Shown piece after piece: positions 1 through 64,000 of a stretch of 64,000 nucleotides of DNA; position 1 is the stretch's first letter, and each line of letters starts with the position of its first letter. The notes beneath the pieces were generated by a model. It did no database searches, was not told the origin of the DNA, and saw only the letters and a list, made by a program, of their open reading frames with translations. The position numbers and the translations under genes are program-made. This DNA is from Bacillus sp. ISL-45 (lineage in GTDB: Bacteria > Bacillota > Bacilli > Bacillales > Cytobacillaceae), in the NCBI RefSeq assembly GCF_018613195.1, contig NZ_JAGGQQ010000008.1, forward strand, positions 186,001 to 250,000, in the 5' to 3' direction.

Positions 1-597
1 AAGATGTATCAGGAAGGAATCATTCCTCAGGAAGCAGCGGAAGGTTCAATCAAGACTGGCCAGGAACAGTATATGGCTGGAAACATTTCAATGCTTGAAG
101 GCGGCGTGACTTTCCTTGGACCGGTTGAATCAGGAGCTCCTGATGTATTCAAGGCTTCTAAAGCTGGCCAGCCGCTGAACGATGCAGATGCACCAGTGAA
201 CGTGGCTGTCATGAACTTTGCGGTACCTGCTAAGACAAAGAACAAGGAAGCAGCTGTTGCCTTGGCTGAATTCGTGACGAATGCTGAAAACCAGCTTGAG
301 TTCGCAAAGGTTGCCGGAACAATTCTTCCTTCAACAAAAGCATCATTAGAAGATGATTACTTCGCAAACCCTGGTGATTCACCAAAAGGCCTTGGCATGC
401 TTGAAGCATCTAAGTCGCTGAGCCGCGCGGAAGTATTGATTCCTCCAACTGAAAACAGTGCAGACCTTCGTGCTGCGACAAAGAATATTTTCACCCAGAA
501 CCTGCAAGGCAAGGTAACGCCTGAAGAAGCACTTAAAGAGCTTGCAGCAGAGTGGAACAAGGCTTTCGAAAAAACAGGTGAAAAAGTTACTTTCTAA
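1..597 (+). CDS. ABC sugar transporter substrate-binding protein (C-terminal part)
   Basis: The frame is open from the first base, so the start, signal peptide and lipobox lie before the window; 198 residues are visible. The sequence matches the C-terminal lobe of family 1 sugar-binding proteins (MalE/UgpB class): a mid-domain beta segment (VNVAVMNFAVPAKT) followed by amphipathic helices and a Trp-containing last helix (AAEWNKAFEKTG). These proteins sit outside the membrane and hand oligosaccharides to a MalF/MalG-type permease pair, which follows at once. No ATPase gene is present; Bacillus importers of this class often share the MsmX ATPase encoded elsewhere (family knowledge). The rest of the operon suggests a mannose- or aminosugar-containing ligand, which is inference. 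Confidence 0.9.
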   Translation, partial: KMYQEGIIPQEAAEGSIKTGQEQYMAGNISMLEGGVTFLGPVESGAPDVFKASKAGQPLNDADAPVNVAVMNFAVPAKTKNKEAAVALAEFVTNAENQLEFAKVAGTILPSTKASLEDDYFANPGDSPKGLGMLEASKSLSRAEVLIPPTENSADLRAATKNIFTQNLQGKVTPEEALKELAAEWNKAFEKTGEKVTF

Positions 598-688
598 TTA
601 AATTCAGGAACGGGCTAGTGGCAGCCTGAATGTTTCGGAATGAGGGAACCAACTATCCCGAATGCTAATACCTGTTTTGTTTGTGAAA

Positions 689-730
689 AGAGACTAGCTT
701 TTTGCCAAAAGAGCTAGTCTCTACTTTTTA
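689..730 (+). terminator. intra-operon stem-loop between binding protein and permeases
   Basis: An 11-bp perfect inverted repeat (AGAGACTAGCT at 689-699, AGCTAGTCTCT at 712-722) is followed by a short T run. Such hairpins after binding-protein genes usually protect the upstream mRNA or attenuate read-through, so that the binding protein is made in excess over the permeases. Confidence 0.75.
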
Positions 731-746
731 AAAGGAGAGGTTCAAA

Positions 747-1685
747 ATGAACAGAGAACCTGTTGTCATGCAAAACATCGAGATTAAGTCCATTCCCAAA
801 AAACGCAAATGGGGAATGGGGCAGATTACACCATGGCTGTTTTTGCTTCCATCGATCCTAATATTGGGAACCTTCCTTGTATACCCAATTGTTGAAGCTT
901 TCAAATGGAGTTTCCTGGACTATAAGATCATCGCTGGCACTGGCGAGTTTGTAGGACTTGAGAATTTCAAGGAAATTTTTACGGATAAATATTTCTGGAA
1001 TGCATTGATCAATACTCTTGTTTTCCTTGTGATTGTATTGCCGCTGAATGTATTCTTGCCGATGATCCTGGCTGTTCTTGTCAACCAGCAAATCAGAGGT
1101 GCCGGCACATTTCGGGTCCTTTATTATTTGCCGGTCATTACACCGATGGTCGTTGCGGCGTTGATGTGGAAAATGCTTTACTCACAAAATGGAATTATCG
1201 CTGACCTATTACTGAAGATAGGGTTATTCGATTCTCCGACCAACCTGCTGGTCCAATCCTCTACCGCCCTCGCAGCGGTATCTGCTATTACTGTCTGGAA
1301 AGGACTAGGCTATTATATGATCATATATTTAGCTGGTCTCCAGTCGATTCCGAAGGATGTTTATGAGTCAGCTGATATTGACGGGGCTTCGGTATGGCAG
1401 CAATTCACCAGAATCACCATCCCTATGCTAACCCCATCAATCACTCTGGTATCCGTCATGACAATCATTGCAGGTATGAAAGTGTTCGAAGAAATTGCCC
1501 TGACGACTGGCGGCGGACCTGCAGGAGCCACTACGACACTTGTCATGTATATTTACGCCAAATTCAACAGCCTGGATGTGAGTATCGCTTCAGCTGCTGG
1601 CCTAGTACTATTGTTGATGGCCATTGCTGCATCGCTCCTTCAAATGAAATTGACCAGTAAGCGGGAAGATGACTTGAGAGCATAA
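747..1685 (+). CDS. ABC sugar transporter permease, MalF/UgpA type
   Basis: A 312-residue inner-membrane permease with about six transmembrane helices, normal length for the family. It starts at an ATG preceded by AGGAGAGG (733-740). The binding-protein-dependent transport signature (EAA loop) is visible around residues 205-228 (YESADIDGASVWQQF, then RITIP), where the permease docks to the ATPase. It pairs with the next gene to form the heterodimeric channel. The N-terminal 25 residues are basic and cytoplasmic. Substrate cannot be read from the sequence; the cluster suggests mannosides or aminosugars. Confidence 0.93.
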   Translation: MNREPVVMQNIEIKSIPKKRKWGMGQITPWLFLLPSILILGTFLVYPIVEAFKWSFLDYKIIAGTGEFVGLENFKEIFTDKYFWNALINTLVFLVIVLPLNVFLPMILAVLVNQQIRGAGTFRVLYYLPVITPMVVAALMWKMLYSQNGIIADLLLKIGLFDSPTNLLVQSSTALAAVSAITVWKGLGYYMIIYLAGLQSIPKDVYESADIDGASVWQQFTRITIPMLTPSITLVSVMTIIAGMKVFEEIALTTGGGPAGATTTLVMYIYAKFNSLDVSIASAAGLVLLLMAIAASLLQMKLTSKREDDLRA

Positions 1686-1703
1686 CGATAGGGGAGAGCA
1701 AAT

Positions 1704-2528
1704 ATGAATTCTAAGCGTTTGAGACAAAAGATATGGCTTTATGCTTTGATGGTTTTTATTACAGTCCTGACAGTAGGGCCATTCCTTATCACATTGTTTA
1801 TGGCCATGAAATCTCCTGGTGAGGGGATTTATAGCAGCATGCTTCCGAAAGATCCGACAATCGAGAATTTTGTGACTTCGTTTGAAAAAGCAAACTTTGC
1901 CACGTACTTCCTGAATACCGCAATCGTAACAGGCCTTGCGATTCCATTGAACTTACTTTTTTGCAGTCTGGCGGCGTATCCGCTTGCAAGGATGGATTTC
2001 AGGGGGAGAAGTGTGGTGCTGGCCCTGATCATCTCTACCATGATGGTTCCTTTCCAGCTCTATATGGCTCCGCTTTTCCAGCTTTCCGGTGAGCTGGGAC
2101 TCAGGAATACCCATATTGGCCTGATTGTCATGCAGGTATCGACGGCATTCGGTATTTTTCTGATGAGACAGGCGTATTTGCGAGTGCCAAAAGAGCTTGA
2201 GGAGTCAGCTTATCTGGACGGAGCCAATAAATTCAAGGTGTGGTATCTAGTTGTGGTGCCTCTAGTGAAACCGACACTTGTTACCCTTGCTATTTTTACT
2301 TTCATGGGAACTTGGGGCGATTATTTATGGCCGCTCTTGAACACGACTGAAAGCAGTAAATTTACATTATCGATTGGCCTTGCGCAGCTGTCCCAGAATT
2401 TTGATGGATCAAACTTAAAGCTGATCAGTGCAGCATCGATACTGACTACGATACCGACGCTATTAATCTTTATCTGGCTTCAAAAATACTTCATATCCGG
2501 TGCAACTGATGGCGCAGTAAAAGGATGA
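1704..2528 (+). CDS. ABC sugar transporter permease, MalG/UgpE type
   Basis: A 274-residue membrane protein with the MalG-type architecture: N-terminal helix, a long external loop containing a P-x-x-x-x-NF motif (PTIENFVTSFEKANF), and the EAA loop around residues 164-190 (ELEESAYLDGANKFKVW). Its ATG follows GGGGAGAGC after an 18-bp gap from the first permease, so the two are almost certainly co-transcribed. It is the second half of the sugar channel. Confidence 0.93.
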   Translation: MNSKRLRQKIWLYALMVFITVLTVGPFLITLFMAMKSPGEGIYSSMLPKDPTIENFVTSFEKANFATYFLNTAIVTGLAIPLNLLFCSLAAYPLARMDFRGRSVVLALIISTMMVPFQLYMAPLFQLSGELGLRNTHIGLIVMQVSTAFGIFLMRQAYLRVPKELEESAYLDGANKFKVWYLVVVPLVKPTLVTLAIFTFMGTWGDYLWPLLNTTESSKFTLSIGLAQLSQNFDGSNLKLISAASILTTIPTLLIFIWLQKYFISGATDGAVKG

Positions 2529-2561
2529 TGGACATACAGGATAGTGAATGGAGGTGCTCAG

Positions 2562-3917
2562 GTGACAACAGTAGCATTTCATGGACGTGAACTGCCGGTT
2601 ATTTATGAGATGGACTGTGTGGTAGTCGGCGGTGGAACAGGTGGGGCTGCGGCAGCGCTGTCTGCTTTAGAGGAAGGCATTTCCACTTTGGTAATCGAAA
2701 AAACGATTTCTCTTGGAGGAACACAGACAAACTCTCTTGTGTCGCCGATGATGCCGACTTATGTGAAAACACAGCGAATCAACAAATTGATCATCGACCG
2801 CCTTAATCAAGAAAACATCAGAACAGAGGATGGCACGACCACTTGCAGCTGGTTTAATGTAGAATCGTTAAGCTATGTGCTCGAACAGCTGATCACTGAG
2901 CGCGGAGGAGAAATCCTTTATGATGCGAAGTTTATAGAGTGTGTGAAAGAAAATGGAGATATCAGCCATATAATTGTAAGTACCTGCGATGGGCTAGTGG
3001 CAATCAAGGGGAAGACGTTCATTGACGCTTCAGCCGATGCGATTCTTTCCAAATCAGCAGGTGTACCCGTTGAATCCGGTGACAAGGATAAACGGAATCA
3101 GCAAATTTCTTTCCGTTTTGAAATGGGCGGAATCAACATCGAAGACCTCAGGAAATTTGTTATGTCACAGGGAGAAACATTTTGTAAAATCGAAGACCCG
3201 GAGTTTTTCGAAATAGCCATGGTTCCTGGAAAAGGGCATGTTCTAGAGCCACTGTTCAGAAAAGGGCTTGAACATGGCGACCTGCTAGAGGACGACCTTC
3301 GGTATTTCCAGGCATTCACACAGCCGGGAAAACCAACCGTTATGTCGTTCAATTGTCCGCATATTCCTGGGATTGAGAAAACGACAGATCCGCGACTTCG
3401 TTCCATGGCAGTGACCAAGGGCAGAGAAATGATCCGAAGACTTGTGAAATTTTTACCAAAGTATATCCCCGGGTTTGAAAAAGCTTTTCTTCTTAAGGAA
3501 GCAACCCAGCTCGGCATCAGGGAATCATGGAGAATAGTGGGCCAATACATGCTGACTGAACATGATTATGTCAGACGTGCCCGTTTCTCGGATGGCATTG
3601 CCCGGGGCGACTGGTATATCGATGTCCATAGTGTAACAAAGGAAGATGTGGAACAGGCGAAACTATCCAAAGGGGAGTATTATGAGATTCCATATAGGTC
3701 GCTGATCACCAGAGAGGTGAATAATCTTGTCGTGGTTGGACGGCATATCTCCAGTACTTTCCTGATGCAGGCTTCCTTAAGGATCCAGCCGACTGTAAGG
3801 GATATGGGCGAGGCTGCAGGACTTGCATGCGCTTATTCAGTGAAAGAGGATATTTCGTTAAATAAGATAGACGGAGCGGTACTTAAACAGCAACTTCAAC
3901 AGGTGGGGGAATCATAA
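2562..3917 (+). CDS. FAD-dependent oxidoreductase (FAD_oxidored family)
   Basis: About 451 residues. An N-terminal Rossmann dinucleotide-binding motif is visible (CVVVGGGTGGAAAALSAL), followed by an Glu-containing second strand (LVIEKTISLGG) and the GGTQTNSLV segment typical of the FAD_oxidored (PF12831) group. The C-terminal part has R-E-V-N-N-L-V-V-V-G-R-H and a family-like RIQPTVRDMGEAAG end. The frame opens at GTG 2544, but GGAGG at 2550-2554 places the likely start at GTG 2562. The stop overlaps the GH38 start (TAATG). PF12831 proteins are common in glycan-use loci but their reactions are mostly unassigned; here it may oxidise or reduce a sugar ring or a glycoside (inference). A purely metabolic dehydrogenase role remains possible. 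Confidence 0.8.
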   Translation: MTTVAFHGRELPVIYEMDCVVVGGGTGGAAAALSALEEGISTLVIEKTISLGGTQTNSLVSPMMPTYVKTQRINKLIIDRLNQENIRTEDGTTTCSWFNVESLSYVLEQLITERGGEILYDAKFIECVKENGDISHIIVSTCDGLVAIKGKTFIDASADAILSKSAGVPVESGDKDKRNQQISFRFEMGGINIEDLRKFVMSQGETFCKIEDPEFFEIAMVPGKGHVLEPLFRKGLEHGDLLEDDLRYFQAFTQPGKPTVMSFNCPHIPGIEKTTDPRLRSMAVTKGREMIRRLVKFLPKYIPGFEKAFLLKEATQLGIRESWRIVGQYMLTEHDYVRRARFSDGIARGDWYIDVHSVTKEDVEQAKLSKGEYYEIPYRSLITREVNNLVVVGRHISSTFLMQASLRIQPTVRDMGEAAGLACAYSVKEDISLNKIDGAVLKQQLQQVGES

Positions 3918-6478
3918 TGGACCGCATTAAAGAAGTACATATATTGAATCATACACATTGGGACCGGGAGTGGTATGAAACATTTGAGCAGTTCCGGTTG
4001 AAATTGCGAAATGGACTGCGCTATGTCCAGGATTTATTGGACCAGGACAAAATAGATAACTTTTTCCTTGATGGTCAGACGATTGTCCTTGATGATTATC
4101 GTGAAGTCGTAAGTGAAAAAGAGTACCAACGTTTGATTCACTTTATCCAGCAAGGGAAAATAGAAGTGGGTCCATGGTACTTGCTGGCAGATGAGTTCCT
4201 CGTTTCTGGGGAAGCGATGTTAAAGAATCTTGAAATTGGCACCAAAATGGCAAAATCAGCAGGCTCTGATCATAATATCGGCTACCTTCCGGACACATTT
4301 GGCCATATCAGCCAAATGCCTCAGATACTGGGTGGATACGGTATCAATACTGCGCTTGTATTCCGGGGAGCTGTATCAAGGCAATATGAAAACAACTGGC
4401 ATGGCCCAGATGGAAGCAAGGTGTTTACCTTCGTGCTGCCGCTGTTTGAAGGTTATTACCAAACCTTCCTTAAGCACAAGGATTTCCTCGAGAAGACAAA
4501 GAATTATTTAACCGATAAATCTTCTTATATAACATCTGGAAAAGCATTGATCATGAACGGGGCAGATCATACCTTTACCTGCTCTGACCTGAGAGACCGA
4601 ATCTCCCTGCTGGAAAAGGAATTTCCTGAAGTGACTTTCCGTCAATCCCTCATGTCTGATTATGTAAGATCACATGAAGGGAAGGAACCGATCGGGAAAA
4701 TTGAAGGGGAACAACGCGACCCTTCGAAGATCTTCATTTTGCCGGGTGTCTATTCAACAAGATCTTATCTCAAGAACCAGAATCAGATGTGTGAGGATCA
4801 GGCCATCGGTATTCTGGAGGCATTGAACGTCTGGGATAATGGGGAAAGTGACTCAGCGGAATTCATTGACTATGTCTGGAAGCTGATCCTCAAGAATCAG
4901 CCTCATGACAGTATTTGCGGCTGCAGTGTCGATGAAGTGCATGATGAGATGGAAACAAGGTCGCAAAAAGTGTTAAGCGCCATCCAGCAGTATTCCAAAG
5001 ATGTTTTGAATGACCATTTCCCTTTCGAGTTTCTTGATGAAACGGCTGAAAATCCATATCTATACCTTGTCAATAATACCCCGATAGCGGATATTTATCC
5101 TGTCAGGACAAGGATTCGCATCCCTGCGGCTCTTGATTTAGGAACCATCAAGCTTTTTGATGGTGAGCAGGAATTGGTTTTTGATCTATTGAAAAGGGAA
5201 AAACGAGAAGAGTTCATCCATCACATCCTGGCAGAGCCTCACTACGCTGAGTATGTGATCTACGATATTGCTTTCAATATGCCGTTTGATGGAGCAGAAA
5301 TCAAATTTGTCAGGATTGAAAAAGTCGAAAACGAAGCAAAAATTCTATTCAGTCAAGGAAGCGATAGCCTTGAGAATGAATTTTATATAATAAAATGGGA
5401 TCAGAATGGTCTGGTCATTAATGACCTGGAAACCGGTGCTGTCCATCATAACCAGAATATATTCCTGTCTTCGCTGGATGCCGGGGATTCCTATAATTAC
5501 TCCCCGCCAGTGAATGATTTGTTCAGCAAAGCTGAACTGATCGGCGTTTCTGATGTAAGGAAGGGAGAGACGTTCGAGTCAGCTACTCTTCATTATAAGA
5601 TGGAACTGCCGGCTTCCTTGAATGAGAAAAGGACTGGAGCATCTGATGACCTAGTTATTAACCACCTGGAAACCGTTGTAACCCTTTATAAAGGAAAACG
5701 GTTCATCCACTTTAAAACAATGGTGGAAAATTATGCGAAGGACCAAAAATTGAGAGTCGGTTTTGCTTCAGCTGAAGCGGATGTTAGCTATGCAGATACC
5801 GCATTCGACTTGCTGCAGAGGAAAACACTTCGCGAAAAACAATATGATATGCCTAAGAATAAAGAAGCAGTAATGAACCAGTACCCAACATACTCTACGG
5901 TTATGGCCAATGAACATCAGCTTGTCCATCGCGGCCTACAGGAATATGAGGTGGACCAGTTTGATCAGGATGACACCATATTCCTGACAATTATCAGGAG
6001 TGTTGGCTGGTTATCAAGAAGGGATTTGCGCACACGAGGAAATGGTGCGGGCCCTGGATTTGAGACACCTGGAGCACAGTGCTTAGGGGTATATGAATTC
6101 GAATATGGTCTGATATTGGGACAAGAACATCGTTCCCCGAACCATGCAAGGATGATGCGCCAGCCAATTCTAACGCAACAGTCCAATATAAGAAGAGAAA
6201 TTCATAAATTATTCAAGCAATCCTCAAATGTGATTGCATTCTCCTCATTTATTCAAAAGGAAGAGGGTTCGTTCGATATACGGATGTTCAATCCTTATGA
6301 GAAAGAAGCCATTACGAAGATAAGCTTAGGGTTTGATCCTGAGGAAGTGGCAGAAGTTGATTTTACTGGAGAATCGATCACTGGATACAAGGAAGAGCGC
6401 GAATTATCCATTACATTTAAACCGAAAGAAATCAAGACGATTCGCGTAAAAAGAAAAGCTGAATCAGGCCAGGCTTAA
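3917..6478 (+). CDS. glycoside hydrolase family 38 alpha-mannosidase
   Basis: An 853-residue GH38 enzyme, normal for bacterial members. Zinc/catalytic residues are recognisable: H14 and D16 in HTHWDREW, the nucleophile D126 in YLPDTFGHISQMP, and H330 in NQPHDSICGC. The C-terminal half is the beta-rich GH38C region. No signal peptide is seen, so it acts in the cytoplasm on imported mannosides. The ATG shares one base with the preceding stop (TAATG), implying translational coupling to the FAD enzyme. It is a paralogue of the GH38 at 12522-15131. It could hydrolyse free alpha-mannosides, since the partner is an ABC importer, whereas the other is paired with a PTS and probably takes phosphorylated substrates. 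Confidence 0.93.
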   Translation: MDRIKEVHILNHTHWDREWYETFEQFRLKLRNGLRYVQDLLDQDKIDNFFLDGQTIVLDDYREVVSEKEYQRLIHFIQQGKIEVGPWYLLADEFLVSGEAMLKNLEIGTKMAKSAGSDHNIGYLPDTFGHISQMPQILGGYGINTALVFRGAVSRQYENNWHGPDGSKVFTFVLPLFEGYYQTFLKHKDFLEKTKNYLTDKSSYITSGKALIMNGADHTFTCSDLRDRISLLEKEFPEVTFRQSLMSDYVRSHEGKEPIGKIEGEQRDPSKIFILPGVYSTRSYLKNQNQMCEDQAIGILEALNVWDNGESDSAEFIDYVWKLILKNQPHDSICGCSVDEVHDEMETRSQKVLSAIQQYSKDVLNDHFPFEFLDETAENPYLYLVNNTPIADIYPVRTRIRIPAALDLGTIKLFDGEQELVFDLLKREKREEFIHHILAEPHYAEYVIYDIAFNMPFDGAEIKFVRIEKVENEAKILFSQGSDSLENEFYIIKWDQNGLVINDLETGAVHHNQNIFLSSLDAGDSYNYSPPVNDLFSKAELIGVSDVRKGETFESATLHYKMELPASLNEKRTGASDDLVINHLETVVTLYKGKRFIHFKTMVENYAKDQKLRVGFASAEADVSYADTAFDLLQRKTLREKQYDMPKNKEAVMNQYPTYSTVMANEHQLVHRGLQEYEVDQFDQDDTIFLTIIRSVGWLSRRDLRTRGNGAGPGFETPGAQCLGVYEFEYGLILGQEHRSPNHARMMRQPILTQQSNIRREIHKLFKQSSNVIAFSSFIQKEEGSFDIRMFNPYEKEAITKISLGFDPEEVAEVDFTGESITGYKEERELSITFKPKEIKTIRVKRKAESGQA

Positions 6479-6505
6479 ATCCATCCTTAGAAATGAAGGT
6501 GATCG

Positions 6506-8188
6506 ATGATGAGAAAATTTATAGCGTTTGATATTGGCGGGACATTGATAAAATATGGTGTCCTGACCGAGGATGGTACAATTGTAGAAAAGTTTGAATC
6601 TCCTACTGAAGCAAATTTTGGCGGTGCCGCTATAGTCGATAAAGTGAAAAAATATGGGCAAGATTTGGCAGCCAGACATAAAATTTCGGGAGTTTGCATC
6701 AGCACAGCAGGTCAGGTGGACTCAAAAGAAGGCACAATCCTGTATGCTTCCTCTCTTATTCCTGAATATACCGGAACACCGCTCAAGCAGGAACTGGAAG
6801 AGCATTTTAAGCTGCCGGTTGAGGTTGAGAATGATGTCAACTGCGCTGGTCTCGCTGAATCCTGGGTTGGAACAGGCAAAGATGCAAAAAGCTTGTTCTG
6901 TCTGACAGTCGGTACCGGAATAGGCGGCAGTTATATCCTTGATAATAAGCTCCACACCGGGCATAGCTTCAGTGGAGGAGAAATCGGCTATATCCCAATC
7001 GAGGGGGATCAGTTCCAGGAACTGGCATCCACCAGGATTTTAATCAAAAATGTAGCAAAGCGCAAAGGTATCGATGAAGGCAAAATCGATGGCAAGAAAA
7101 TTTTTGAGCTGGCACGTTCGGGTGATGACATCTGCATTGAAGAGATCGACCGCCTTGGTTATTTTTTATCGAAGGGAATCGCAACCATAGCTTATATGAT
7201 GAATCCTGAAATGGTCATTATAGGTGGTGGCATTACGGCCCAAAAGGAATATCTTTATCCGGTCATCATGAAGCATCTGGAAAAAGATCTGATTCCGGCT
7301 ATCTTATCTAAAACAAAGATTGAAATCGCCCAAAATTTGAACGATGCAGGTATGATTGGGGCTGTGCGGCATTTTTTGCTGCAGGAAACCCTTAAGCCAT
7401 TAAAAAGCATTGTAACAATGATAGAATCAAACAATCATAAATTAACGAAGCGTGAGCAAATGATTGCAAAATATATCATCACAAACCTTGAATCAGTTCC
7501 GAATAAGACCATTTCTGAGTTATCCCGTCAGATCAATGTCTCAGAAGCGACCATCACCCGCTTTTGCCAGAAGCTAGAGTTCGGCAGCTATAATAAACTG
7601 CGGTTACTGGCAAAGGAAGCCTCAGTCAGCACAAGGCTGTACGAGCAGTCAGAGTCATCGGGCATGGCAGAAGTGAAAGAAGCCTATACGGGAATGCTGA
7701 CAAAGTTCAATACGCTGCAGCAAACCAATGATATTAAAAAAGCGACGCAGCTGATTGCTGATGCGGGTCAGGTATATCTGTACGGCGGACATGAAATGGC
7801 AAACGCAGCTGAGCAGCTGAAATTCAAGTTGATGAAGCTGGGCATCAGGTCGGACGCTTTTTCAACATCCTATCAAACGGAAACGTCTGTCCATTCCCTG
7901 ACTAAAAAGACTGTCATGATTGGATTAAGCTCCAATGGCTATACTCCAGATGTTGTCAAAATGATGGAAATAGGAAAAAAAGCCGGCTGTATGACATTGG
8001 GAATCACCAGCCAACAGGATTCGCCACTTGCCTATGTATCAGATCAATGCCTATTGATTCCTGCCACAGAAGAAATCAAAGGGGATAGCAGTTCTTTAGG
8101 TGAGGTTTCAGTCTACTTTCTTATAGATGTGATTCTTAAGGAGCTTAAGGACAATTTTAAAGAAGAAGTAAGAAAAGAAATTATCTAA
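6506..8188 (+). CDS. ROK sugar kinase fused to an RpiR/MurR-type regulator (HTH + SIS)
   Basis: A 560-residue two-part protein. Residues 1-290 are a ROK kinase: phosphate-binding FDIGGTLIKYG, NDVNCAGLAE, and GTGIGG. It lacks the CxCGxxGC zinc motif and has instead FSGGEIGYIP and ELASTR, as in beta-glucoside-kinase-type ROKs. Residues about 305-380 form an RpiR helix-turn-helix (INVSEATITRFCQKL), and about 410-520 a SIS sugar-phosphate isomerase-like domain (GLSSNGYTPDVVKM). The junction has no stop or frameshift. RpiR regulators bind sugar phosphates through SIS, so the protein may both make and sense the phosphorylated sugar (inference). Starts: ATG 6506 or 6509 after GAAGGTGATCG. It lies 27 bp after GH38. 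Confidence 0.88.
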   Translation: MMRKFIAFDIGGTLIKYGVLTEDGTIVEKFESPTEANFGGAAIVDKVKKYGQDLAARHKISGVCISTAGQVDSKEGTILYASSLIPEYTGTPLKQELEEHFKLPVEVENDVNCAGLAESWVGTGKDAKSLFCLTVGTGIGGSYILDNKLHTGHSFSGGEIGYIPIEGDQFQELASTRILIKNVAKRKGIDEGKIDGKKIFELARSGDDICIEEIDRLGYFLSKGIATIAYMMNPEMVIIGGGITAQKEYLYPVIMKHLEKDLIPAILSKTKIEIAQNLNDAGMIGAVRHFLLQETLKPLKSIVTMIESNNHKLTKREQMIAKYIITNLESVPNKTISELSRQINVSEATITRFCQKLEFGSYNKLRLLAKEASVSTRLYEQSESSGMAEVKEAYTGMLTKFNTLQQTNDIKKATQLIADAGQVYLYGGHEMANAAEQLKFKLMKLGIRSDAFSTSYQTETSVHSLTKKTVMIGLSSNGYTPDVVKMMEIGKKAGCMTLGITSQQDSPLAYVSDQCLLIPATEEIKGDSSSLGEVSVYFLIDVILKELKDNFKEEVRKEII

Positions 8189-8278
8189 TGAAAGCAGGAA
8201 GGGGGCTTGGCGGCAATTAAGATAATCCGCTGACAGTCTCTTTTTCTGCTTTATCTGTAATCAGGGGTGTATGACTGC

Positions 8279-9232
8279 ATGAATTTATTTGATCTGCCGA
8301 TAGAAGAACTGAAGAAATATAAGCCTGAGCTGACAAGGAGGACTGACTTTCACTCTTTTTGGGAGAGCAGGATTGTAGAGAATAAGAAATATCCACTGAA
8401 CATTGAAGTGAAGGAGAGGTCGTATCCGCTCAAAGAAATCAAGGTATACGATGTTTACTTTGACGGTTTCCGCAATTCAAGGATCCATGGAGTTTATATT
8501 TCTCCTGCCAAGGATCATGTGGAGAAGCCAGCTGCAGTCATCTTCCACGGCTATAATTGGAATACGCTTCAGCCTCATTATGCATTCAAACATGTGATCC
8601 AGGGAACTCCTGTGTTAATGGTAGAAACTCGTGGGCAAAGCATTGAATCACCAGATGAGAACTCGTATGGTAATGGAGGATCAGCAGGCTGGATGACTTC
8701 TGGCATACTGGATCCTGATTGCTATTACTACACTTATGTATATATGGATTGCTTCCGAAGTGTTGGTGTTGTCAAGGAATTATCGGGAAAATCAAAAGTG
8801 TACGTAGAAGGCGGAAGCCAGGGCGGTGCATTGGCCATTGCCGTCGCTGCCCTGAAGCCTGATATCCTGTTTGCTCTTTGTGATATTCCTTTTCTTAGCC
8901 ACTTTGAACGTTCAATAAAACTGGCCTCAGAAGGGCCGTACAATGAAATCTATCATCTTTTCAAAGTCCATGATCCCTTGCATCAAAAAGCTGAAACCAT
9001 TTATGGAACGCTTAGCTATGTTGACTGCATGAACCTGGCAGGCGGGGTGGCTTGTCCTGTGCTTCTCTCAGTAGGGTTGGAAGATACAGTTTGTCCTCCC
9101 TCTGGCGGATTTGCAGTGTTTAACCATCTCCAGGGACCAAAGGATATAAGGGTATATCCAGAATACGGTCATGAAGTGCCTTCCATTCACGAGGAAGAAA
9201 AGCTTCAATTCATTGCGGCTCATACAAGTTAG
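8279..9232 (+). CDS. acetyl esterase of the CE7 / AXE1 family (cephalosporin-C deacetylase type)
   Basis: About 317 residues, matching the family length. The alpha/beta-hydrolase catalytic triad is readable: Ser180 in GGSQGG, Asp269 in VGLEDTVCPP and His298 in EYGHEV, positions almost identical to those of Bacillus subtilis Cah. No signal peptide, so it is cytoplasmic. CE7 enzymes remove O-acetyl groups from short xylo-oligosaccharides and small acetylated compounds; here it would deacetylate imported oligosaccharides before GH38 action (inference). The start is ATG 8279 after AGGGGTG (8263-8269); an in-frame GTG at 8267 has no separate ribosome site. Confidence 0.88.
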   Translation: MNLFDLPIEELKKYKPELTRRTDFHSFWESRIVENKKYPLNIEVKERSYPLKEIKVYDVYFDGFRNSRIHGVYISPAKDHVEKPAAVIFHGYNWNTLQPHYAFKHVIQGTPVLMVETRGQSIESPDENSYGNGGSAGWMTSGILDPDCYYYTYVYMDCFRSVGVVKELSGKSKVYVEGGSQGGALAIAVAALKPDILFALCDIPFLSHFERSIKLASEGPYNEIYHLFKVHDPLHQKAETIYGTLSYVDCMNLAGGVACPVLLSVGLEDTVCPPSGGFAVFNHLQGPKDIRVYPEYGHEVPSIHEEEKLQFIAAHTS

Positions 9233-9264
9233 GAAAAAAGAAATTTTTATAGGAGAGGATAGGC

Positions 9265-10803
9265 ATGAAAATTGTTTACCTGCCGATTGATGAACGGCCT
9301 TGTAATGTACATTATGTACAGATGATGGCCAATTCATCAACTGATATTGAATTATTGATGCCTGACGTGCAACTGCTTGGGCAAAAACGAAAGGCTGCAG
9401 ACACAGAGGGGTTATGGAATTGGCTAAAGGAAAAGGCCAATGAAGCAGATGCTCTGATTTTAAGCATTGATATGCTGGTCTATGGCGGTTTGCTTCCTTC
9501 CAGGCTCCACTATTTACATGATGAAAGTACTGAATTATGGATGGAAAGATTGCGGAATCTACGGAAGAGCTATTCTCAAATGCCTATATACGCATCGAAT
9601 CTGATCATGCGTACACCAAAATACAGCTCAAGTGATGAAGAGCCTGATTATTATGAGGATTGGGGTCGGGAACTGTTCTTGCGTGCCTATTTATTGGATA
9701 AAAAAAGCAGGGAAACACTGAGCTGTGAAGAAGCTACCCAGCTTGGGGAGATTACAGCAAGCCTGCCGGAAGAATATATCAATGACTATGAACAGCGGCG
9801 AAAATTCAATTCCTTAACCAATGTGAAAACCCTTGAGCTTGTTCAAGAAGGAGTGCTTGATTTCCTGGCCATTCCCCAGGACGACAGTGCGGAATATGGG
9901 TATACAGCAATGGATCAAAAGGCAGTTGTAAAAAAACGCGAGCAGCTTCGGCTCCATTACAAGGTCCATATGTATCCTGGCGCTGACGAGGTAGGCGCAA
10001 CACTGCTTGCAAGAGCCTATAATGAATACAAGAAGCAGCGGCCGAAAATTTATCCGATTTGGAGCAGTACGCTCGGCCCGCAGCTGGTTCCGATGTATGA
10101 GGACCGCCCTTTTGAAGAAAGTATGAAGGTACATGTCCTGGCTGCCGGGTGCCAGCTGACGGAAACTGCCGGAGAGGCTGATCTCATTCTTGCTTACAAT
10201 ACACCGGGACGTGTGATGCAGGAGTCTTGGGACCAGAATAAAAAAGATATTACATATACAAGCTTCAGGAATATGCTGACATTCGTCGATCAGATCAGGT
10301 CATTTATTTCAGCAGGGAAAAAGGTGATCATAGCAGATTCAGCGTATGCGAATGGCGGGGATCGGGAATTGATCACCCTGCTAGACGAGGAGAAACTCCT
10401 TGACCGTGTCACCTCTTATAAAGGCTGGAATACAAACTGCAACACACTAGGAACAACATTATGCCAGGGAGTCATTGGCCTGAACGGGAATACAGAATTA
10501 ATCAAGGAAAATATCATCTATCACCTATTAGATGATTATTTCTACCAGGCGGAAGTCCGAATGGAAATGACCGCTGACTTCCTTCCGGAAAGAGGCTTGA
10601 CTTATTTCGATTTGAAAGATTCATCAGAAGAGGTCAATCAGGAGAGGGATAGACGCCTGATTCAGCGTTACAGGGAAGAAATCCGCCACAGTTTTAAAGA
10701 GGTGGAAATTGAAGAAATCAACAGCTTCGCTCCTTGGAACAGGATGTTCGAATGCGGGCTGACTTTCAAAAAGAGGTGGAAAGAACATGCAGGAACAAAT
10801 TAA
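9265..10803 (+). CDS. DUF4127 family protein
   Basis: A 512-residue protein beginning with the DUF4127 hallmark [10 protein letters not shown] and continuing with a family-like segment ([17 protein letters not shown]). Other conserved-looking parts are [14 protein letters not shown], the PGADEV segment, and [12 protein letters not shown]. No signal peptide or membrane helix. The molecular function of DUF4127 is not known to me; its presence in a glycan operon between a deacetylase and an epimerase suggests an enzyme acting on a sugar. Acidic residues and His-rich patches would fit a metal-dependent hydrolase, but that is speculation. Start ATG follows AGGAGAGGATAGGC. The 3' end overlaps nanE by 17 bp, so the two are coupled. 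Confidence 0.82.
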
Positions 10804-11470
10804 AAAGGGACTTGTCGTCTCCTGTCAGGCACTTGAAGACGAGCCATTGCATGGAGCGGAATTCATGAAAAGGATGGCTGATGCTGCTAAAAGAGGTGGA
10901 GCGGCAGCCATTAGGGCAAATGGAGTTGCCGACATCAAAGCAATCAAGGAGTATGTTGGCCTTCCAGTGATCGGGATTATAAAGCGCGAATACGAAGGTT
11001 CCAATGTATATATTACACCTACCTTGAAGGAAGTAGAGGAGCTTGTGGGGGTTGGCGTGGACGTAATCGCTACCGACGCAACCAATAGGATCCGGCCAGG
11101 AGGAAGGGATCTGGCAGCTTTCATGAAGGAAGGGAAAAGCCGATTCCCTGAGCAAAAATGGATGGCAGATTGCGCAACGCTTGAGGAGTGCCTGTGGGCA
11201 GAAGAACTGGGCTTCGACTTCATCGGAACGACGATGCATGGCTACACGGAAGAAACTGCAGGTAAGAAACTGTATCATGATGACTTTCAATTCCTGAAGG
11301 ACGTTGTGAAGGCCGTAAAACTGCCGGTTATTGCAGAAGGAAATATCCTCACACCCGAAATGGCTTCCAAGGTACTGGAATATGGTGCCTATTCTGTTGT
11401 CGTGGGAGGAGCAATCACGAGACCTCAGCAGATTACTGAACGGTTTGTAGAGGAAATCAAAAGGTACTAA
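10787..11470 (+). CDS. nanE: N-acylglucosamine/N-acetylmannosamine-6-phosphate 2-epimerase (copy 1)
   Basis: A 227-residue TIM-barrel epimerase. It shows the NanE signatures [15 protein letters not shown] at the N terminus, [17 protein letters not shown], and the phosphate-binding C terminus ([22 protein letters not shown]). NanE converts ManNAc-6-P to GlcNAc-6-P in sialic acid and ManNAc use. No nanA, nagA or nagB is in the window, so the route before and after this step is not local. The start lies inside the end of the DUF4127 gene with AGAGGTGG as ribosome site. A second copy sits at 24608-25288. Confidence 0.92.
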
Positions 11471-11510
11471 ACCGCTACCTAAACCACTTCTTAAAATTGG
11501 AGGGAATTCT

Positions 11511-12386
11511 ATGTTAGGAGCCATTGAAGCAGGCGGGACCAAGTTCGTCTGTGCCGTAGGCGATGAATCGGGGAATATAGTGGAACGAGTCCAGATTCCA
11601 ACAACTGTACCATCTGAAACAATCCCGCAGGTTAGAACTTTTTTTCAAAAATATCAAATTAGAGCAATTGGCATTGGATCATTCGGGCCAATCGATGTGA
11701 ACCCGGGTAGCGCTACATACGGCAATATCACATCGACTCCGAAGCCAGGGTGGAAGGACTATCCTTTTGTCCAGGAAATTAAAAAGGCACTGGGTGTTCC
11801 TGTTGGCTTTAACACAGATGTGAACGCAGCCGCATTGGGTGAGGCGATATTTGGAGCAGCGAAAGGACTGGATAGCTGCTTATACATAACCGTGGGGACA
11901 GGCATTGGGGCAGGCGCAGTCGTCCAGGGGAAACTGCTTCAAGGACTTTCGCATCCGGAAATGGGGCATATCCTTGTAAGACGGCATCCAGAGGATCACT
12001 ATAATGGAAAGTGTCCTTACCATTCGGATTGTCTAGAAGGTCTTGCCGCGGGTCCTGCAATTGAAGAGCGCTGGGGAGCGAAAGGTATTGAACTAGTTGG
12101 GAGGACTGAAGTCTGGGAAATGGAAGGCTATTATATCGCCCAAGCACTGATGCAGTATATCCTGGTCCTTTCACCGAAAAAAATCATCCTTGGCGGAGGA
12201 GTCATGCATCAAAAGCAGGTGTTCTCCTATATCTATGAGTATCTCCCAGAGCTGGTGAATGGTTATGTAACATTACCCGAGCTATCTGATTATATCGTAA
12301 GTCCCGGACTGGGAAATGACGCTGGGATCATCGGTTCTCTATTGCTTGCGAAAGGTACGTTAGGTACAGCTGGCACTGCTGAATGA
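11511..12386 (+). CDS. ROK family sugar kinase, fructokinase/mannokinase type
   Basis: A 291-residue ROK kinase with the phosphate motif GAIEAGGTKFVCAVG at the start, the acidic site FNTDVNAAALGE, VGTGIGAG, and the zinc motif HxxDCxxxC-like segment around GKCPYHSDCLEGLA. This type matches Bacillus GmuE/ScrK-like fructo/mannokinases, which phosphorylate fructose or mannose at C6. Free mannose released by the GH38 is the obvious substrate; ManA (18222-19166) would then take mannose-6-P to fructose-6-P. Start ATG follows GGAGGG. It is the last gene of the + strand cluster, ended by the terminator at 12443-12490. Confidence 0.9.
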   Translation: MLGAIEAGGTKFVCAVGDESGNIVERVQIPTTVPSETIPQVRTFFQKYQIRAIGIGSFGPIDVNPGSATYGNITSTPKPGWKDYPFVQEIKKALGVPVGFNTDVNAAALGEAIFGAAKGLDSCLYITVGTGIGAGAVVQGKLLQGLSHPEMGHILVRRHPEDHYNGKCPYHSDCLEGLAAGPAIEERWGAKGIELVGRTEVWEMEGYYIAQALMQYILVLSPKKIILGGGVMHQKQVFSYIYEYLPELVNGYVTLPELSDYIVSPGLGNDAGIIGSLLLAKGTLGTAGTAE

Positions 12387-12442
12387 AATAACTAGTTGAT
12401 CGTTTTCATAGACATATTCACATCTTTTTTGACTATAAATAC

Positions 12443-12490
12443 AAATGAAGAGAGTACTCCATTGAAGTTTAATGGCTACTCTCTTCATTT
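12443..12490. terminator. bidirectional terminator between two converging operons
   Basis: A long inverted repeat pairs AAATGAAGAGAGTA (from 12443) with TACTCTCTTCATTT (to 12490), with CCATT/AATGG as inner stem. It is flanked by A-rich and T-rich stretches on both sides, so it can stop the ROK kinase transcript and the opposing GH38 transcript. Confidence 0.85.
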
Positions 12491-12521
12491 TATTGTTATA
12501 TATTACAGCAGCTTTAAGCTC

Positions 12522-15131
12522 CTAAAACATAACAGTCTTTACTTGGTTTGGTTTTACCAATACGGTGAATTGATTGTTTTCCACCTGTACAGGTGCAATA
12601 GCCTTTTCATTTAAGTTTCCTTCCTGGACTTGATTAATAGAGAGATTGACGGTAAAGGAAGCTTTTGCCTCTGCTTCAGTTGGGTTAAAGAATCTGAGGA
12701 CGAAAGCATCCTCTTTTTCGGCTTTTTTGAGTACACTCAGTACTGTCTCGCTGCTAATTTCCTCAAGAAGGCTGAATGTTAATGGCGTTTGCACATCCTC
12801 AGGGTTGAGCTTCATTGCATTATGCGGAATCTTGTTATACGTCTCGATTGGTGTCGTATATTCTTTTGCAATCCTGCCGATGTTCGCTGCTGTTGTTGAA
12901 TTTTCATGGATTGTAATGGCGAAATCCAGTGTCAGCTTTCCAAGCATCTGAGAGTCAGGGGTAGGAAGTTTGATTCCCGATGGTCGTCCAGGTCTCCTGA
13001 GCATTTCTTCTTTTCCTAATACACCGACACTGCGGAACAGTGTAAGGGCGATTGTATCGTAATCGTCTCCAATGACTTCATATTCACGTGTGCTATTGGT
13101 CAAGATGCTGACACCATGCTCCCCGTCGGACAAACCAACAAATGAAAGCATTGGATGAATCGAATCTGGGCGTTCATCCCAATCTTCATTCTCCCAGATC
13201 TCCATGGCTGAGTCATAAACATCACGCTTTATGAAACCAAATTGATTGTCTGAAACAGAGAAGGATGAAGCGATAACGGTTGGAATCAAGGCACGGAGAC
13301 GGTGGTCTTTCGCCTGGTTGTCCAGTTCGGCTGCTACCTTAATGATCGGCTTGTCATTGGGAATCGTGATTTTCCAATGGACATCAACGAATCGATCAAC
13401 TTTATTAGCCTTGCGTTTCTCTAAATCACCAGGTACATCTAGCTTCAACTGAATATCTATTTGAGCTTCATAACCGTTTTGGATCACTTTCACTTCTGCT
13501 TCCACGCTGTCACTGTAAATAAGTGATTCATTTGGCAGTGGAGAGAAGTCGTATTCATCGCCGTCATCTCCGCCGTTTTCTAGAAGAAGCACATTGTTGA
13601 ATTCCTTTTCAAGCTGCTTGTCAAAGATTTTCAATGTTCCATTTGGATTTATAGAAACAGAATAAAAATCAGTTTCTATTGGTTCTTTTTCAACGAAACT
13701 ATTCATCATTTCCTTCTGTGCATTGACGACAAAGTATGTTTTATATCCCATTGCCGGGATGGAGTCTTTTACCTGAATCGTGTACTGATAGAATGGATCG
13801 TAATTCCCGTAATGAACGATCTGGCGGTCGATCAAACCTGGATCAATGATTTCTTTCTCCAGTACTTCAAAAGGAATATTCTTTCCTTCTCCATCCTCAA
13901 GTTCAAACGATTCAAGCTTAGTGATGACCTTTGTCGTGACTGTTTCTTCGCGCTCATATGGAAGAAGGTTAAAAGCGGTTAACCGATCTTCTTTACGGTC
14001 GGTTGCAATCGCATCAGTAATTTTGCGTTTATAATATTCAATCAGCTGATCCGTCTTTTCTTCTGCTAGGAAGAAGCGGTTCACGATTTCACGATGGACT
14101 TTATCTGAACAGCAGCAGCCGATGCTGTCATGGGCATGGTTTTTCATGATTTCTTTCCAAATCAGCTCAATCAATCCATGATGGTACTCAAAACCCAGGG
14201 AATAAGCAATCGAAGCTAATGGCTCCAGGATGTTGGTGATTTTGTTTTCAATCCGGGAATTCGCTGCTTTAATATCCATGCGGGTTGAATAGATGCTTCG
14301 ATGGACACGCATGTATTTCCCATCTAAAAATTCGCCTTGAATGGTAGGCAATTCTTTGTTTTTTTCTAGTTCTTCAAAGACGTTTTCGTATTTACTCAAG
14401 AAAAATTCGCGATCTGGATACAAACGCTGTAATTTTTCCATAACTGTGAATATATTTTTTTGAATTGGCATTTGGTCATGGCCATTAGGCAGAATGATGT
14501 TTTCAGTTGTCGCCCCGCGATCGAGAACCGTAAAGTACTTATTGATGCGCTCTTGAAGTTTTTCCTCATCCTCAGGCAGGTATTTCCCTATGGCATAACC
14601 AAGCGGGAACAGCTGGACAAGAACTTTTGAACCGTCATCACTTTCCCAGTAAAATTCTGTTTTATCAGTGCCATGACGCTCAGAAGTTCCGCGCCAGAAG
14701 ATGGAATACTTAATATCAAATCCATTCAGGATTTGCGGCATTTGTGAGGATTGGCCGAAAGAGTCCGGCAAGTACCCAATTTTCATAGGAGAACCGAACT
14801 CTTCGCTATCCTTCAATCCGTAAAGGAGATTTCGCACAATCGATTCGCCGCCAACGACCATTTCGTCGGTTTGTGTATACCAAGGTCCAATGATTAGTTT
14901 TCCTGCTTGAACGAGCTTTTTGACTCTTTCCTTATTCTCAGGTTTTACGGCAAAGTAATCTTCAAGAATCGAGGTTTGTCCATCTAATACATAGTACGGA
15001 TAGTCTGGGTTGGTTTCAAGCATTTCAAGAATTTCTTCCATGTTGTTAACTAACAGGATTCGTGATTCCTCTGTTGAAAAGTACCATTCTCTGTCCCAAT
15101 GCATATGGGGTACAATATGAACTTTTTTCAT
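12522..15131 (-). CDS. glycoside hydrolase family 38, mannosylglycerate hydrolase-like (copy 2)
   Basis: About 869 residues. The GH38 active site is clear: H11 and D13 in PHMHWDREW, the nucleophile D123 in YLPDSFGQSSQMP, and the His of KNHAHDSIGCCCS. Length and pairing with an adjacent PTS EIIABC match Escherichia coli MngB/MngA, where the hydrolase splits 2-O-(6-phospho-mannosyl)-glycerate after PTS import. Here the phospho-mannoside need not be mannosylglycerate; no glycerate kinase is nearby. The start is ATG 15131 with GGAGGG just before it, 12 bp downstream of an in-frame TTG. A 12-bp perfect hairpin sits in its leader. Confidence 0.9.
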   Translation of the reverse strand: MKKVHIVPHMHWDREWYFSTEESRILLVNNMEEILEMLETNPDYPYYVLDGQTSILEDYFAVKPENKERVKKLVQAGKLIIGPWYTQTDEMVVGGESIVRNLLYGLKDSEEFGSPMKIGYLPDSFGQSSQMPQILNGFDIKYSIFWRGTSERHGTDKTEFYWESDDGSKVLVQLFPLGYAIGKYLPEDEEKLQERINKYFTVLDRGATTENIILPNGHDQMPIQKNIFTVMEKLQRLYPDREFFLSKYENVFEELEKNKELPTIQGEFLDGKYMRVHRSIYSTRMDIKAANSRIENKITNILEPLASIAYSLGFEYHHGLIELIWKEIMKNHAHDSIGCCCSDKVHREIVNRFFLAEEKTDQLIEYYKRKITDAIATDRKEDRLTAFNLLPYEREETVTTKVITKLESFELEDGEGKNIPFEVLEKEIIDPGLIDRQIVHYGNYDPFYQYTIQVKDSIPAMGYKTYFVVNAQKEMMNSFVEKEPIETDFYSVSINPNGTLKIFDKQLEKEFNNVLLLENGGDDGDEYDFSPLPNESLIYSDSVEAEVKVIQNGYEAQIDIQLKLDVPGDLEKRKANKVDRFVDVHWKITIPNDKPIIKVAAELDNQAKDHRLRALIPTVIASSFSVSDNQFGFIKRDVYDSAMEIWENEDWDERPDSIHPMLSFVGLSDGEHGVSILTNSTREYEVIGDDYDTIALTLFRSVGVLGKEEMLRRPGRPSGIKLPTPDSQMLGKLTLDFAITIHENSTTAANIGRIAKEYTTPIETYNKIPHNAMKLNPEDVQTPLTFSLLEEISSETVLSVLKKAEKEDAFVLRFFNPTEAEAKASFTVNLSINQVQEGNLNEKAIAPVQVENNQFTVLVKPNQVKTVMF

Positions 15132-15148
15132 GATGCCCTCCAAATATT

Positions 15149-15176
15149 AAGGTACCTAGAGGACTCTAGGTACCTT
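15149..15176 (-). other. perfect 12-bp stem-loop in the leader of GH38 copy 2
   Basis: AAGGTACCTAGA (15149-15160) pairs perfectly with TCTAGGTACCTT (15165-15176) around a 4-nt loop, 18 nt before the GH38 start and inside the PTS-GH38 intercistronic gap. On the transcribed strand the A run precedes the stem and only a weak U stretch follows. It is therefore more likely an mRNA processing or stability element than a full terminator. Confidence 0.6.
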
Positions 15177-15206
15177 ATTTTTTTGTCAAATCAGTTGATT
15201 CCGATA

Positions 15207-17150
15207 TTATGCTGCTGATGCTTCTTCTGCGTTTTTTCCTTCTTTTCTTAACTTTCCTTTTCTTGTGGCAATCAGCAGAATCATTGAAATAAGAGCTCCG
15301 AGAATTGCTGCTCCAAACCAGATGCTTGCTGCTACAAGCAGAGGCTGTCCTTGTACAAGTGCAAGTGAGAAGATACCTGCTCCAGGAACATTCAATCCAA
15401 TGTTAAAGTAGGCAACAATAGCACCTGTTACTGCAGAACCTGCAATTAATGAAGGAATTACACGCAATGGGTCATTGATCATGAACGGAATTGCGCCTTC
15501 TGTAATCCCGGCCAAACCTAGCAGCCAGGTTTGTTTTCCGACTTCTTGTTCTTGTTTTGTAAAGTATTTTTTCCCAATGATGGTCGCGCCTGTTACAGAG
15601 AAGGCAGAAACCATTTTAACGGATGCAAAAGCTGCGTAAGGAATAAAGTTCCCGCTGGCCATGGCACCGATACAGAAGGTGTAGGCTGCTTTGTTCACTG
15701 GTCCGCCAAGGTCAAAGGATACCATTGCGCCAAGGATTGCTCCCAGAAGTAACGCATTTGTGCCTGAAAGACTGTCAAGCCAGCTGAGTAATCCCTGGTT
15801 TGCTGCGGCAATCGGTTTTCCGACAACGAATAACATGATAGAGCCGACAACTAGGGTTCCGACAACAGGGTATATCCAGAAACTCACGAAACCGGCAAAT
15901 GTGCCTTTTGGCTTAACTTTATTCTTTAGGAATTTTAAGAAGTAACCTGCAAGGAAACCACCAAGCATACCGCCAAGGAAGCCACTGCCGATCAGGTTAG
16001 CGGCAATACCAGCTGCGAAACCAGGTCCAAGTGCTGGCTTATCTGCGATAGAGTAAGCCATATAAGCAGCAAGGATCGGAATCATCAGCTGTCCAAGCAT
16101 ACCGCCGCCCAGCTGCCTTAACAGCCAGAGCCAAGAGCCTTCCTCAGCGTACACGTCCTGTAGGCCGAATGCCTGTGAAATCAACACTGCTGCTGCCAGG
16201 GTCATACCGCCGGCAACGATAACTGGGATAATATAAGAGATCCCTGTCAGGATGGAGTCCTTAATTTCGGTTTTAAACGACTTTTCACCATTGTCATCAT
16301 CAGAAGATGCACTCGACTGGGAAGGGCTGTACTCTTTCTTGGGAGTGCTTTCTGCTTTATCCAGCGCTTGCTGCAACAGATTTTGCGCACTGCGCAATGG
16401 TGCTGCAACGGATGTTTTTACCTTAGGAAGGTGTGCAAAGCGCTCTTCTTCTTTGACAGCCACATCATTGGCATAAATAATGGCATCTGCTTTTTTAAGA
16501 AGGCTGGTTGTATGGCGGTCTTCAATTCCGTTTGCTCCCTGCTTTTCGACAAAGACATCAACACCCATTTCTTTTCCTGCTTTGATTAATGCTTCAGCGG
16601 CCATATAAGTGTGGGCGATTCCGGCTGGACAAGCCGTGATGGCTAATACGGTTTTATTTAACTTTTTTGCCACAGCCGCTTCAATTGCTGTTTCTGTGTT
16701 ATCAAGCTGGTTGTATAATTCTGTATTCGTTTTAGCATGTAAAAGCCTGTCTTTATAAGATTCATCTGATAATCGTTTTACAAATTCGGAAAGAAGGGTT
16801 AAATGTGTTGATCCAGCTTCATTCTCCGGAATTGCGAGTAAAATGACCAGCTGAACTTTATTATTCGGGTTGATGCTTTCCCAGTCAGTTAAAGGCTTTT
16901 CCAGAGTTGCGATGGCAAAAGCAGCTTCTTTCACTGCAGTTGATTTGCCATGAGGAATGGCAAGTCCGCCTTCAAAGCCTGTAGGTGAAAGCTTTTCTCT
17001 ATCTAATACCGATTGAAGAAACTCATCTGGATTTGTTAATTTTCCTTGATCACCTAGCTGTTTAACTAAATACTGGATTACTTCTTGTTTTGATTGAAAT
17101 GCTTTCCCAGTATTGATTAGGCTTGGTGAGGTAAGTGCTTGTAGTTTCAT
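15207..17150 (-). CDS. PTS fructose-family EIIABC, mannosylglycerate/mannose type
   Basis: A 647-residue fused transporter. EIIA is at residues 1-150 with phospho-His67 (GLAIPHGKS); EIIB at about 165-265 with phospho-Cys174 (TACPAGIAHT); a Ser/Asp-rich linker at about 270-295; then EIIC, a multi-span domain to the C terminus (VSFDLGGPVNKAAY, GAIPFMINDPLR). Domain order and length match MngA/FruA-like proteins (family TC 4.A.2). It imports and phosphorylates its sugar for the GH38 encoded 75 bp downstream. The ATG has AGGAGG just before it, and a cre-like palindrome lies at 17174-17187. Confidence 0.92.
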   Translation of the reverse strand: MKLQALTSPSLINTGKAFQSKQEVIQYLVKQLGDQGKLTNPDEFLQSVLDREKLSPTGFEGGLAIPHGKSTAVKEAAFAIATLEKPLTDWESINPNNKVQLVILLAIPENEAGSTHLTLLSEFVKRLSDESYKDRLLHAKTNTELYNQLDNTETAIEAAVAKKLNKTVLAITACPAGIAHTYMAAEALIKAGKEMGVDVFVEKQGANGIEDRHTTSLLKKADAIIYANDVAVKEEERFAHLPKVKTSVAAPLRSAQNLLQQALDKAESTPKKEYSPSQSSASSDDDNGEKSFKTEIKDSILTGISYIIPVIVAGGMTLAAAVLISQAFGLQDVYAEEGSWLWLLRQLGGGMLGQLMIPILAAYMAYSIADKPALGPGFAAGIAANLIGSGFLGGMLGGFLAGYFLKFLKNKVKPKGTFAGFVSFWIYPVVGTLVVGSIMLFVVGKPIAAANQGLLSWLDSLSGTNALLLGAILGAMVSFDLGGPVNKAAYTFCIGAMASGNFIPYAAFASVKMVSAFSVTGATIIGKKYFTKQEQEVGKQTWLLGLAGITEGAIPFMINDPLRVIPSLIAGSAVTGAIVAYFNIGLNVPGAGIFSLALVQGQPLLVAASIWFGAAILGALISMILLIATRKGKLRKEGKNAEEASAA

Positions 17151-17172
17151 GAAGATTACCTCCTGGATTTTT

Positions 17173-17188
17173 ATGAAAGTGCTTTCAT
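17173..17188. promoter_or_regulatory. cre-like CcpA site upstream of the PTS-GH38 operon
   Basis: ATGAAAGTGCTTTCAT fits the consensus TGWAANCGNTNWCA with one mismatch in the central CG and is otherwise palindromic. It sits about 25-40 bp before the EIIABC start, downstream of the expected promoter, where CcpA would block transcription when glucose is present. Confidence 0.6.
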
Positions 17189-17204
17189 CTATCTGTGGGT
17201 ATAT

Positions 17205-17246
17205 CGTAGCAAAAAAAAATAAGAAGATTTGATTCTTCTTATTTTT
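17205..17246 (-). terminator. terminator of the RpiR regulator gene
   Basis: A perfect 10-bp stem (AATAAGAAGA at 17218-17227 with TCTTCTTATT at 17234-17243) is followed on the - strand by nine T residues. It separates the regulator from the PTS operon, which must have its own promoter. Confidence 0.85.
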
Positions 17247-17294
17247 ACACTATTTATCATAAGTGAAGCGTTTTCATGTGTATTTATACACACT

Positions 17295-18023
17295 TTAGAA
17301 GCTTTCCCAATAATTTTGCGATAATGCCTGTAAAACAATCATTACTGGTGTCCGATCGGTTATGTTAAAACCGTTTTTCATCTTCTTCGGAGCATAACAA
17401 TATAAGTTGACTGACCCCATGGTCTGCAGAGAATTTCGGGTGAAATGTGTCAACGTGACAATTGAAATATCTTTTTGATTGGCTATTTTGGCTATTTCAA
17501 GAACCTGCTGTGTCTCGCCTGATAGGCTTATTAAAAAGAGTACGTCTTGTTTATTCATTTGTTCCAGCATATGGAGGATTTCATGGCGGTGAATGGAAAA
17601 TTGAGATTGCTTGCCGACTACTCGCAAATTTCGCACCATCATTTCACAGAAATCGGCCGAATCGCCAACGCCATAGAAAAGTATATGTTTGGCATCTTGA
17701 ATCATTTTAGATATTGTTTCTATTCTTTCAATATCGAGTAGTTCGAATGTTTTCTGTATAAAATAATAGGAACTATCCTCATCTGGTTTTGTGGAGGAAT
17801 CAAGCTCATCTTTGATACTATTTTTCAGATGAGAGAAACCGTCGTATCCTAATTTTTTTGAAAGTCTTGTAATGGTATTAGGTACAGTAAAAAGAGTAGC
17901 TGCCAGGCTCTGTATAGATTGAACAGTAAACTGTTGTTTGTTTTGAAGGATATATTCAACAATCTGGTCGTCTGTATCATTTAATTTATATTCAAACTTC
18001 TGCACACGATCTTTGAAACGCAT
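17295..18023 (-). CDS. RpiR/MurR family transcriptional regulator
   Basis: About 242 residues: N-terminal helix-turn-helix (FTVQSIQSLAATLFTVPNTI, then TRLSKKLGYDGF) in the first 75 residues and a C-terminal SIS domain (ILFYGVGDSADFCEMM; LISLSGETQQVLEIA). RpiR regulators respond to sugar phosphates. The gene stands between the PTS-GH38 operon and manA, and probably controls one or both. The frame opens at a GTG at 18038, but TGGTGGGGA points to ATG 18023. A candidate operator (AAGGTATAACCTT) lies 44 bp upstream, in the divergent region. Confidence 0.88.
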   Translation of the reverse strand: MRFKDRVQKFEYKLNDTDDQIVEYILQNKQQFTVQSIQSLAATLFTVPNTITRLSKKLGYDGFSHLKNSIKDELDSSTKPDEDSSYYFIQKTFELLDIERIETISKMIQDAKHILFYGVGDSADFCEMMVRNLRVVGKQSQFSIHRHEILHMLEQMNKQDVLFLISLSGETQQVLEIAKIANQKDISIVTLTHFTRNSLQTMGSVNLYCYAPKKMKNGFNITDRTPVMIVLQALSQNYWESF

Positions 18024-18066
18024 ATTTCCCCACCACACTTTTTTGGTTTTGTTTTATTATAGCAAA

Positions 18067-18079
18067 AAGGTATAACCTT
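18067..18079. promoter_or_regulatory. candidate operator between rpiR-type gene and manA
   Basis: AAGGTATAACCTT is a perfect inverted repeat (AAGGT-ATA-ACCTT) in the divergent gap. Its position suits autoregulation by the RpiR protein and control of manA, but no second copy was found near the PTS promoter. Confidence 0.35.
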
Positions 18080-18221
18080 GAAATGAAGATATAAAAGAAT
18101 AAATTTAGGAACGTACGGATTTTTAGATATCTTTGTAGGGTAATCATTTTTTAAGTTGCTCTTATTAAAATTGTCTTCTAATATGAGAGTTATGCGAATT
18201 GTTACTATGGAGGTCTTTAAT

Positions 18222-19166
18222 ATGTTAAAACAACCATTATTTTTTGAACCGGTTTTTAAAGAACGAATTTGGGGCGGAGAGCAACTGAAATCTTTCGGTT
18301 ATGAGCTTCCTTCTGACCAAACTGGCGAATGCTGGGCATTTGCTGCTCACAGTAATGGCCAGAGTGTTGTTAAGAACGGTGAGTATAAGGGATTAACTTT
18401 GGGTGAGCTTTGGGAAAACCAGCGTCAGTTATTCGGGAATATCGAGGGGGATCGTTTCCCGCTGTTGACGAAAATTCTTGATGCTGCCCAGGATTTATCC
18501 GTACAGGTGCATCCTGATGATGAGTATGGCCTTAAGCATGAAGGCGACCTGGGTAAGACGGAATGCTGGTATATCATTGATTGCGAAGAAGGAGCAGAAA
18601 TCATCTACGGTCATACTGCTAAAACAAGAGAAGAGCTCGCAGCGATGATTCAGGAAGGAAAGTGGGACGAGCTTCTTACGAAAGTACCAGTTAAGCCAGG
18701 CGACTTCTACTTTGTTCCAAGTGGGACTGTTCATGCAATCGGTGCAGGAATTGTCATTCTGGAAACCCAACAGAACTCGGATACAACATACAGGGTTTAT
18801 GACTATGACCGCAGGGATAATGAAGGCAATCTCCGCGAGCTGCATATCGATCAGTCGATTGCAGTAATGACTGTTCCTGCTGTAAAGCCGGAAATCAAAC
18901 CTGTTGTCAAAACATCAGGTGATATGAAAATCACTACCTTCGTAGAAAGTGATTATTTCACTGTCCATAAATGGGAATTGGAAGGGACAGTGAAATTGAG
19001 TCAGCACCTTTCCTTCCAGTTGGTGAGCGTTATTGATGGAATAGGATCACTGGTAAAGGATAATGATCGGTTTGAATTCAAGAAGGGTGACCATTTCATG
19101 CTTCCATTTGGATTTGGCGAATATGAACTGGACGGAAGTGCTGAATTGATTGTTTCACATTTGTAA
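18222..19166 (+). CDS. manA: mannose-6-phosphate isomerase, class I
   Basis: About 314 residues, the length of Bacillus ManA. Zinc ligands are visible as Q95 and H97 (VQVHPDDEYG), E114 (KTECW) and H171 (GTVHAIGAG). The Arg-containing catalytic segment is TTYRVYDYDR. It converts mannose-6-P to fructose-6-P in the cytoplasm, and so joins both GH38 branches to glycolysis. The ORF extends upstream to 18156, but GGAGG at 18209-18213 fixes the start at ATG 18222. A strong terminator follows. Confidence 0.95.
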   Translation: MLKQPLFFEPVFKERIWGGEQLKSFGYELPSDQTGECWAFAAHSNGQSVVKNGEYKGLTLGELWENQRQLFGNIEGDRFPLLTKILDAAQDLSVQVHPDDEYGLKHEGDLGKTECWYIIDCEEGAEIIYGHTAKTREELAAMIQEGKWDELLTKVPVKPGDFYFVPSGTVHAIGAGIVILETQQNSDTTYRVYDYDRRDNEGNLRELHIDQSIAVMTVPAVKPEIKPVVKTSGDMKITTFVESDYFTVHKWELEGTVKLSQHLSFQLVSVIDGIGSLVKDNDRFEFKKGDHFMLPFGFGEYELDGSAELIVSHL

Positions 19167-19169
19167 GGT

Positions 19170-19224
19170 GAAAAGCAGCCGACATTATTTGAATTGTGAT
19201 AAATGTCCGCTGCTTTTCTTTTCG
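19170..19224 (+). terminator. terminator of manA
   Basis: GAAAAGCAGC (19170-19179) pairs with GCTGCTTTTC (to 19218), extended by GACATT/AATGTC inside, and ends in a T-rich tail. Confidence 0.8.
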
Positions 19225-19282
19225 CAATAAAATGAAAGTGTGAATTTTATTTCGCTGACACCATAAGGAGGAGGGGAAGAAA

Positions 19283-19816
19283 ATGGTTTGGGATATTAAG
19301 GAATCAAGCACGAACAAAGTGGACAGGTTCAAGGTTACCATTGATAAGGTTGTTCTTCCGAATAAGGAGGAGAAGACCTTTTCGTATTTGGATTTCGCTA
19401 AGGGAGTCTGTATCCTTCCAATTACGGCGGATCATGAGGTAGTATGTCTAAGGCAATACCGCCAAGCTATTAAAGACTGGCAATTGGAACTGCCAGCTGG
19501 AAGAATTGATATCGAGGGAAGTTCTCCGATTGAGACAGCAAAAAAAGAGCTTGAGGAAGAAACAGGCTATTTTGCTGAGCATTGGCTCGATCTGGGAAGC
19601 TTCTATCCTTCTCCGGGATCAACGACAGAGGAAATCTTCCTCTTTGCCGCTGCAGGTTTGAAGAAGACAGAGCAAAAGCTTGAAAACAGCGAGCAAATTG
19701 AACTAAATACCGTCTCGATGGAGGAATTAAAGAACTTGATTGTCGAAGGGGAGTTCAAGCACGGTGCAGGACTTGCGGCTATTCTGAGATATAAATTCAT
19801 GACTGATAATCAATAA
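19283..19816 (+). CDS. Nudix hydrolase, ADP-ribose pyrophosphatase type
   Basis: A 177-residue Nudix protein. The box runs from about residue 73 to 96 (GRIDIEG..., then ETAKKELEEETGY), with Lys in place of the usual Arg before E-L-x-E-E. An upstream LPAG and a downstream YPSPGSTTE match ADP-ribose pyrophosphatases such as NudF, which split ADP-ribose to AMP and ribose-5-P. It starts at ATG after AAGGAGGAGGGG. It is a single-gene unit between two terminators and has no evident link to sugar import. Confidence 0.88.
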   Translation: MVWDIKESSTNKVDRFKVTIDKVVLPNKEEKTFSYLDFAKGVCILPITADHEVVCLRQYRQAIKDWQLELPAGRIDIEGSSPIETAKKELEEETGYFAEHWLDLGSFYPSPGSTTEEIFLFAAAGLKKTEQKLENSEQIELNTVSMEELKNLIVEGEFKHGAGLAAILRYKFMTDNQ

Positions 19817-19826
19817 GAAAAAAACG

Positions 19827-19866
19827 AGAGGATATAACCCAAACCCGGGGTATATCCTCTGCTCCA
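19827..19866. terminator. bidirectional terminator between Nudix and GNAT genes
   Basis: AGAGGATATA (19827-19836) pairs with TATATCCTCT (19851-19860). A tract of A residues on the left gives a clean U run on the - strand, and a T run follows on the + strand after seven bases. Confidence 0.75.
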
Positions 19867-19917
19867 GTTTTTTCGAAAGTCCAACCATTTAAAAGACATA
19901 CCGTCCCCATGTACCCA

Positions 19918-20454
19918 TTAGTTCCTCATAATATCTAATTCCTTATAGACTTGTTCCCAAATCGTTTCTTCTCTTTCGTCCTTTATGTAAGGTACAAATC
20001 CTAAATTCAAGTAAGCATTAATAGCTTTCAGATTGGTTGTCTGGGTTTTAAGATACGCTTTTCCATGCATGCTGCCCAGTTGTTGGAGCAGAAAGGCCAA
20101 TAATGGTTTTGCAAGCTTCTTCCCCTGGTGTTCTGGTACGATTCCAACCCAGTGGATCCGCCCCATGTCCTCGCCGTTCAGCTGACCATACCATGCACTT
20201 GCTGTGCCTATGGCTTGTCCGTTTTCATCCTCTATAAAAAACATCCTTTGTCTGACGTCATCTGGATATGGAGCAAATTCCTGCCTGAAACGCTGCAACC
20301 CTGCTTCTATAGAATCGAACTCACCAGCTCTGGTTAATATGGCAGCCCAGTTTTCTTCATCTTTTTTAAAGCTTCTTATATTATAAGGTTCTGGGAGAGG
20401 TAATGAGGGAATGTTGGATAAGGAATGCACCATTATGAGTGGAAGTCTTTGCAT
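19918..20454 (-). CDS. GNAT family N-acetyltransferase
   Basis: A 178-residue acetyltransferase. The acetyl-CoA-binding core is visible as WVGIVPEHQGKKLAKPLLA (residues about 107-125), followed by a helix and the typical C-terminal N-x-x-A-I-x-x-Y-x-x-x-G-F pattern (NLKAINAYLNLGFVPY). The substrate is unknown. The ATG follows GGAGGAATTC. It is a single gene facing the Nudix gene and diverges from the ManR-like regulator. Confidence 0.87.
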   Translation of the reverse strand: MQRLPLIMVHSLSNIPSLPLPEPYNIRSFKKDEENWAAILTRAGEFDSIEAGLQRFRQEFAPYPDDVRQRMFFIEDENGQAIGTASAWYGQLNGEDMGRIHWVGIVPEHQGKKLAKPLLAFLLQQLGSMHGKAYLKTQTTNLKAINAYLNLGFVPYIKDEREETIWEQVYKELDIMRN

Positions 20455-20519
20455 ATGAATTCCTCCGGTGATAAATGTTTTTTATAAGTATTGCAGAAGG
20501 AATAACGCAAAGCAATTAT

Positions 20520-20541
20520 TTTCACAGACAAATTTGTGAAA
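20520..20541. promoter_or_regulatory. inverted repeat upstream of the manR-like gene
   Basis: TTTCACA (20520-20526) and TGTGAAA (20535-20541) form an inverted repeat with an 8-bp centre, about 40 bp before the regulator start. Possible operator; the cognate protein is not shown by the sequence. Confidence 0.35.
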
Positions 20542-20582
20542 TATGGCTAGAATAATGGGAAAACGATTGTAAGAGGGATTAT

Positions 20583-22526
20583 ATGAATAGTAGAAACTAT
20601 GAGGTATTGAAAGCTTTGCTGGAAAGAGAGCAGACCTTTTCAGTTAAAGAGTTGGCTGACATTGCGGGTTGCTCAGAAAAAACGGTCAGGAATGATTTTA
20701 AAGTCATCGATGAGTGGCTCAAAAGGGAAACGAACTTAATCATGGTAAGGAAACCGGGACTGGGGATTTTTATTGAAGGAAACCAGTCAGAAAAAGCAAC
20801 TGTTCTTCAAAGAATGATGGAAATGAATGGTGAAGAGGCTTCCGACACTTTAAGAAAACTAAACATCATCAAGATGCTGCTTTTGAAAGATGGCCCCTCG
20901 ACTCTACAGGAATTTGCTGAGCATTTTTATGTCAGCAAGACTATTATCAGGAGTGAGCTTGAAGAAAATGAAGAATGGCTTGCAAGTTTTGATTTGCGAT
21001 TATTAAAGAAACAGGGCCATGGAATCGAAATTGTTGGCGTTGAAAAGAACTGGCGCACCGCACTTTCGCAGGTCACCCACATGATCATCAAAGCAGCTGC
21101 TGAGGAGCGGAAATCGATTGAAAGTATATTTGAATTAGGAGAAATCGATTTTACCAGGAGCAGGTTAAGGAAATTGGAGGTCGAGTTGGGTTTTTCTTTT
21201 ACCGATGAGGCGCTTGAAAACTTGGTCACTCATATTTTAATTTCTATTAAAAGGGTGAAGCAAGGAAGCAGGATTGAACTTCCTGCAAAGGATATCGAAC
21301 AAATTGAAAAGAAGACCGAATATGGTACGATTCAGAATTTTGTCAAGGAACTTGAACGAACCATGGCTATCAAAATTCCGAGGGAGGAGATTGCCTATAT
21401 CACGCTCCGTATACTTGGAGCCAAAATTTACTATCTCTCAACTATTGATATGGAGAAAGTAGGAGAAGAACTGGCAAGGCTGGACCATGATGCAGTTTCA
21501 TTTACAAAAAAGCTGATTTCAGCTGTTTCTGATGTATCTGGGGATCCTTTTTACAATGATCACCATCTATTGATGGGGTTGGCCTTGCACATGCAAACCT
21601 CCTTTTATCGCCTGAAATACTCTTTTCCGGTAGAGAACCCAATGCTGAATGAAATAAAGAAGATGTATTTTACGTTATTTGAGACCATTTATTATGTAAT
21701 TCCAACTGTCTTAGAAGACTTTCAAATAAGTATCCCGGAAGATGAGATCGCCTATATCACTCTTCACTTCCAAGCTTCATTAGAGAGAATCGGAAAGCAA
21801 ACCTTTAACAACAGGAAGGTTTTACTTGTCTGCTCAATGGGAGTGGGAATGTCACAACTGATGCAGACAAAGCTTGAAAGAAAGTTCCATAACCTTGAAA
21901 TCGTAGGGACTTCTTCAATAAAAGATATTAAAAAGGAAATCAACGATAAAAATCCAGACCTTATCATCAGTACAGTTCCATTTGAAAGTGGTTCAGTCCC
22001 GCTTATTACTGTTTCTCCTTTTTTAATGTTAGAAGAGGAACGGAAGATAAAAGACTTTTTGGAGAATCCTGTTCTTGAACAGATGGAAAATAACTATCCT
22101 ACCATCCACTCTCTGATTGAAAAAGAACTTATAGTTATCAATTCAGAGCGGAATACAAGGCCGGGGATCATTGGCAGGCTCTCAGATACCCTGATAGAAA
22201 AAAGATATATACAACCTGAATATAAGCAATCAGTGTATATGCGGGAAGATCAGTCCTCTACCGTTATAGGCAGCGGCATTGCGATTCCGCACGGAAATCC
22301 TGATTTTGCTAATGAAGCTAAACTGGCCGTGGCTCTGTTCCAAGAGCCGATACAATGGGGGATTGACAAGGTATCAGTGGTGTTCCTGCTGGCAATAGAT
22401 CATGCAAATAAAGGTATGTTAAAAGAGCTGTTCAAAGAAATCTCACGATTGATGGACGATCGTTTAGCTCTTCAGAAATTGAGTGAAACTTCATCACCTG
22501 AAGAAGTGTTGAATATCTTCAATTAG
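20583..22526 (+). CDS. manR: PRD-containing PTS-regulated transcriptional activator (ManR/LicR type)
   Basis: A 647-residue regulator, almost the length of Bacillus subtilis ManR. Order: HTH at residues 5-60 (CSEKTVRNDFKVI), a second HTH at about 85-150, two PRD domains at about 180-400 with His-containing pairs (ENLVTHILISIKR, YNDHHLLMGLALHM), EIIB-like at about 410-495 with Cys417 (LLVCSMGVGMS), and EIIA-like at about 505-645 with His570 (IAIPHGNPD). PTS phosphorylation of PRDs and the EIIB/EIIA-like domains tunes activity. It lies just before an EIIBC-EIIA-NanE operon, its likely target. The symbol rests on architecture only. Confidence 0.85.
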   Translation: MNSRNYEVLKALLEREQTFSVKELADIAGCSEKTVRNDFKVIDEWLKRETNLIMVRKPGLGIFIEGNQSEKATVLQRMMEMNGEEASDTLRKLNIIKMLLLKDGPSTLQEFAEHFYVSKTIIRSELEENEEWLASFDLRLLKKQGHGIEIVGVEKNWRTALSQVTHMIIKAAAEERKSIESIFELGEIDFTRSRLRKLEVELGFSFTDEALENLVTHILISIKRVKQGSRIELPAKDIEQIEKKTEYGTIQNFVKELERTMAIKIPREEIAYITLRILGAKIYYLSTIDMEKVGEELARLDHDAVSFTKKLISAVSDVSGDPFYNDHHLLMGLALHMQTSFYRLKYSFPVENPMLNEIKKMYFTLFETIYYVIPTVLEDFQISIPEDEIAYITLHFQASLERIGKQTFNNRKVLLVCSMGVGMSQLMQTKLERKFHNLEIVGTSSIKDIKKEINDKNPDLIISTVPFESGSVPLITVSPFLMLEEERKIKDFLENPVLEQMENNYPTIHSLIEKELIVINSERNTRPGIIGRLSDTLIEKRYIQPEYKQSVYMREDQSSTVIGSGIAIPHGNPDFANEAKLAVALFQEPIQWGIDKVSVVFLLAIDHANKGMLKELFKEISRLMDDRLALQKLSETSSPEEVLNIFN

Positions 22527-22527
22527 T

Positions 22528-22541
22528 GAAAGCGCTTTTAC
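22528..22541. promoter_or_regulatory. cre site before the EIIBC operon
   Basis: TGAAAGCGCTTTTA matches TGWAANCGNTNWCA except for one position near the 3' end. It begins two bases after the regulator stop codon region and lies upstream of the PTS promoter region. Confidence 0.65.
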
Positions 22542-22552
22542 TTAATTTGTTT

Positions 22553-22573
22553 TTGCCGTAACTTACGGTAAAA
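22553..22573. promoter_or_regulatory. 21-bp inverted repeat, candidate activator site
   Basis: TTTGCCGTAA and TTACGGTAAA flank one central base; only one pair is mismatched. It lies 80 bp before EIIBC, directly after the cre site, where a PRD-type activator would bind. Confidence 0.5.
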
Positions 22574-22652
22574 GTAGTTCTTTTGGCTGGGAAAGTAAGA
22601 GTTATTATAAGGGTGTAATTATTTTTAATTTATTTTTCAGGGGGTAAAATAA

Positions 22653-24044
22653 ATGAAGTTATTGGCGATTACATCCTGTCCAAACGGAATAGCTCATACT
22701 TATATGGCTGCCGAAAATCTTCAGAAGACAGCTGAAAAGCTAGGTATTGCCATGAAGGTAGAGACACAGGGTTCTATCGGAGTGGAAAACGAATTTACTG
22801 AAGCCGAAATTGCAGAAGCAGATGGCATTATCATCGCTGCAGATAAGACAGTTGATAAAAGTCGTTTTGTTGGCAAGAAGCTGATTGAGACCGGTGTTCA
22901 AGATGGTATTCATAAAGCAGAAGACTTAATCAAACGCTTTGAAACTGGTAATGTACCAGAATATAAAGGTGACCTTAAGTCAATCAATGAAGTGAAAGAT
23001 GAAAGAAAGAGCAAACAAAACCCAGTTTACCGTCACTTGATGAATGGTGTATCCTATATGATCCCATTTGTTGTAGTAGGAGGACTATTGATCGCTCTTG
23101 CATTGGCACTTGGCGGTGAACCGACAGAAACTGGTCTGGCGATTCCGGAGGGCTCTATGTGGAATAAGGTCCTGAGTGTAGGGGCAGCAGGCTTTACATT
23201 CATGGTTCCAATCCTTGCTGGATTTATCGCGATGAGTATTGCTGACCGTCCTGGTCTTGCACCTGGTATGATTGGCGGATATATCGCAGCTAACGGAAGT
23301 TTTTATGACAGTGAAGCAGGTGCAGGTTTCCTTGGCGGGATCCTTGCAGGTTTTGTAGCAGGTTATATTGCAAAATGGATTAAGACTTGGCCGGTTCCAA
23401 AGATGATCCAGCCGATCATGCCAATCCTTGTTATTCCGCTTTTAGCTTCTCTAGCTATCGCATCGTTATTTATTTTCGTAGTCGGTGCTCCGATTGCAAG
23501 CTTGATGGATGGATTGACTTCATTCCTGAATGGAATGCAAGGTGCAAGCAGTGTTGTTCTGGCTTTACTTCTTGGAGCGATGATTGCATTTGATATGGGT
23601 GGTCCAGTTAATAAGGTTGCCTTCCTATTTGGAGCAAGTATGATTGGAGCAGGTAACACCGAGATTATGGGTGCTATTGCCGCAGCAATCTGCGTACCGC
23701 CTCTTGCAATGGGTGTCGCAACATTATTGAATAAAAAGAAATACGAAAAGGCTGAACAAGAAGCAGGTAAAGCTGCCCTGGCAATGGGTCTTGTTGGTAT
23801 CACTGAAGGTGCCATTCCATTCGCGGCAAAAGATCCGCTTCGCGTTATTCCTAGTATCATGGTAGGTTCTATGGTAGCTTCGGTCATCGCTATGCTTGCT
23901 AATGTTGGCAACAACGTGCCACACGGTGGACCAGTAGTAGCTGTCCTTGGAGCAATTTCTAACCCGGTTATGTACTTCGTTGGCATCATTGCTGGTGTTA
24001 TCGTAGCCGCCTTAATGGTTAACGTATTGAAAAAGAACGTATAA
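22653..24044 (+). CDS. PTS fructose-family EIIBC
   Basis: A 463-residue fusion of EIIB and EIIC. EIIB occupies residues 1-100 with phospho-Cys9 (ITSCPNGIAHTYMAAE). After a basic linker (NEVKDERKSKQN), EIIC runs from about 125 to the end, with the family segments AFDMGGPVNKVAFLFG and EGAIPFAAKDPLR. The membrane part imports the sugar and EIIB phosphorylates it. The separate EIIA follows 36 bp later. The order regulator-EIIBC-EIIA-NanE suggests a mannose- or ManNAc-type substrate (inference). Start ATG follows AGGGGG. Confidence 0.92.
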   Translation: MKLLAITSCPNGIAHTYMAAENLQKTAEKLGIAMKVETQGSIGVENEFTEAEIAEADGIIIAADKTVDKSRFVGKKLIETGVQDGIHKAEDLIKRFETGNVPEYKGDLKSINEVKDERKSKQNPVYRHLMNGVSYMIPFVVVGGLLIALALALGGEPTETGLAIPEGSMWNKVLSVGAAGFTFMVPILAGFIAMSIADRPGLAPGMIGGYIAANGSFYDSEAGAGFLGGILAGFVAGYIAKWIKTWPVPKMIQPIMPILVIPLLASLAIASLFIFVVGAPIASLMDGLTSFLNGMQGASSVVLALLLGAMIAFDMGGPVNKVAFLFGASMIGAGNTEIMGAIAAAICVPPLAMGVATLLNKKKYEKAEQEAGKAALAMGLVGITEGAIPFAAKDPLRVIPSIMVGSMVASVIAMLANVGNNVPHGGPVVAVLGAISNPVMYFVGIIAGVIVAALMVNVLKKNV

Positions 24045-24080
24045 ATCAACTTTGCTCAGCAACTGATAGGAGTGTTACAA

Positions 24081-24536
24081 ATGAAATTAACAGATTTGAC
24101 TAACCTTGAGCTTATTAGCACGGATCTAAATGGCTCAACTCAAAAAGAGATTATCGATGAATTAATCGAAAAGCTGGATGGAGCAGGTGTGCTCAAATCA
24201 AAGCGTAAATTCAGGAAAGCAATTGAGAAGCGTGAAGAGGAAGGCAGCACAGGAATCGGTTTCGGCATAGCCATTCCTCACGGGAAATCAAAAGCTGTAA
24301 CAACTCCGCAGGTTGCTTTTGGAATCAAGAGGGATGGAGTGGATTGGAAAAGTGCCGATGGGTCACTGGCGAAGCTGGTCTTTATGATTGCTGTACCTGA
24401 AGAGAGCGCAGGGAACGAGCACTTGAAAATCCTGCAAATGCTGTCCCGTAAATTAATGAACGAGGATTTCAGAGCGTCCTTGATCAATGCCCAGACAAAA
24501 GAAGAAGCTTATAAGCTTCTTGAAGAAATTGAATAG
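24081..24536 (+). CDS. PTS fructose-family EIIA
   Basis: A 151-residue EIIA with the phospho-acceptor His67 in [13 protein letters not shown] and the family pattern VDWKSADG. It takes phosphate from HPr and passes it to Cys9 of the preceding EIIB. The frame opens at GTG 24072, but AGGAG at 24068-24072 fits ATG 24081. An intra-operon hairpin follows. Confidence 0.93.
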
Positions 24537-24546
24537 AGACAGTAAG

Positions 24547-24579
24547 GAGGAGAGATGAAGTAGTCTCTTCTCTTTTTTA
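24547..24579 (+). terminator. attenuator-like hairpin between EIIA and nanE
   Basis: GAGGAGAGA (24547-24555) pairs with TCTCTTCTC (24564-24572) with one G-U pair, followed by TTTTTT. It could lower NanE synthesis relative to the PTS proteins. Confidence 0.65.
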
Positions 24580-24607
24580 TAAGACAAGTGTGGGAGGAAA
24601 CTTTGTG

Positions 24608-25288
24608 ATGCTTAAAAAAATCCATAACGGCCTGGTTGTATCATGCCAGGCACTTGAAAATGAACCATTGCACAGCCTGTTTATCATGGGGAGGATGGCC
24701 CTTGCCGCAGAACAGGGAGGTGCTGTCGGAATCCGGGCAAATACCGGGGTTGATATTAAGGAGATAAAGAAAAACGTAAGCCTTCCGGTCATTGGGATTG
24801 TCAAACAAGACTATCAAGATTCAGAAGTGTACATCACTCCTACAATAAAAGAAGTCGATGAACTAGCTCTTGCCAGGACAGAGATGATTGCATTGGATGG
24901 GACAAATCGGATTCGTCCTGGTGGAATGGATCTACAAACCTTCTTTAATGTGGTAAAACAGAAATATCCGCTACAACTGTTGATGGCTGATGTATCTACA
25001 GTTGAAGAAGCAGAGTTTGCACAGCAATTAGGGTTTGACTGTGTATCTACTACTTTGGTCGGCTATACAGAAGAAACAGCTGGACATAAATTATATGAAA
25101 ATGATTTTGAGATTCTTAAAGAGATGATTGCGAAAGTAAAAGTACCAGTTATCGCTGAAGGGAATGTTCATACGCCGGATATGGCAAAGAGGTGTTTAGA
25201 GATAGGTGCTTATTCGGTGGTTGTTGGTGGAGCTATAACGAGGCCACAAACTATAACGAAGAGATTTTTTGAAGAGATACATGGATGA
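24608..25288 (+). CDS. nanE: N-acetylmannosamine-6-phosphate 2-epimerase (copy 2)
   Basis: About 226 residues, a close paralogue of the protein at 10787-11470: [40 protein letters not shown] and [15 protein letters not shown]. The gene ends the PTS operon, so its substrate is presumably the phosphosugar delivered by that PTS; for a ManNAc PTS the product would be GlcNAc-6-P. GGGAGGA at 24592-24598 serves either GTG 24605 or ATG 24608. No clear terminator follows; the next 140 bp lead into a transposase remnant. Confidence 0.9.
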
Positions 25289-25429
25289 CTTTTCTTCACC
25301 CTAAGTACCGACGTCTAGTATTTACAGATTAACCCGGACGATTTCCGACATGAGAGGCGAGCAATTTATTTCTGACATTATGATTGAAGAAGCACTTCTT
25401 GCGCAGGATTGGAAAGTGAGGTGGAATGG

Positions 25430-25953
25430 ATGCCTCGGGAAGCAAGAAGGAAAAGTGCAAGCGGTGTTTACCATGTGATGCTGCGCGGAGCGAACCGGCA
25501 AGAGATTTTCCATGATGAAGAAGACCGGATGAAGTTCCTTGATATTTTGAAAAAGTACAAATGGATAGCTGGGTTCACTATGTATGCCTGGTGCCTAATG
25601 GGCAATCATGTGCATTTGCTATTAAGGGAAGGAGAAGAGGAACTGGCCGCGACGATGAAGCGAATCGGTTAAGCTTCGCCACCTTTTACAATTGGAAGTA
25701 CGCTACGACAGGACACCTATTCCAGGACCGGTTCAAAAGTGATAACGTCGAAACCGAGGAATACTTTCTCACCGTTGTTCGGTATATCCACCAGAATCCC
25801 GTCAAGGCAGGTATCTGTTCACGGGTGGAAGACTGGCAATGGAGCAGCTGTGCCGGATATTATGGCAAGAAATATTTTCCGGGAGGGTTGCTGGATCGAA
25901 ATATAGTGTTGAAAAAGAAGGTATTATCGGTTGAAAGCGAGAATACTCTATAA
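25430..25953 (+). pseudogene. IS200-like / REP-associated tyrosine transposase (frameshifted, truncated)
   Basis: Two frames together read as a Y1/RAYT transposase. The first frame holds GVYHVMLRGANRQEIFHDEE and the HUH metal motif in GNHVHLLL, ending at a TAA at 25670-25672. The second frame resumes at once with SFATFYNWKYATTGHLFQDR and YIHQNPVKAG. A single missing base in the segment GGTTAAGC (about 25666-25673) explains the break. The C terminus is also short of the usual family length. It is therefore probably inactive. RAYT proteins are linked to REP palindromes, and several short palindromic repeats occur in this window. Confidence 0.85.
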
Positions 25954-26114
25954 ACTGGCATTTAATTTGAGGATTGAAATATACAAACACATTGGATATA
26001 CATATGAGTAGGTATCCACTGAATTTTGTATTTTTTTATAAAAATTTCGGAAAAATATTACATAAATGAAAGAAAAGTGTATAATTATATAAAAATATCT
26101 TCGGTGGTTTTATA

Positions 26115-26477
26115 ATGAAATATGAAAAACTTTTGGCAGCTAAGCATAGTATTGAAACAATTAGACAAAAGAAGTTAGAATTAGCTGATGAAGAGTCTGT
26201 AGAAATTGAACGCTTTATTGATGAGGCTAAAAAAGTATATACATATGAAAAAAGGTTAGAAATCATTGAATGTTACCAGACAGAGGAGGAAAGTTGGAAA
26301 TACCATGAATTGGTGGCAATTCATAAAAAGTGGGCAGAAGGAAAAGTGGAGTATGATGACATTATAAAATTAACTACATATGATGTTAGTCTAAAAGAAT
26401 TTAGGGAAAAAAAGTATCAAAATTCACTTATAAACAAAGTTCATGATTTCCTAATGGGAGATGATAATAATGGGTAG
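26115..26477 (+). CDS. hypothetical protein, 120 residues, helical
   Basis: I do not recognise the family. The protein is rich in Glu and Lys and predicted mostly helical (residues 1-45 and 50-80 look like amphipathic helices), with no membrane segment or signal peptide. The ATG is preceded by a weak CGGTGG. The codon use is AT-rich compared with the sugar island upstream. It overlaps the next gene by a few bases, so these four small genes look like one operon that arrived together. Confidence 0.6.
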   Translation: MKYEKLLAAKHSIETIRQKKLELADEESVEIERFIDEAKKVYTYEKRLEIIECYQTEEESWKYHELVAIHKKWAEGKVEYDDIIKLTTYDVSLKEFREKKYQNSLINKVHDFLMGDDNNG

Positions 26478-26811
26478 AAATGTAACTTTGATTTATAACT
26501 ATAAAAATAATTATGAAATGCTTCTTAAAGAAAGTGAACAAATTTATAAGACAAAATTAAATAAATATTCCACATTTTTTGCTAATGGAATTAACGAGGA
26601 GTTTAAGTTCTTCATCGATATTAGTCCAATGCAACTTCAGTTAATTTTCTCCGATTTTGTTGATGAAAGCTCGATGAATCATATTTTAGAACAAACTAAG
26701 GTTTTTATAGAGAATAACTTTAAGGAAAATAAAGTTGGAATACAAAGCGAAAATTACTATTATAGTCAATATTTCAAAAATATACCAGAAGTTAAAACAA
26801 TAATAATGTAA
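26470..26811 (+). CDS. hypothetical protein, about 113 residues
   Basis: An unrecognised small soluble protein with alternating strand and helix character (NVTLIYNYKNNYEMLLKE at the start). The ATG at 26470 lies inside the end of the previous gene; an in-frame ATG at 26461 is also possible. TGGGAG at 26455-26460 is a plausible ribosome site. AT-rich like its neighbours. A toxin-antitoxin or immunity role is possible from its size and setting, but nothing in the sequence proves it. Confidence 0.55.
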   Translation: MGRNVTLIYNYKNNYEMLLKESEQIYKTKLNKYSTFFANGINEEFKFFIDISPMQLQLIFSDFVDESSMNHILEQTKVFIENNFKENKVGIQSENYYYSQYFKNIPEVKTIIM

Positions 26812-26833
26812 CAAATGGGGGCAGAGGTAGAAT

Positions 26834-27262
26834 ATGAACGCCTTGGATAAGTTAAAAAATATTATAAATGAACTTGAGTTGCCAAAGCCGAGGTATGTTG
26901 AGGAACTAGATGGTTTTTTAGTTAGAATGAGTGTTGATAAGAGTACTAAATTCACCTTATTTATTGGGGTAGATTCAGAGAGAGAAATTCTTAATTTTAT
27001 AATTCCTGATATTAAGCAAATTAATAAAAGTAGATACAATGAAGTTGCTAAAAAGTTATTAGAATTTAATCATCAAAAATTAATGTATGGATCGGTTTCA
27101 ATGGGGGAGAATTATGAAGGAGATTTTTACTTAATCTCATATTCAAATGCAATTTATACCAAACGGGATAATGATGAGCCTTTTACAATAAGTGAGTTTA
27201 AAGAATATGTAGGTTACGCCGGTTATGTGTATGAAAATATACAAGAATTAGTTAAGGAATAA
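26834..27262 (+). CDS. hypothetical protein, 142 residues, YbjN/chaperone-fold-like
   Basis: Sequence pattern (FLVRMSVDKSTKFTLFIGVD, then a strand NFIIPDI, and LLEFNHQKLMYGSVSM) resembles the YbjN / type III chaperone-like fold, seen in bacterial accessory proteins and some immunity proteins. This is a pattern impression, not a proven match. Soluble, no signal. Its ATG follows GGGGGCAGAGG. It ends 5 bp before a membrane-protein gene, suggesting coupling. Confidence 0.6.
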   Translation: MNALDKLKNIINELELPKPRYVEELDGFLVRMSVDKSTKFTLFIGVDSEREILNFIIPDIKQINKSRYNEVAKKLLEFNHQKLMYGSVSMGENYEGDFYLISYSNAIYTKRDNDEPFTISEFKEYVGYAGYVYENIQELVKE

Positions 27263-27267
27263 TTTAT

Positions 27268-27702
27268 ATGGAGAAAAAGATAATTATATATTTCCAAATG
27301 GGTATTTTTATCACTTTTTTAATTCTCGGTGTAATTAGAATGTTTGATGAGAAGTTTATTTTTTCAGCTGTCATAAGCTGTGCGTCTTTTGTGTTTTCAA
27401 TAATTCTTCTCTTGTATACAACCAGGTTAAATGTTATAAAATCAAATAAACTTTGGGATGGGAAAAAGAAGCATAGGGCCAATCTTCTGGAATTATCTAT
27501 AGGTATTGTTGTGATATGTGGTATTTTCATCTTTGGACCTTTGGTAATTTATAATAAAATATCATTGGTATTTGCTGAAGCCTTATCAATTTTTTCACTA
27601 GGTATATCCCTCAGTAATGCGCTTTTGTCTAATCTATTATATAAAGTATTGTGTTTTATAATAAAAAGTAAAGAGGAAAATGAAAGTGCACAAGCAAGCT
27701 GA
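27268..27702 (+). CDS. hypothetical membrane protein, four transmembrane segments
   Basis: A 144-residue protein with hydrophobic helices at about residues 8-24, 30-50, 72-92 and 97-120, a basic loop between helices two and three (RLNVIKSNKLWDGKKKHR), and a polar tail. Family unknown. The start codon lies five bases after the stop of the previous gene, with AAGGA upstream. It closes the small AT-rich operon. Confidence 0.6.
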   Translation: MEKKIIIYFQMGIFITFLILGVIRMFDEKFIFSAVISCASFVFSIILLLYTTRLNVIKSNKLWDGKKKHRANLLELSIGIVVICGIFIFGPLVIYNKISLVFAEALSIFSLGISLSNALLSNLLYKVLCFIIKSKEENESAQAS

Positions 27703-27775
27703 AAATTATTTCTTTTTAATTATAATTGTTAAGCATTGACCAAAGGAGAGTCTTTGTTCCTGGGAATAATGAAAT

Positions 27776-27813
27776 ACAGGGACGGTTCTCGTGTCTATTT
27801 GGAAGCCGAAATA
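27776..27813 (+). repeat. dispersed repeat, GGGACGGTTCT family (copy)
   Basis: Begins ACAGGGACGGTTCTCGTGTC and ends GGAAGCCGAAATAG. Related copies are at 28406, 30553, 36890 and 42788, with inverted core fragments (CCGTCCCC) at 19900 and 30708. Confidence 0.6.
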
Positions 27814-27907
27814 GGAGTGTAACTGGTGTTCTATTCATGTTGCTAATTGTCTTGCAACTGGTAGATTCCCTGTTTATCTGTAATTACAGGGTATTTAGAA
27901 ATAGAAA

Positions 27908-27960
27908 AGAGCCAAATACGCAAGGAGTGAGTTAACCTTGCATATTTTGGCTCTATTTTT
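27908..27960. terminator. bidirectional terminator
   Basis: AGAGCCAAATA plus CGCAAGG (27908-27925) pairs with CCTTGC plus TATTTTGGCTCT (27936-27954), followed by ATTTTTT on the + strand and TTTTC on the - strand. It can end both the small AT-rich operon and the tiny-peptide ORFs from the right. Confidence 0.75.
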
Positions 27961-28015
27961 TAATCTTTTTAACATGTATTTTTATCCTCTTGAAATTCCG
28001 ATTGCCCTGCTATGA

Positions 28016-28093
28016 TTACGAAGGTAGTCCAAATAAAATTAGGATTACTAGTAGAATACTAAAAAAGCAAAAATAGGAATTCAATGTATTCAT
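28016..28093 (-). CDS. tiny hydrophobic peptide ORF 3 (25 residues)
   Basis: Starts at an ATG preceded by AAAGGGGAAAG. After a short polar head (MNTLNSY) the rest is one hydrophobic helix (FSILLVILILFGLPS end). Too short for normal gene calling. It is the last of three in-line ORFs of the same size and character on the - strand. Function unknown; size and hydrophobicity would fit a membrane-active peptide or a small membrane protein. A chance ORF is possible. Confidence 0.35.
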   Translation of the reverse strand: MNTLNSYFCFFSILLVILILFGLPS

Positions 28094-28110
28094 CTTTCCC
28101 CTTTCATCCC

Positions 28111-28185
28111 TTATACATATGATAAAAATGCTCCGAGCCAATACCAAATCAATGTGTTTACTACTCCCTTTTGGAATCGATCCAA
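28111..28185 (-). CDS. tiny hydrophobic peptide ORF 2 (24 residues)
   Basis: Reads from a TTG codon with AGGATATGG about nine bases upstream. It has a short charged head (DRFQKG) and a hydrophobic aromatic tail (LIWYWLGAFLSYV). It starts 11 bp after ORF 1 ends. The weakest of the three, because of the TTG start. Confidence 0.25.
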   Translation of the reverse strand: MDRFQKGVVNTLIWYWLGAFLSYV

Positions 28186-28196
28186 TATACCATATC

Positions 28197-28277
28197 CTAA
28201 AAGGTAATGCTAAAATAGGCACCAATTATAGCTAGGATAAAAGAAATCGCCAATTTATAAGAACGATTCTTAATCAT
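28197..28277 (-). CDS. tiny hydrophobic peptide ORF 1 (26 residues)
   Basis: Starts at ATG after AGGTGGGG. Basic head (MIKNRSYK) followed by a hydrophobic helix (LAISFILAIIGAYFSITF). It lies directly behind a 22-bp palindrome, which would serve as operator or promoter site. Possibly the first gene of a micro-operon with ORFs 2 and 3. Confidence 0.4.
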   Translation of the reverse strand: MIKNRSYKLAISFILAIIGAYFSITF

Positions 28278-28289
28278 AGCGCCCCACCT

Positions 28290-28311
28290 ATTAGTGCAAT
28301 ATTACACTAAT
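28290..28311. promoter_or_regulatory. 22-bp near-perfect palindrome upstream of the tiny peptide ORFs
   Basis: ATTAGTGCAATATTACACTAAT is self-complementary except for one base pair (C against A at position 8). Its TAGTG...CACTA arms resemble operators of dimeric regulators such as GntR/YtrA-type proteins; the cognate regulator is not visible here. Confidence 0.5.
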
Positions 28312-28405
28312 ATCAACAAGTATATACTAATCTATGTGTGTTGAAAGAATATTTGTAATAAGGGTAAGTATGGTGACGTACCTGTTATTATTGTCCCGCA
28401 GATAC

Positions 28406-28445
28406 ATACGGACAGTTCTTCGAATTCCATCTGGAAGTCGAAGTA
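28406..28445 (+). repeat. dispersed repeat, GGGACGGTTCT family (diverged copy)
   Basis: ACGGACAGTTCTTCG followed by CCATCTGGAAGTCGAA aligns with the other copies but the core has GGACAG instead of GGACGG. Confidence 0.45.
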
Positions 28446-28502
28446 CTTTCAAAGAGAGATGTGAGACAAAGAGACGGTTCGTTTACTTAAATAAATAAAG
28501 TG

Positions 28503-28540
28503 AAAAGCTCGATTGCTTGAGAAAGCAGACGGGCTTTTTA
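28503..28540 (+). terminator. orphan terminator-like hairpin
   Basis: AAAGCTC pairs with GGGCTTT, with an inner TTGCTT/AAGCAG stem, followed by TTTTTA. No intact gene precedes it on the + strand, so it may belong to a decayed gene. A similar hairpin is at 30650-30682. Confidence 0.4.
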
Positions 28541-28781
28541 AGGTTGTTGGAAAATGTGTAAGAGAAGTGTCCTTTGGTTTGTATTTCATCACTCGGTATG
28601 GAACGAAACAACTCAGAAAAACCGTTACCTTGCACAATTTTTGAAACAAAATATATTCCCAATCGTAAACAATATATGGGTAAATAGAAGTAAATACTAT
28701 GAGGGCTAAAATGGTTACTGGCCATACAGAAACCGGCTTTAATAGGAAGTTGAATAGGTTTTTGGCGGATAAATCGAATGA

Positions 28782-29224
28782 ATCTTGAAGGTAAAGTTTG
28801 TTTCGCCAATATACTTGGGCCACATGGCAATGGAAAAACGTACATCGCAATTGGGCTGGGACTCGAAGCCGTCTAAAGAGGATTCAATGTTTACTTCGCT
28901 CCAAAGGGTGAGCTTGTACAGCTTTTAAAGACAGAAGAATACCTGAATAAATCTAAGTCCAACTCAGACGGATTAGCAATGCCGATCTTATGATTATCGA
29001 TGATTTGATGTACATGGCGATTGATCAGAGAGAAGCAAACTTATTTTTTTATTTAATTAATCATTTATTCGAACGAAGTTCAATAATTCTTACCTCAAAT
29101 AAAAGTCGAGATGAATGGGTAATTTAATTGGAGATCAAGGCATTACGACAGCTATTTTGGGCCGTTTACTTTATCGTGTGGAAGTGGTACATGGTGGAGT
29201 GGATGAGGAAAGTCCTCTCGGATG
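28782..29224 (+). pseudogene. IS21-family istB ATPase remnant
   Basis: Fragments in shifting frames read as the IstB transposition ATPase: Walker A in GPHGNGKTYIAIGLGLEAV, Walker B in DLMIIDDLMYM, then FFYLINHLFERSSIILTSNK, and GDQGITTAILGRLLYRVEVV. A stop codon interrupts it near 28878, a frameshift occurs near 28990 and another break near 29127. The N-terminal part and the partner istA are missing. It is a dead insertion-sequence remnant and marks this stretch as an integration hot spot. Confidence 0.85.
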
Positions 29225-29355
29225 AAAAAACGAAAAGGCATCTTTTCAGCAGAAGTGTAAAAGGAAACGAGCATAAAGTGCAAAAATCCACTTGAGTCTA
29301 CAGGGACATGGGGTGATTCGAGACCACAGAAAAAAGTGCCCTTTTTTTCAAAGAG

Positions 29356-29394
29356 AAATCTCTATTTCCAGGTTGCATCTGGAAATAGAGATTT
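29356..29394. terminator. 16-bp perfect stem-loop
   Basis: AAATCTCTATTTCCAG (29356-29371) pairs exactly with CTGGAAATAGAGATTT (29379-29394) around seven bases. It lies downstream of the membrane-protein gene at 29483-30397 and after the istB remnant, so it may end the former or be part of the old insertion element. Confidence 0.6.
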
Positions 29395-29482
29395 TCATTT
29401 GATACTTTGAAAAAAATAAGTGACAATAAATCGTGTAAAAACCTTTGTAGTGTAGCGAAGAGCAGGTTATGGGTGGCACCCC

Positions 29483-30397
29483 CTAATCTTTTGATGGTTT
29501 TTCGTTATTAAGAATGAATCGTTTATAAATAATATTTCCTATAGATGCAAAAATAGTTAACTCTATTACTTTTGTGGAGGCTATGTGTAAAAATTGAATG
29601 AATCTTCCAAGATTGTCTTCATTTAAAATGCTTTTTAATTCAAATACTTTTAATGAGGCATCCATAGGAATTGAGTAATGAAGAGTAAAGCTAAAATATA
29701 ATAAGTCAATAAATGTGTAATCTTTATCGTGAAAAACCGCAGAAATGAAACCATACATTTCTGCAAAAAATGCTTCAGGTGCAACTAAAAGAATCAAAAT
29801 TATAATGATTGTAAGAATAGTGACTTTCTTTTGGCCTAATTGGGTATTTGTAGATTCAATATAGTATTTTGTAGATCCTATCATTAAAAGGAACATCTTA
29901 TGAACGAAGTAAATAACTAGAAACAATGTGACTATAATACCTATTATTTTATCGGTTTGAATAAGGATATTTTCTGATATTCCTAAGTTAAACAAGTATT
30001 CATATAGTTTAACTAAACCAGCAAAGGCTAACAATAAACCAAAAATCAAGGATAAAAGTTCTATGGAGGACTTATAAAACCAATAATCAAATTTTCTTTC
30101 TTTGAACTTCTTTAAATAATACTCACCAAAAATTGGAAGGAATAAGAATGACAAGGTTCCAAAAAATAGATAAATTTGCTTTAGGTTAAGTATCGACGTG
30201 AACAATGCACTTAAAATGTAAACCATTATTGTTAAAGTATTTTTTTTTCTGATAAAGATTAAGACGGCAAAACTAACTATAAAAAAGGTAAAAATGTGTA
30301 GATTAGTATAATTGACCATTAATGGAGTAAATAAATAGATACTAATAAGAAATATAGCTGAATTTCTTGAAAGAATTATATTATTAAAAAAGTTCAA
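29483..30397 (-). CDS. multi-pass membrane protein of unknown family
   Basis: A 304-residue, very hydrophobic and AT-rich protein with about eight predicted helices. The frame starts at TTG 30397 with GGTGA upstream. A segment near residues 225-250 (DLLYFSFTLHYSIPMD) loosely recalls the pore region of two-helix ion channels, which usually read YFSFTTLTTVGYGD, but the selectivity filter is absent, so I do not call it a channel. The soluble tail is short and Lys-rich. Base composition differs from the sugar island, suggesting recent gain. Confidence 0.6.
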   Translation of the reverse strand: MNFFNNIILSRNSAIFLISIYLFTPLMVNYTNLHIFTFFIVSFAVLIFIRKKNTLTIMVYILSALFTSILNLKQIYLFFGTLSFLFLPIFGEYYLKKFKERKFDYWFYKSSIELLSLIFGLLLAFAGLVKLYEYLFNLGISENILIQTDKIIGIIVTLFLVIYFVHKMFLLMIGSTKYYIESTNTQLGQKKVTILTIIIILILLVAPEAFFAEMYGFISAVFHDKDYTFIDLLYFSFTLHYSIPMDASLKVFELKSILNEDNLGRFIQFLHIASTKVIELTIFASIGNIIYKRFILNNEKPSKD

Positions 30398-30552
30398 TAA
30401 ATATCACCAAGGAAGATTATAACAGAAATTTAGTTAAACAAGATAAAAATTTTAACTCTTGGTATGATACGGAGTGTCAAATCGTGCATCGATTTGCCCC
30501 AGGACTCCAACAAGGATTTTAAGTAAAATCAGAGTCATCGAACACACTCGCG

Positions 30553-30594
30553 GGACACAGGGACGGTTCTTACGTTCCATCGGAAGTCAAAATA
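30553..30594 (+). repeat. dispersed repeat, GGGACGGTTCT family (copy)
   Basis: GGGACACAGGGACGGTTCTT followed by ACGTTCCATCGGAAGTC and AAAATAG. The best-preserved copy in the window. Confidence 0.65.
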
Positions 30595-30649
30595 GTTTGT
30601 TGATGGTCCGGTTATCAAAATCCAACCAAAACCAATAATCCCAATTAAC

Positions 30650-30682
30650 AAGCTCGATTACTTAATAGCAATCGAGCTTTTT
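30650..30682 (+). terminator. terminator-like hairpin
   Basis: AAGCTCGAT (30650-30658) pairs with ATCGAGCTT (30671-30679), followed by TTT. No gene on the + strand ends nearby, so its role is unclear. Confidence 0.45.
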
Positions 30683-30820
30683 GAATAGAGTAAAACATGC
30701 AGGAAAACCGTCCCCCTAAGCAATTTGTAAATGTTATAATAGTAAAATCGTAATATTCCGGAGCTGCATAGATATTATGCAGCCTTTATCAAATAAATAT
30801 AAGAAAGCAGCGTGATATTA

Positions 30821-31963
30821 ATGGATTCCATAAGGCAGTTTATGGAGGACCATTTGCAAGAGATTTTAGATGATATGAAGTTTCTGGTTGAAAGTGATTC
30901 TCCGTCATTAAATAAAAAACTCGTGGATGAGTGTGGAGAGAGGATTCAGGAGCTTTTATATCGCTACTTTGGTGAACGGGCAGAAGTGATGGAAGAAGAG
31001 AAATACGGAAATCATCTGAAATTTGAATTCGGGGAAGGTGACGAAACCATCTTAATCCTTTCCCATTTTGATACAGTATGGGAGCCTGGAGATTTAGAGT
31101 TTAAGATTGAGGGCGATCTTGCATACGGACCTGGCATTCTGGATATGAAGGGCGGTCTGGTACAGGCGGTTTGGGCAATAAAGGCCATTAAGGAATTGAA
31201 TATTCCATTGTCAAAGAAAATTGTGTACCTTTTTACCAGTGATGAAGAGGTGAGCAGTCCGAAATCACGCTATGTCATTGAAGAGATAGCGAAGGATTGC
31301 CATTATGCATTAGTTACGGAACCACCCGTTGTTCGGACGGGTGCCTTAAAAACGGAAAGAAAGGGATCAGCGCGCTATTATATTGATATTACAGGCAAGG
31401 CTGCCCACGCTGGCAACAACCATCATGAAGGAGCTAGCGCTATTCAAGAGGCTGCCAAGGCCATCGATTTTTTAGAGTCATTAACAGATTACGACGTTGG
31501 AACCACCGTCAATGTGGGATTTGTTAAAGGCGGAGGCAAGCTTAATGTCGTGGCTGACCATGCAGAGATTGGCATTGATGTCCGAGCGGGAACAAGTGAA
31601 GAACAGGAAAGAATTGATGAAATAATTCATGGGCTGACACCTTTCACAGAGGGCACAAGTATCGACGTTCAAGGGGGCATCTCCCGCCCGCCGATGGAAC
31701 GAAATCAAGATACAAAAGATCTATTCCAAACCGCCAAAGAAGCAGCAAAAGAAGAAGGCTTCAAGTTAAAAGAAGCTTCGGTTGGAGGAGGAAGTGACGG
31801 AAACCTCACAGCCAACATGGGAATCCCAACCCTGGATGGCCTCGGTACCATTGGAGACGGAATCCATGCAAGAAACGAACACATCATCATCAGCCAAATC
31901 CCAGAACGAGCAGCATTTTTCACTAATCTGCTGGTTAGTATTGGGATAAAAGAGGGGGAGTAG
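30821..31963 (+). CDS. M20 family metallopeptidase (carboxypeptidase G2 type)
   Basis: About 380 residues. The dinuclear zinc site is readable: H82 in SHFDTV, D108 in GILDMKGG, E142/E143 in TSDEEV, E167 in VTEPP, and the C-terminal His of GIHARNEH. The family's dimerisation domain interrupts the catalytic one. Such enzymes remove C-terminal Glu or hydrolyse small amides and peptides in the cytoplasm; the true substrate is unknown. The frame opens at GTG 30812; ATG 30821 gives a natural N terminus, though the ribosome site is weak. Stands alone. Confidence 0.88.
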   Translation: MDSIRQFMEDHLQEILDDMKFLVESDSPSLNKKLVDECGERIQELLYRYFGERAEVMEEEKYGNHLKFEFGEGDETILILSHFDTVWEPGDLEFKIEGDLAYGPGILDMKGGLVQAVWAIKAIKELNIPLSKKIVYLFTSDEEVSSPKSRYVIEEIAKDCHYALVTEPPVVRTGALKTERKGSARYYIDITGKAAHAGNNHHEGASAIQEAAKAIDFLESLTDYDVGTTVNVGFVKGGGKLNVVADHAEIGIDVRAGTSEEQERIDEIIHGLTPFTEGTSIDVQGGISRPPMERNQDTKDLFQTAKEAAKEEGFKLKEASVGGGSDGNLTANMGIPTLDGLGTIGDGIHARNEHIIISQIPERAAFFTNLLVSIGIKEGE

Positions 31964-32123
31964 GGAGAGTGGTTTGCAACTTTAAAAGTAGCAAGATGAA
32001 AATGATTCCCTTGCTCGGACAATCTCCGATTTGAAAGGTGAGAAACATATATTGGTTGGAGGAAACAATGGAGTTGCAGGTGAAGCAAAAGAATGGATGA
32101 ATAATTGAAGCGTGGGGGGGAAG

Positions 32124-32149
32124 AAGCATAGGGTGGCTTCCCTATGCTT
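32124..32149. terminator. stem-loop between converging genes
   Basis: AAGCATAGGG (32124-32133) pairs with CCCTATGCTT (32140-32149). There is no long T run on either side; still, its place between two converging genes suggests termination. Confidence 0.4.
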
Positions 32150-32252
32150 GTGGAAAAGCAGGAAGGTTGAGTGAGCAGTGACTAGTTTTATTCCCTGCAT
32201 TTATAGGCCATTTTTATATAAGGCTCTATTTGATTGAAGCTATCTACCCACT

Positions 32253-33167
32253 CTAGACGTATATATGCTTCGTGTGGGTATTTGAAATATTCATAGTCCT
32301 TCTTGGATATTGAATCCCCAGTTGTTTGTCTATTTCAGATTGAATTTGTAACCCCAGCTTTTGCTCTTTTTGCCCAATATGTAAGATCAAACATCTTTGT
32401 CTTTGAGTGGTTAGAGTTGCAAATTTCGGTTTCCCTGCTATTTTATATCCTATCCCATCATTTGTTCCAGCATCTATTACGTTAAATTCAGGACTATTCC
32501 ATATATACGAATCGATATGTCGAGCAAGTTCTCTTGCTTTTGCCTTCTCAAATCTTAAAAAGAAATATTCTTTTGATTTTTGTTTGTCTCCTATACAGTT
32601 TATGGTACAAAACTCCTCAAACTGTTCTAGCAAGAAGCATGTGAGTATATCGGATTTCTCCTCAAAAGGCTTGTATTGTTTTTTAAAAAAATCTCGTACC
32701 TCTTTCCAGGTTAAAATAATGGGGTGTACTTTGACCACTTGATTTGGAGGAAAAATAGCTTTATGTCGATTTAATTGTTCTACGTCCAAATAAGAGTTGT
32801 AACCTATTTTATTTTCAATTAAGAGCGAAACTTCCTTTGATATGATGGCCCCATCAGGGATGCCATACTGCCTAGATGTTCCAACCTTTAACTCTTTGCT
32901 TTCTGCAATTCCAACGATGGCAGCAAAAGGAGTGGCTTTGGGTAACTGTGAACTAGTTTGATGGAGATATTCAAAGTGCTCTTCACCAGAAAGAAGCTCC
33001 AACCCTAGGAATCTTAGAAAAGCTAAAGTCAATTCATAAGATGAATGTTGCAAAACATTTAAAAAAGCTTTCGTTACTTTATTTTCAACTTGTAAAACTT
33101 GAGACGCTTCAGAACTGTTCTTAGACTGCCCTCTATAATAATGAAAGATATTCTGATAAATAGACAT
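32253..33167 (-). CDS. PD-(D/E)XK nuclease-like protein
   Basis: About 304 residues. A PD-(D/E)XK core is suggested by GIPDGAIISKEVSLLIENKI, with an Asp followed 12 residues later by E-N-K, and a downstream QLNRHK helix. Such folds occur in restriction, repair and phage-defence nucleases. The flanking C-terminal part is basic and helical (KAKARELARHIDSY). The frame extends upstream to 33323, but only ATG 33167 has a good ribosome site (GGAAAGGATG), so that start is preferred; the extra 52 residues may be leader. No methylase partner is nearby. Confidence 0.6.
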   Translation of the reverse strand: MSIYQNIFHYYRGQSKNSSEASQVLQVENKVTKAFLNVLQHSSYELTLAFLRFLGLELLSGEEHFEYLHQTSSQLPKATPFAAIVGIAESKELKVGTSRQYGIPDGAIISKEVSLLIENKIGYNSYLDVEQLNRHKAIFPPNQVVKVHPIILTWKEVRDFFKKQYKPFEEKSDILTCFLLEQFEEFCTINCIGDKQKSKEYFFLRFEKAKARELARHIDSYIWNSPEFNVIDAGTNDGIGYKIAGKPKFATLTTQRQRCLILHIGQKEQKLGLQIQSEIDKQLGIQYPRRTMNISNTHTKHIYV

Positions 33168-33419
33168 TAAATCATCCTTTCCAAGGCATCTTAGACGAAC
33201 CACTTTACTTCTGTACTGCCTGTATAGGTGTTGTTTTGGACTCTCTGTTGGGACAAATAGTGATAATAAATGGGACATGTGCTGAAAAGGTTGAAGTGAG
33301 TTTATTCTAAAGCTTTTGTGCATTAGATATGGAGGAGAATTTTGTTTTGAGAGGAACGCCCCTACCCATTCTTATTTGTGCCTATATCCATATCATTTTG
33401 GATGACTAGAATTCTCTAT

Positions 33420-34355
33420 TTATTCTTCATCAAAAATTTTTGTGTTTATGAGTTCCGCTAAATCGTTTGCTAGCATACCTATGTAAGCAATTAATTCTAG
33501 ATCTCTATCATTAAAATAACCATCATTTACAAAAAGTTTTCTAAACCATTTATAAACACGAGTTATAACAGGGATTTTGTAAATCTCTTTGTAAATACGG
33601 TTATACTCTTCCTCAAATAGTTCTCGAGCTTTCTCAAGAGATAGTGTTAATTTTTTTGCAGGTGTAATGCTACTAATGTATATGGATTCAAGCGTTGGTA
33701 AATTCTCTTTAATTTTCCGTATAGCTTTATTTATTTCAATTGTTTTTTCATCAAGTTCCTTAATCTTTTTGTTGGCAGAGCGATGACTAAGAATGCCAGA
33801 AACAACAATAATAGGAATTACAAATAATCCCCCTAAAACAGTAGCTCCTGCTGCCGTTCCCCCACCACCAGCAGCTAAGGCTCCACCGCCAAACCATGCA
33901 AGAGTAGCATTGGATGCTGCAACCCCCGACAACCCACCAATTGCGGTACCGGTTGAAGAAATTCCTACTGATGAAACTAATGCCCATGCTCCAACAGCTG
34001 TACCTACCCCAGCAGTGACTCCCCCTGTAGTGTTAATTACTGCATTAGCGGTTGAAAGAGTGTGCTTTATGTTACTAAAAGTATAATGCTTTACGTTTGA
34101 TTCTATTTTTTTGTTTAATATAATCTTATCTTCTTCTAATAAGTTTTTAGAAATCTTGTTTATCTTGTTTAATGATTTAACTGAGTCAACTTTAGCTTTT
34201 ATTAATTTTTCAAGGACACTATTGATTTCATTTCTGATTTCTTCCATTTTATTGTATAAGGCTTCATACTCATTATAAATAACATTAAATTCATTTACTC
34301 TTTTTTCTATTCTATTTGATGCACCGAATGTAATGATTGATTTGAATACGCCCAT
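33420..34355 (-). CDS. coiled-coil protein with a glycine-zipper hydrophobic core
   Basis: A 311-residue protein of unknown family. Residues about 15-90 and 195-260 are charged coiled-coil-like helices. Between them, from about 95 to 190, lies a Gly/Ala/Thr-rich hydrophobic stretch (for example GGVTAGVGTAVGAWALVSS and FGGGALAAGGGGTAAGATV) ending in a clear membrane helix (FVIPIIVVSGI). Glycine zippers of this sort occur in membrane-perforating or membrane-remodelling proteins. No signal peptide. AT-rich, with a long gene-free upstream region. A membrane-active effector in a defence or competition system is one reading; function is not shown. Confidence 0.65.
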   Translation of the reverse strand: MGVFKSIITFGASNRIEKRVNEFNVIYNEYEALYNKMEEIRNEINSVLEKLIKAKVDSVKSLNKINKISKNLLEEDKIILNKKIESNVKHYTFSNIKHTLSTANAVINTTGGVTAGVGTAVGAWALVSSVGISSTGTAIGGLSGVAASNATLAWFGGGALAAGGGGTAAGATVLGGLFVIPIIVVSGILSHRSANKKIKELDEKTIEINKAIRKIKENLPTLESIYISSITPAKKLTLSLEKARELFEEEYNRIYKEIYKIPVITRVYKWFRKLFVNDGYFNDRDLELIAYIGMLANDLAELINTKIFDEE

Positions 34356-34715
34356 CTTCTCTATGGACCCCCTGAGAAATTTATAAAGATTGAAAATGAT
34401 TTAAGTATATTTAAATACTAAGGAATACATTAAATACTAATTTAAATAATACAATAATTAGGAAAAATATAACATATTCAAATAATATAAAAATTAAAGT
34501 TTTTAAGAGAGATCATGTGGAATTTGGACGACCCTTTGCTTCATTGGTGTTGCGAAAGTGTGTGCTGCTGATGTTTTTGTAGGAACTATGACAGGGAAAT
34601 GAAATTTTCTCATTTATGGATATATAGAGAGACACATGGAAAATGGTAGGATGAGCTGCTTTAAATGCTCATCCTGCCATTTATTTTTCAGCTAGCAGTC
34701 AAACATACAGAATAA
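34356..34715. other. gene-free AT-rich stretch and terminator
   Basis: Positions 34380-34520 are extremely AT-rich and probably hold the promoter of the coiled-coil gene. Beyond the terminator at 34641-34688 I see nothing else. Confidence 0.5.
34641..34688. terminator. bidirectional terminator downstream of the carboxypeptidase gene
   Basis: AAATGGTAGGATGAGC (34641-34656) pairs with GCTCATCCTGCCATTT (34667-34682) with a single G-U pair, and T runs lie on both sides. Confidence 0.8.
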
Positions 34716-36848
34716 CTATGAAGCAACTTTCTCGTCAGAAAGCTCTTCCTTTCCAAGTGAATCTTCTTGTTGGTCGTCCTCTACTCTGTTTTCTGTCTTC
34801 TCTGATCCTTCCTGTGTTGATTCTCCATCTTCAATTATACCTTCTTGTACTTCTTCAACTGCAGGAGTTTCTTCTTGTGTACCAGCAGGTAATTCATCCT
34901 GTGCTGGCTGTTCTTCTGCATCTGCAGAAGGTGTTTGTTCTTCTGCTTTTAAATCCACAGAAGTTTGCTCTTGTACAGGGTCTTCCCCTATATCCACAGT
35001 AGGTGTTTCATCTTCTGGAATTGGTTCTTGTTGCCCGGAAGTTTCCTCTACATCTTCAGAAAGAGCTTCTGTTTCTCCTGGTTCTTCTTGTACGGGAGTC
35101 TCCTCTGCTTTATCGGTTTCTGTATTTTCCTGTAGATTGTAATTTGTTTTAAGTCTTGTGATTAATGCTGCAAACTGTGCGCGCGTTAACTTTTCCTGTG
35201 GACCGAAGATTCCTTGGCCATCCCCCAAGAAAATGCCGCGGTCTTTTACAAAAGCGATGGAATCGGCTGACCATGCAGCAGGACTGACATCCAAGAAAGG
35301 AGATTCGGTCACATCTGGTATTTCCTCACCAAATAACCTTCCTATCATCGCTGCCATTTGCTCCCTGGTCACAGGTGCATGTGGGCTGAATACTCCTTTG
35401 CTTGTCCCATTCATAATCCCCCTGGCATTTACAGCTTCGATAGATTCGTAAGCCCAATATGATTGTTGGACATCCGAAAAGGTTTTACCGGTAGAAGGAG
35501 GCGCTATCAGAGAGTAAACCCTTGAGATGACCGCAGCGGCTTCCGCCCTTGTAACCGAGTTATTAGGGAAGAAATAAGACCCATTGCCTACCATGTACTT
35601 ATTTTCATACGTATAGTCGATCGACTCGCGTGCCCAATAAGAAACAGGCACATCCCAAAAGTTCTGACCATATAACATACCCTCATTATTTGAAACATAT
35701 ATCCAGCGATCCCCGAGTGAAGTCCCGATCTGATACCAATTTCCTTGTTTCCTCTTGGCACTCACAATCTCTGAAGCTATCTTATTCGACGTAATCGAGT
35801 CGAAAGATGGTGTTGTATAGAGAGTGTAAGATTTGTCGAATTTCATTTTAGCGCTTAGATATACAGATTCCGCTGGAAAAATTTCTCCTGCTTTCGCTGC
35901 CATCCATAAGCCAGTTGTTTTATTTTTGTCCCAGATTTTCGGAAAGTTGCTTTGAGGCACATGCCGATTCCCGACATAAGGGCTTAATTCCGGTGTGAAT
36001 CCTGGTTTATTGAACTCTTGAATAAACCAATCTGTATAGCCTCTGCCGCTTGGCTTTACATCCGTGCCAATAATCCGGTATCCGGTAATATTGCTCAGCT
36101 CTTTTACAAGCTTATAATCTCTTGTTTTTTGCTTATTGTAAAAATACCAAAAAATCATTTCGCCTGATGTATGGTAGGCAGTTGTAATATCAGGTTTAAT
36201 TTTATAGGTAAAATCTCTTATGTACTGCACTTCTTTTTCTTGGAAAGGTTTTTGTCCCTTATAACCTGCCCAAGAGGGTTTACTGGCTTCACTTGGACTT
36301 TCCCATTTCGCGGGGTATTGTCTGTTCAGATCAACACCATTGGCATTTGCTTTCCAGCGGGTAAAATCTCTGCTTCCTTTATTCATTGCTATTAGCTTTG
36401 AATGAACCGTTGTTGGGAATGCAGATAAGCCCCGCTGCTGCAGCGTCACACCATCTGGATTAACCATAGGAACAAACCAGATTGTATATTCATCTAAAAT
36501 ATCACGAGCATTGTATTTACCGACAAGCAAGTTCTTTTGATACGCATTAGCATATTCCTCAATCATCTTCATAATCAATTGAGTAGTGATCCATTCCCTG
36601 GCATGGTGAGAACCATTCAGGAAAACCGTTCGCTTTCCTTTTCCTAACTTCACTGCCCAGACCTCTCTCTGATAAGAAGTTTTCCCAAGCGAATGATAAT
36701 CTACCAAATCAGGATATGTACCTTTCAATCTCTTAATCTCATTAGAAACATCCTCATAGGAATACGTACCATCATCCCAGACAGCAGCCTCGGTACTTAA
36801 CGGTTGAAAAATGGAAAACAATAAAAATAAAGACAAAAAAATACGCAT
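34716..36848 (-). CDS. M14 zinc carboxypeptidase with three SLH domains and an acidic tail
   Basis: A 710-residue exported protein. A signal peptide covers residues 1-21 (LFLLFSIFQPLSTEA). The M14 domain (about 25-320) has the zinc motif H82-x-x-E85 in NGSHHAREW, a second His in TAYHTSGEM and the catalytic Glu in FTPELSPY. An SH3-like segment follows (about 330-390), then three SLH repeats (about 395-575; SVTRAEAAAVISR, PVTREQMAAMIGR, KLTRAQFAALITR) for binding cell-wall polymers, and a very acidic Glu/Pro/Thr tail of about 130 residues. It would trim peptides or peptidoglycan stem peptides at the cell surface. The ATG follows AAAGGGG. Confidence 0.9.
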   Translation of the reverse strand: MRIFLSLFLLFSIFQPLSTEAAVWDDGTYSYEDVSNEIKRLKGTYPDLVDYHSLGKTSYQREVWAVKLGKGKRTVFLNGSHHAREWITTQLIMKMIEEYANAYQKNLLVGKYNARDILDEYTIWFVPMVNPDGVTLQQRGLSAFPTTVHSKLIAMNKGSRDFTRWKANANGVDLNRQYPAKWESPSEASKPSWAGYKGQKPFQEKEVQYIRDFTYKIKPDITTAYHTSGEMIFWYFYNKQKTRDYKLVKELSNITGYRIIGTDVKPSGRGYTDWFIQEFNKPGFTPELSPYVGNRHVPQSNFPKIWDKNKTTGLWMAAKAGEIFPAESVYLSAKMKFDKSYTLYTTPSFDSITSNKIASEIVSAKRKQGNWYQIGTSLGDRWIYVSNNEGMLYGQNFWDVPVSYWARESIDYTYENKYMVGNGSYFFPNNSVTRAEAAAVISRVYSLIAPPSTGKTFSDVQQSYWAYESIEAVNARGIMNGTSKGVFSPHAPVTREQMAAMIGRLFGEEIPDVTESPFLDVSPAAWSADSIAFVKDRGIFLGDGQGIFGPQEKLTRAQFAALITRLKTNYNLQENTETDKAEETPVQEEPGETEALSEDVEETSGQQEPIPEDETPTVDIGEDPVQEQTSVDLKAEEQTPSADAEEQPAQDELPAGTQEETPAVEEVQEGIIEDGESTQEGSEKTENRVEDDQQEDSLGKEELSDEKVAS

Positions 36849-37206
36849 AACAAACCCCTTTTAGATTATTTGAACAGTACAAAGGCACGACAAAGGGACG
36901 GTTCTTGTGTCTCATTCGGAAGGTGAAACAAATAGAATTATGGAGAGCAGCTGGAGAGTTTAATAGAGCATCCTCACATTTAATATCGGAATTCAGAGCC
37001 AATAATGAAGCGGGAAAAGGGGCAGGATGTGTCCCATTTGGAAGGCGACCTGAAGGGTGCGGAGTTTTGGTTTCTTTCACATTTTCACCATATTCATTCA
37101 ACTCAAGGAATTAGGGCCTAACTTTTGTAAAAGCCTTTTGGAATCTCGGATAAAAAAAGTGCTGAATCTTAATGCCAGCAAAAAAAGAGGATATTATACA
37201 CATCCT
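36849..37206. other. gene-free stretch with a dispersed repeat
   Basis: Contains the promoter of the carboxypeptidase gene, one GGGACGGTTCT repeat (36890-36934) and a terminator at 37180-37208. The 69-codon frame at 36905 has no ribosome site. Confidence 0.55.
36890..36934 (+). repeat. dispersed repeat, GGGACGGTTCT family (copy)
   Basis: ACAAAGGGACGGTTCTTGTG followed by CTCATTCGGAAGGTGAAAC. Confidence 0.6.
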
Positions 37207-37208
37207 CT
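37180..37208 (-). terminator. terminator overlapping the stop of the DUF2628-like gene
   Basis: ATCCTCT (37202-37208) and AGAGGAT (37186-37192) form the stem; seven T residues follow on the - strand. Confidence 0.75.
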
Positions 37209-37691
37209 ACCAGTTAAAAATTGCTCCGAAGATCATACCCATGAAACCACCTAAAAATGCAATGCCCAAGGCACCGAGCCACGTTGTACCACCTGCTGCT
37301 GATAACTTTTCAAGGGCGTTATCATCAGGTCCGACTTTGCTTAGCTCTCTTTTGACCTTGTGGAAATAAAGCCTGTTACCCAATAACCCCATTATCACAA
37401 ATACTCCTACATCTAATACCGTAAACTCATTGGCAACCCCTAGAAGTGAAGAAACGGTCATTAAGACTAAAAGATAAATGATAGCTTCCTTGTACATCTT
37501 TCGGTAACCCAGCCACGCACCGCTAAATAGAGCCGCTGCCCAGTTCCATGAAATTCTTTTAACAGGTTCAACCGGCAAGTCTGCATGTCCTCAGTGAATC
37601 CCCACTTCTTGAAATAAACGTCCGCTTTATTTCCTATAAAAGCTCTTGCTTTGTCTGTCTCTGATTCTGTAATCTGATGTTCTAATTCCAC
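37207..37691 (-). pseudogene. DUF2628 family membrane protein, frameshifted
   Basis: Two overlapping frames make one protein. The first (GTG 37691, ribosome site GGGGTGATTT) encodes a soluble N terminus with KADVYFKKWGFTEDMQ. The second supplies the DUF2628 core ISWNWAAALFSGAWLGYRKM and three to four membrane helices, but starts only at TTG without a ribosome site. A one-base change near 37575-37580 would restore a protein of about 160 residues. Either a recent frameshift or a sequencing error. DUF2628 proteins are small membrane proteins of unknown role. Confidence 0.75.
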
Positions 37692-37925
37692 TTAAATCAC
37701 CCCAATTGCATTTTACTTTAGTAGAATCATATCAAAAAAATGGTTATTAAGGGGTGAATTAGTGCAAGGAAAAGGCCCTCCAACTCTCATTTTGGTGTCC
37801 GGGGAGTGAGAAGGCGGGAGAAGAATGGTTCCTCTGTTTTATCCCATTAATATCCACTATCTGTATTATTATTATAATTATATAATTCTTCTGTACTATA
37901 TATGAATTGTAGGAGGAAGAATTAC

Positions 37926-39137
37926 TTGAAGCGCGTTTTATCTATTCTTTTGGCTTTCACATTAACATTGGGACTGCTTCCGTTTGCTGCTTTTGCTGCA
38001 GTTGACCCACAGGATCAGGAGTTCCAACATTATCTCCAGGAAATCGGTATGACTGAGGAGGAGTTCATTGCCTATATGAAAGACTGGCATGATTACTCTT
38101 TGGAAGAGTTTGAAACACTGGAAGAGTTGACAGACTACCTGGGAGCTGAGCTCGATGAAGAAAATCTCCAGGAATTGCTTGCTGATTTTGACATGACAGA
38201 GGAAGAATTCAACCTGTTGCTTGAGGAAAATGGAGCAACATTGGAAGAATTCGTTTTTTACGATGATCTATATTTCAGTGTCTCAGAATGGCTTTACACT
38301 GAAGAATTGACTCCTATTACTGACGAAAGCCTGCAAACGCTTCTTGAAGATTATGAATTTGCATCGATTGAAGAGTTGGAAGCTTTCTTGAATTCTTATG
38401 ATGATTCAATCGAAAACTATGAATATATCGAAGACCTTGAATTTGCGGTAGCTGAACACTACTTCATGGAATCTAAGGATGATTTGATCAACACTTTGGA
38501 TTCTTTTGGTCTATCGCTTGCCGAAGCCAATAAACTTGCCAATCATGTGATTGCGATTATGGAAAATCCTGACCTCGATCCTGAACAATTTTTCACAGCG
38601 CTCGAGGAATACGGTGCAAGATTAATGGATTTCCCTGAGTTTGATAGTGCAGCTGATCTTTCAGCTGAAGACATTGCCGAATTCATTGACATTTGGGATG
38701 GCTTGCTTACTTTGTTGGATCTGAAAGTAGAATACTACTTGGTTAAGGATGGCGTCGAGTCTCCTGTTTTATTTGCTTCCCTTATGCAAATGGTTTCTAC
38801 CAATGGAGCGGATTTAATGGTAAAAATCCTTTCAGCCAATGGTGACCTATTGGCTGACATGGTCATCACGAAGGAAATGTTCGACTCTGAATTCATGCAA
38901 GAAACCGGAGAAAACCTGGAAGATACAACTGAGGCAGCTGAAGAAGTGAAAAATGCTGCAGAAGAAATGGAAAAAGCTGAAGAGAAATCCCCTGCAGCCA
39001 AAGCACCTGTTAAAACTGTCAAAGGCGGCAAACTTCCAAACACCGCTTCAGATTACCTGCAAAATACAATGGCTGGATTAGCTATGATTCTTTTGGGAGC
39101 TATTGTATTCAGGAAAGTGAAAGTTAAACGTGTTTAA
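37926..39137 (+). CDS. processed acidic surface protein with LPXTG-like sorting signal
   Basis: About 403 residues. A signal peptide is followed by AVDPQD; the mature part is extremely acidic and made of recurring helices containing T-E-E-E-F or similar. The C terminus has the sorting motif LPNTA (about 370-374), a hydrophobic helix and a basic tail (FRKVKVKRV). This matches the family of acidic surface proteins that pair with a dedicated sortase (TIGR04383 in my recollection). Start: TTG 37926 behind AGGAGG (37911-37916); the frame extends to 37902 without a ribosome site. It overlaps the sortase gene by 8 bp. Confidence 0.85.
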   Translation: MKRVLSILLAFTLTLGLLPFAAFAAVDPQDQEFQHYLQEIGMTEEEFIAYMKDWHDYSLEEFETLEELTDYLGAELDEENLQELLADFDMTEEEFNLLLEENGATLEEFVFYDDLYFSVSEWLYTEELTPITDESLQTLLEDYEFASIEELEAFLNSYDDSIENYEYIEDLEFAVAEHYFMESKDDLINTLDSFGLSLAEANKLANHVIAIMENPDLDPEQFFTALEEYGARLMDFPEFDSAADLSAEDIAEFIDIWDGLLTLLDLKVEYYLVKDGVESPVLFASLMQMVSTNGADLMVKILSANGDLLADMVITKEMFDSEFMQETGENLEDTTEAAEEVKNAAEEMEKAEEKSPAAKAPVKTVKGGKLPNTASDYLQNTMAGLAMILLGAIVFRKVKVKRV

Positions 39138-39768
39138 ATATATGAAAGAGAGAAGAACCGGAAAGCTGGTTCTTCTTTCCTTATCCGTTGTCATAATCGC
39201 ACTCGGTTTCTGGTTCAGCGGAACAAACGCTTATAAATTCATGAAGGGCTATTGGCTTTTTAAAACTGGTGAACCCCAAACAGAGGTCGTCCTTGCCGAT
39301 AACCCTGATCAAACGGCAGATAGAGAAATGCAAGAGAGTCCTGCCAGCCTCTATTCCGAGAGGCCTGAAAAAGGAGAAATGATCGGTAACCTGGCCATTC
39401 CTAAACTCAACGCCACTTTGCCCATCTATCATGGAACTGATGAAGATGAGCTTGAAAAAGGGGTAGGGCATTTCGCCGGCAGCGTGCTTCCAGGTGAAAA
39501 GGATAATTCTGTTTTATCCGGCCACCGTGATACTGTTTTTCGCCAGCTTGGCAATGTTGGCAAAGGAGACTTGCTCGTCGTCTCGACAGAAGCAGGAGAA
39601 TTCACCTACAAGGTCAGGAAAGTCCGCATTGTGGATGCAGACGACAGAACAGTAATTGTTCCAAAACCTCGCGCCACACTGACCGTCACAACCTGTTATC
39701 CTTTTGATTTTATTGGCGATGCCCCAGAGCGATATATCCTTGTTGCAGATTTGATTGAAGAGAAATGA
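39130..39768 (+). CDS. srtD: class D sortase
   Basis: A 212-residue membrane-anchored transpeptidase. One N-terminal helix (residues 13-30) is followed by the sortase barrel with catalytic H132 (SGHRDT), C189 (TTCYPF) and R201 (ERYILV). It cleaves the LPNTA motif of the surface protein encoded just upstream and links it to the wall. Start GTG 39130 overlaps that gene; ATG 39142 is an alternative. Class assignment comes from the TTCYPF motif and gene pairing. Confidence 0.88.
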   Translation: MFKYMKERRTGKLVLLSLSVVIIALGFWFSGTNAYKFMKGYWLFKTGEPQTEVVLADNPDQTADREMQESPASLYSERPEKGEMIGNLAIPKLNATLPIYHGTDEDELEKGVGHFAGSVLPGEKDNSVLSGHRDTVFRQLGNVGKGDLLVVSTEAGEFTYKVRKVRIVDADDRTVIVPKPRATLTVTTCYPFDFIGDAPERYILVADLIEEK

Positions 39769-39772
39769 AAGG

Positions 39773-39809
39773 CCTGAGCACACACCTAAAATTGGTGCTC
39801 AGGTTTTTT
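39773..39809 (+). terminator. terminator of the surface protein-sortase operon
   Basis: CCTGAGCAC (39773-39781) pairs with GTGCTCAGG (39795-39803), followed by six T residues. Confidence 0.85.
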
Positions 39810-39930
39810 CTTTGTATAATACGATCAGGAACTATTGGTACGGGTCAGCTCGAGACAAGCAAGCGTGGAGTTTTAAAGCCTTCAGAAAGATTGTCCACCT
39901 TGATGGAACCTTATCCGAAATTGTGAAGAC

Positions 39931-40648
39931 TTCGGACAAGTCTAGAGAGAAAAGAAGGGAAAGTGTCTGAACTTGGGGCGACTTCGGACAAGAATAGTGG
40001 AAACCAACGAAAAGTTGTCTGAACCCGAGGCGACTTCGGACAAGAATAGTGGAAACCAACGAAAAGTTGTCCGAACTTGAGACGACTTCGGACAAGATAG
40101 GAGGAAACCAACGAAAAGTTGTCTGAACCTGGGGCGACTTCGGACAAGAATAGTGGAAACCAACGAAAAGTTGTCTGAACCTGGAGAGGCTTCGGACAAG
40201 AATGGGGGCAACAAACGAAAAGTTGTCCGAACTTGAATCAACTTCGGACAAGAATGGAGGAAACCAATGAAAAGTTGTCCGAACCTGGTGCGACTTCGGA
40301 CAAGAATGGAGGCAACCAACGAAAAGTTGTCTGAACCTGAGGCGACTTCGGACAAGAATAGTGGCAACCAATGAAAAGTTGTCCGAACCTGGTGCGACTT
40401 CGGACAAGAATGGTGGAAACCAACGAAAAGTTGTCTGAACCTGGTGCGACTTCGGACAAGAATGGAGGCAACCAATGAAAAGTTGTCTGAACCCGAGGCG
40501 ACTTCGGACAAGAATAGTGGCAACCAACGAAAAGTTGTCTGAACCTGGAGCGACTTCGGACAAGAATGGAGGCAACCAACGAAAAGTTGTCTGAACCTGA
40601 GGCGACTTCGGACAAGAATAGTGTAAACCAACGAAAAGTTGTCTGAAG
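39931..40648. repeat. tandem array of 14 x 52-bp hairpin units
   Basis: The motif TTCGGACAAG starts at 39931, 39983, 40035, 40087, 40139, 40191, 40243, 40295, 40347, 40399, 40451, 40503, 40555 and 40607: always exactly 52 bp apart. In each unit the left arm TTCGGACAA is followed after about 23 bases by TTGTCYGAA, so every unit can fold into a 9-bp stem whose Y is either C or T (G-C or G-U pair). The loop is nearly constant (GTGGAAACCAACGAAAAG or close), and an 11-bp spacer (often CCTGGGGCGAC) separates units. The first unit is diverged, and weaker traces extend back to about 39880. It fills the gap between two converging genes. Confidence 0.9.
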
Positions 40649-40680
40649 CTTGACAGTTCTTATGCGGCAGGACACCAAAA

Positions 40681-40712
40681 AAGTGAGCAGGAGAACCCCT
40701 GCTCACTTTTTC
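40681..40712. terminator. bidirectional terminator at the edge of the repeat array
   Basis: AAGTGAGCAGG (40681-40691) pairs with CCTGCTCACTT (40698-40708). Runs of A and T lie on both sides. It overlaps the end of the DUF3006 gene. Confidence 0.85.
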
Positions 40713-40954
40713 TTAAGTTTGTTTAAAAGGTCTTCAACCTTCTTCCTTGCAGCTTCAGTCTCTTCTTCTAATAATTTTACATGCTGTACACTGCCATCCT
40801 CATTAAATTTAACAAATAAGAGGTCACCTTCAGCAGCGTTTGAGGGTAATGATTCTTTACTGAGTAAAACCTCTTTAGTCTCATCATCTCTAAACAACAG
40901 TACAGCCATATCTTTTTCAAATCGATCGAGTGTGTACTTACCTGGCAAGTTCAT
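40703..40954 (-). CDS. DUF3006 domain protein
   Basis: An 83-residue small protein with the DUF3006 pattern: YTLDRFEKDMAVLLFRDDET, GDLLFVKFNEDG, and a C-terminal charged helix (EEETEAARKKVEDLLNKLKK). DUF3006 genes often sit next to secreted ComEC-like metallo-beta-lactamase genes, exactly as here. The ATG at 40954 lies inside the end of that gene, with AGGGG upstream, so the two are translationally coupled. It has no signal peptide; role unknown, possibly a small beta-barrel accessory. Confidence 0.85.
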   Translation of the reverse strand: MNLPGKYTLDRFEKDMAVLLFRDDETKEVLLSKESLPSNAAEGDLLFVKFNEDGSVQHVKLLEEETEAARKKVEDLLNKLKKK

Positions 40955-42647
40955 CAATTATCGTCCCCTGTGGGTCTACGAGCCTTGCGGCGTCCCCGTT
41001 ATTATCCCAGGTATAAGCTGTAGTCCAAAGAAGATGAGTCGGCCTGCTTTCATAAGCGCTTCTTCCAGTTGTCACAGTAACCGAAGCACCTTTCTTCAAG
41101 ACAAAATCACTTGGGAATTCGTATTGCTGATTTCCATCAACACTTATTAATGTCCAGCCATCCATCGGAACATCACTTGTATCGATATTTTTCAATGTAA
41201 CGATTTCTTGGCTTAAGTCTAGATTGGTGATATCGATTTTACCAGTATTGGGAGTTGGCTGAGGTTCAGTTCCTGGAACACCTTTAATCAGCTGTATGGA
41301 AGAACCGTTTGATTCAAAGGCGATATCTCCATTGGTTGTTGGTACAACTGTTGCGCCCATAGCTGTTAGTCGGTTCACCACAACGCTATCTGGGTGTCCG
41401 TAACTATTCCCTTCGCCAAAAGACAATACTGCCCATGTTGGAGTAACTTCGTTTAAGAACAGTTGGGAAGATCCTGTCTCTGATCCATGATGCGAAACTT
41501 TAAGTACATCAGCATTCACATCAAAGCTGGAAACCATGTCAGCTTCCGCTTGGATCCCTGCATCCCCAGTAAATAGGTAAGATTTTGAACCGTGAGTTAC
41601 TTTCAATACAACGGATGCCTCATTATTATCTGAAGAACCATCGCCACTATTCAATACTTGAACTTTGATTGCAGGGTCTACATCAATGAATTCACCTGTT
41701 TGGGCAACATGGAAAGGGATGTTCTTCTGATCAATCAACGTTAAGTAATCCATGTATGTTTGCGAAGTATGTGATTTTCCGCTATCGATTACATTTTTAA
41801 CAGGAATTTGATTTAACACCGGGATTAACCCGCCAATATGATCGGCATCCGGATGAGTTGCTACCAGATAGTCAATCGAAGTTACGCCAGCTGCTTTAAG
41901 GTAAGAAACAACCTTTTCACCAGCAGTTTGCTTACCGCCATCAATTAGAATTGTTTTACCGTTTGGAGTAATTAATAGACTGCTGTCTCCTTGATCAACA
42001 TCCAGGAAGTGAACAGCTAATTTACCGCTTGAGGCAGGTGGCTCGACTTTAAAACTATCATTTAAAGCTCTAGCTAAGAAAGCAGAAAAGTCTCCGCGAG
42101 ACAGCTGTTTATTGGGTCTGAAGGTATTGTCTGCATATCCTGTCGTGATGCCAAAGGCGAGAATCTTTTTAATCGACGAGTATGCAGTAATACTAGGACT
42201 TACATCTGAAAAATAAACATTTGCTTCATTACTTAACTTAAATGCTCTGGCCAGGAAAATAGCCATTTGCCCGCGTGTAACCGGCTCCTTTGGCCTATAT
42301 GTGCCATCAGCATATCCGCTGATAATTCCCTGCTTAACCGCCGAATCTATAAATCCGGATGCATAATTGCTTGCACCCACATCAGAAAAGGTCGTGTTTC
42401 TTTGTGTGCCATCTAACTTTAACGCTCTGCCAATCATTGCGGCAGCAGCATCTCTAGTTACAACAGCATTTGGCTTAAATTCTCCATTACCATAGCCACT
42501 AATAATCCCGCGATCATACAGATACATGACCTCGTCATAGAAATTGTAGCTTGAATGTACATCTGTAAATTCTGTACTCGCATTTGCGTTAGGGGTAAAG
42601 ACGCTGAACAAAAACACAGAACAAATTAACAATAATAGTTTTTTCAC
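40938..42647 (-). CDS. SLH-metallo-beta-lactamase-lamin tail surface protein
   Basis: A 569-residue exported protein. Signal peptide at residues 1-23; three SLH repeats at about 27-200 (VVTRDAAAAMIGRAL, PVTRGQMAIFLARAF, QLSRGDFSAFLARAL); an MBL-fold domain at about 208-450 with the metal motif THPDADHIGG and HHGSETG, of the ComEC/Rec2 C-terminal type; then a lamin-tail domain at about 465-569. ComEC-like MBL domains act as nucleases. A wall-attached enzyme that digests extracellular DNA is a fair inference. Start GTG 42647 follows AGGAGTGGAG. Confidence 0.9.
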   Translation of the reverse strand: MKKLLLLICSVFLFSVFTPNANASTEFTDVHSSYNFYDEVMYLYDRGIISGYGNGEFKPNAVVTRDAAAAMIGRALKLDGTQRNTTFSDVGASNYASGFIDSAVKQGIISGYADGTYRPKEPVTRGQMAIFLARAFKLSNEANVYFSDVSPSITAYSSIKKILAFGITTGYADNTFRPNKQLSRGDFSAFLARALNDSFKVEPPASSGKLAVHFLDVDQGDSSLLITPNGKTILIDGGKQTAGEKVVSYLKAAGVTSIDYLVATHPDADHIGGLIPVLNQIPVKNVIDSGKSHTSQTYMDYLTLIDQKNIPFHVAQTGEFIDVDPAIKVQVLNSGDGSSDNNEASVVLKVTHGSKSYLFTGDAGIQAEADMVSSFDVNADVLKVSHHGSETGSSQLFLNEVTPTWAVLSFGEGNSYGHPDSVVVNRLTAMGATVVPTTNGDIAFESNGSSIQLIKGVPGTEPQPTPNTGKIDITNLDLSQEIVTLKNIDTSDVPMDGWTLISVDGNQQYEFPSDFVLKKGASVTVTTGRSAYESRPTHLLWTTAYTWDNNGDAARLVDPQGTIIDELAR

Positions 42648-42787
42648 TTCTCCACTCCTTTCTATTATTACTAGGTTAACACAGGGATAATAGTAGATTA
42701 AAGAAATGGGAAGGATTTCTAGTAAAAACCAGTCGAATTGTATATGGGTAAATGTGGATATAGATGAAAATTGGAAGGATATGAAAT

Positions 42788-42825
42788 GGTTTCGTTCTTA
42801 TGTTTCCTTTTCGGAAGTCGTAATA
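42788..42825 (+). repeat. dispersed repeat, GGGACGGTTCT family (degenerate)
   Basis: GGTTTCGTTCTTATGTTTCC followed by TTCGGAAGTCGTAATAG keeps the right half of the repeat; the left core is decayed. Confidence 0.4.
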
Positions 42826-42856
42826 GATTAATGTAAATTACTTAGGGCAAAAAGAA

Positions 42857-42900
42857 GGAGGCTGACAAGGTCAAATTTAATGACCGTGTCAGCCTCTTTT
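42857..42900. terminator. terminator of the GntR regulator gene
   Basis: GAGGCTGACAAGGTCA (from 42858) pairs with TGACCGTGTCAGCCTC (to 42896) with one mismatch. A/T-rich flanks allow termination from either side. Confidence 0.8.
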
Positions 42901-42914
42901 CTTTAATGTTATAA

Positions 42915-43619
42915 CTAGTATAAATCCTCATCTTCAAAAAAGTTCCTCTTCACTGTTAGTATGTGTTTTTTAACCATTTCTGCGGCTAGTGAAGAGTTTC
43001 TTTCCTTTATAGAATTAAGAATTAATTGATGCTCTTGATGATATATATTTATTCGTTCAGGAGTTAAGCTCCTCTTTTTTATAGAACCCCATAAGGTCTC
43101 CATTCGAACATTATTTATTAATGTTGTAAATTTAATCAATAAGCTGTTTTTTGCTGCTTGTGCGATCCCTTGATGAAATTGACCATCCCAATGTTCAAAT
43201 TCGGTAAACTTATCTTGATTATTTTTCATCTCGCTAAGACACTTTTCTAAAAAAGTTATATCCTCTTGGTTAGCGTTTAAAGCAGCAAGCTTACCTAAAT
43301 ATGGCTCTAACGCAATCCTCGCTTCAAAGACTTCTAACGGGCTTGTTTGGGTTTCAATTTCAGAAATAAGTTTATCTATTTCAGAAATTGAAGAAATCTT
43401 AATAAAAGTCCCTTGTCCGACCCTACTATCAATTAGCCCAATAATTTCAAGTGCTCTAAGAGCCTCTCTAACAGTGGCTCTACTTGTTCCAAAGGATTCA
43501 GCAAGACTCCGTTCTGGAGGAAGACGGTCACCATCCTGAAATTGTCCTTCTTCTATTTTATTCCTTATTTGCATAGCTATTTGGAGAAAAGCCTTATTTT
43601 GTTGAATTGGAGAAAACAT
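42915..43619 (-). CDS. GntR family regulator, FadR subfamily
   Basis: About 234 residues: winged HTH at residues 5-75 (DRLPPERSLAESFGTSRATV, REALRALEIIGLI) and an all-helical FCD ligand domain (EARIALEPYLG, HWDGQFHQGIAQAAKN, HQLILNSIKERN) with metal-binding Asp/His residues. It probably represses the hydrolase and TRAP-transporter genes through the two operators at 44708 and 44879. Start ATG 43619 (the frame opens one codon earlier at TTG) after AAAGGTGATT. Ligand likely the imported organic acid. Confidence 0.9.
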   Translation of the reverse strand: MFSPIQQNKAFLQIAMQIRNKIEEGQFQDGDRLPPERSLAESFGTSRATVREALRALEIIGLIDSRVGQGTFIKISSISEIDKLISEIETQTSPLEVFEARIALEPYLGKLAALNANQEDITFLEKCLSEMKNNQDKFTEFEHWDGQFHQGIAQAAKNSLLIKFTTLINNVRMETLWGSIKKRSLTPERINIYHQEHQLILNSIKERNSSLAAEMVKKHILTVKRNFFEDEDLY

Positions 43620-43712
43620 CAATAATCAATCACCTTTCCTCTCCTAGTATAATGATTTTATCTAATATCACATACAAAGGAAAGAAACTATTAATAAATT
43701 GGATAATTTCTT

Positions 43713-44627
43713 TTATATAACCGTGTTCCTTAAAATCCCAATACCGCTTATTTCTACTTCAACAGAGTCTCCAGGTTGAAGAAATTTAGGTGGATTAAAG
43801 CCCATTCCAACCCCAGAAGGAGTACCGGTTGCGATAATATCTCCTGCCTCTAGAGTCATTCCATCAGATAATACGGAAACTGTAGTTGGAATATCAAAAA
43901 TTAGTTTGCTAGTATTTGAATTCTGCCTAATCTCTCCATTTACAGTGCATTTAATATCAAGGTTATCATAGTTTGGAACCGAACTTTTATGAACGAGATA
44001 AGGACCCATAGGAGCAAAGGTATCTAAACTTTTTCCCCGGTACCATTGAGAATGCTTTTTCTGCAAATCGCGAGCAGTAACGTCATTAATGATCGTAAAG
44101 CCAAAAATATGATCCATAACATTTTCTTTCGGAATATTGGTACCTCTTTTGCCGATAACAACAGCTAATTCTGCCTCATAATCCAATTCAGTAGTTATAC
44201 CTTGATGACTAAATATTGCTTCACCAGGATGATTAACAGAAGTAACAGATTTCGAAAAGATTACAGGATACTTAGGGACTGCAATACTTTCATCCTTAGT
44301 TTTTTCAAATTCCAATGCATGCTCTTTGTAGTTCTTCCCTAAGCAAAAAATATCTTTTTCAGGCCTTGGAATAGGTGCTTTTAAAGTTACTTCTTCTAGT
44401 TGTAATAAAAAGGGATAATTATCATTAGTGTCAACATTTGAGATTATTTCGTTTATTTTTCCAATAAGTTCCTCGCCGTGTTTTACTATTTCCAATAAAG
44501 AAACATCTAACTTATTTGTTCCGAAAAAATATTCCTCTGCTGTACCTAGTGCAATTATCTTGCTGTGATCTTTAGTTAAAACCCCAGCCTTTGTTAGTCC
44601 GTTATATTCAAAAGTTACGAAAAACAT
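43713..44627 (-). CDS. fumarylacetoacetate hydrolase family protein
   Basis: About 304 residues. The FAH fold is shown by CLGKNYKEHALEF, the metal-binding ELDYEAELAVVIGKRG, FTIINDVTARDLQ, and the C-terminal GDIIATGTPSGVGMGF. These enzymes cleave acylpyruvates, fumarylpyruvate-like or 2-keto-3-deoxy sugar acids, or act as oxaloacetate decarboxylases. With a TRAP importer next door, the substrate is a carboxylic acid brought in from outside (inference). ATG 44627 follows GGGAGG; the frame opens at 44642. Confidence 0.88.
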   Translation of the reverse strand: MFFVTFEYNGLTKAGVLTKDHSKIIALGTAEEYFFGTNKLDVSLLEIVKHGEELIGKINEIISNVDTNDNYPFLLQLEEVTLKAPIPRPEKDIFCLGKNYKEHALEFEKTKDESIAVPKYPVIFSKSVTSVNHPGEAIFSHQGITTELDYEAELAVVIGKRGTNIPKENVMDHIFGFTIINDVTARDLQKKHSQWYRGKSLDTFAPMGPYLVHKSSVPNYDNLDIKCTVNGEIRQNSNTSKLIFDIPTTVSVLSDGMTLEAGDIIATGTPSGVGMGFNPPKFLQPGDSVEVEISGIGILRNTVI

Positions 44628-44707
44628 ATACTTACCTCCCATTGTAAATGATTTGTTTTTTACGCTGATAAATCACTGATAATAAACGGGTAATTAAATT
44701 ATTGGTC

Positions 44708-44724
44708 AATTGGTCTAGCCAATT
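44708..44724. promoter_or_regulatory. FadR-type operator 1
   Basis: AATTGGTCTAGCCAATT: inverted arms AATTGG and CCAATT around TCTAG. It lies about 80 bp before the FAH gene and is identical in core to operator 2. Confidence 0.75.
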
Positions 44725-44837
44725 AAATTATAAATATACTTATAAAAAATTGTCAATCACTTTTCGTAACGGAAAAACAAGTGGTTTATCTCAGGTTTGA
44801 TTTATTAGTTATAATATTCTAAATTGTTTAAAAACTA

Positions 44838-44866
44838 TTGACTTTGATTTTTTCATCTGATTTAAT
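44838..44866 (+). promoter_or_regulatory. sigma-A-like promoter for the TRAP operon
   Basis: TTGACT at 44838-44843 and TTTAAT at 44861-44866, spaced by 17 bp. Operator 2 starts 13 bp further on, over the start region. Confidence 0.5.
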
Positions 44867-44878
44867 CTAATTATGGTT

Positions 44879-44894
44879 AATTGGTCTAGCCAAT
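44879..44894. promoter_or_regulatory. FadR-type operator 2
   Basis: AATTGGTCTAGCCAAT, the same core as operator 1, 20 bp before the TAXI gene start and just downstream of its promoter, so bound repressor would block transcription. Confidence 0.75.
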
Positions 44895-44913
44895 AAAATT
44901 TAGGGGGGTCCTT

Positions 44914-45936
44914 ATGAGAAAGTATTCAGGATTATTGTTAATTTTGGTACTCATTTTCTCAGCCTTATTAATGGGGTGTGCAGCTACAAATCAATCTAGT
45001 GGAAATTCAAATGAAAGCGCTTCCGAAAATGACAAAGGGAATAAAAACACAGGTAAAGACGTGCAGATATCATTTGGTGGAAGTGCACCTGGTGGAGTTT
45101 ACTTCTATATGGTAGGAGTTTTAGCCAACCTATTATCTGAAGAACTTCCAGGAATTAATGTTACTAATGTTTCTACAGGTGCATCTGTAGCTAATGTAAT
45201 TGGAATAGCAAATGGAGAACTTGACTTCGGATTAACTTATGGGTCGTTAATAAAAGAAGCGTGGAATGGAACTGATACATTCAAGGATCAAGGTGAACAG
45301 AAAATGATCAGAGGGATTGCAAAAGCATATGAGAGCCCGCATTACTTTGTCGCAATGAAAGATTCAGGCATTACATCTATGGCTGACTTGAAGGGGAAAA
45401 AAGTTTCAGTAGGGCCTCCTGGGTCAGGCGCGCAGTATAATACCGATATTATTCTAAATATATTAGGTATTGATGTTAAAAGGGAGTTTTTATCATTTGC
45501 TGATGCTGGAACAGCCTTAAAAGAAGGCAGAATAGACGCATTTGGTCAAAGTGGCGCTCCATCAGGTGCAGTAACAGAGCTTGCGGAAACCTCCGATATT
45601 GTAATTATCCCATTTAGTGATGAGGAAATGGATCAACTTGAGAAAGAAACAGGTTTTTATACAACTGGTCAACTAAAGGCTAATACCTATAAAGGAATCG
45701 ATCAGGAAATTCAAATGCCGATGTTTACAGTTTATTGGATAGCTCATAAAGATGTTGATGATGAAACTGTAGAGAAAATCCTTGAAGTAGCAATGGATGA
45801 GAATAATCGTAAAACATTAGTGGATGGTTACCCTTTATGGTCTGAACTAACACCCGATATTGAAAATTTCGAAAAACTTGGTGTACCGTTTCATCCAGGA
45901 GCAGTCAATTATTATAATAAAAACAATTTAAAATAA
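44914..45936 (+). CDS. TAXI family TRAP transporter solute-binding lipoprotein
   Basis: A 340-residue lipoprotein: signal peptide with lipobox LLMGC (Cys22), a Ser/Asn-rich linker, and the TAXI-type binding domain (SFGGSAPGGVYFYMVG, ANGELDFGLTYG, KVSVGPPGSG). TAXI proteins deliver organic acids or amino acids such as glutamate to a fused TRAP permease, encoded 80 bp downstream. ATG follows AGGGGGG. A hairpin after the gene may raise its expression over the permease. Confidence 0.93.
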   Translation: MRKYSGLLLILVLIFSALLMGCAATNQSSGNSNESASENDKGNKNTGKDVQISFGGSAPGGVYFYMVGVLANLLSEELPGINVTNVSTGASVANVIGIANGELDFGLTYGSLIKEAWNGTDTFKDQGEQKMIRGIAKAYESPHYFVAMKDSGITSMADLKGKKVSVGPPGSGAQYNTDIILNILGIDVKREFLSFADAGTALKEGRIDAFGQSGAPSGAVTELAETSDIVIIPFSDEEMDQLEKETGFYTTGQLKANTYKGIDQEIQMPMFTVYWIAHKDVDDETVEKILEVAMDENNRKTLVDGYPLWSELTPDIENFEKLGVPFHPGAVNYYNKNNLK

Positions 45937-45947
45937 TGTACAAACTG

Positions 45948-45980
45948 AGAAGGCCCTAATGTTATTATGCCGGGCCTTCT
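45948..45980 (+). terminator. intra-operon hairpin between TAXI protein and permease
   Basis: AGAAGGCCC (45948-45956) pairs with GGGCCTTCT (45972-45980). No long T run, so read-through is expected. Confidence 0.6.
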
Positions 45981-46015
45981 TATAAACTTAATTTTATTAT
46001 TAGGAGAGGATCTCT

Positions 46016-47890
46016 ATGCAGACAAGGAATTTGCAAGGGCCATGGAGTATGGCTTTTCGATACACCGCTATTGCTTTCTCCCTCTTTTATTTGTATGCAG
46101 CCGGAATAGGCCTAGTTTCTACAGAACTACATAGAGGATTATATTTATTATTTAACTTGGCACTAGGTTTTATGATCTATCCTCTAGTCAGAAAAAAAGG
46201 TGGCGGTACGAAGGTTCCATTTTATGACCTTGTTTTAATAGGCTTAACCATTTTATCCTTTGGGTATTGGATTTTGGAATATAAAAATTATGTTACCAGA
46301 GCAATGATGCCCAATGACTTTGATTTTTGGTTTGGAATCATTGCTATAATTCTCCTTTTTGAAATTACACGTAGGGTATTAGGGAATGTACTATTAATTA
46401 TTGGCCTTGTTTTTTTTCTTCAATTATACTTCGGACCTTATTTACCTGGTAACTTAGCACATTCAGGATTTAGCATTGAACGAATAGTAGAATTTAATTA
46501 CAGTTCTATGGAAGGGATTTTTGGAGTAATCACACAAACGTTTGCAACTTACGTCCTGCCATTCATCATTTTAGGAGCGTTTTTTGAAAAGTCTGGTGCG
46601 GGTGACTTCTTTATTAAACTTGCAGTATCATTAACGAAAGGTTGGTCTGGTGGACCGGCTAAAGTAGCTGTTATAGCTAGCGGTGTCTTTGGTTCAATAA
46701 GTGGAAGTTCAGTTGCTAATGTTGTATCTACAGGTGCTTTTACCATACCAATGATGAAAAGGGTTGGTTTTAAACCTCATGTCGCAGGTGCCATTGAAGC
46801 AGCGGCTTCTACTGGTGGACAGTTCTTACCTCCAGTAATGGGCGCAGGTGCCTTTTTACTGGCAACTTTGACGGAAACTTCATACACGCAAATTGCACTA
46901 ATGAACGTAATACCAGCCTTGCTTTACTTTTATTGGGTAGGAAGTGCTGTCCATTTTGAAGCGAAACGTTATAACATCATGGGTTTACCGGAAAATGAAA
47001 TCCCTGATTTTTGGATTACTCTTAAGTCAGGTTGGTTTTTCTTTGCCCCTTTAGCTTTGATCGTAATCGTATTAGTTTTAGGTTTCTCTCCGGCTCTAGC
47101 TGCATTTTGGGCTATTATTTCAACTATTGTACTAAGCTGGATTAACAAAAATACGAGAATGGGAGTCAAAGAAGTTCTTGATGCTTTGGAGATTGGAGGA
47201 AAAAATAATCTGTCTGTAGGTGCTTCGATTGGTATGCTCGGTATAATTATGGGAGGGATGGTTTTAGCTGGATTAGGTGCTAAATTCTCTTCTTTAGTTG
47301 TTTCGTTATCTGGTGGAATTGTATTAATAAGTATTGCGCTAGTCGCTTTTGTAGGAGCCTTAATTGGTATGGGGGCAACACAAACAGCAACTTATCTAAT
47401 TGTAGCTATGATAACCGTCCCGGGAATGATTGCTCTTGGAATTGATAAGGTAACAGCTCACATTATTGCATTCTGGTTCTCAGCTATTTCTAACGTAACA
47501 CCACCTGTTTGTGTATCAGCATTTGCAGCAGCCTCAATAGCAAAAGCAGATCCTATGAAAACTGGCTTTACGGGGGTTAAATACAGTCTGTTACTATTCA
47601 TTCTCCCCTTTACATTTGTTTATTTCCCAGAAATTCTATTACAGGGATCTATAGGGGAAATAATCTATGCAGTAATTAGCTTTGCCATTGCAATACCTAT
47701 TCTAGCGGCAGGAATACAAGGGTTTTTGATTAGAGACCTGACGATATTGCAGAGGGCAGCTTTGCTAATAGCAGGAATAATGATGTTTATACCAACATTT
47801 TGGACTGATTTAATAGGTATAGTGGTAGTTTTGGTCGTCTATTTTATACAGAAAAATGTCTCTAAGCCAGTTAGTCTAGATGTCAATTGA
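46016..47890 (+). CDS. TRAP transporter fused permease (DctQM type)
   Basis: A 624-residue protein with about 16-18 membrane helices. The N-terminal part (about 1-150) corresponds to the small DctQ subunit and the rest to DctM, with hallmark stretches SGSSVANVVSTGAFTIPMM and AIEAAASTGGQFLPPVMGAG. It drives sodium- or proton-coupled uptake of the ligand of the TAXI lipoprotein. Fused permeases are the rule for TAXI systems. ATG follows AGGAGAGG. Confidence 0.93.
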   Translation: MQTRNLQGPWSMAFRYTAIAFSLFYLYAAGIGLVSTELHRGLYLLFNLALGFMIYPLVRKKGGGTKVPFYDLVLIGLTILSFGYWILEYKNYVTRAMMPNDFDFWFGIIAIILLFEITRRVLGNVLLIIGLVFFLQLYFGPYLPGNLAHSGFSIERIVEFNYSSMEGIFGVITQTFATYVLPFIILGAFFEKSGAGDFFIKLAVSLTKGWSGGPAKVAVIASGVFGSISGSSVANVVSTGAFTIPMMKRVGFKPHVAGAIEAAASTGGQFLPPVMGAGAFLLATLTETSYTQIALMNVIPALLYFYWVGSAVHFEAKRYNIMGLPENEIPDFWITLKSGWFFFAPLALIVIVLVLGFSPALAAFWAIISTIVLSWINKNTRMGVKEVLDALEIGGKNNLSVGASIGMLGIIMGGMVLAGLGAKFSSLVVSLSGGIVLISIALVAFVGALIGMGATQTATYLIVAMITVPGMIALGIDKVTAHIIAFWFSAISNVTPPVCVSAFAAASIAKADPMKTGFTGVKYSLLLFILPFTFVYFPEILLQGSIGEIIYAVISFAIAIPILAAGIQGFLIRDLTILQRAALLIAGIMMFIPTFWTDLIGIVVVLVVYFIQKNVSKPVSLDVN

Positions 47891-48002
47891 CATGTGAAGA
47901 GGGACATGGATAGGAAACTCGTTTCCCATTCGAGAGTTGAAATAGAGGGTAAGGAGGCATCGGGCTGTTCCTTATGCTTCTTTTTATACTTGAAATTAAA
48001 GA

Positions 48003-48031
48003 GAGACATAGGTACACGTGCCCTATGTCTC
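48003..48031. terminator. stem-loop downstream of the acyltransferase gene
   Basis: GAGACATAGG (48003-48012) pairs with CCTATGTCTC (48022-48031). It lies between two converging genes; T-rich sequence follows on the - strand after TCTC. Confidence 0.55.
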
Positions 48032-48046
48032 CCGGGTAATTCAATT

Positions 48047-49216
48047 TTAGTTTCTGCCATAAGTACTGGTATTATTCGGCACAAGATGTCCGTCACCAGG
48101 CCGGTTTGCTTTTAACCCAAAAAGAACACGCAGAATATTTACTCTTCGAATGATCAACTCATATAAGCCCATTATGATTAAAAATGCTGATGAGATTAAA
48201 AAAATCAATTTTACAGGTACAGCCCAATCCAGGTTATAGATGAGAAACCCTAACAGAATGATGACAGGCTGATGAAGCACATAAAACGGCATAGACGCTT
48301 CACTCGAGTATTTCAATGCTCTATTGGAAACGTTCAGATACTTATCGCCTAAGCTGAGAATAAAGAAGATCATGTTCCATACCAGCAGGACACGGGTCAG
48401 CATGAATACTGCCCAACCAAATGAAATCTCCATGGGGAATCCGAAGAAAAATACCCAGGATATATAGGCAGCTGTACTCAGTATGCTCATAGCTCCAGCT
48501 AGAATCCCTATTTTACGGACAAACGCCCTCAATGATTCTCTCGTAAAAAAGTAAAATCCCAAAATATATAGTAGTAGATAAAAAATGATTCCCCAGCTCG
48601 CTAAATTTACAACATTGTTGACGGTCAAAGCGGCGATTGATAAAGGGATAGGGATGAATAAATAATGAAGAATATTAAATTCCTTACCAGCTGCCATTCC
48701 CTTAGTTTTTAGGAAAAAAGGCAGCGTAATGACTGAAAATAACAGTAACATTAAAAGATACCACAGATGATGTCCAAAGAATGCAAAATTCCCGTTACCG
48801 CCCATTTCCAGATAGAGTCCATCAAAGTAATGAGGAAAGAATTCCAGAAATGAGCCCTCAAATTGATGATTCGTTATTCTTTCAATATACACCTGGGGAG
48901 GTGACAGCAGAAAGATCCCCAAAAGCAAGGGTAAACCAAGCCGTAAAAGCCTTTCTTTGACAAAACTTTTTGGATTTCGTCTGCTTAATGCATAGTAAGT
49001 AGCCATTCCTGATACTACAAAGAAAATAGGCATGATCCAATTCCCCACTAACAGAGAGAAAAATTCGATATATGTATGGTTAATTGAGTTGTTTTTAATG
49101 TGCCAATCAAACGAATTAAAAAACATTGAACAATGATAAAGGAACACGAGCAGCATCGCCAATACCTTTATCCAGTCCAAATCATAATGTCTAGCTAACT
49201 TTGTATTATTTTCCAT
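48047..49216 (-). CDS. acyltransferase family 3 membrane protein
   Basis: About 389 residues with ten or so membrane helices. The acyltransferase-3 signature is visible: DLDWIKVLAMLLVFLYHCS with the catalytic-type His near residue 30 and MPIFFVVSGM, then R-L-L-R-L-G-L-P-L-L-L. Such proteins transfer acetyl groups to surface polysaccharides or lipids; some relatives act in osmolyte or antibiotic chemistry. ATG 49216 has GGAGGGG; the frame opens 15 bases upstream at TTG. It stands alone. Confidence 0.85.
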   Translation of the reverse strand: MENNTKLARHYDLDWIKVLAMLLVFLYHCSMFFNSFDWHIKNNSINHTYIEFFSLLVGNWIMPIFFVVSGMATYYALSRRNPKSFVKERLLRLGLPLLLGIFLLSPPQVYIERITNHQFEGSFLEFFPHYFDGLYLEMGGNGNFAFFGHHLWYLLMLLLFSVITLPFFLKTKGMAAGKEFNILHYLFIPIPLSIAALTVNNVVNLASWGIIFYLLLYILGFYFFTRESLRAFVRKIGILAGAMSILSTAAYISWVFFFGFPMEISFGWAVFMLTRVLLVWNMIFFILSLGDKYLNVSNRALKYSSEASMPFYVLHQPVIILLGFLIYNLDWAVPVKLIFLISSAFLIIMGLYELIIRRVNILRVLFGLKANRPGDGHLVPNNTSTYGRN

Positions 49217-49346
49217 AAATTTCCCCTCCAAGTTAAATATATCTTTTTATTTGGATAAAATACATATGTTTTTAAGATAGGTTCCCATGCCATTAAGGAG
49301 TTGAAGGGGATAGAGGAGGGGTTTTGAGGCAGTTGGACGAAACTGT

Positions 49347-49395
49347 ACCCTGTGCAGCAGACGAGTGAAAATAGTCTGCCGCACAGGGTCTTTTT
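49347..49395 (+). terminator. orphan rho-independent terminator
   Basis: ACCCTGTGCAGCAGAC (49347-49362) pairs with GTCTGCCGCACAGGGT (49374-49389) with one mismatch, followed by CTTTTTCTC. No + strand gene lies between 47890 and this site. Confidence 0.75.
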
Positions 49396-49507
49396 CTCGT
49401 CCAAAAGGTAAAAATGGGAAGGAAGAATGTTGGGAGTAACAAAATGTTCACATGGAAAAATCAAAAAAGGGATTGAAAGGGGTTTCATAAAGTGCTATTA
49501 TGACTAC

Positions 49508-49519
49508 GTAAACGTTTTC
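49508..49519. promoter_or_regulatory. LacI-family operator upstream of the regulator
   Basis: GTAAACGTTTTC, close to the perfect palindrome at 50590-50601 (one mismatch). Located 36 bp before the LacI start; suggests autoregulation. Also fits a loose cre. Confidence 0.6.
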
Positions 49520-49554
49520 GTTATTTAACTTATTTTTTATAAAGTAGGTGGGAT

Positions 49555-50562
49555 ATGTCCTATACTATTAAAGATGTTGCGAAGAAAGCAAATGTCTCGA
49601 TTGCAACCGTTTCGAGGATTCTGAATGGCCAGGCAGGCTATTCGGAAAAGACCAAAATTAAAGTAATGAAGGTCATCGAGGAGCTTGGATACTCGCCGAA
49701 TGCTGTAGCCAGAGGGTTGATCAATAAAAGAACCCATACAATCGGCGTCCTTTTCCCTAAACTCTCCAGTTCACTTGTAACAGACCTGCTGGATGGGATT
49801 GAAAAGGCTGCAAATGAGAGCGGTTCCAGCGTCATTGTCTGCCACACCGAATCAAATGGTGAAAAGACCATGAACTATCTTCAGCTGTTGATTGAAAAGC
49901 GAGTGGATGGGATTGTTTTTGCGAGTGAAATCCTTAAGGATGAATACTATCAATATGTCACGAAATCCAAAGTTCCCATCGTTCTTTTATCAACAGAATC
50001 GTATGCATTCCCCGTTCCTTACGTTAAGGTGAATGACTTTCACGCGGCTTATTCAGCTGCGATGTATTTAATCGATAAAGGTCATACAGAAATTGGCATG
50101 ATCAGCGGGAATAAGGATGATATAGTGGCTGGGAAACCGAGGATTGACGGGTTTCAGAAGGCTCTGGCAGACCATGGGATTCCCTGTGGTGAGAGAAATA
50201 TCGTGAACAGCAGAGGATTTGGTTTTCGTGAGGGGATCGTTGGGTTGCCAAAAATGAAAGAACAACTTCCGGATGTAACAGCCATATTTGCTGCAAGTGA
50301 TGAAATAGCAATGGGTGTATTATCATCCGCTTACCAGCAGGGAATAAAGGTTCCGGAAGAGCTGTCCGTCATTGGTTTCGATAATTTAAACCTTGCAGAA
50401 ATGACGATACCGCCGCTCACGACCATTGGCCAGCCGCTGGTTAAAATGGGAGAAATTGCAGCACAAATGTTATTTAAGATATTGGAAACAGGTGAAATCC
50501 CCGAAAGCCGGATTATGCCTCATAAAGTAATTGAAAGATTAAGTGTAAAAGAGAGAATCTAA
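49555..50562 (+). CDS. LacI family transcriptional regulator
   Basis: A 335-residue repressor with N-terminal HTH (TIKDVAKKANVSIATVSRIL), hinge helix (NAVARGLINKRT) and a periplasmic-binding-like ligand domain. It precedes an ABC oligosaccharide importer and two alpha-glucosidases and would control them through the palindrome at 50590-50601. In Bacillus, similar regulators respond to malto- or isomalto-oligosaccharides. ATG follows AGGTGGGAT. Confidence 0.92.
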   Translation: MSYTIKDVAKKANVSIATVSRILNGQAGYSEKTKIKVMKVIEELGYSPNAVARGLINKRTHTIGVLFPKLSSSLVTDLLDGIEKAANESGSSVIVCHTESNGEKTMNYLQLLIEKRVDGIVFASEILKDEYYQYVTKSKVPIVLLSTESYAFPVPYVKVNDFHAAYSAAMYLIDKGHTEIGMISGNKDDIVAGKPRIDGFQKALADHGIPCGERNIVNSRGFGFREGIVGLPKMKEQLPDVTAIFAASDEIAMGVLSSAYQQGIKVPEELSVIGFDNLNLAEMTIPPLTTIGQPLVKMGEIAAQMLFKILETGEIPESRIMPHKVIERLSVKERI

Positions 50563-50575
50563 TGGCTCTCTTTTT
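50549..50575 (+). terminator. weak terminator after the LacI gene
   Basis: AAGAGAG (50549-50555) pairs with CTCTCTT (50566-50572), and T residues follow. It overlaps the stop codon of the regulator. Confidence 0.5.
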
Positions 50576-50589
50576 CTCAGGACATTTGA

Positions 50590-50601
50590 GTAAACGTTTA
50601 C
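50590..50601. promoter_or_regulatory. LacI-family operator of the ABC importer operon
   Basis: GTAAACGTTTAC is a perfect 12-bp palindrome with the central CG typical of LacI-family operators, 34 bp before the binding-protein gene. Confidence 0.7.
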
Positions 50602-50634
50602 GTAAATGAGCGTAAAAACTTAGGAGGTATATAC

Positions 50635-51867
50635 ATGATTAAGAAAATGACAGCAGGTGTAATGGCATTAGCAATGGGAGCATCTTTACTAGCGGGCTGT
50701 TCCTCAGACAAAGCAGAAGATGGAAAAGTTACGCTAGAACTTTTTTCTAATAAATCCGAAAGCATTCAGACTTACAAAGGGTTAATAGCAGAATTCGAAA
50801 AGCAAAATCCGGATATCAAGATCAAGCTGGATGCACCGCCTGAAGCGGAAACCGTTTTAAAGACACGTCTGACTAAAAATGATCTTCCGGATCTTATGTC
50901 CATTGCCGGCAACGCAACTTATGGTGAGTTAGGGCGTGCAGGTGTATTGGAAGACTTCTCAGGTGCAGAACTGGAAAAGAAAGTTCAGCCTTCCTATATT
51001 GACATGGTTAACCGTCTAGTTGGACCTGAAGAAAAGGGCACATTTGGCCTTCCATATGCTACTAATGCAAATGCTGTTATCTATAATAAAGCAAAGTTTG
51101 AAGAGCATGGACTGACGGTTCCAACTACTTGGGATGAGTTTGTCGCAAGCCTGGAAAAAGTGAAAGCAGCGGGAGACACTCCGATCTACTTTACATTGAA
51201 GGATGCATGGACAGGCATGATTGCCTGGAACTCCCTTGGTGCTAATGTAGCTGGTGAAGATTTCGCACAAAAGAAGAATGCCGGTGAAGCATCATTCGTT
51301 GAAAACTATGATGAAGTAGCGGATAAAATGGCGACATTGGTGAAATATGGCCACAAGGACAATATGGGTGTTGCCTATGGTGACGGAAATAATGCGTTTG
51401 CCAACGGAAAGTCTGTCTTCTATCTTCAAGGAAACTGGGCTATTCCAGAAATCCTGAAAGCAAATCCTGATATGGAATTGGGAGTGTTCCCAATGCCGGT
51501 TACAAACGACCCTGCAAAAAATAAATTGGTATCAGGTGTTGACGTACTCCTTACAGTAAACAAAGATACAGAGCATAAAGAAGAAGCAATGAAGTTTGTT
51601 GAATTCATGATGGATCAAGAAACAGCTAAAAAGTATATCGACGAGCAAAAAGCATTCTCTGCAGTTGAAGGTGTATACCAGGAAAATCCTGTTTTTGAAG
51701 GAATCAAAGGAAACTTTGAAACTGGTGCGATTACAAGCTTCCCGGATCACTATTACCCAGCAGGAATGGGAGCTGAAAACTTGGTGCAGGAATTCCTGAT
51801 CAAGAAAGACAAGGAAAAGTTCCTGAAAAAGATGGACAGCGAGTGGGAAAAAGTACAAAATCGTTAA
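50635..51867 (+). CDS. ABC oligosaccharide-binding lipoprotein
   Basis: A 410-residue family 1 binding protein. Lipobox LLAGC (Cys22) after a signal peptide, then the typical N-terminal lobe (LELFSNKSESIQTYKGLIAE), KTRLTKNDLPDLM, and NAFANGKSVFYLQGNW. With the two permeases and two alpha-glucosidases it would bind isomalto- or related gluco-oligosaccharides (inference). ATG follows AGGAGG. A hairpin downstream separates it from the permeases. Confidence 0.93.
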   Translation: MIKKMTAGVMALAMGASLLAGCSSDKAEDGKVTLELFSNKSESIQTYKGLIAEFEKQNPDIKIKLDAPPEAETVLKTRLTKNDLPDLMSIAGNATYGELGRAGVLEDFSGAELEKKVQPSYIDMVNRLVGPEEKGTFGLPYATNANAVIYNKAKFEEHGLTVPTTWDEFVASLEKVKAAGDTPIYFTLKDAWTGMIAWNSLGANVAGEDFAQKKNAGEASFVENYDEVADKMATLVKYGHKDNMGVAYGDGNNAFANGKSVFYLQGNWAIPEILKANPDMELGVFPMPVTNDPAKNKLVSGVDVLLTVNKDTEHKEEAMKFVEFMMDQETAKKYIDEQKAFSAVEGVYQENPVFEGIKGNFETGAITSFPDHYYPAGMGAENLVQEFLIKKDKEKFLKKMDSEWEKVQNR

Positions 51868-51876
51868 TCCGCAAAG

Positions 51877-51905
51877 AAGCCAGGGTGTCTTATGCCCTGG
51901 CTTTC
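51877..51905 (+). terminator. intra-operon stem-loop after the binding protein
   Basis: AAGCCAGGG (51877-51885) pairs with CCCTGGCTT (51895-51903), followed by TCT. Same arrangement as at 689-730 in the first ABC operon. Confidence 0.65.
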
Positions 51906-51923
51906 TAAAAAGGAGTTGTCAAC

Positions 51924-52787
51924 ATGAATAAGAAGAGTAATGTTTTCCTGGTCATTGCCATACCTGCCTTTATTCTATTTTTCATTTTTCATACCTATCC
52001 TGCATTGCAAGGGATTTTTTACAGCTTCACAGATTGGAAAGGGTATGGGGACTGGAACTTTGTAGGATTGAAAAACTATTTAAATGTATTTGATGATGGG
52101 CGTGCCGGTGATGCGTACCTGTTCACTTTTAAATTTGCCATTGTTTCTACGATTCTGGTAAACATTATCAGCCTTGCAGTGGCAATAGGACTTAATTCAA
52201 AAATCAAATTCCATAAAACGCTTAGGGCGATTTACTTCCTGCCTTATATTCTCAGTATTTTAATTGTAGGTTTCATTTTTAATTTCATCTTTGCTCATTT
52301 TCTTCCGCAACTTGGTGAAGCTTTAGGCTGGGAATTCCTGAGCAGAAATATTCTTGGAAATCCTGATCTTGCCTGGTTAGGAATTGTCCTTGTCGCAGTT
52401 TGGCAGGCCGTTTCGTTTAACACTATTCTGTATCTGGCAGGTCTTGTTACGATCTCAGAGGATTTATATGAAGCAGCCAGTATTGATGGAGCCGGTGTCT
52501 GGACGAAGTTCTGGAGGATCACTTTTCCGTTGATCGCACCTTTCTTTACGATCAATATGGTATTATCGCTTAAAAACTTCCTGATGGTATTCGACCAAAT
52601 CGTCGCATTGACAGGCGGCGGACCTGGTAAATCAACGGAATCGATTTCCCTGCTTATCTACCGCGGCGGTTTTGAAGGCGGAGAGTTTGCCTATCAATCT
52701 GCCAATGCTGTGATTTACTTTATCGTGATTATCATTTTCTCTGTCATTCAATTGAAATTCTTAAATAAAAGAGAGGTGGAAAACTGA
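51924..52787 (+). CDS. ABC sugar transporter permease (MalF type)
   Basis: A 287-residue permease with six predicted helices. The EAA loop reads YEAASIDGAGVWTKFWRITF (about residues 182-201). It overlaps the next permease by one base (TGATG). ATG follows AAGGAG. Forms the membrane channel with the second permease; the ATPase is not in the window. Confidence 0.93.
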   Translation: MNKKSNVFLVIAIPAFILFFIFHTYPALQGIFYSFTDWKGYGDWNFVGLKNYLNVFDDGRAGDAYLFTFKFAIVSTILVNIISLAVAIGLNSKIKFHKTLRAIYFLPYILSILIVGFIFNFIFAHFLPQLGEALGWEFLSRNILGNPDLAWLGIVLVAVWQAVSFNTILYLAGLVTISEDLYEAASIDGAGVWTKFWRITFPLIAPFFTINMVLSLKNFLMVFDQIVALTGGGPGKSTESISLLIYRGGFEGGEFAYQSANAVIYFIVIIIFSVIQLKFLNKREVEN

Positions 52788-53608
52788 TGAATCGCAAAAA
52801 AAATAGCTGGCTGATAACCACTCTCTTGATTTTAGGTTCATTGTTAATACTGTTTCCACTTTATTTAACGGTTACGATCGCTTTTAAAACACCGCCTGAA
52901 ATGGCTGGGAATTTATTGGCGCTTCCTAAGACATGGTCATTTGAAAACTTTGCACAGGCGATCGAAATGACAAACTTTTTTAACGCATTTAAGAACAGTG
53001 CTTTTGTTACCGTTTTTGTCGTGATCTTCACCGTGTTGACGAATTCACTAGTTTCTTATGCGATCGCAAGGAACATGCATAAGAAGTTTTATAAGTTTCT
53101 ATTCTTCTATTTTTTAAGTGCGATGTTCATCCCGTTTCCAATTATCATGCTCCCGCTTGTAAAGCAGACAAGTGCCTGGGGAATGGATAATCTGGTAGGG
53201 CTGATCATCCTGTACATTGTGTTCAATTTATCCTTTAACGTATTTATCTACATCGGATATATCAAGTCTATTCCTATTGAACTGGAAGAGGCGGCAATCA
53301 TGGATGGAGCAAGTACCTGGGGTGTGTTCTGGAAGGTCATCTTCCCGCTGCTGGCACCAATGAATGCGACAGTCGCGATCATTACGAGCCTTGGAGCATG
53401 GAATGACTTCATGCTGCCGCTTGTGTTGCTGAGTGACCGAGAAATGGCGACATTGCCTCTCGTGCAGTATATTTTCCAATCGCAATTCAGCACGGACTAT
53501 AACCTTGCATTTGCCTCTTATTTGATGGCTCTTGCGCCTATGATTATCGTATACATTTTTGCCCAGAAATGGATTATTAGCGGTGTGATGAAAGGTTCGA
53601 TAAAATAA
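52787..53608 (+). CDS. ABC sugar transporter permease (MalG type)
   Basis: A 273-residue permease with the MalG pattern: NF motif in SFENFAQAIEMTNF and EAA loop ELEEAAIMDGASTWGVFWKV (about residues 165-184). Starts within the stop codon of its partner, with AGAGGTGG upstream. The following 238 bp hold a structured repeat before the first glucosidase gene, so the transcript may be interrupted there. Confidence 0.93.
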   Translation: MNRKKNSWLITTLLILGSLLILFPLYLTVTIAFKTPPEMAGNLLALPKTWSFENFAQAIEMTNFFNAFKNSAFVTVFVVIFTVLTNSLVSYAIARNMHKKFYKFLFFYFLSAMFIPFPIIMLPLVKQTSAWGMDNLVGLIILYIVFNLSFNVFIYIGYIKSIPIELEEAAIMDGASTWGVFWKVIFPLLAPMNATVAIITSLGAWNDFMLPLVLLSDREMATLPLVQYIFQSQFSTDYNLAFASYLMALAPMIIVYIFAQKWIISGVMKGSIK

Positions 53609-53618
53609 GTTTAGCAAT

Positions 53619-53805
53619 GGCTCTGTTATAGCAAAATGTTGTTTTTCAACTCCTGTTGATTGTAGTGGAAGGCGCGAAGACTCCTGCGGGATGAGCAAGT
53701 CAGGGGGAGACCCCGCAGGCGCATAAAGCGCCGAGGAGGCTCCCCGACTGCCCGCGGAAAGCGAAGCGCCTGGAACGAAAATCAACAGCCGAGTTTAACA
53801 GAGCC
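53619..53805. repeat. 187-bp structured interspersed repeat (MITE-like)
   Basis: Perfect terminal inverted repeats GGCTCTGTTA (53619-53628) and TAACAGAGCC (53796-53805) enclose a GC-rich core with nested arms: CTGTTGATT with AATCAACAG, and GGAAGGCGC with GCGCCTGG. The core also has GACTCCTGCGGGA and CCCCGCAGGCGC. Repeats with this kind of core are, to my knowledge, widespread in Bacillus genomes. It has no coding capacity and could form a large hairpin in the operon mRNA. Confidence 0.8.
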
Positions 53806-53846
53806 TTAGTAGTTTAGATTTTTAAAATTGATCGGAGTGTATTGAT

Positions 53847-55532
53847 GTGAATAAGACCTGGTGGAAAGAAAGCGTAATTTATCAAATTTATCCGAGAAGC
53901 TTTAATGATTCCAATGGTGACGGTGTTGGCGACATCAATGGAATAACGGAAAAAATTCCTTACTTGAGCCAGCTTGGAATTGATGTCATTTGGCTGTCTC
54001 CAGTTTATAAGTCACCAAATGATGATAATGGCTATGATATTTCTGATTATCGCAATATCATGGACGAGTTTGGCACGATGCAGGATTTTGATAAAATGCT
54101 GGCTGAAGCCCATCAATATGGAATCAAAATCATGATGGACCTCGTTGTCAACCATTCAAGCGATGAGCATGCCTGGTTCCAGGAATCTCGTAAGTCAAAA
54201 GACAACCCATACAGAGACTATTATATCTGGAAAAAGACAGATAATGGCGAGCCACCAACAAACTGGGGTGCTGCTTTTGGCGGGAGCGTTTGGGAACTGG
54301 ATGAACAGACAGGCGAGTATTATCTGCACCTTTTCAGCAAAAAGCAGCCTGATCTAAACTGGGAAAATCCTGTGTTAAGGAACGAAGTATATGAAATGAT
54401 GCGATTCTGGCTGGATAAAGGCATTGACGGATTCCGTATGGATGTCATCAATTTCATCTCAAAAGATACTAGCTATCCTCAGGGAGAAGTTCGTGAAGGC
54501 CATAAATATGGGGATGGAAGCAAGTATTATATGAACGGTCCGAAAATCCATGAATACCTGCAGGAAATGAACAAAGAAGCACTCAGTGGTTATGACACGA
54601 TCACGGTCGGGGAAATGCCAGGTGTTTCGGTTGAAGAAGGCAAGCTTTATACAGGTGCGGAGCGAAATGAATTGAATATGGTGTTCCATTTTGAACACGT
54701 TGGCCTTGGTGATGGCCAATATGGCAAATGGGATCCGCGTGAATGGAAGCTGACCGAGCTGAAGGAAATCTTCACTAAGTGGCAAAAGGGGCTGGAAAAA
54801 GAAGGCTGGAACAGTCTTTACTGGAGCAATCACGACCAGCCGCGGGCTATTTCACGCTGGGGCAATGATTCCGATGAGTACAGAGTAGTATCGGGCAAGA
54901 TGATTGCTACATGTCTTCATATGATGCAAGGTACTCCATATATTTATCAGGGTGAAGAAATCGGCATGACGAATGTGAAATTCGAAGATATCAATGATTA
55001 CAGGGATATCGAAACACTGAATGCATATCGCGATTTAACTCCTGATTCCTTGACCCATGAAGAAATTTTCAAAGGAATTCATGAGCGCGGCCGTGACAAC
55101 GCAAGGACTCCTGTTCAGTGGGACGGCAGCCCGAATGCAGGCTTTACAACAGGAACACCTTGGATCAATGTAAATCCTAACTATGAGACAATCAATACCG
55201 AAGCCGTTTTAAAAGATGAAGAATCTATTTTCTATTACTATAAGAAGCTGATTCAACTCAGAAAGCAAAACGAAGTAATCGTGTACGGCACATATGATTT
55301 ATTAATGGAAGAAGATGAGCAGATTTTTACTTTCACGCGAACACTTGGGGATGATCAATTATTGGTGATCTGCAACTTCAGTGACCAGAATCCTGTCTTC
55401 AAACTTCCTGAAAGTGTCCGTTACTCAACGAAGGAATTACTGATCTCTAATCTCAGCGTGGATGGAACTGAATCCATCGATGAATTGACGCTTCAGCCTT
55501 ATGAAGCAAGAGTGTATCGATTGAAAAAATAA
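53847..55532 (+). CDS. malL: GH13 oligo-1,6-glucosidase / alpha-glucosidase (copy 1)
   Basis: A 561-residue cytoplasmic GH13 (subfamily 31 type) enzyme. Catalytic residues are D199 (GFRMDVIN), E256 (VGEMPG) and D330 (NHDQPR), nearly the same numbering as Bacillus cereus oligo-1,6-glucosidase. Val200 after the nucleophile is the residue found in isomaltose-active enzymes, whereas maltases usually carry Ala, Gly or Thr. So alpha-1,6-linked gluco-oligosaccharides are the likely substrates. GTG 53847 follows GGAGTG. A short hairpin and T run follow the stop. Confidence 0.92.
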   Translation: MNKTWWKESVIYQIYPRSFNDSNGDGVGDINGITEKIPYLSQLGIDVIWLSPVYKSPNDDNGYDISDYRNIMDEFGTMQDFDKMLAEAHQYGIKIMMDLVVNHSSDEHAWFQESRKSKDNPYRDYYIWKKTDNGEPPTNWGAAFGGSVWELDEQTGEYYLHLFSKKQPDLNWENPVLRNEVYEMMRFWLDKGIDGFRMDVINFISKDTSYPQGEVREGHKYGDGSKYYMNGPKIHEYLQEMNKEALSGYDTITVGEMPGVSVEEGKLYTGAERNELNMVFHFEHVGLGDGQYGKWDPREWKLTELKEIFTKWQKGLEKEGWNSLYWSNHDQPRAISRWGNDSDEYRVVSGKMIATCLHMMQGTPYIYQGEEIGMTNVKFEDINDYRDIETLNAYRDLTPDSLTHEEIFKGIHERGRDNARTPVQWDGSPNAGFTTGTPWINVNPNYETINTEAVLKDEESIFYYYKKLIQLRKQNEVIVYGTYDLLMEEDEQIFTFTRTLGDDQLLVICNFSDQNPVFKLPESVRYSTKELLISNLSVDGTESIDELTLQPYEARVYRLKK

Positions 55533-55537
55533 TGAAC

Positions 55538-55559
55538 GGGCCTAATGAGGGCCCTTTTT
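55538..55559 (+). terminator. terminator after glucosidase copy 1
   Basis: GGGCC (55538-55542) and GGCCC (55550-55554) form a short GC stem followed by TTTTT. Confidence 0.6.
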
Positions 55560-55728
55560 CATGGAAAAATTTGATTTCGCTTGTGGAATGTCCAGATTAG
55601 CCTTTGTCAGTCTGGATTTAAAATCTCTTTTTGATGAAAATAGGGCTCATCACCATAAGAATTGGTTTGACCTGGTGAGGTTCGCTGACTTATTGCCCGA
55701 TTAAGAATTGGCTGCGGCTGTTGCTGTG

Positions 55729-55867
55729 AAATAAGCGGAGTTTTTCCGCTTATGCCAAGAAAAATGGGCTCATCTTATGTTTTTTTGACAAATAAGCGGA
55801 ATTTTTCCGTCTATTTAAGAGATTTTTAAGCGGATTTTTTAAATAAGCGGAATTTCTCCGTCTATTC
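55729..55867. repeat. three copies of a short palindromic repeat
   Basis: AAATAAGCGG plus A-rich centre plus CCGCTTAT or CCGTCTAT recurs at 55729-55754, 55790-55815 and 55841-55866. The first is a full inverted repeat (ATAAGCGG/CCGCTTAT); the other two share the changed right arm CCGTCTATT, so they were copied from each other. Confidence 0.7.
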
Positions 55868-55978
55868 TGGTGGAGGGCTCAACCTTGTCACACCAACCGT
55901 ATAAATTAAAGGTGCAGCTTGCTTAAACCACCAGTTATGGTGATGAACCGGAAATAGTAGATGGATTGAGGTGCTTAC

Positions 55979-57613
55979 ATGAAGAAAAAATGGTGGAAAG
56001 AAGCCGTAGTTTATCAAATTTACTGGCGAAGCTTTTATGATTCCAATGGGGATGGATACGGTGATTTAAAGGGAGTAATGGAAAAGCTCGATTACATTAA
56101 AAGCCTTGGAATCGACGTGATTTGGCTGAATCCTTTCTATGAATCGCCTGATCGTGACAATGGCTACGATATCTCGGATTATTATGGTGTGATGAAGAAG
56201 GCCGGAGATATGGCGATTTTTCAGGAATTGGCCCAGGAGATTCATAACCGGGGAATGAAGGTGATCATGGATTTAGTCGTCAACCACACATCTGATCAGC
56301 ATCCATGGTTCCTTGAATCCCGCTCGTCAAAGGATAACCCGAAGAGGGACTGGTATATTTGGGAGGATTCGAAAGAAGGGAAGGAGCCGAATAACTGGCG
56401 CTCTTATTTTGCCCCATCATGCTGGGAACTGGACCCTGAAACAGGGCAATATTATTATCATTCCTTTGCGGTGGAACAGCCGGATTTGAACTGGAAAAAC
56501 CCTGAGCTGCGAAGCGAAATTTATAAGATGATGCGATTCTGGTTGGATAAAGGAATCGATGGTTTCCGGATGGATGTGATCAATCTCCTGGCAAAAAGAG
56601 AGGATTTTTCAGACTCCGAGAATCCATACGACATTAGTTACCTGGCAAATAATCCAGGGATTCATGATTATCTCCAGGAAATGAATCGTGAGGTACTTCA
56701 GCATTATGATGGGATGACAGTAGGGGAGATTCCTTTTGTTACACCTGAGGAAGGGCTGCTATATGTGGATGAGGAGCGGAATGAGCTTAATACATTATTC
56801 CATTTCCAGGTGGCCGATGAAATGCCAACCTGGGACATGCTCCGTTTTAAGAAAATCCAGTCAGGCTGGTATGAAGGCTTGAAGCAAAAAGGCTGGAACT
56901 CACAATTTTTGAACAATCATGACCATACAAGGCAAGTGACGCGCTATGGAAATGACGGGGAATATCGTGAGCAGTCTGCCAAGCTGCTGGTGACAATGAT
57001 TCATACACTGCCTGGTACACCTTATGTTTTTCAGGGCGAAGAGATTGGGATGACCGGAGTCAGGTTCGACTCAATTGAGGATTATAACGATATTGCTATG
57101 AGAAATAAATACCATGAAGAAGTAGCAAAAGGACGTGACCCACAAGAGGTCTTTGAGAGCCTGCTGCTGTTGAGCCGTGATAATTCCAGGACACCAATGC
57201 ACTGGAATGATGGCCCGCAGGCAGGTTTTACAAGCGGCGAACCGTGGATTAAAGTCAATCCGAACTATAAGGAAATCAATGTGGAAACGGCATTAAAAGA
57301 CCAGGACTCCATCTTCTATTACTACAAAAAACTGATCAGTCTGCGAAAAGAAAATGAGGTTATGGTATACGGGGATTATCAGGATCTATTGCCTGATGAT
57401 GAAAACCTATATGTTTATACTCGTTCATACAATGGAATAACGTGGCTCGTTGTCCTGAACCATTCAGATGAGCAGCGAGAGTTTACCTTCCCGGAAGAGT
57501 TTCAATACGCTGAAAAACAGCTGATTATCAGTAATTATGAGGCAAAAACGGGAAGTGAGGAACACCTTCTGGATCCGCATGAGGCGAGGGTTTATGAGAT
57601 TATCGGGAGATAG
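55979..57613 (+). CDS. GH13 oligo-1,6-glucosidase / alpha-glucosidase (copy 2)
   Basis: A 544-residue paralogue of the preceding enzyme. Catalytic residues D199 (GFRMDVIN), E250 (VGEIPF) and D315 (NHDHTR) are present, again with Val200. The beta-alpha loops differ (PYDISYLANNPG instead of the YYMNGPK insert), so substrate length or linkage preference may differ. ATG follows GAGGTGC. The gene lies 446 bp after copy 1, behind a terminator, so it may be transcribed separately. Confidence 0.9.
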   Translation: MKKKWWKEAVVYQIYWRSFYDSNGDGYGDLKGVMEKLDYIKSLGIDVIWLNPFYESPDRDNGYDISDYYGVMKKAGDMAIFQELAQEIHNRGMKVIMDLVVNHTSDQHPWFLESRSSKDNPKRDWYIWEDSKEGKEPNNWRSYFAPSCWELDPETGQYYYHSFAVEQPDLNWKNPELRSEIYKMMRFWLDKGIDGFRMDVINLLAKREDFSDSENPYDISYLANNPGIHDYLQEMNREVLQHYDGMTVGEIPFVTPEEGLLYVDEERNELNTLFHFQVADEMPTWDMLRFKKIQSGWYEGLKQKGWNSQFLNNHDHTRQVTRYGNDGEYREQSAKLLVTMIHTLPGTPYVFQGEEIGMTGVRFDSIEDYNDIAMRNKYHEEVAKGRDPQEVFESLLLLSRDNSRTPMHWNDGPQAGFTSGEPWIKVNPNYKEINVETALKDQDSIFYYYKKLISLRKENEVMVYGDYQDLLPDDENLYVYTRSYNGITWLVVLNHSDEQREFTFPEEFQYAEKQLIISNYEAKTGSEEHLLDPHEARVYEIIGR

Positions 57614-57934
57614 TTAGCAGGGGTATAGCTTACCGTGGCCATTTGGGGCGGGGCATAGTTTGCCAGTGCATAAAGCCTATCAAAAAGATGTACTTAAAAT
57701 CGGATATGTACTTCTGCAAGCAAAAAGAAATGACTTACCTGCACCCCCACAATGCAGAGTAAGTCATTTGTAAGAACATATATATAGTTGTTAAGTTTCT
57801 TTAATGAAAATGGCCGTTATTTCCATTTTAACATTTGATTCCCTATTAAAATTAGAGTAAACGATGCACTCTCTTTTTTTGTAAATACAGTATCTATGCC
57901 AGGCGCAGTCTGTTGCTGCGTTTTTTAAAAGACT
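57614..57934. other. gene-free stretch with a long orphan hairpin
   Basis: AAATGACTTACCTGCA (57728-57743) and TGCAGAGTAAGTCATTT (to 57769) form a long stem with one bulge, without a T run. Two related short repeats (GGGGTATAGCTTACC and GGGGCATAGTTTGCC) lie at about 57620-57665. No gene seen. Confidence 0.5.
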
Positions 57935-58768
57935 TTAATAATAGTCCGCCAGCATGGACAAGTCATGATTCCATTCATTTATTGCATTGGCAAATTTTAT
58001 ATCCCCATCCTCCTGTAATTTCCTTGTTTCAATCAATCCAGAAATGATATTGACAGTCCGATCCAATCCCAATTGAGGGATTGCTTTGTTTTTCAAAATA
58101 TCCCAACGTTTATATCTTGATAGGCCAGTAATTTTGTAGCCTAGTTTATGCAAATCTGACTCATCTGAAAAACGTCCTTCGTGTGTATTGGTGTTCTGCT
58201 CTTCAAACTGTATAACTTCTTGCTGTGCCTGAGGGCTTAGTAATTCTTCATATCTATTCTCCCAAAATTTGTACTCATCAGCTTTAATTGAAATAGAGAT
58301 TGAATTGTCTTTAAAGGAATTAATTGCGCTTTGTAAGCTATTTTGGAATTCCAAGACATCATTTAATTCTTTAAAATACTTTTTATTGAATAGGATCTGG
58401 AAAGTGATTTCTTTATCGAGGAACATATCCAATTTTTTTGCCAGATAAATACTTAATTCTACTTCGATTTTATATTTCTTTAGGTTATTCGGCGTCCTGC
58501 TGTATTCATAAAAAGCATAATAGAATTGCTTGATATTCTCTAAATCCTTCATGTTATCATTTGCCATTGAATAGATATTAAAATCTTTACGCCAATCGAA
58601 TTTCTGATTTTGCATTTCTTTTATTTTGTAATACATTTGGTCGATGTTATTTTTACAAGACTGGTACTCCTCTTCGCTAAAATGAGATCGAACAATCCGG
58701 GCAAAATGTCTTTTGATCAATTTCGTAACCGATACAAGAATCTTCTCTTCCACTCTAATCGAAATCAT
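57935..58768 (-). CDS. hypothetical protein, 277 residues
   Basis: I do not recognise the family. The first 200 residues are charged and helical (EEEYQSCKNNIDQMYYKIKE). The last 75 have a distinct domain-like pattern (SDLHKLGYKITGLSRYKRWD, IPQLGLDRTVNIISGLIETR, INEWNHDLSMLADYY) that I associate with C-terminal domains of accessory or repair-linked proteins, without a firm name. No membrane segment. Weak ribosome site. AT-rich and without operon partners, so possibly transferred. Confidence 0.6.
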   Translation of the reverse strand: MISIRVEEKILVSVTKLIKRHFARIVRSHFSEEEYQSCKNNIDQMYYKIKEMQNQKFDWRKDFNIYSMANDNMKDLENIKQFYYAFYEYSRTPNNLKKYKIEVELSIYLAKKLDMFLDKEITFQILFNKKYFKELNDVLEFQNSLQSAINSFKDNSISISIKADEYKFWENRYEELLSPQAQQEVIQFEEQNTNTHEGRFSDESDLHKLGYKITGLSRYKRWDILKNKAIPQLGLDRTVNIISGLIETRKLQEDGDIKFANAINEWNHDLSMLADYY

Positions 58769-58836
58769 AAATACACTTCCTATTAATCATGTTGTCACTG
58801 ATAATATCGGTTAAAAACGGAGAAGTTGAAGAGACG

Positions 58837-58876
58837 GTGACAGGCACCTTCCAATATTCTGGGAGGTGCCTGTCAC
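58837..58876. repeat. REP-like palindrome, GTGACAGGCACC family
   Basis: GTGACAGGCACCT (58837-58849) pairs exactly with AGGTGCCTGTCAC (58864-58876) around 14 bases. A decayed copy is at 59483-59522. Confidence 0.75.
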
Positions 58877-59024
58877 GCGGTAAGCATGGAAGTTGATTTC
58901 GGTAAATCTTGTACATAGGGGGAGGATTTAATGTGGGTTTTTAGAACTAAAGAACCATTATTATAGTGCTCATTTGCTATAATTACCTTATGAAAAATTG
59001 TAATTAAGGAAAAAGGAAGAAGAA

Positions 59025-59471
59025 ATGAATAAATTACTTGCATGGGGTGCCGTACTCCTCTGGTGTGTACTAATATTCAGTCTATCAGCACAACCGGCAG
59101 CAGTTTCGAATGAGCTCAGTAAAGGTGTGACTGAGGCCATGATTGAACACGCTGAGAAAGTTGTTCCTGATGGGGAGTTAAACATAGGGAGGCTTAATCA
59201 TATTGTGAGGAAGAACGCACATTTCTTCCTCTATTTGATCCTCGGTATACTCGTGTTGAACGCTTTACGGCAGAGTGGTAAGAAAGGAAAGGGAGCCTAT
59301 GCACTGGCCTTGCTAATCAGTGTGCTTTATTCAATGACAGATGAGTTTCACCAGTTATATGTTGCCGGCAGAGGAGCACACGTTAGGGATGTATTGATTG
59401 ATAGTGCTGGGGTCGTTGTTGGGTTGGGAGGATATTTTATTATTTGTTGGGTGTGGAATAGGAGAGAGTAG
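59025..59471 (+). CDS. VanZ family membrane protein
   Basis: A 148-residue protein with four helices. VanZ signatures: LLWCVLIFSLSAQPA at the N terminus, RKNAHFFLYLILGIL, TDEFHQLYVAGRGAHVRDVL. VanZ homologues modify or interact with cell-surface lipids; VanZ itself gives low-level teicoplanin resistance. Housekeeping copies are common in Bacillus. ATG follows GGAAAAAGGAAG. It is a single gene. Confidence 0.9.
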   Translation: MNKLLAWGAVLLWCVLIFSLSAQPAAVSNELSKGVTEAMIEHAEKVVPDGELNIGRLNHIVRKNAHFFLYLILGILVLNALRQSGKKGKGAYALALLISVLYSMTDEFHQLYVAGRGAHVRDVLIDSAGVVVGLGGYFIICWVWNRRE

Positions 59472-59482
59472 GAGAGAGACGA

Positions 59483-59522
59483 GTGACAGGTACCTTCCAG
59501 GATTCTAGAAGGTGATTGGCAC
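59483..59522. repeat. REP-like palindrome, GTGACAGGCACC family (decayed copy)
   Basis: GTGACAGGTACCTTCC at the left and GGTGATTGGCAC at the right match the 58837 copy with several changes. Confidence 0.55.
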
Positions 59523-59552
59523 ATTGATCAAATCCCTCAAACCAATTAGGTG

Positions 59553-59588
59553 AAAGGCATCATCCGGAAAATGGATGGTGCCTTTTTA
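59553..59588 (+). terminator. terminator of the VanZ gene
   Basis: AAAGGCATCATCC (59553-59565) pairs with GGATGGTGCCTTT (59573-59585) with one G-U pair, followed by TT. Confidence 0.8.
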
Positions 59589-59696
59589 TATAAGTTCTGT
59601 TGTGAATAAATATTCTATTTAATATGAGTCTTGTATTTTTTTATTATGAAGATTTAAGGGGAAATCTCTTCTAGACATAGTGCCAGTTATTAGGAG

Positions 59697-59723
59697 AGTG
59701 TTGCGGAACAGCAACACTTTTTT
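59697..59723 (+). terminator. T-tailed hairpin overlapping an activator site
   Basis: AGTGTTGC (59697-59704) and GCAACACT (59711-59718) form a perfect stem followed by TTTTT. The same bases contain TTGC-N6-GCAA, so this may be activator site, terminator, or both. Confidence 0.5.
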
Positions 59724-59832
59724 AATCTAGCAGGAGAAAAGTCATAAGATTTTGTTAGAATAAACGCCTTGAAAATAAGAAAAAAACAAGGTGATTGCAA
59801 AAAAGCAACACCTGTTGCGGTATTGCAACAAA
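59701..59832. promoter_or_regulatory. three TTGC-N6-GCAA upstream activator sites
   Basis: TTGCGGAACAGCAA (from 59701), TTGCAAAAAAGCAA (about 59795) and TTGCGGTATTGCAA (about 59815) are palindromes with the same half-sites and the same 6-bp gap, about 85-210 bp before the promoter, the distance expected for a sigma-54 enhancer-binding protein. Confidence 0.75.
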
Positions 59833-59902
59833 TTTCTATTGTATCTATAGTTTAAATATTACAAAATGTTTGAAATATCAGCATTTTCTTATTTTTTTAT
59901 AG

Positions 59903-59920
59903 TTGGCACACTTCTTGCAT
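59903..59920 (+). promoter_or_regulatory. sigma-54 (-24/-12) promoter
   Basis: TTGGCACACTTCTTGCAT matches TGGCAC-N5-TTGCA exactly, with GG and GC separated by ten bases. Transcription should start near 59930, which supports a start codon downstream of that. Confidence 0.88.
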
Positions 59921-59960
59921 TATAAATTTATGAGTGAATCACTCAGAGGGAGCGAGAGAA

Positions 59961-62012
59961 TTGTTAGTAAAAGAAGCGATGACTCGTACTTCTATCAAGT
60001 ATTTTGAAAACGATTACATCGAAAGAGTTGCTAAAGGGTTGTTGGAATACCATATGAAAGGCGGGTTGATCTATAACGTTAAAGATGAATTATCAGGCTG
60101 GTTTACAGAGCGAGATCTCCTAGCGGGTTTATTGGAAGGCAGAAAAGTTCTATCTGAAATTTATCAGACAACCTTGTACTTTCTAAATGAATCTGATGAA
60201 TTACAAAGTATAACAGTTGAAGATCAGGGAATCTGCCCGGTTCTTAATAAGAACGGTCAGGTAACAGGATACCTGACGAGAGAACAATATCTGGATGCCC
60301 ATGCCAGAGCTTCACAAGTGGAACTTAGCCGCCTTGATGCCGTTTTTAATTCAGCCCATAATGGCATTCTTTCTATAGATCTGGAGGGCAGAATTACATC
60401 AATGAATCCTCCGGCAGAAAGAATGGCTATGGTAACGAGAGAGAAGGCAATTGGGAAGTTTTTGACAGATGTCGTAACACCAAGTGGACTATTGAACGTG
60501 ATCCGGACAGGTAAAGGCCACACAGAGAAATATCGAGTGGGAAAGAGAATGTATTTGACACATCGGACCCCTCTTTATGATGGCAAGAAACTTGTAGGTG
60601 CGGTTGGAGTTTTTCAGGATATTTCTGAAATTGAATTTGTTTCCAACGAGCTTGAATCTGTTAAACAACTGTTAAAAGAGCAGGAAACAATTTTGGATAA
60701 CTCTACTGACGGTATCTGTATTACCGATGGGACGGGAATCATCCTTAAAAGCAACCAGAGTTTCTGTCAGCTTTTTAATCTTGACCAAAATGCACCATGT
60801 GATACTCCTAAGGAAATTAAAGAAATAGTCAATCAGGTAAAAGTAAAAGGCATGCCCCATAACGTGATGGGGACCAGCAAGGATAATGAGAACTCTTTAA
60901 TTATTTCTGCAAACCCAATAAAAAATAACGCCAATGGGATTGAAAGAGTAGTTATCAATGTTAAAGATATGACTGAATTTGATGCACTGAGAAGCGAACT
61001 CGAAAAGACGAAATCTATATTAGAAAATTTAAATGCTGCCGAAAAATCCGATTCCTTTATAGCTCAATCATCAGAGATGAAGAGGCTGTTAGAAACGATT
61101 GAACAGGTTGCTAAAGTAGATGTCACTGTCCTTTTAACCGGAGAGTCTGGAGTAGGAAAAGAAGAAATTGCAAAGCTGATCCAACAATCGAGCCCGAGAT
61201 CAGATAAACCCTTTATCAAAGTAAACTGTGGTGCCATACCGGAAACATTAATGGAATCAGAGCTGTTTGGTTATGAGGGAGGCGCCTTTACAGGAGCTTT
61301 AAAAAAGGGTAAGGCCGGTTTGTTTGAACAAGCTAATACAGGGACTCTCTTTTTGGATGAGATTGGTGAAGTACCTAGTCACCTCCAGGTGAAGCTTTTG
61401 CGGGTACTGCAGGAAATGGAAATAACCCGGGTAGGTTCAACTACACCAACAAAAATAGATGTGCGTGTCATTGCCGCTACCAACAGGGATTTGCAGGAAT
61501 TAGTCAGAGAAGGAAGCTTTCGGGAGGATTTATTTTATAGGCTAAACGTTATTCCCGTTTCAATTCCTCCTTTAAGGCAAAGAGCTGAAGATATTCCGCT
61601 GCTTATTAATACGTATGCAAAAATATTTGCAGCGAAATATGGAAAGCAGCTCAAGTTCAGTAAAAAAGCAATACAAGTCCTTGCAAATTATCAGTGGCCG
61701 GGAAACGTAAGAGAACTGGTAAACATAATTGAAAGGATTTATGTAACAGCTGCTTCTAAGGAAGTTGATGAGCAAGATGTAATGTCTTTGTTCAGCAAGA
61801 ACAATGAGCCAAGCACGCCTTTCACTAAATCTATTGTTGTAAATACCATTATTCCTCTTAAAGAGGCTGTCGAGGAGCTTGAATGGGAGCTGATCCAAAA
61901 AGCGTCTCTAACAGAAAAATCATACAGAGGCGTTGCTAGAGTACTTGAAGTGAATCCTTCCACAATTGTAAGGAAGGTACAAAAGTATAAAGAGGGGAGA
62001 AGTGAATCATGA
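59961..62012 (+). CDS. sigma-54-dependent activator with CBS and PAS domains
   Basis: About 683 residues. A CBS pair covers residues 1-115 ([20 protein letters not shown]), two PAS domains about 130-230 and 245-335, AAA+ domain 370-600 with Walker A GESGVGKE (about 393), GAFTGA loop (about 440) and Walker B LFLDEIG, then a C-terminal HTH ([20 protein letters not shown]). CBS may bind adenine nucleotides or CoA esters; PAS may bind small ligands. It activates RNA polymerase with sigma-54, most likely at its own promoter. GTG 59934 lies almost at the predicted transcript start, so TTG 59961 after GAGGGAG is preferred. Confidence 0.9.
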
Positions 62013-63427
62013 GAACCTTGCAGCCGATTGTATCCCCTAAAAATATTGCCATCATAGGTGCTTCAGAAAGATTCCATCAAAATGCCGGGCGTGTAATGGT
62101 GAATCTTCAGAAATCTAACTATTCCGGGGAGATCTTCCTGGTTAATCCCAACTATGAAAGTATCTCGGGAATTCCATGTTATCCGAGCGTACTTGAAATT
62201 AAAGATGAGATTGACCTTGTATGTATAATAGTTCCCTACTTACATACCCCGAAAATTTTAAAAGAATGTGTAAAAAAACAGGTGAAAAGTGTCGTCATTA
62301 TTAGTTCAGGCTTTTCTGAGAGCGGACCGGATGGGGTTATCAGGGAGGAAGAGCTGAAAGAAATTATAAGAGGGACTAATATAACCGTTTACGGTCCAAA
62401 CTCACCTGGTTTCTATCATTTTATTGGTAGTTGGGGAATCTCTTTTTCTCCCCGTTTCGAGCCGAAAAACTTCCGGAAAGGATCTGTAGGCCTAATTAGT
62501 CATGGAGGCAGTATAGGACGGGCTGTACTCGATGCAAATGAAAAAGGACTTGGGTTTTCGTATTGGCTTTCTCCCGGCAACGAGATGGATATCAACATGA
62601 ATGATTGTTTTGAATTTTTAATTGATGACCCTTCAACCGAAACCATTCTATTGATCATTGAATCTATTTCAGAAGAAGAACGTTTTTTTCGACTCCTGCA
62701 TCAGGCCTATATCAAGCAGAAGCCAGTTATTCTGCTCCCAATCGGTCATTCAGAAATTTCCCGGATCGCAGTAAAGCATCACCTTGGAAGAAATAATGAC
62801 TATGCAATTCCATGGGATATGGTGACTCATCCCGGGTTATTAAAAGCTGAAAGCATCGACGAGGTAGTATCCATATCCTGGATGTTTGATTCGTTTAAAA
62901 AATCAAGAGGAGAGCGTACAGTTATCTTTTCATGGGCAGGGGCGACCTCCATTTACTTGGCTGATTTATGCGACAAATACGGAATTCCGCTTCACCCTTT
63001 GTCAGCAGAAATCCAGCAGAAAATCATTGAGATTACTGGGATTAACAAGTCATTTATGAATCCATTGGATCTTACGACGATTGTTTATGATGACTTATCT
63101 AAGTTGACTTCTTGTTTGGAGGTTCTATATGAATCGGGAGAATTTGATAATATTATTGTCCCTTTTCCCTTTCAGGTAGACTATCAAAATGAAATTCTTT
63201 CAGGACATATCAAAAAAATAATGAATGAAAGTGATTGTCTATTTATTCCTATCTTTATGTCTCAAGGCTATCAGGATGAACTAGCTATTGAGATATTAAA
63301 AGAAACTAAGAAACCTTATTTTTTCAATGAAAGTACCGCAATTAAGTCGCTTTCTGCCTATGTGAAATATTCAGCCTGTCAAAAACAAAAGGAGGATTTA
63401 AATGGAAAAATTATTAAATCCAGCTGA
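62009..63427 (+). CDS. acyl-CoA synthetase (ADP-forming), alpha-subunit-like protein
   Basis: A 472-residue protein with a CoA-binding Rossmann domain ([20 protein letters not shown]) and succinyl-CoA-ligase-like domains ([50 protein letters not shown]). The usual SQSGALG is SHGGSIG here and GPNCLG is GPNSPG; a His equivalent to the phospho-His region remains. No ATP-grasp beta part is fused. It overlaps the activator stop by 4 bp (ATGA) and the CoA-transferase start by 26 bp. It may activate a short organic acid to CoA ester, or be a non-catalytic relative. Confidence 0.8.
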
Positions 63428-64000
63428 TGCTTTAAAGCATATCAACAGTGGTGACACTTTGCTGGTTGGAGGATTTGGGCTTTCGGGAACACCTTTGACC
63501 CTAATTGATGAATTGGCTGTTTCAAATAAACAAGACCTTACAGTCATTAGCAATAATTTAGGTGAAGAAGGCAGGGGATTAGGAAAGCTCCTGCTGGAGG
63601 GCAAATTAAAAAAAGCAAAAGGTTCCTATTTCACGACTAATCGAGATGCTGTTAAAGCCTGGTCAAAGGGCGAGCTGGAAATTGAATTGATTCCTCAGGG
63701 AACATTGGCGGAAGCCATCCGCAGCGGTGGAGCAGGGATCGGTGGCTTCTTTACTAAAACCGGAGCTGGAACAAAACTTGCTGAAGGAAAAGAGGAAAAA
63801 GTAATTGATGGCGAAACTTACATCTTTGAAAAAGCCATCAAAGGGGATGTGGCGATTATCAAAGCACTTAAAGCTGACACTCTTGGGAACCTAGTTTATG
63901 ACAAAACGGCAAGGAATTTTAACCCAGTTATGGCAACGGCAGCGAAAATTGTAATTGCTGAGGTAGACGAAATTGTAGAAGCAGGAGCTTTTGCTCCGGA
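63402..64000 (+). CDS. 3-oxoacid CoA-transferase subunit A (partial)
   Basis: The N-terminal 199 residues of a CoA-transferase alpha subunit (ScoA/AtoD type); the gene runs past the window end. Family marks: LLVGGFGLSGTP, VISNNLGEEGRGLGKLL, the alpha-subunit motif GAGIGGFFTKTGAGT, and VMATAAKIVIAEVDEIVE. The partner B subunit should follow outside the window. It would move CoA between a dicarboxylic or acyl donor and an oxo acid. ATG 63402 follows GGAGG. Confidence 0.92.
   Translation, partial: MEKLLNPADALKHINSGDTLLVGGFGLSGTPLTLIDELAVSNKQDLTVISNNLGEEGRGLGKLLLEGKLKKAKGSYFTTNRDAVKAWSKGELEIELIPQGTLAEAIRSGGAGIGGFFTKTGAGTKLAEGKEEKVIDGETYIFEKAIKGDVAIIKALKADTLGNLVYDKTARNFNPVMATAAKIVIAEVDEIVEAGAFAP

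Follow-up and report, generated by a model that had tools for sequence, protein, structure and literature searches.

Fixed half-sites and helically phased A+T content in a 52-bp repeat array of Bacillus: a candidate DNA-level lattice

Introduction

A convergent gap between two genes of Bacillus sp. ISL-45 holds fourteen repeats of 52 bp that keep their spacing exactly, although their bases vary between copies. The question is why a repeat should hold its length more strictly than its sequence, and whether such an array acts as DNA or as RNA. Satellites of constant 52-nt length are a published class in Bacillus and other Firmicutes, said to be without sequence conservation, for which a small RNA or a polymerising nucleoid protein has been proposed (Subirana and Messeguer 2021, PMC8161180). 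I analyzed the array in its window (the whole stretch of 64,000 nucleotides in which it lies), in its own genome and in related genomes.

Results

The array and its locus

The features around the array are as follows.

39130..39768, + strand: sortase gene (PF04203), the left neighbour (gene call, Pfam)
39767..39809, + strand: intrinsic terminator of the sortase gene, before the array (-22.7 kcal/mol, z -5.2, with a T run)
39912..39918, + strand: degenerate half-site TATCCGA, in register, at the upstream edge of the array (half-site scan)
39931..40647, no strand assigned: array of 14 units of 52 bp (motif starts, repeat finding, half-site scan)
40678..40711, no strand assigned: terminator hairpin of the convergent DUF3006 gene, after the array (folds on both strands)
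40703..40957, - strand: DUF3006 gene (PF11213), the right neighbour (gene call, Pfam)
40938..42647, - strand: gene for a protein with SLH, metallo-beta-lactamase fold and lamin-tail domains, used as anchor for the orthologous locus (Pfam, orthologue search)

The motif TTCGGACAA starts 14 times between 39931 and 40607, at steps of 52 bp and with no indel, and Tandem Repeats Finder delimits the same region (39928-40647, period 52, 13.8 copies, 87% matches, 0% indels). The window holds 18 matches to this motif on both strands, against 0.59 expected. With the sortase gene on the + strand and the DUF3006 gene on the - strand, the original prediction of 14 phased 52-bp repeats in a convergent gap is borne out. 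Each unit consists of a half-site TTCRGACA (TTCGGACA in every unit of the window), a 25-bp linker, the inverted half-site TGTCYGAA and a 13-bp spacer, where linker and spacer are measured between the 7-bp cores TCGGACA and TGTCYGA. The right arm reads TTGTCYGAA in 13 of the 14 units, unit 1 having GTGTCTGAA, and the Y position is T in ten units and C in four. Allowing one mismatch at most, TGTC-N19-GACA-N25-TGTC matches 27 times in the window, always within the array (0.13 expected).

A CRISPR is ruled out, as had been predicted, since the two variable segments are repeated along the array, with 87% matches, and thus leave no unique spacers; an insertion sequence, discounted from the start, was also rejected. 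So was an Rfam RNA family: the sole match with E<=1 in 39000-41500 falls on a terminator hairpin and scores below the gathering score. The terminator of the sortase gene was missed by a simple hairpin scan, which has a loop limit of 8.

The neighbourhood has features of its own. The product of the gene before the sortase (the pair spans 37902-39768) has an LPNTA motif, a hydrophobic tail and no Pfam match; I take the motif to be of the sortase-substrate type, so that the pair looks like a sortase and its substrate. Proteins joining SLH domains to enzyme domains are encoded at 40938-42647 (metallo-beta-lactamase fold and lamin tail) and at 34716-36848 (zinc carboxypeptidase), and the contig of the window has many SLH matches.

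A close orthologue of the SLH gene is missing in 17 of 21 genomes. No array was seen at the locus in the three other genus members that have one: in G019 another gene takes the place of the array, in G011 none lies within the about 1.2 kb examined, a stretch that stops short of the sortase, and in G017 the contig ends soon after the SLH orthologue. The array at this locus is therefore lineage-specific.

Copies in the genome and in relatives

A similarity search of the array's own genome gave 45 matches at 26 separate places, so that at least 26 such places exist, and the three best matches lie behind 5S genes. When the gap of the pair pattern was left free between 14 and 40 nt, the two strands of this genome yielded 152 and 139 matches and the reversed control 1 and 2; the gap is 25 nt in nearly all of the matches listed. 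Outside its own genome, DNA similarity picks up the window array in 18 of 40 relatives, all of the same genus. The pattern TCGGACA-25-TGTCYGA-13-TCGGACA occurs in 79 of 193 genomes of the family (reversed control, 0), and the arm and spacing pattern of the window in 25 of 397 genomes of the order, with at least 109 stretches in named genomes. Among the matches listed, the named genera include Mesobacillus, Neobacillus, Cytobacillus, Evansella and Trichococcus, and the array consensuses of named Mesobacillus are alike. Single operators were considered and rejected, as 12 stretches chosen in other genomes at few or isolated pattern matches proved to be arrays with at least 3-4 arms in register. 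No match was found in viral contigs searched with the TCGGACA pattern, nor in phages and plasmids searched by BLAST with the window array.

Some records call for comment. Arrays with Trichococcus-like spacers (L042, L047, L073, L077, L082) come from records titled Sedimentibacter sp. SX930, a title that may be mistaken, so that they do not establish the repeats for Clostridia. Six more (L061, L083, L102, L108, L111, L117) are in records titled Chryseobacterium sp. ISL-80, a name that looks wrong. One array from a MAG (L057, about 862-1554) has mainly a 53-bp lattice: the distance from one arm start to the next is 33 rather than 32 bp in 10 of 13 cases. Contigs C6, C7, C8 and C16 of G000 end at 5S genes followed by 52-bp arrays; draft assemblies may thus break there and undercount arrays.

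A register common to different arm types

Table 1 of PMC8161180 lists 27 consensus repeats, from which I took the 18 labelled 52 nt, with the best three arm pairs of each. Besides two with the window's own arm type, six of the 18 have other inverted arms at the same 20-bp offset, and a generic pattern was therefore drawn up. TGTC-N19-GACA-N25-TGTC-N19-GACA is present in 69 of 397 genomes of the order and 30 of 135 genera, against a single genome, once per strand, for the backward control. A phylum sample gave 1 of 259 genomes, the window's own, in a set that hardly samples the window's class, since 250 of its genomes belong to other classes and six to other orders of that class.

The arm sequences under this register differ (TGTCCTTCAT, TGTCCAGTAG, TGTCTTTTTG and others), and the array's own genome has several arm types among the places listed, some of them asymmetric. 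At L318 and L319 (G000:C1), for example, modules such as TGTCAAAAGA...TTCAGACA keep the register with half-sites of two types. From 22 arrays with other arms, 19 were compared, a single one for each locus: the inner arm positions 5-9 pair in 13-19 of these, where shuffling gives means of 6-11. The 120 consensuses compiled for the window's arm type (889 units; L001 and L007 left out, and at least one duplicate kept, L011 and L085 sharing a consensus) have nearly invariant bases at most arm positions, and linkers and spacers that vary between arrays. The T/A base flanking the arms pairs across them in 97% of these consensuses, against 67% expected. At spacer positions p4 and q1 the two bases belong to one class, G/C or A/T, in 117 of the 120 arrays, often without being complementary, as if class alone counted.

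The window array belongs to the known 52-nt class. It has in common with the published satellites the period of 52, variable sequence, noncoding location, tens of arrays per genome and words that recur in reverse inside the repeat, and the species overlap (selenatarsenatis, boroniphilus, subterraneus, oceanisediminis; PMC8161180). The arrays studied here likewise hold a unit of 51-53 nt despite sequence variation between arrays, combine short characteristic words with their reverse in one repeat, and form several sequence families per genome. In contrast, the published absence of conservation does not hold, given the TGTC-N19-GACA register in 69/397 genomes, which corrects the description and leaves membership in the class as it stands. 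What is added is this register, the A+T phasing, the placement by terminators and rRNA genes, and the maintenance at orthologous loci. Among the papers listed in literature searches, none was seen to give the common register, the helical phasing or the rRNA placement, although parts may stand in the same authors' 2020 J Bacteriol paper or in supplements.

A+T content is phased at the helical pitch

The A+T power of the free columns peaks at 10-10.4 bp, a level that none of 5000 column permutations attained (one of 5000 when the linker is taken by itself). For the fifth harmonic, at 10.4 bp, 116 non-redundant arrays give a phase coherence of R=0.86, against 0.10-0.42 for 12 other harmonics and at most 0.21 for permuted columns at the 10.4-bp period. 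Power is less specific than phase (z 3.5 at 7.4 bp against 3.8 at 10.4 bp). A+T content is higher at the linker centre than at its flanks in 95 of the 116 arrays, and higher at the spacer edges than at the spacer centre in 106.

A second set, of 22 arrays with other arms, has R=0.92 at 10.4 bp for the linker and 0.95 for linker and inner spacer together. Its phase, about pi from the module dyad, is by arithmetic that of the first set once both are referred to the same dyad. At 13 bp the linker alone also gives R=0.80 in this set, because 25 columns resolve periods poorly, and the value drops to 0.45 with the inner spacer. The 16 arrays of Trichococcus/Sedimentibacter have a common phase (R=0.74) with no excess of 10.4-bp power (z -1.1) and a weak A+T contrast (linker centre in 8/16, spacer in 11/16).

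Arrays follow terminators and some rRNA operons

Of 150 classified arrays, 39 lie in convergent, 96 in tandem and 15 in divergent gaps, as raw counts without a genome-wide baseline. The orientation set held 183 arrays, those at edges (32) and one inside an ORF being left unclassified; gene calls around arrays were mechanical and rRNA genes unmasked, so that some tandem and divergent labels beside rRNA are artefacts. Eleven loci were left out as repeats (L001, L006, L007, L009, L011-L014, L017, L018 and L020, L013 being presumed), L003 and L004 for degenerate arms, and 12 of 80 stretches without a chain of at least five arms, three of them exact, went uncounted (L139, L143, L146, L148, L149, L157, L158, L171, L196, L197, L206, L210). 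The orientation set and the later counts therefore favour arrays with intact arms.

On the stop-codon side, 111 of 158 gaps have a terminator ahead of the array; on the start-codon side, 4 of 94 do. These counts come from a permissive finder, which reports 1.7 terminators per kb and strand even within arrays. In the 31 convergent arrays scanned on both sides, a terminator is found on both in 8, on one in 20 and on none in 3. The excess is weaker in the second set (12 of 26 stop-side against 2 of 14 start-side gaps).

Searches for 5S rRNA genes gave 46 matches, and 39 loci from seven genomes were fetched. Behind 16 of these 39 lies an array, one of them weak (L235), with its nearest edge about 76-128 bp downstream; the reversed sequences of the same 39 loci held none. 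Arrays thus follow some rRNA operons in five of the seven genomes. No clear array was seen behind the 5S genes of G010 (0 of 4) and G015 (0 of 6 fetched of 10, one being marginal).

Arms are kept and bodies diverge at shared loci

Arrays are present in at least two genomes at 23 loci (73 arrays, 96 orthologous pairs). In the 39 pairs whose flanks have diverged by 10-15%, the bodies differ by 28% and the arms by 5%. The body difference is at most 30% in 50 of the 96 pairs. Among these 50, changes are seen in no more than 2% of pairs at 12 of the 14 arm positions, in 32-34% at sites 8 and 42, and in 16-42% at mid-body columns 18-33. Since an arm chain tolerates no more than a single mismatch in each 7-bp arm, larger arm divergence would escape this count; the variable sites 8 and 42 serve as an internal control. 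Substitutions keep the A/T-or-G/C class in 118 of 347 cases in bodies, against 8990 of 38721 in flanks (p=5e-6, the pairs being non-independent). More generally, p-values that treat arrays as independent are optimistic because arrays are related by descent. Copy number differs even at near-identical loci (23 against 19 arms, with flanks 99.7-99.9% identical).

The original prediction would have given way to a neutral slippage expansion if sister strains lacked the array and no other copies existed. Here the outcome is mixed, as no array was seen at the window locus in three genus members that have the orthologous gene, but the array's own genome has many others. One-off slippage is excluded, because of these other arrays in the genome and the 23 loci common to several genomes.

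Discussion

DNA or RNA

The original prediction also read selection at the RNA level from the Y position, where pairing seemed to be kept as G-C or G-U, and this part is not supported. Both sides of site 8/42 are variable (G or A; C or T), and in 1570 arm pairs there are 942 G-C, 220 G-T, 204 A-C and 89 A-T combinations, so that G.T and A.C are equally common. The two sides are loosely linked (odds ratio 1.9), which copying within arrays alone could produce. The strand with G.U agrees with the direction defined by genes in 21 of 33 arrays (one-sided p=0.08, seven mixed arrays left out), and C-to-T mutation on the coding strand could give this agreement too.

One of the proposals of Subirana and Messeguer is a structured RNA: transcripts of the units would work as small hairpin RNAs or as sponges for proteins. 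The arms do covary, positions 7 and 8 pairing in all 19 arrays that carry other arms (6.1 and 10.0 on average after shuffling), but a dimeric protein would lead one to expect the same symmetry. The window array folds well as an RNA strand, better than 20 of 20 shuffles (z -4.8), as is expected of any inverted-repeat array. In B. coagulans, 52-nt repeats are reported among RNA-seq reads (PMC8625621). Against a transcript speak the terminators that precede the array in most stop-side gaps, the equal frequency of G.T and A.C, and the linkers, where strong covariation within the 25 nt was sought in 120 arrays and not found. I also know of no RNA reason for a 10.4-bp phasing of the linker, and I regard a structured RNA as quite improbable.

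A DNA-level lattice and its rivals

The arrays are better read as DNA than as RNA because their spacing equals five helical turns, because linkers are constrained more tightly in A+T phase than in sequence, and because they lie mostly beyond terminators. The reading I favour, with a probability of roughly 60%, is a DNA-level lattice wrapped by a putative protein, with the likely role of holding, sinking or blocking torsion. Inverted half-sites (the outer TGTC...GACA, in the window TGTCYGAA...TTCRGACA) recur at 20 and 32 bp, close to two and to three helical turns, and at 10.4 bp per turn the sum of 52 bp makes five turns, which would set all half-sites along nearly the same face of the helix. 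The intervening DNA, largely free in sequence and phased in A+T, could bend in register, and a protein that reads half-sites and wraps DNA could then form a regular nucleoprotein array. Intergenic gaps, mostly past a terminator and in some cases behind rRNA operons, would be sites where transcription leaves positive supercoils, and there the array might serve as a topological insulator or as a platform for gyrase or a nucleoid protein. Computation shows the register, the phasing, the placement and the upkeep of arrays at orthologous loci; that a protein binds and wraps them, which protein this would be, and that torsion is what it acts on are inferred. Of the roles originally offered, a protein-binding array thus emerges as the best reading; like the dismissal of CRISPR and insertion sequence it stood, and RNA-level selection is not supported.

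The torsion role is suggested by analogy with the gyrase motif of E. coli. BIME-2 elements alternate in orientation, with fixed spacers. They and other REP sequences are, like these arrays, intergenic palindromic repeats, bound by gyrase in E. coli (PMC6379681), and a role in supercoiling has been hypothesised for them (PMC3733652). They differ in sequence and unit length, and the linkers of the 52-bp arrays are sequence-free but phased; the GTAG or CGTC tag at one end of the palindrome (PMC3733652) is lacking, as the array ends, by eye, in TGTC/GACA. The E. coli gyrase motif has G/C content periodic at the helical pitch (10.75 bp), read as wrapping on the GyrA C-terminal domains, and gyrase gathers downstream of rRNA operons (PMC6379681); the motif is, however, a degenerate one of 130 bp, unlike a tandem array with fixed half-sites.

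Helical-pitch G/C phasing, as a feature of gyrase sites, is found in the 52-bp arrays. Gyrase could be the putative wrapped protein, a special case of the lattice in which the arrays would be strong gyrase sites and the Bacillales counterpart of BIME-2. The 10.4-bp A+T phasing and the positions behind rRNA operons speak for this, alongside the known motif with its phased 10-bp G/C variation and its enrichment downstream of rRNA operons and in BIME-2. However, nothing in gyrase recognition corresponds, to my knowledge, to the fixed TGTC/GACA half-sites, and gyrase is universal, as far as I know, whereas the register is found in just 69 of 397 genomes of the order. The downstream attraction in E. 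coli is moreover reported not to be hard-wired in sequence (PMC6379681). Gyrase itself thus seems rather unlikely, and a dedicated nucleoid protein fits as well. Clustering of neighbour proteins did not find a cognate gene beside arrays: the largest cluster covers 13 loci and consists partly of reading frames from array edges, and the next two (10 and 9 loci) are largely made up of orthologous loci. Besides this negative result, the two genomes with no clear array behind 5S genes, the weak signal of Trichococcus/Sedimentibacter, the 53-bp MAG array, the permissive terminator finder, the power at 7.4 bp and the RNA-seq reads of B. coagulans weigh against the lattice.

A selfish or neutral satellite, spread by unequal crossing over or by a REP/REPIN-like mobiliser and persisting without function, would explain the copy-number difference at near-identical loci, the patchy distribution and the genomes that have the window locus without the array. 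It accounts poorly for arms that stay fixed at 23 shared loci where bodies diverge more than flanks, for a phasing common to arrays with different bodies, and for the absence of matches in viral contigs, phages and plasmids by the searches above; I consider it improbable. Still less credence goes to a roadblock, by which many bound proteins would halt read-through RNA polymerase or replication forks behind busy units with no part in supercoiling. Arrays behind rRNA operons and the larger number in convergent than in divergent gaps (39 against 15) agree with it, but most arrays are already preceded by a terminator, and the linker phasing is left unexplained.

Returning to the lattice, a bolder form of it, which I put forward tentatively and hold below even odds, is a bacterial chromatin array encoded in sequence: fixed half-sites and phased linkers would order a putative wrapped filament and form a built-in torsional insulator of Bacillales. 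Such arrays would stand at the ends of transcription units, above all of rRNA operons, and lineages would keep the TGTC/GACA frame and change the inner arms, a part of the proposal that is equally tentative.

The 52-nt class was published as an enigma. The register and the 10.4-bp phasing offer an answer as to why the unit is 52 nt (five turns) and why it appeared unconserved (a hidden TGTC/GACA frame), and they make the question of its role testable. If a protein is found, the arrays would be an example from bacteria of phased sequence that orders the wrapping of DNA where transcription units end.
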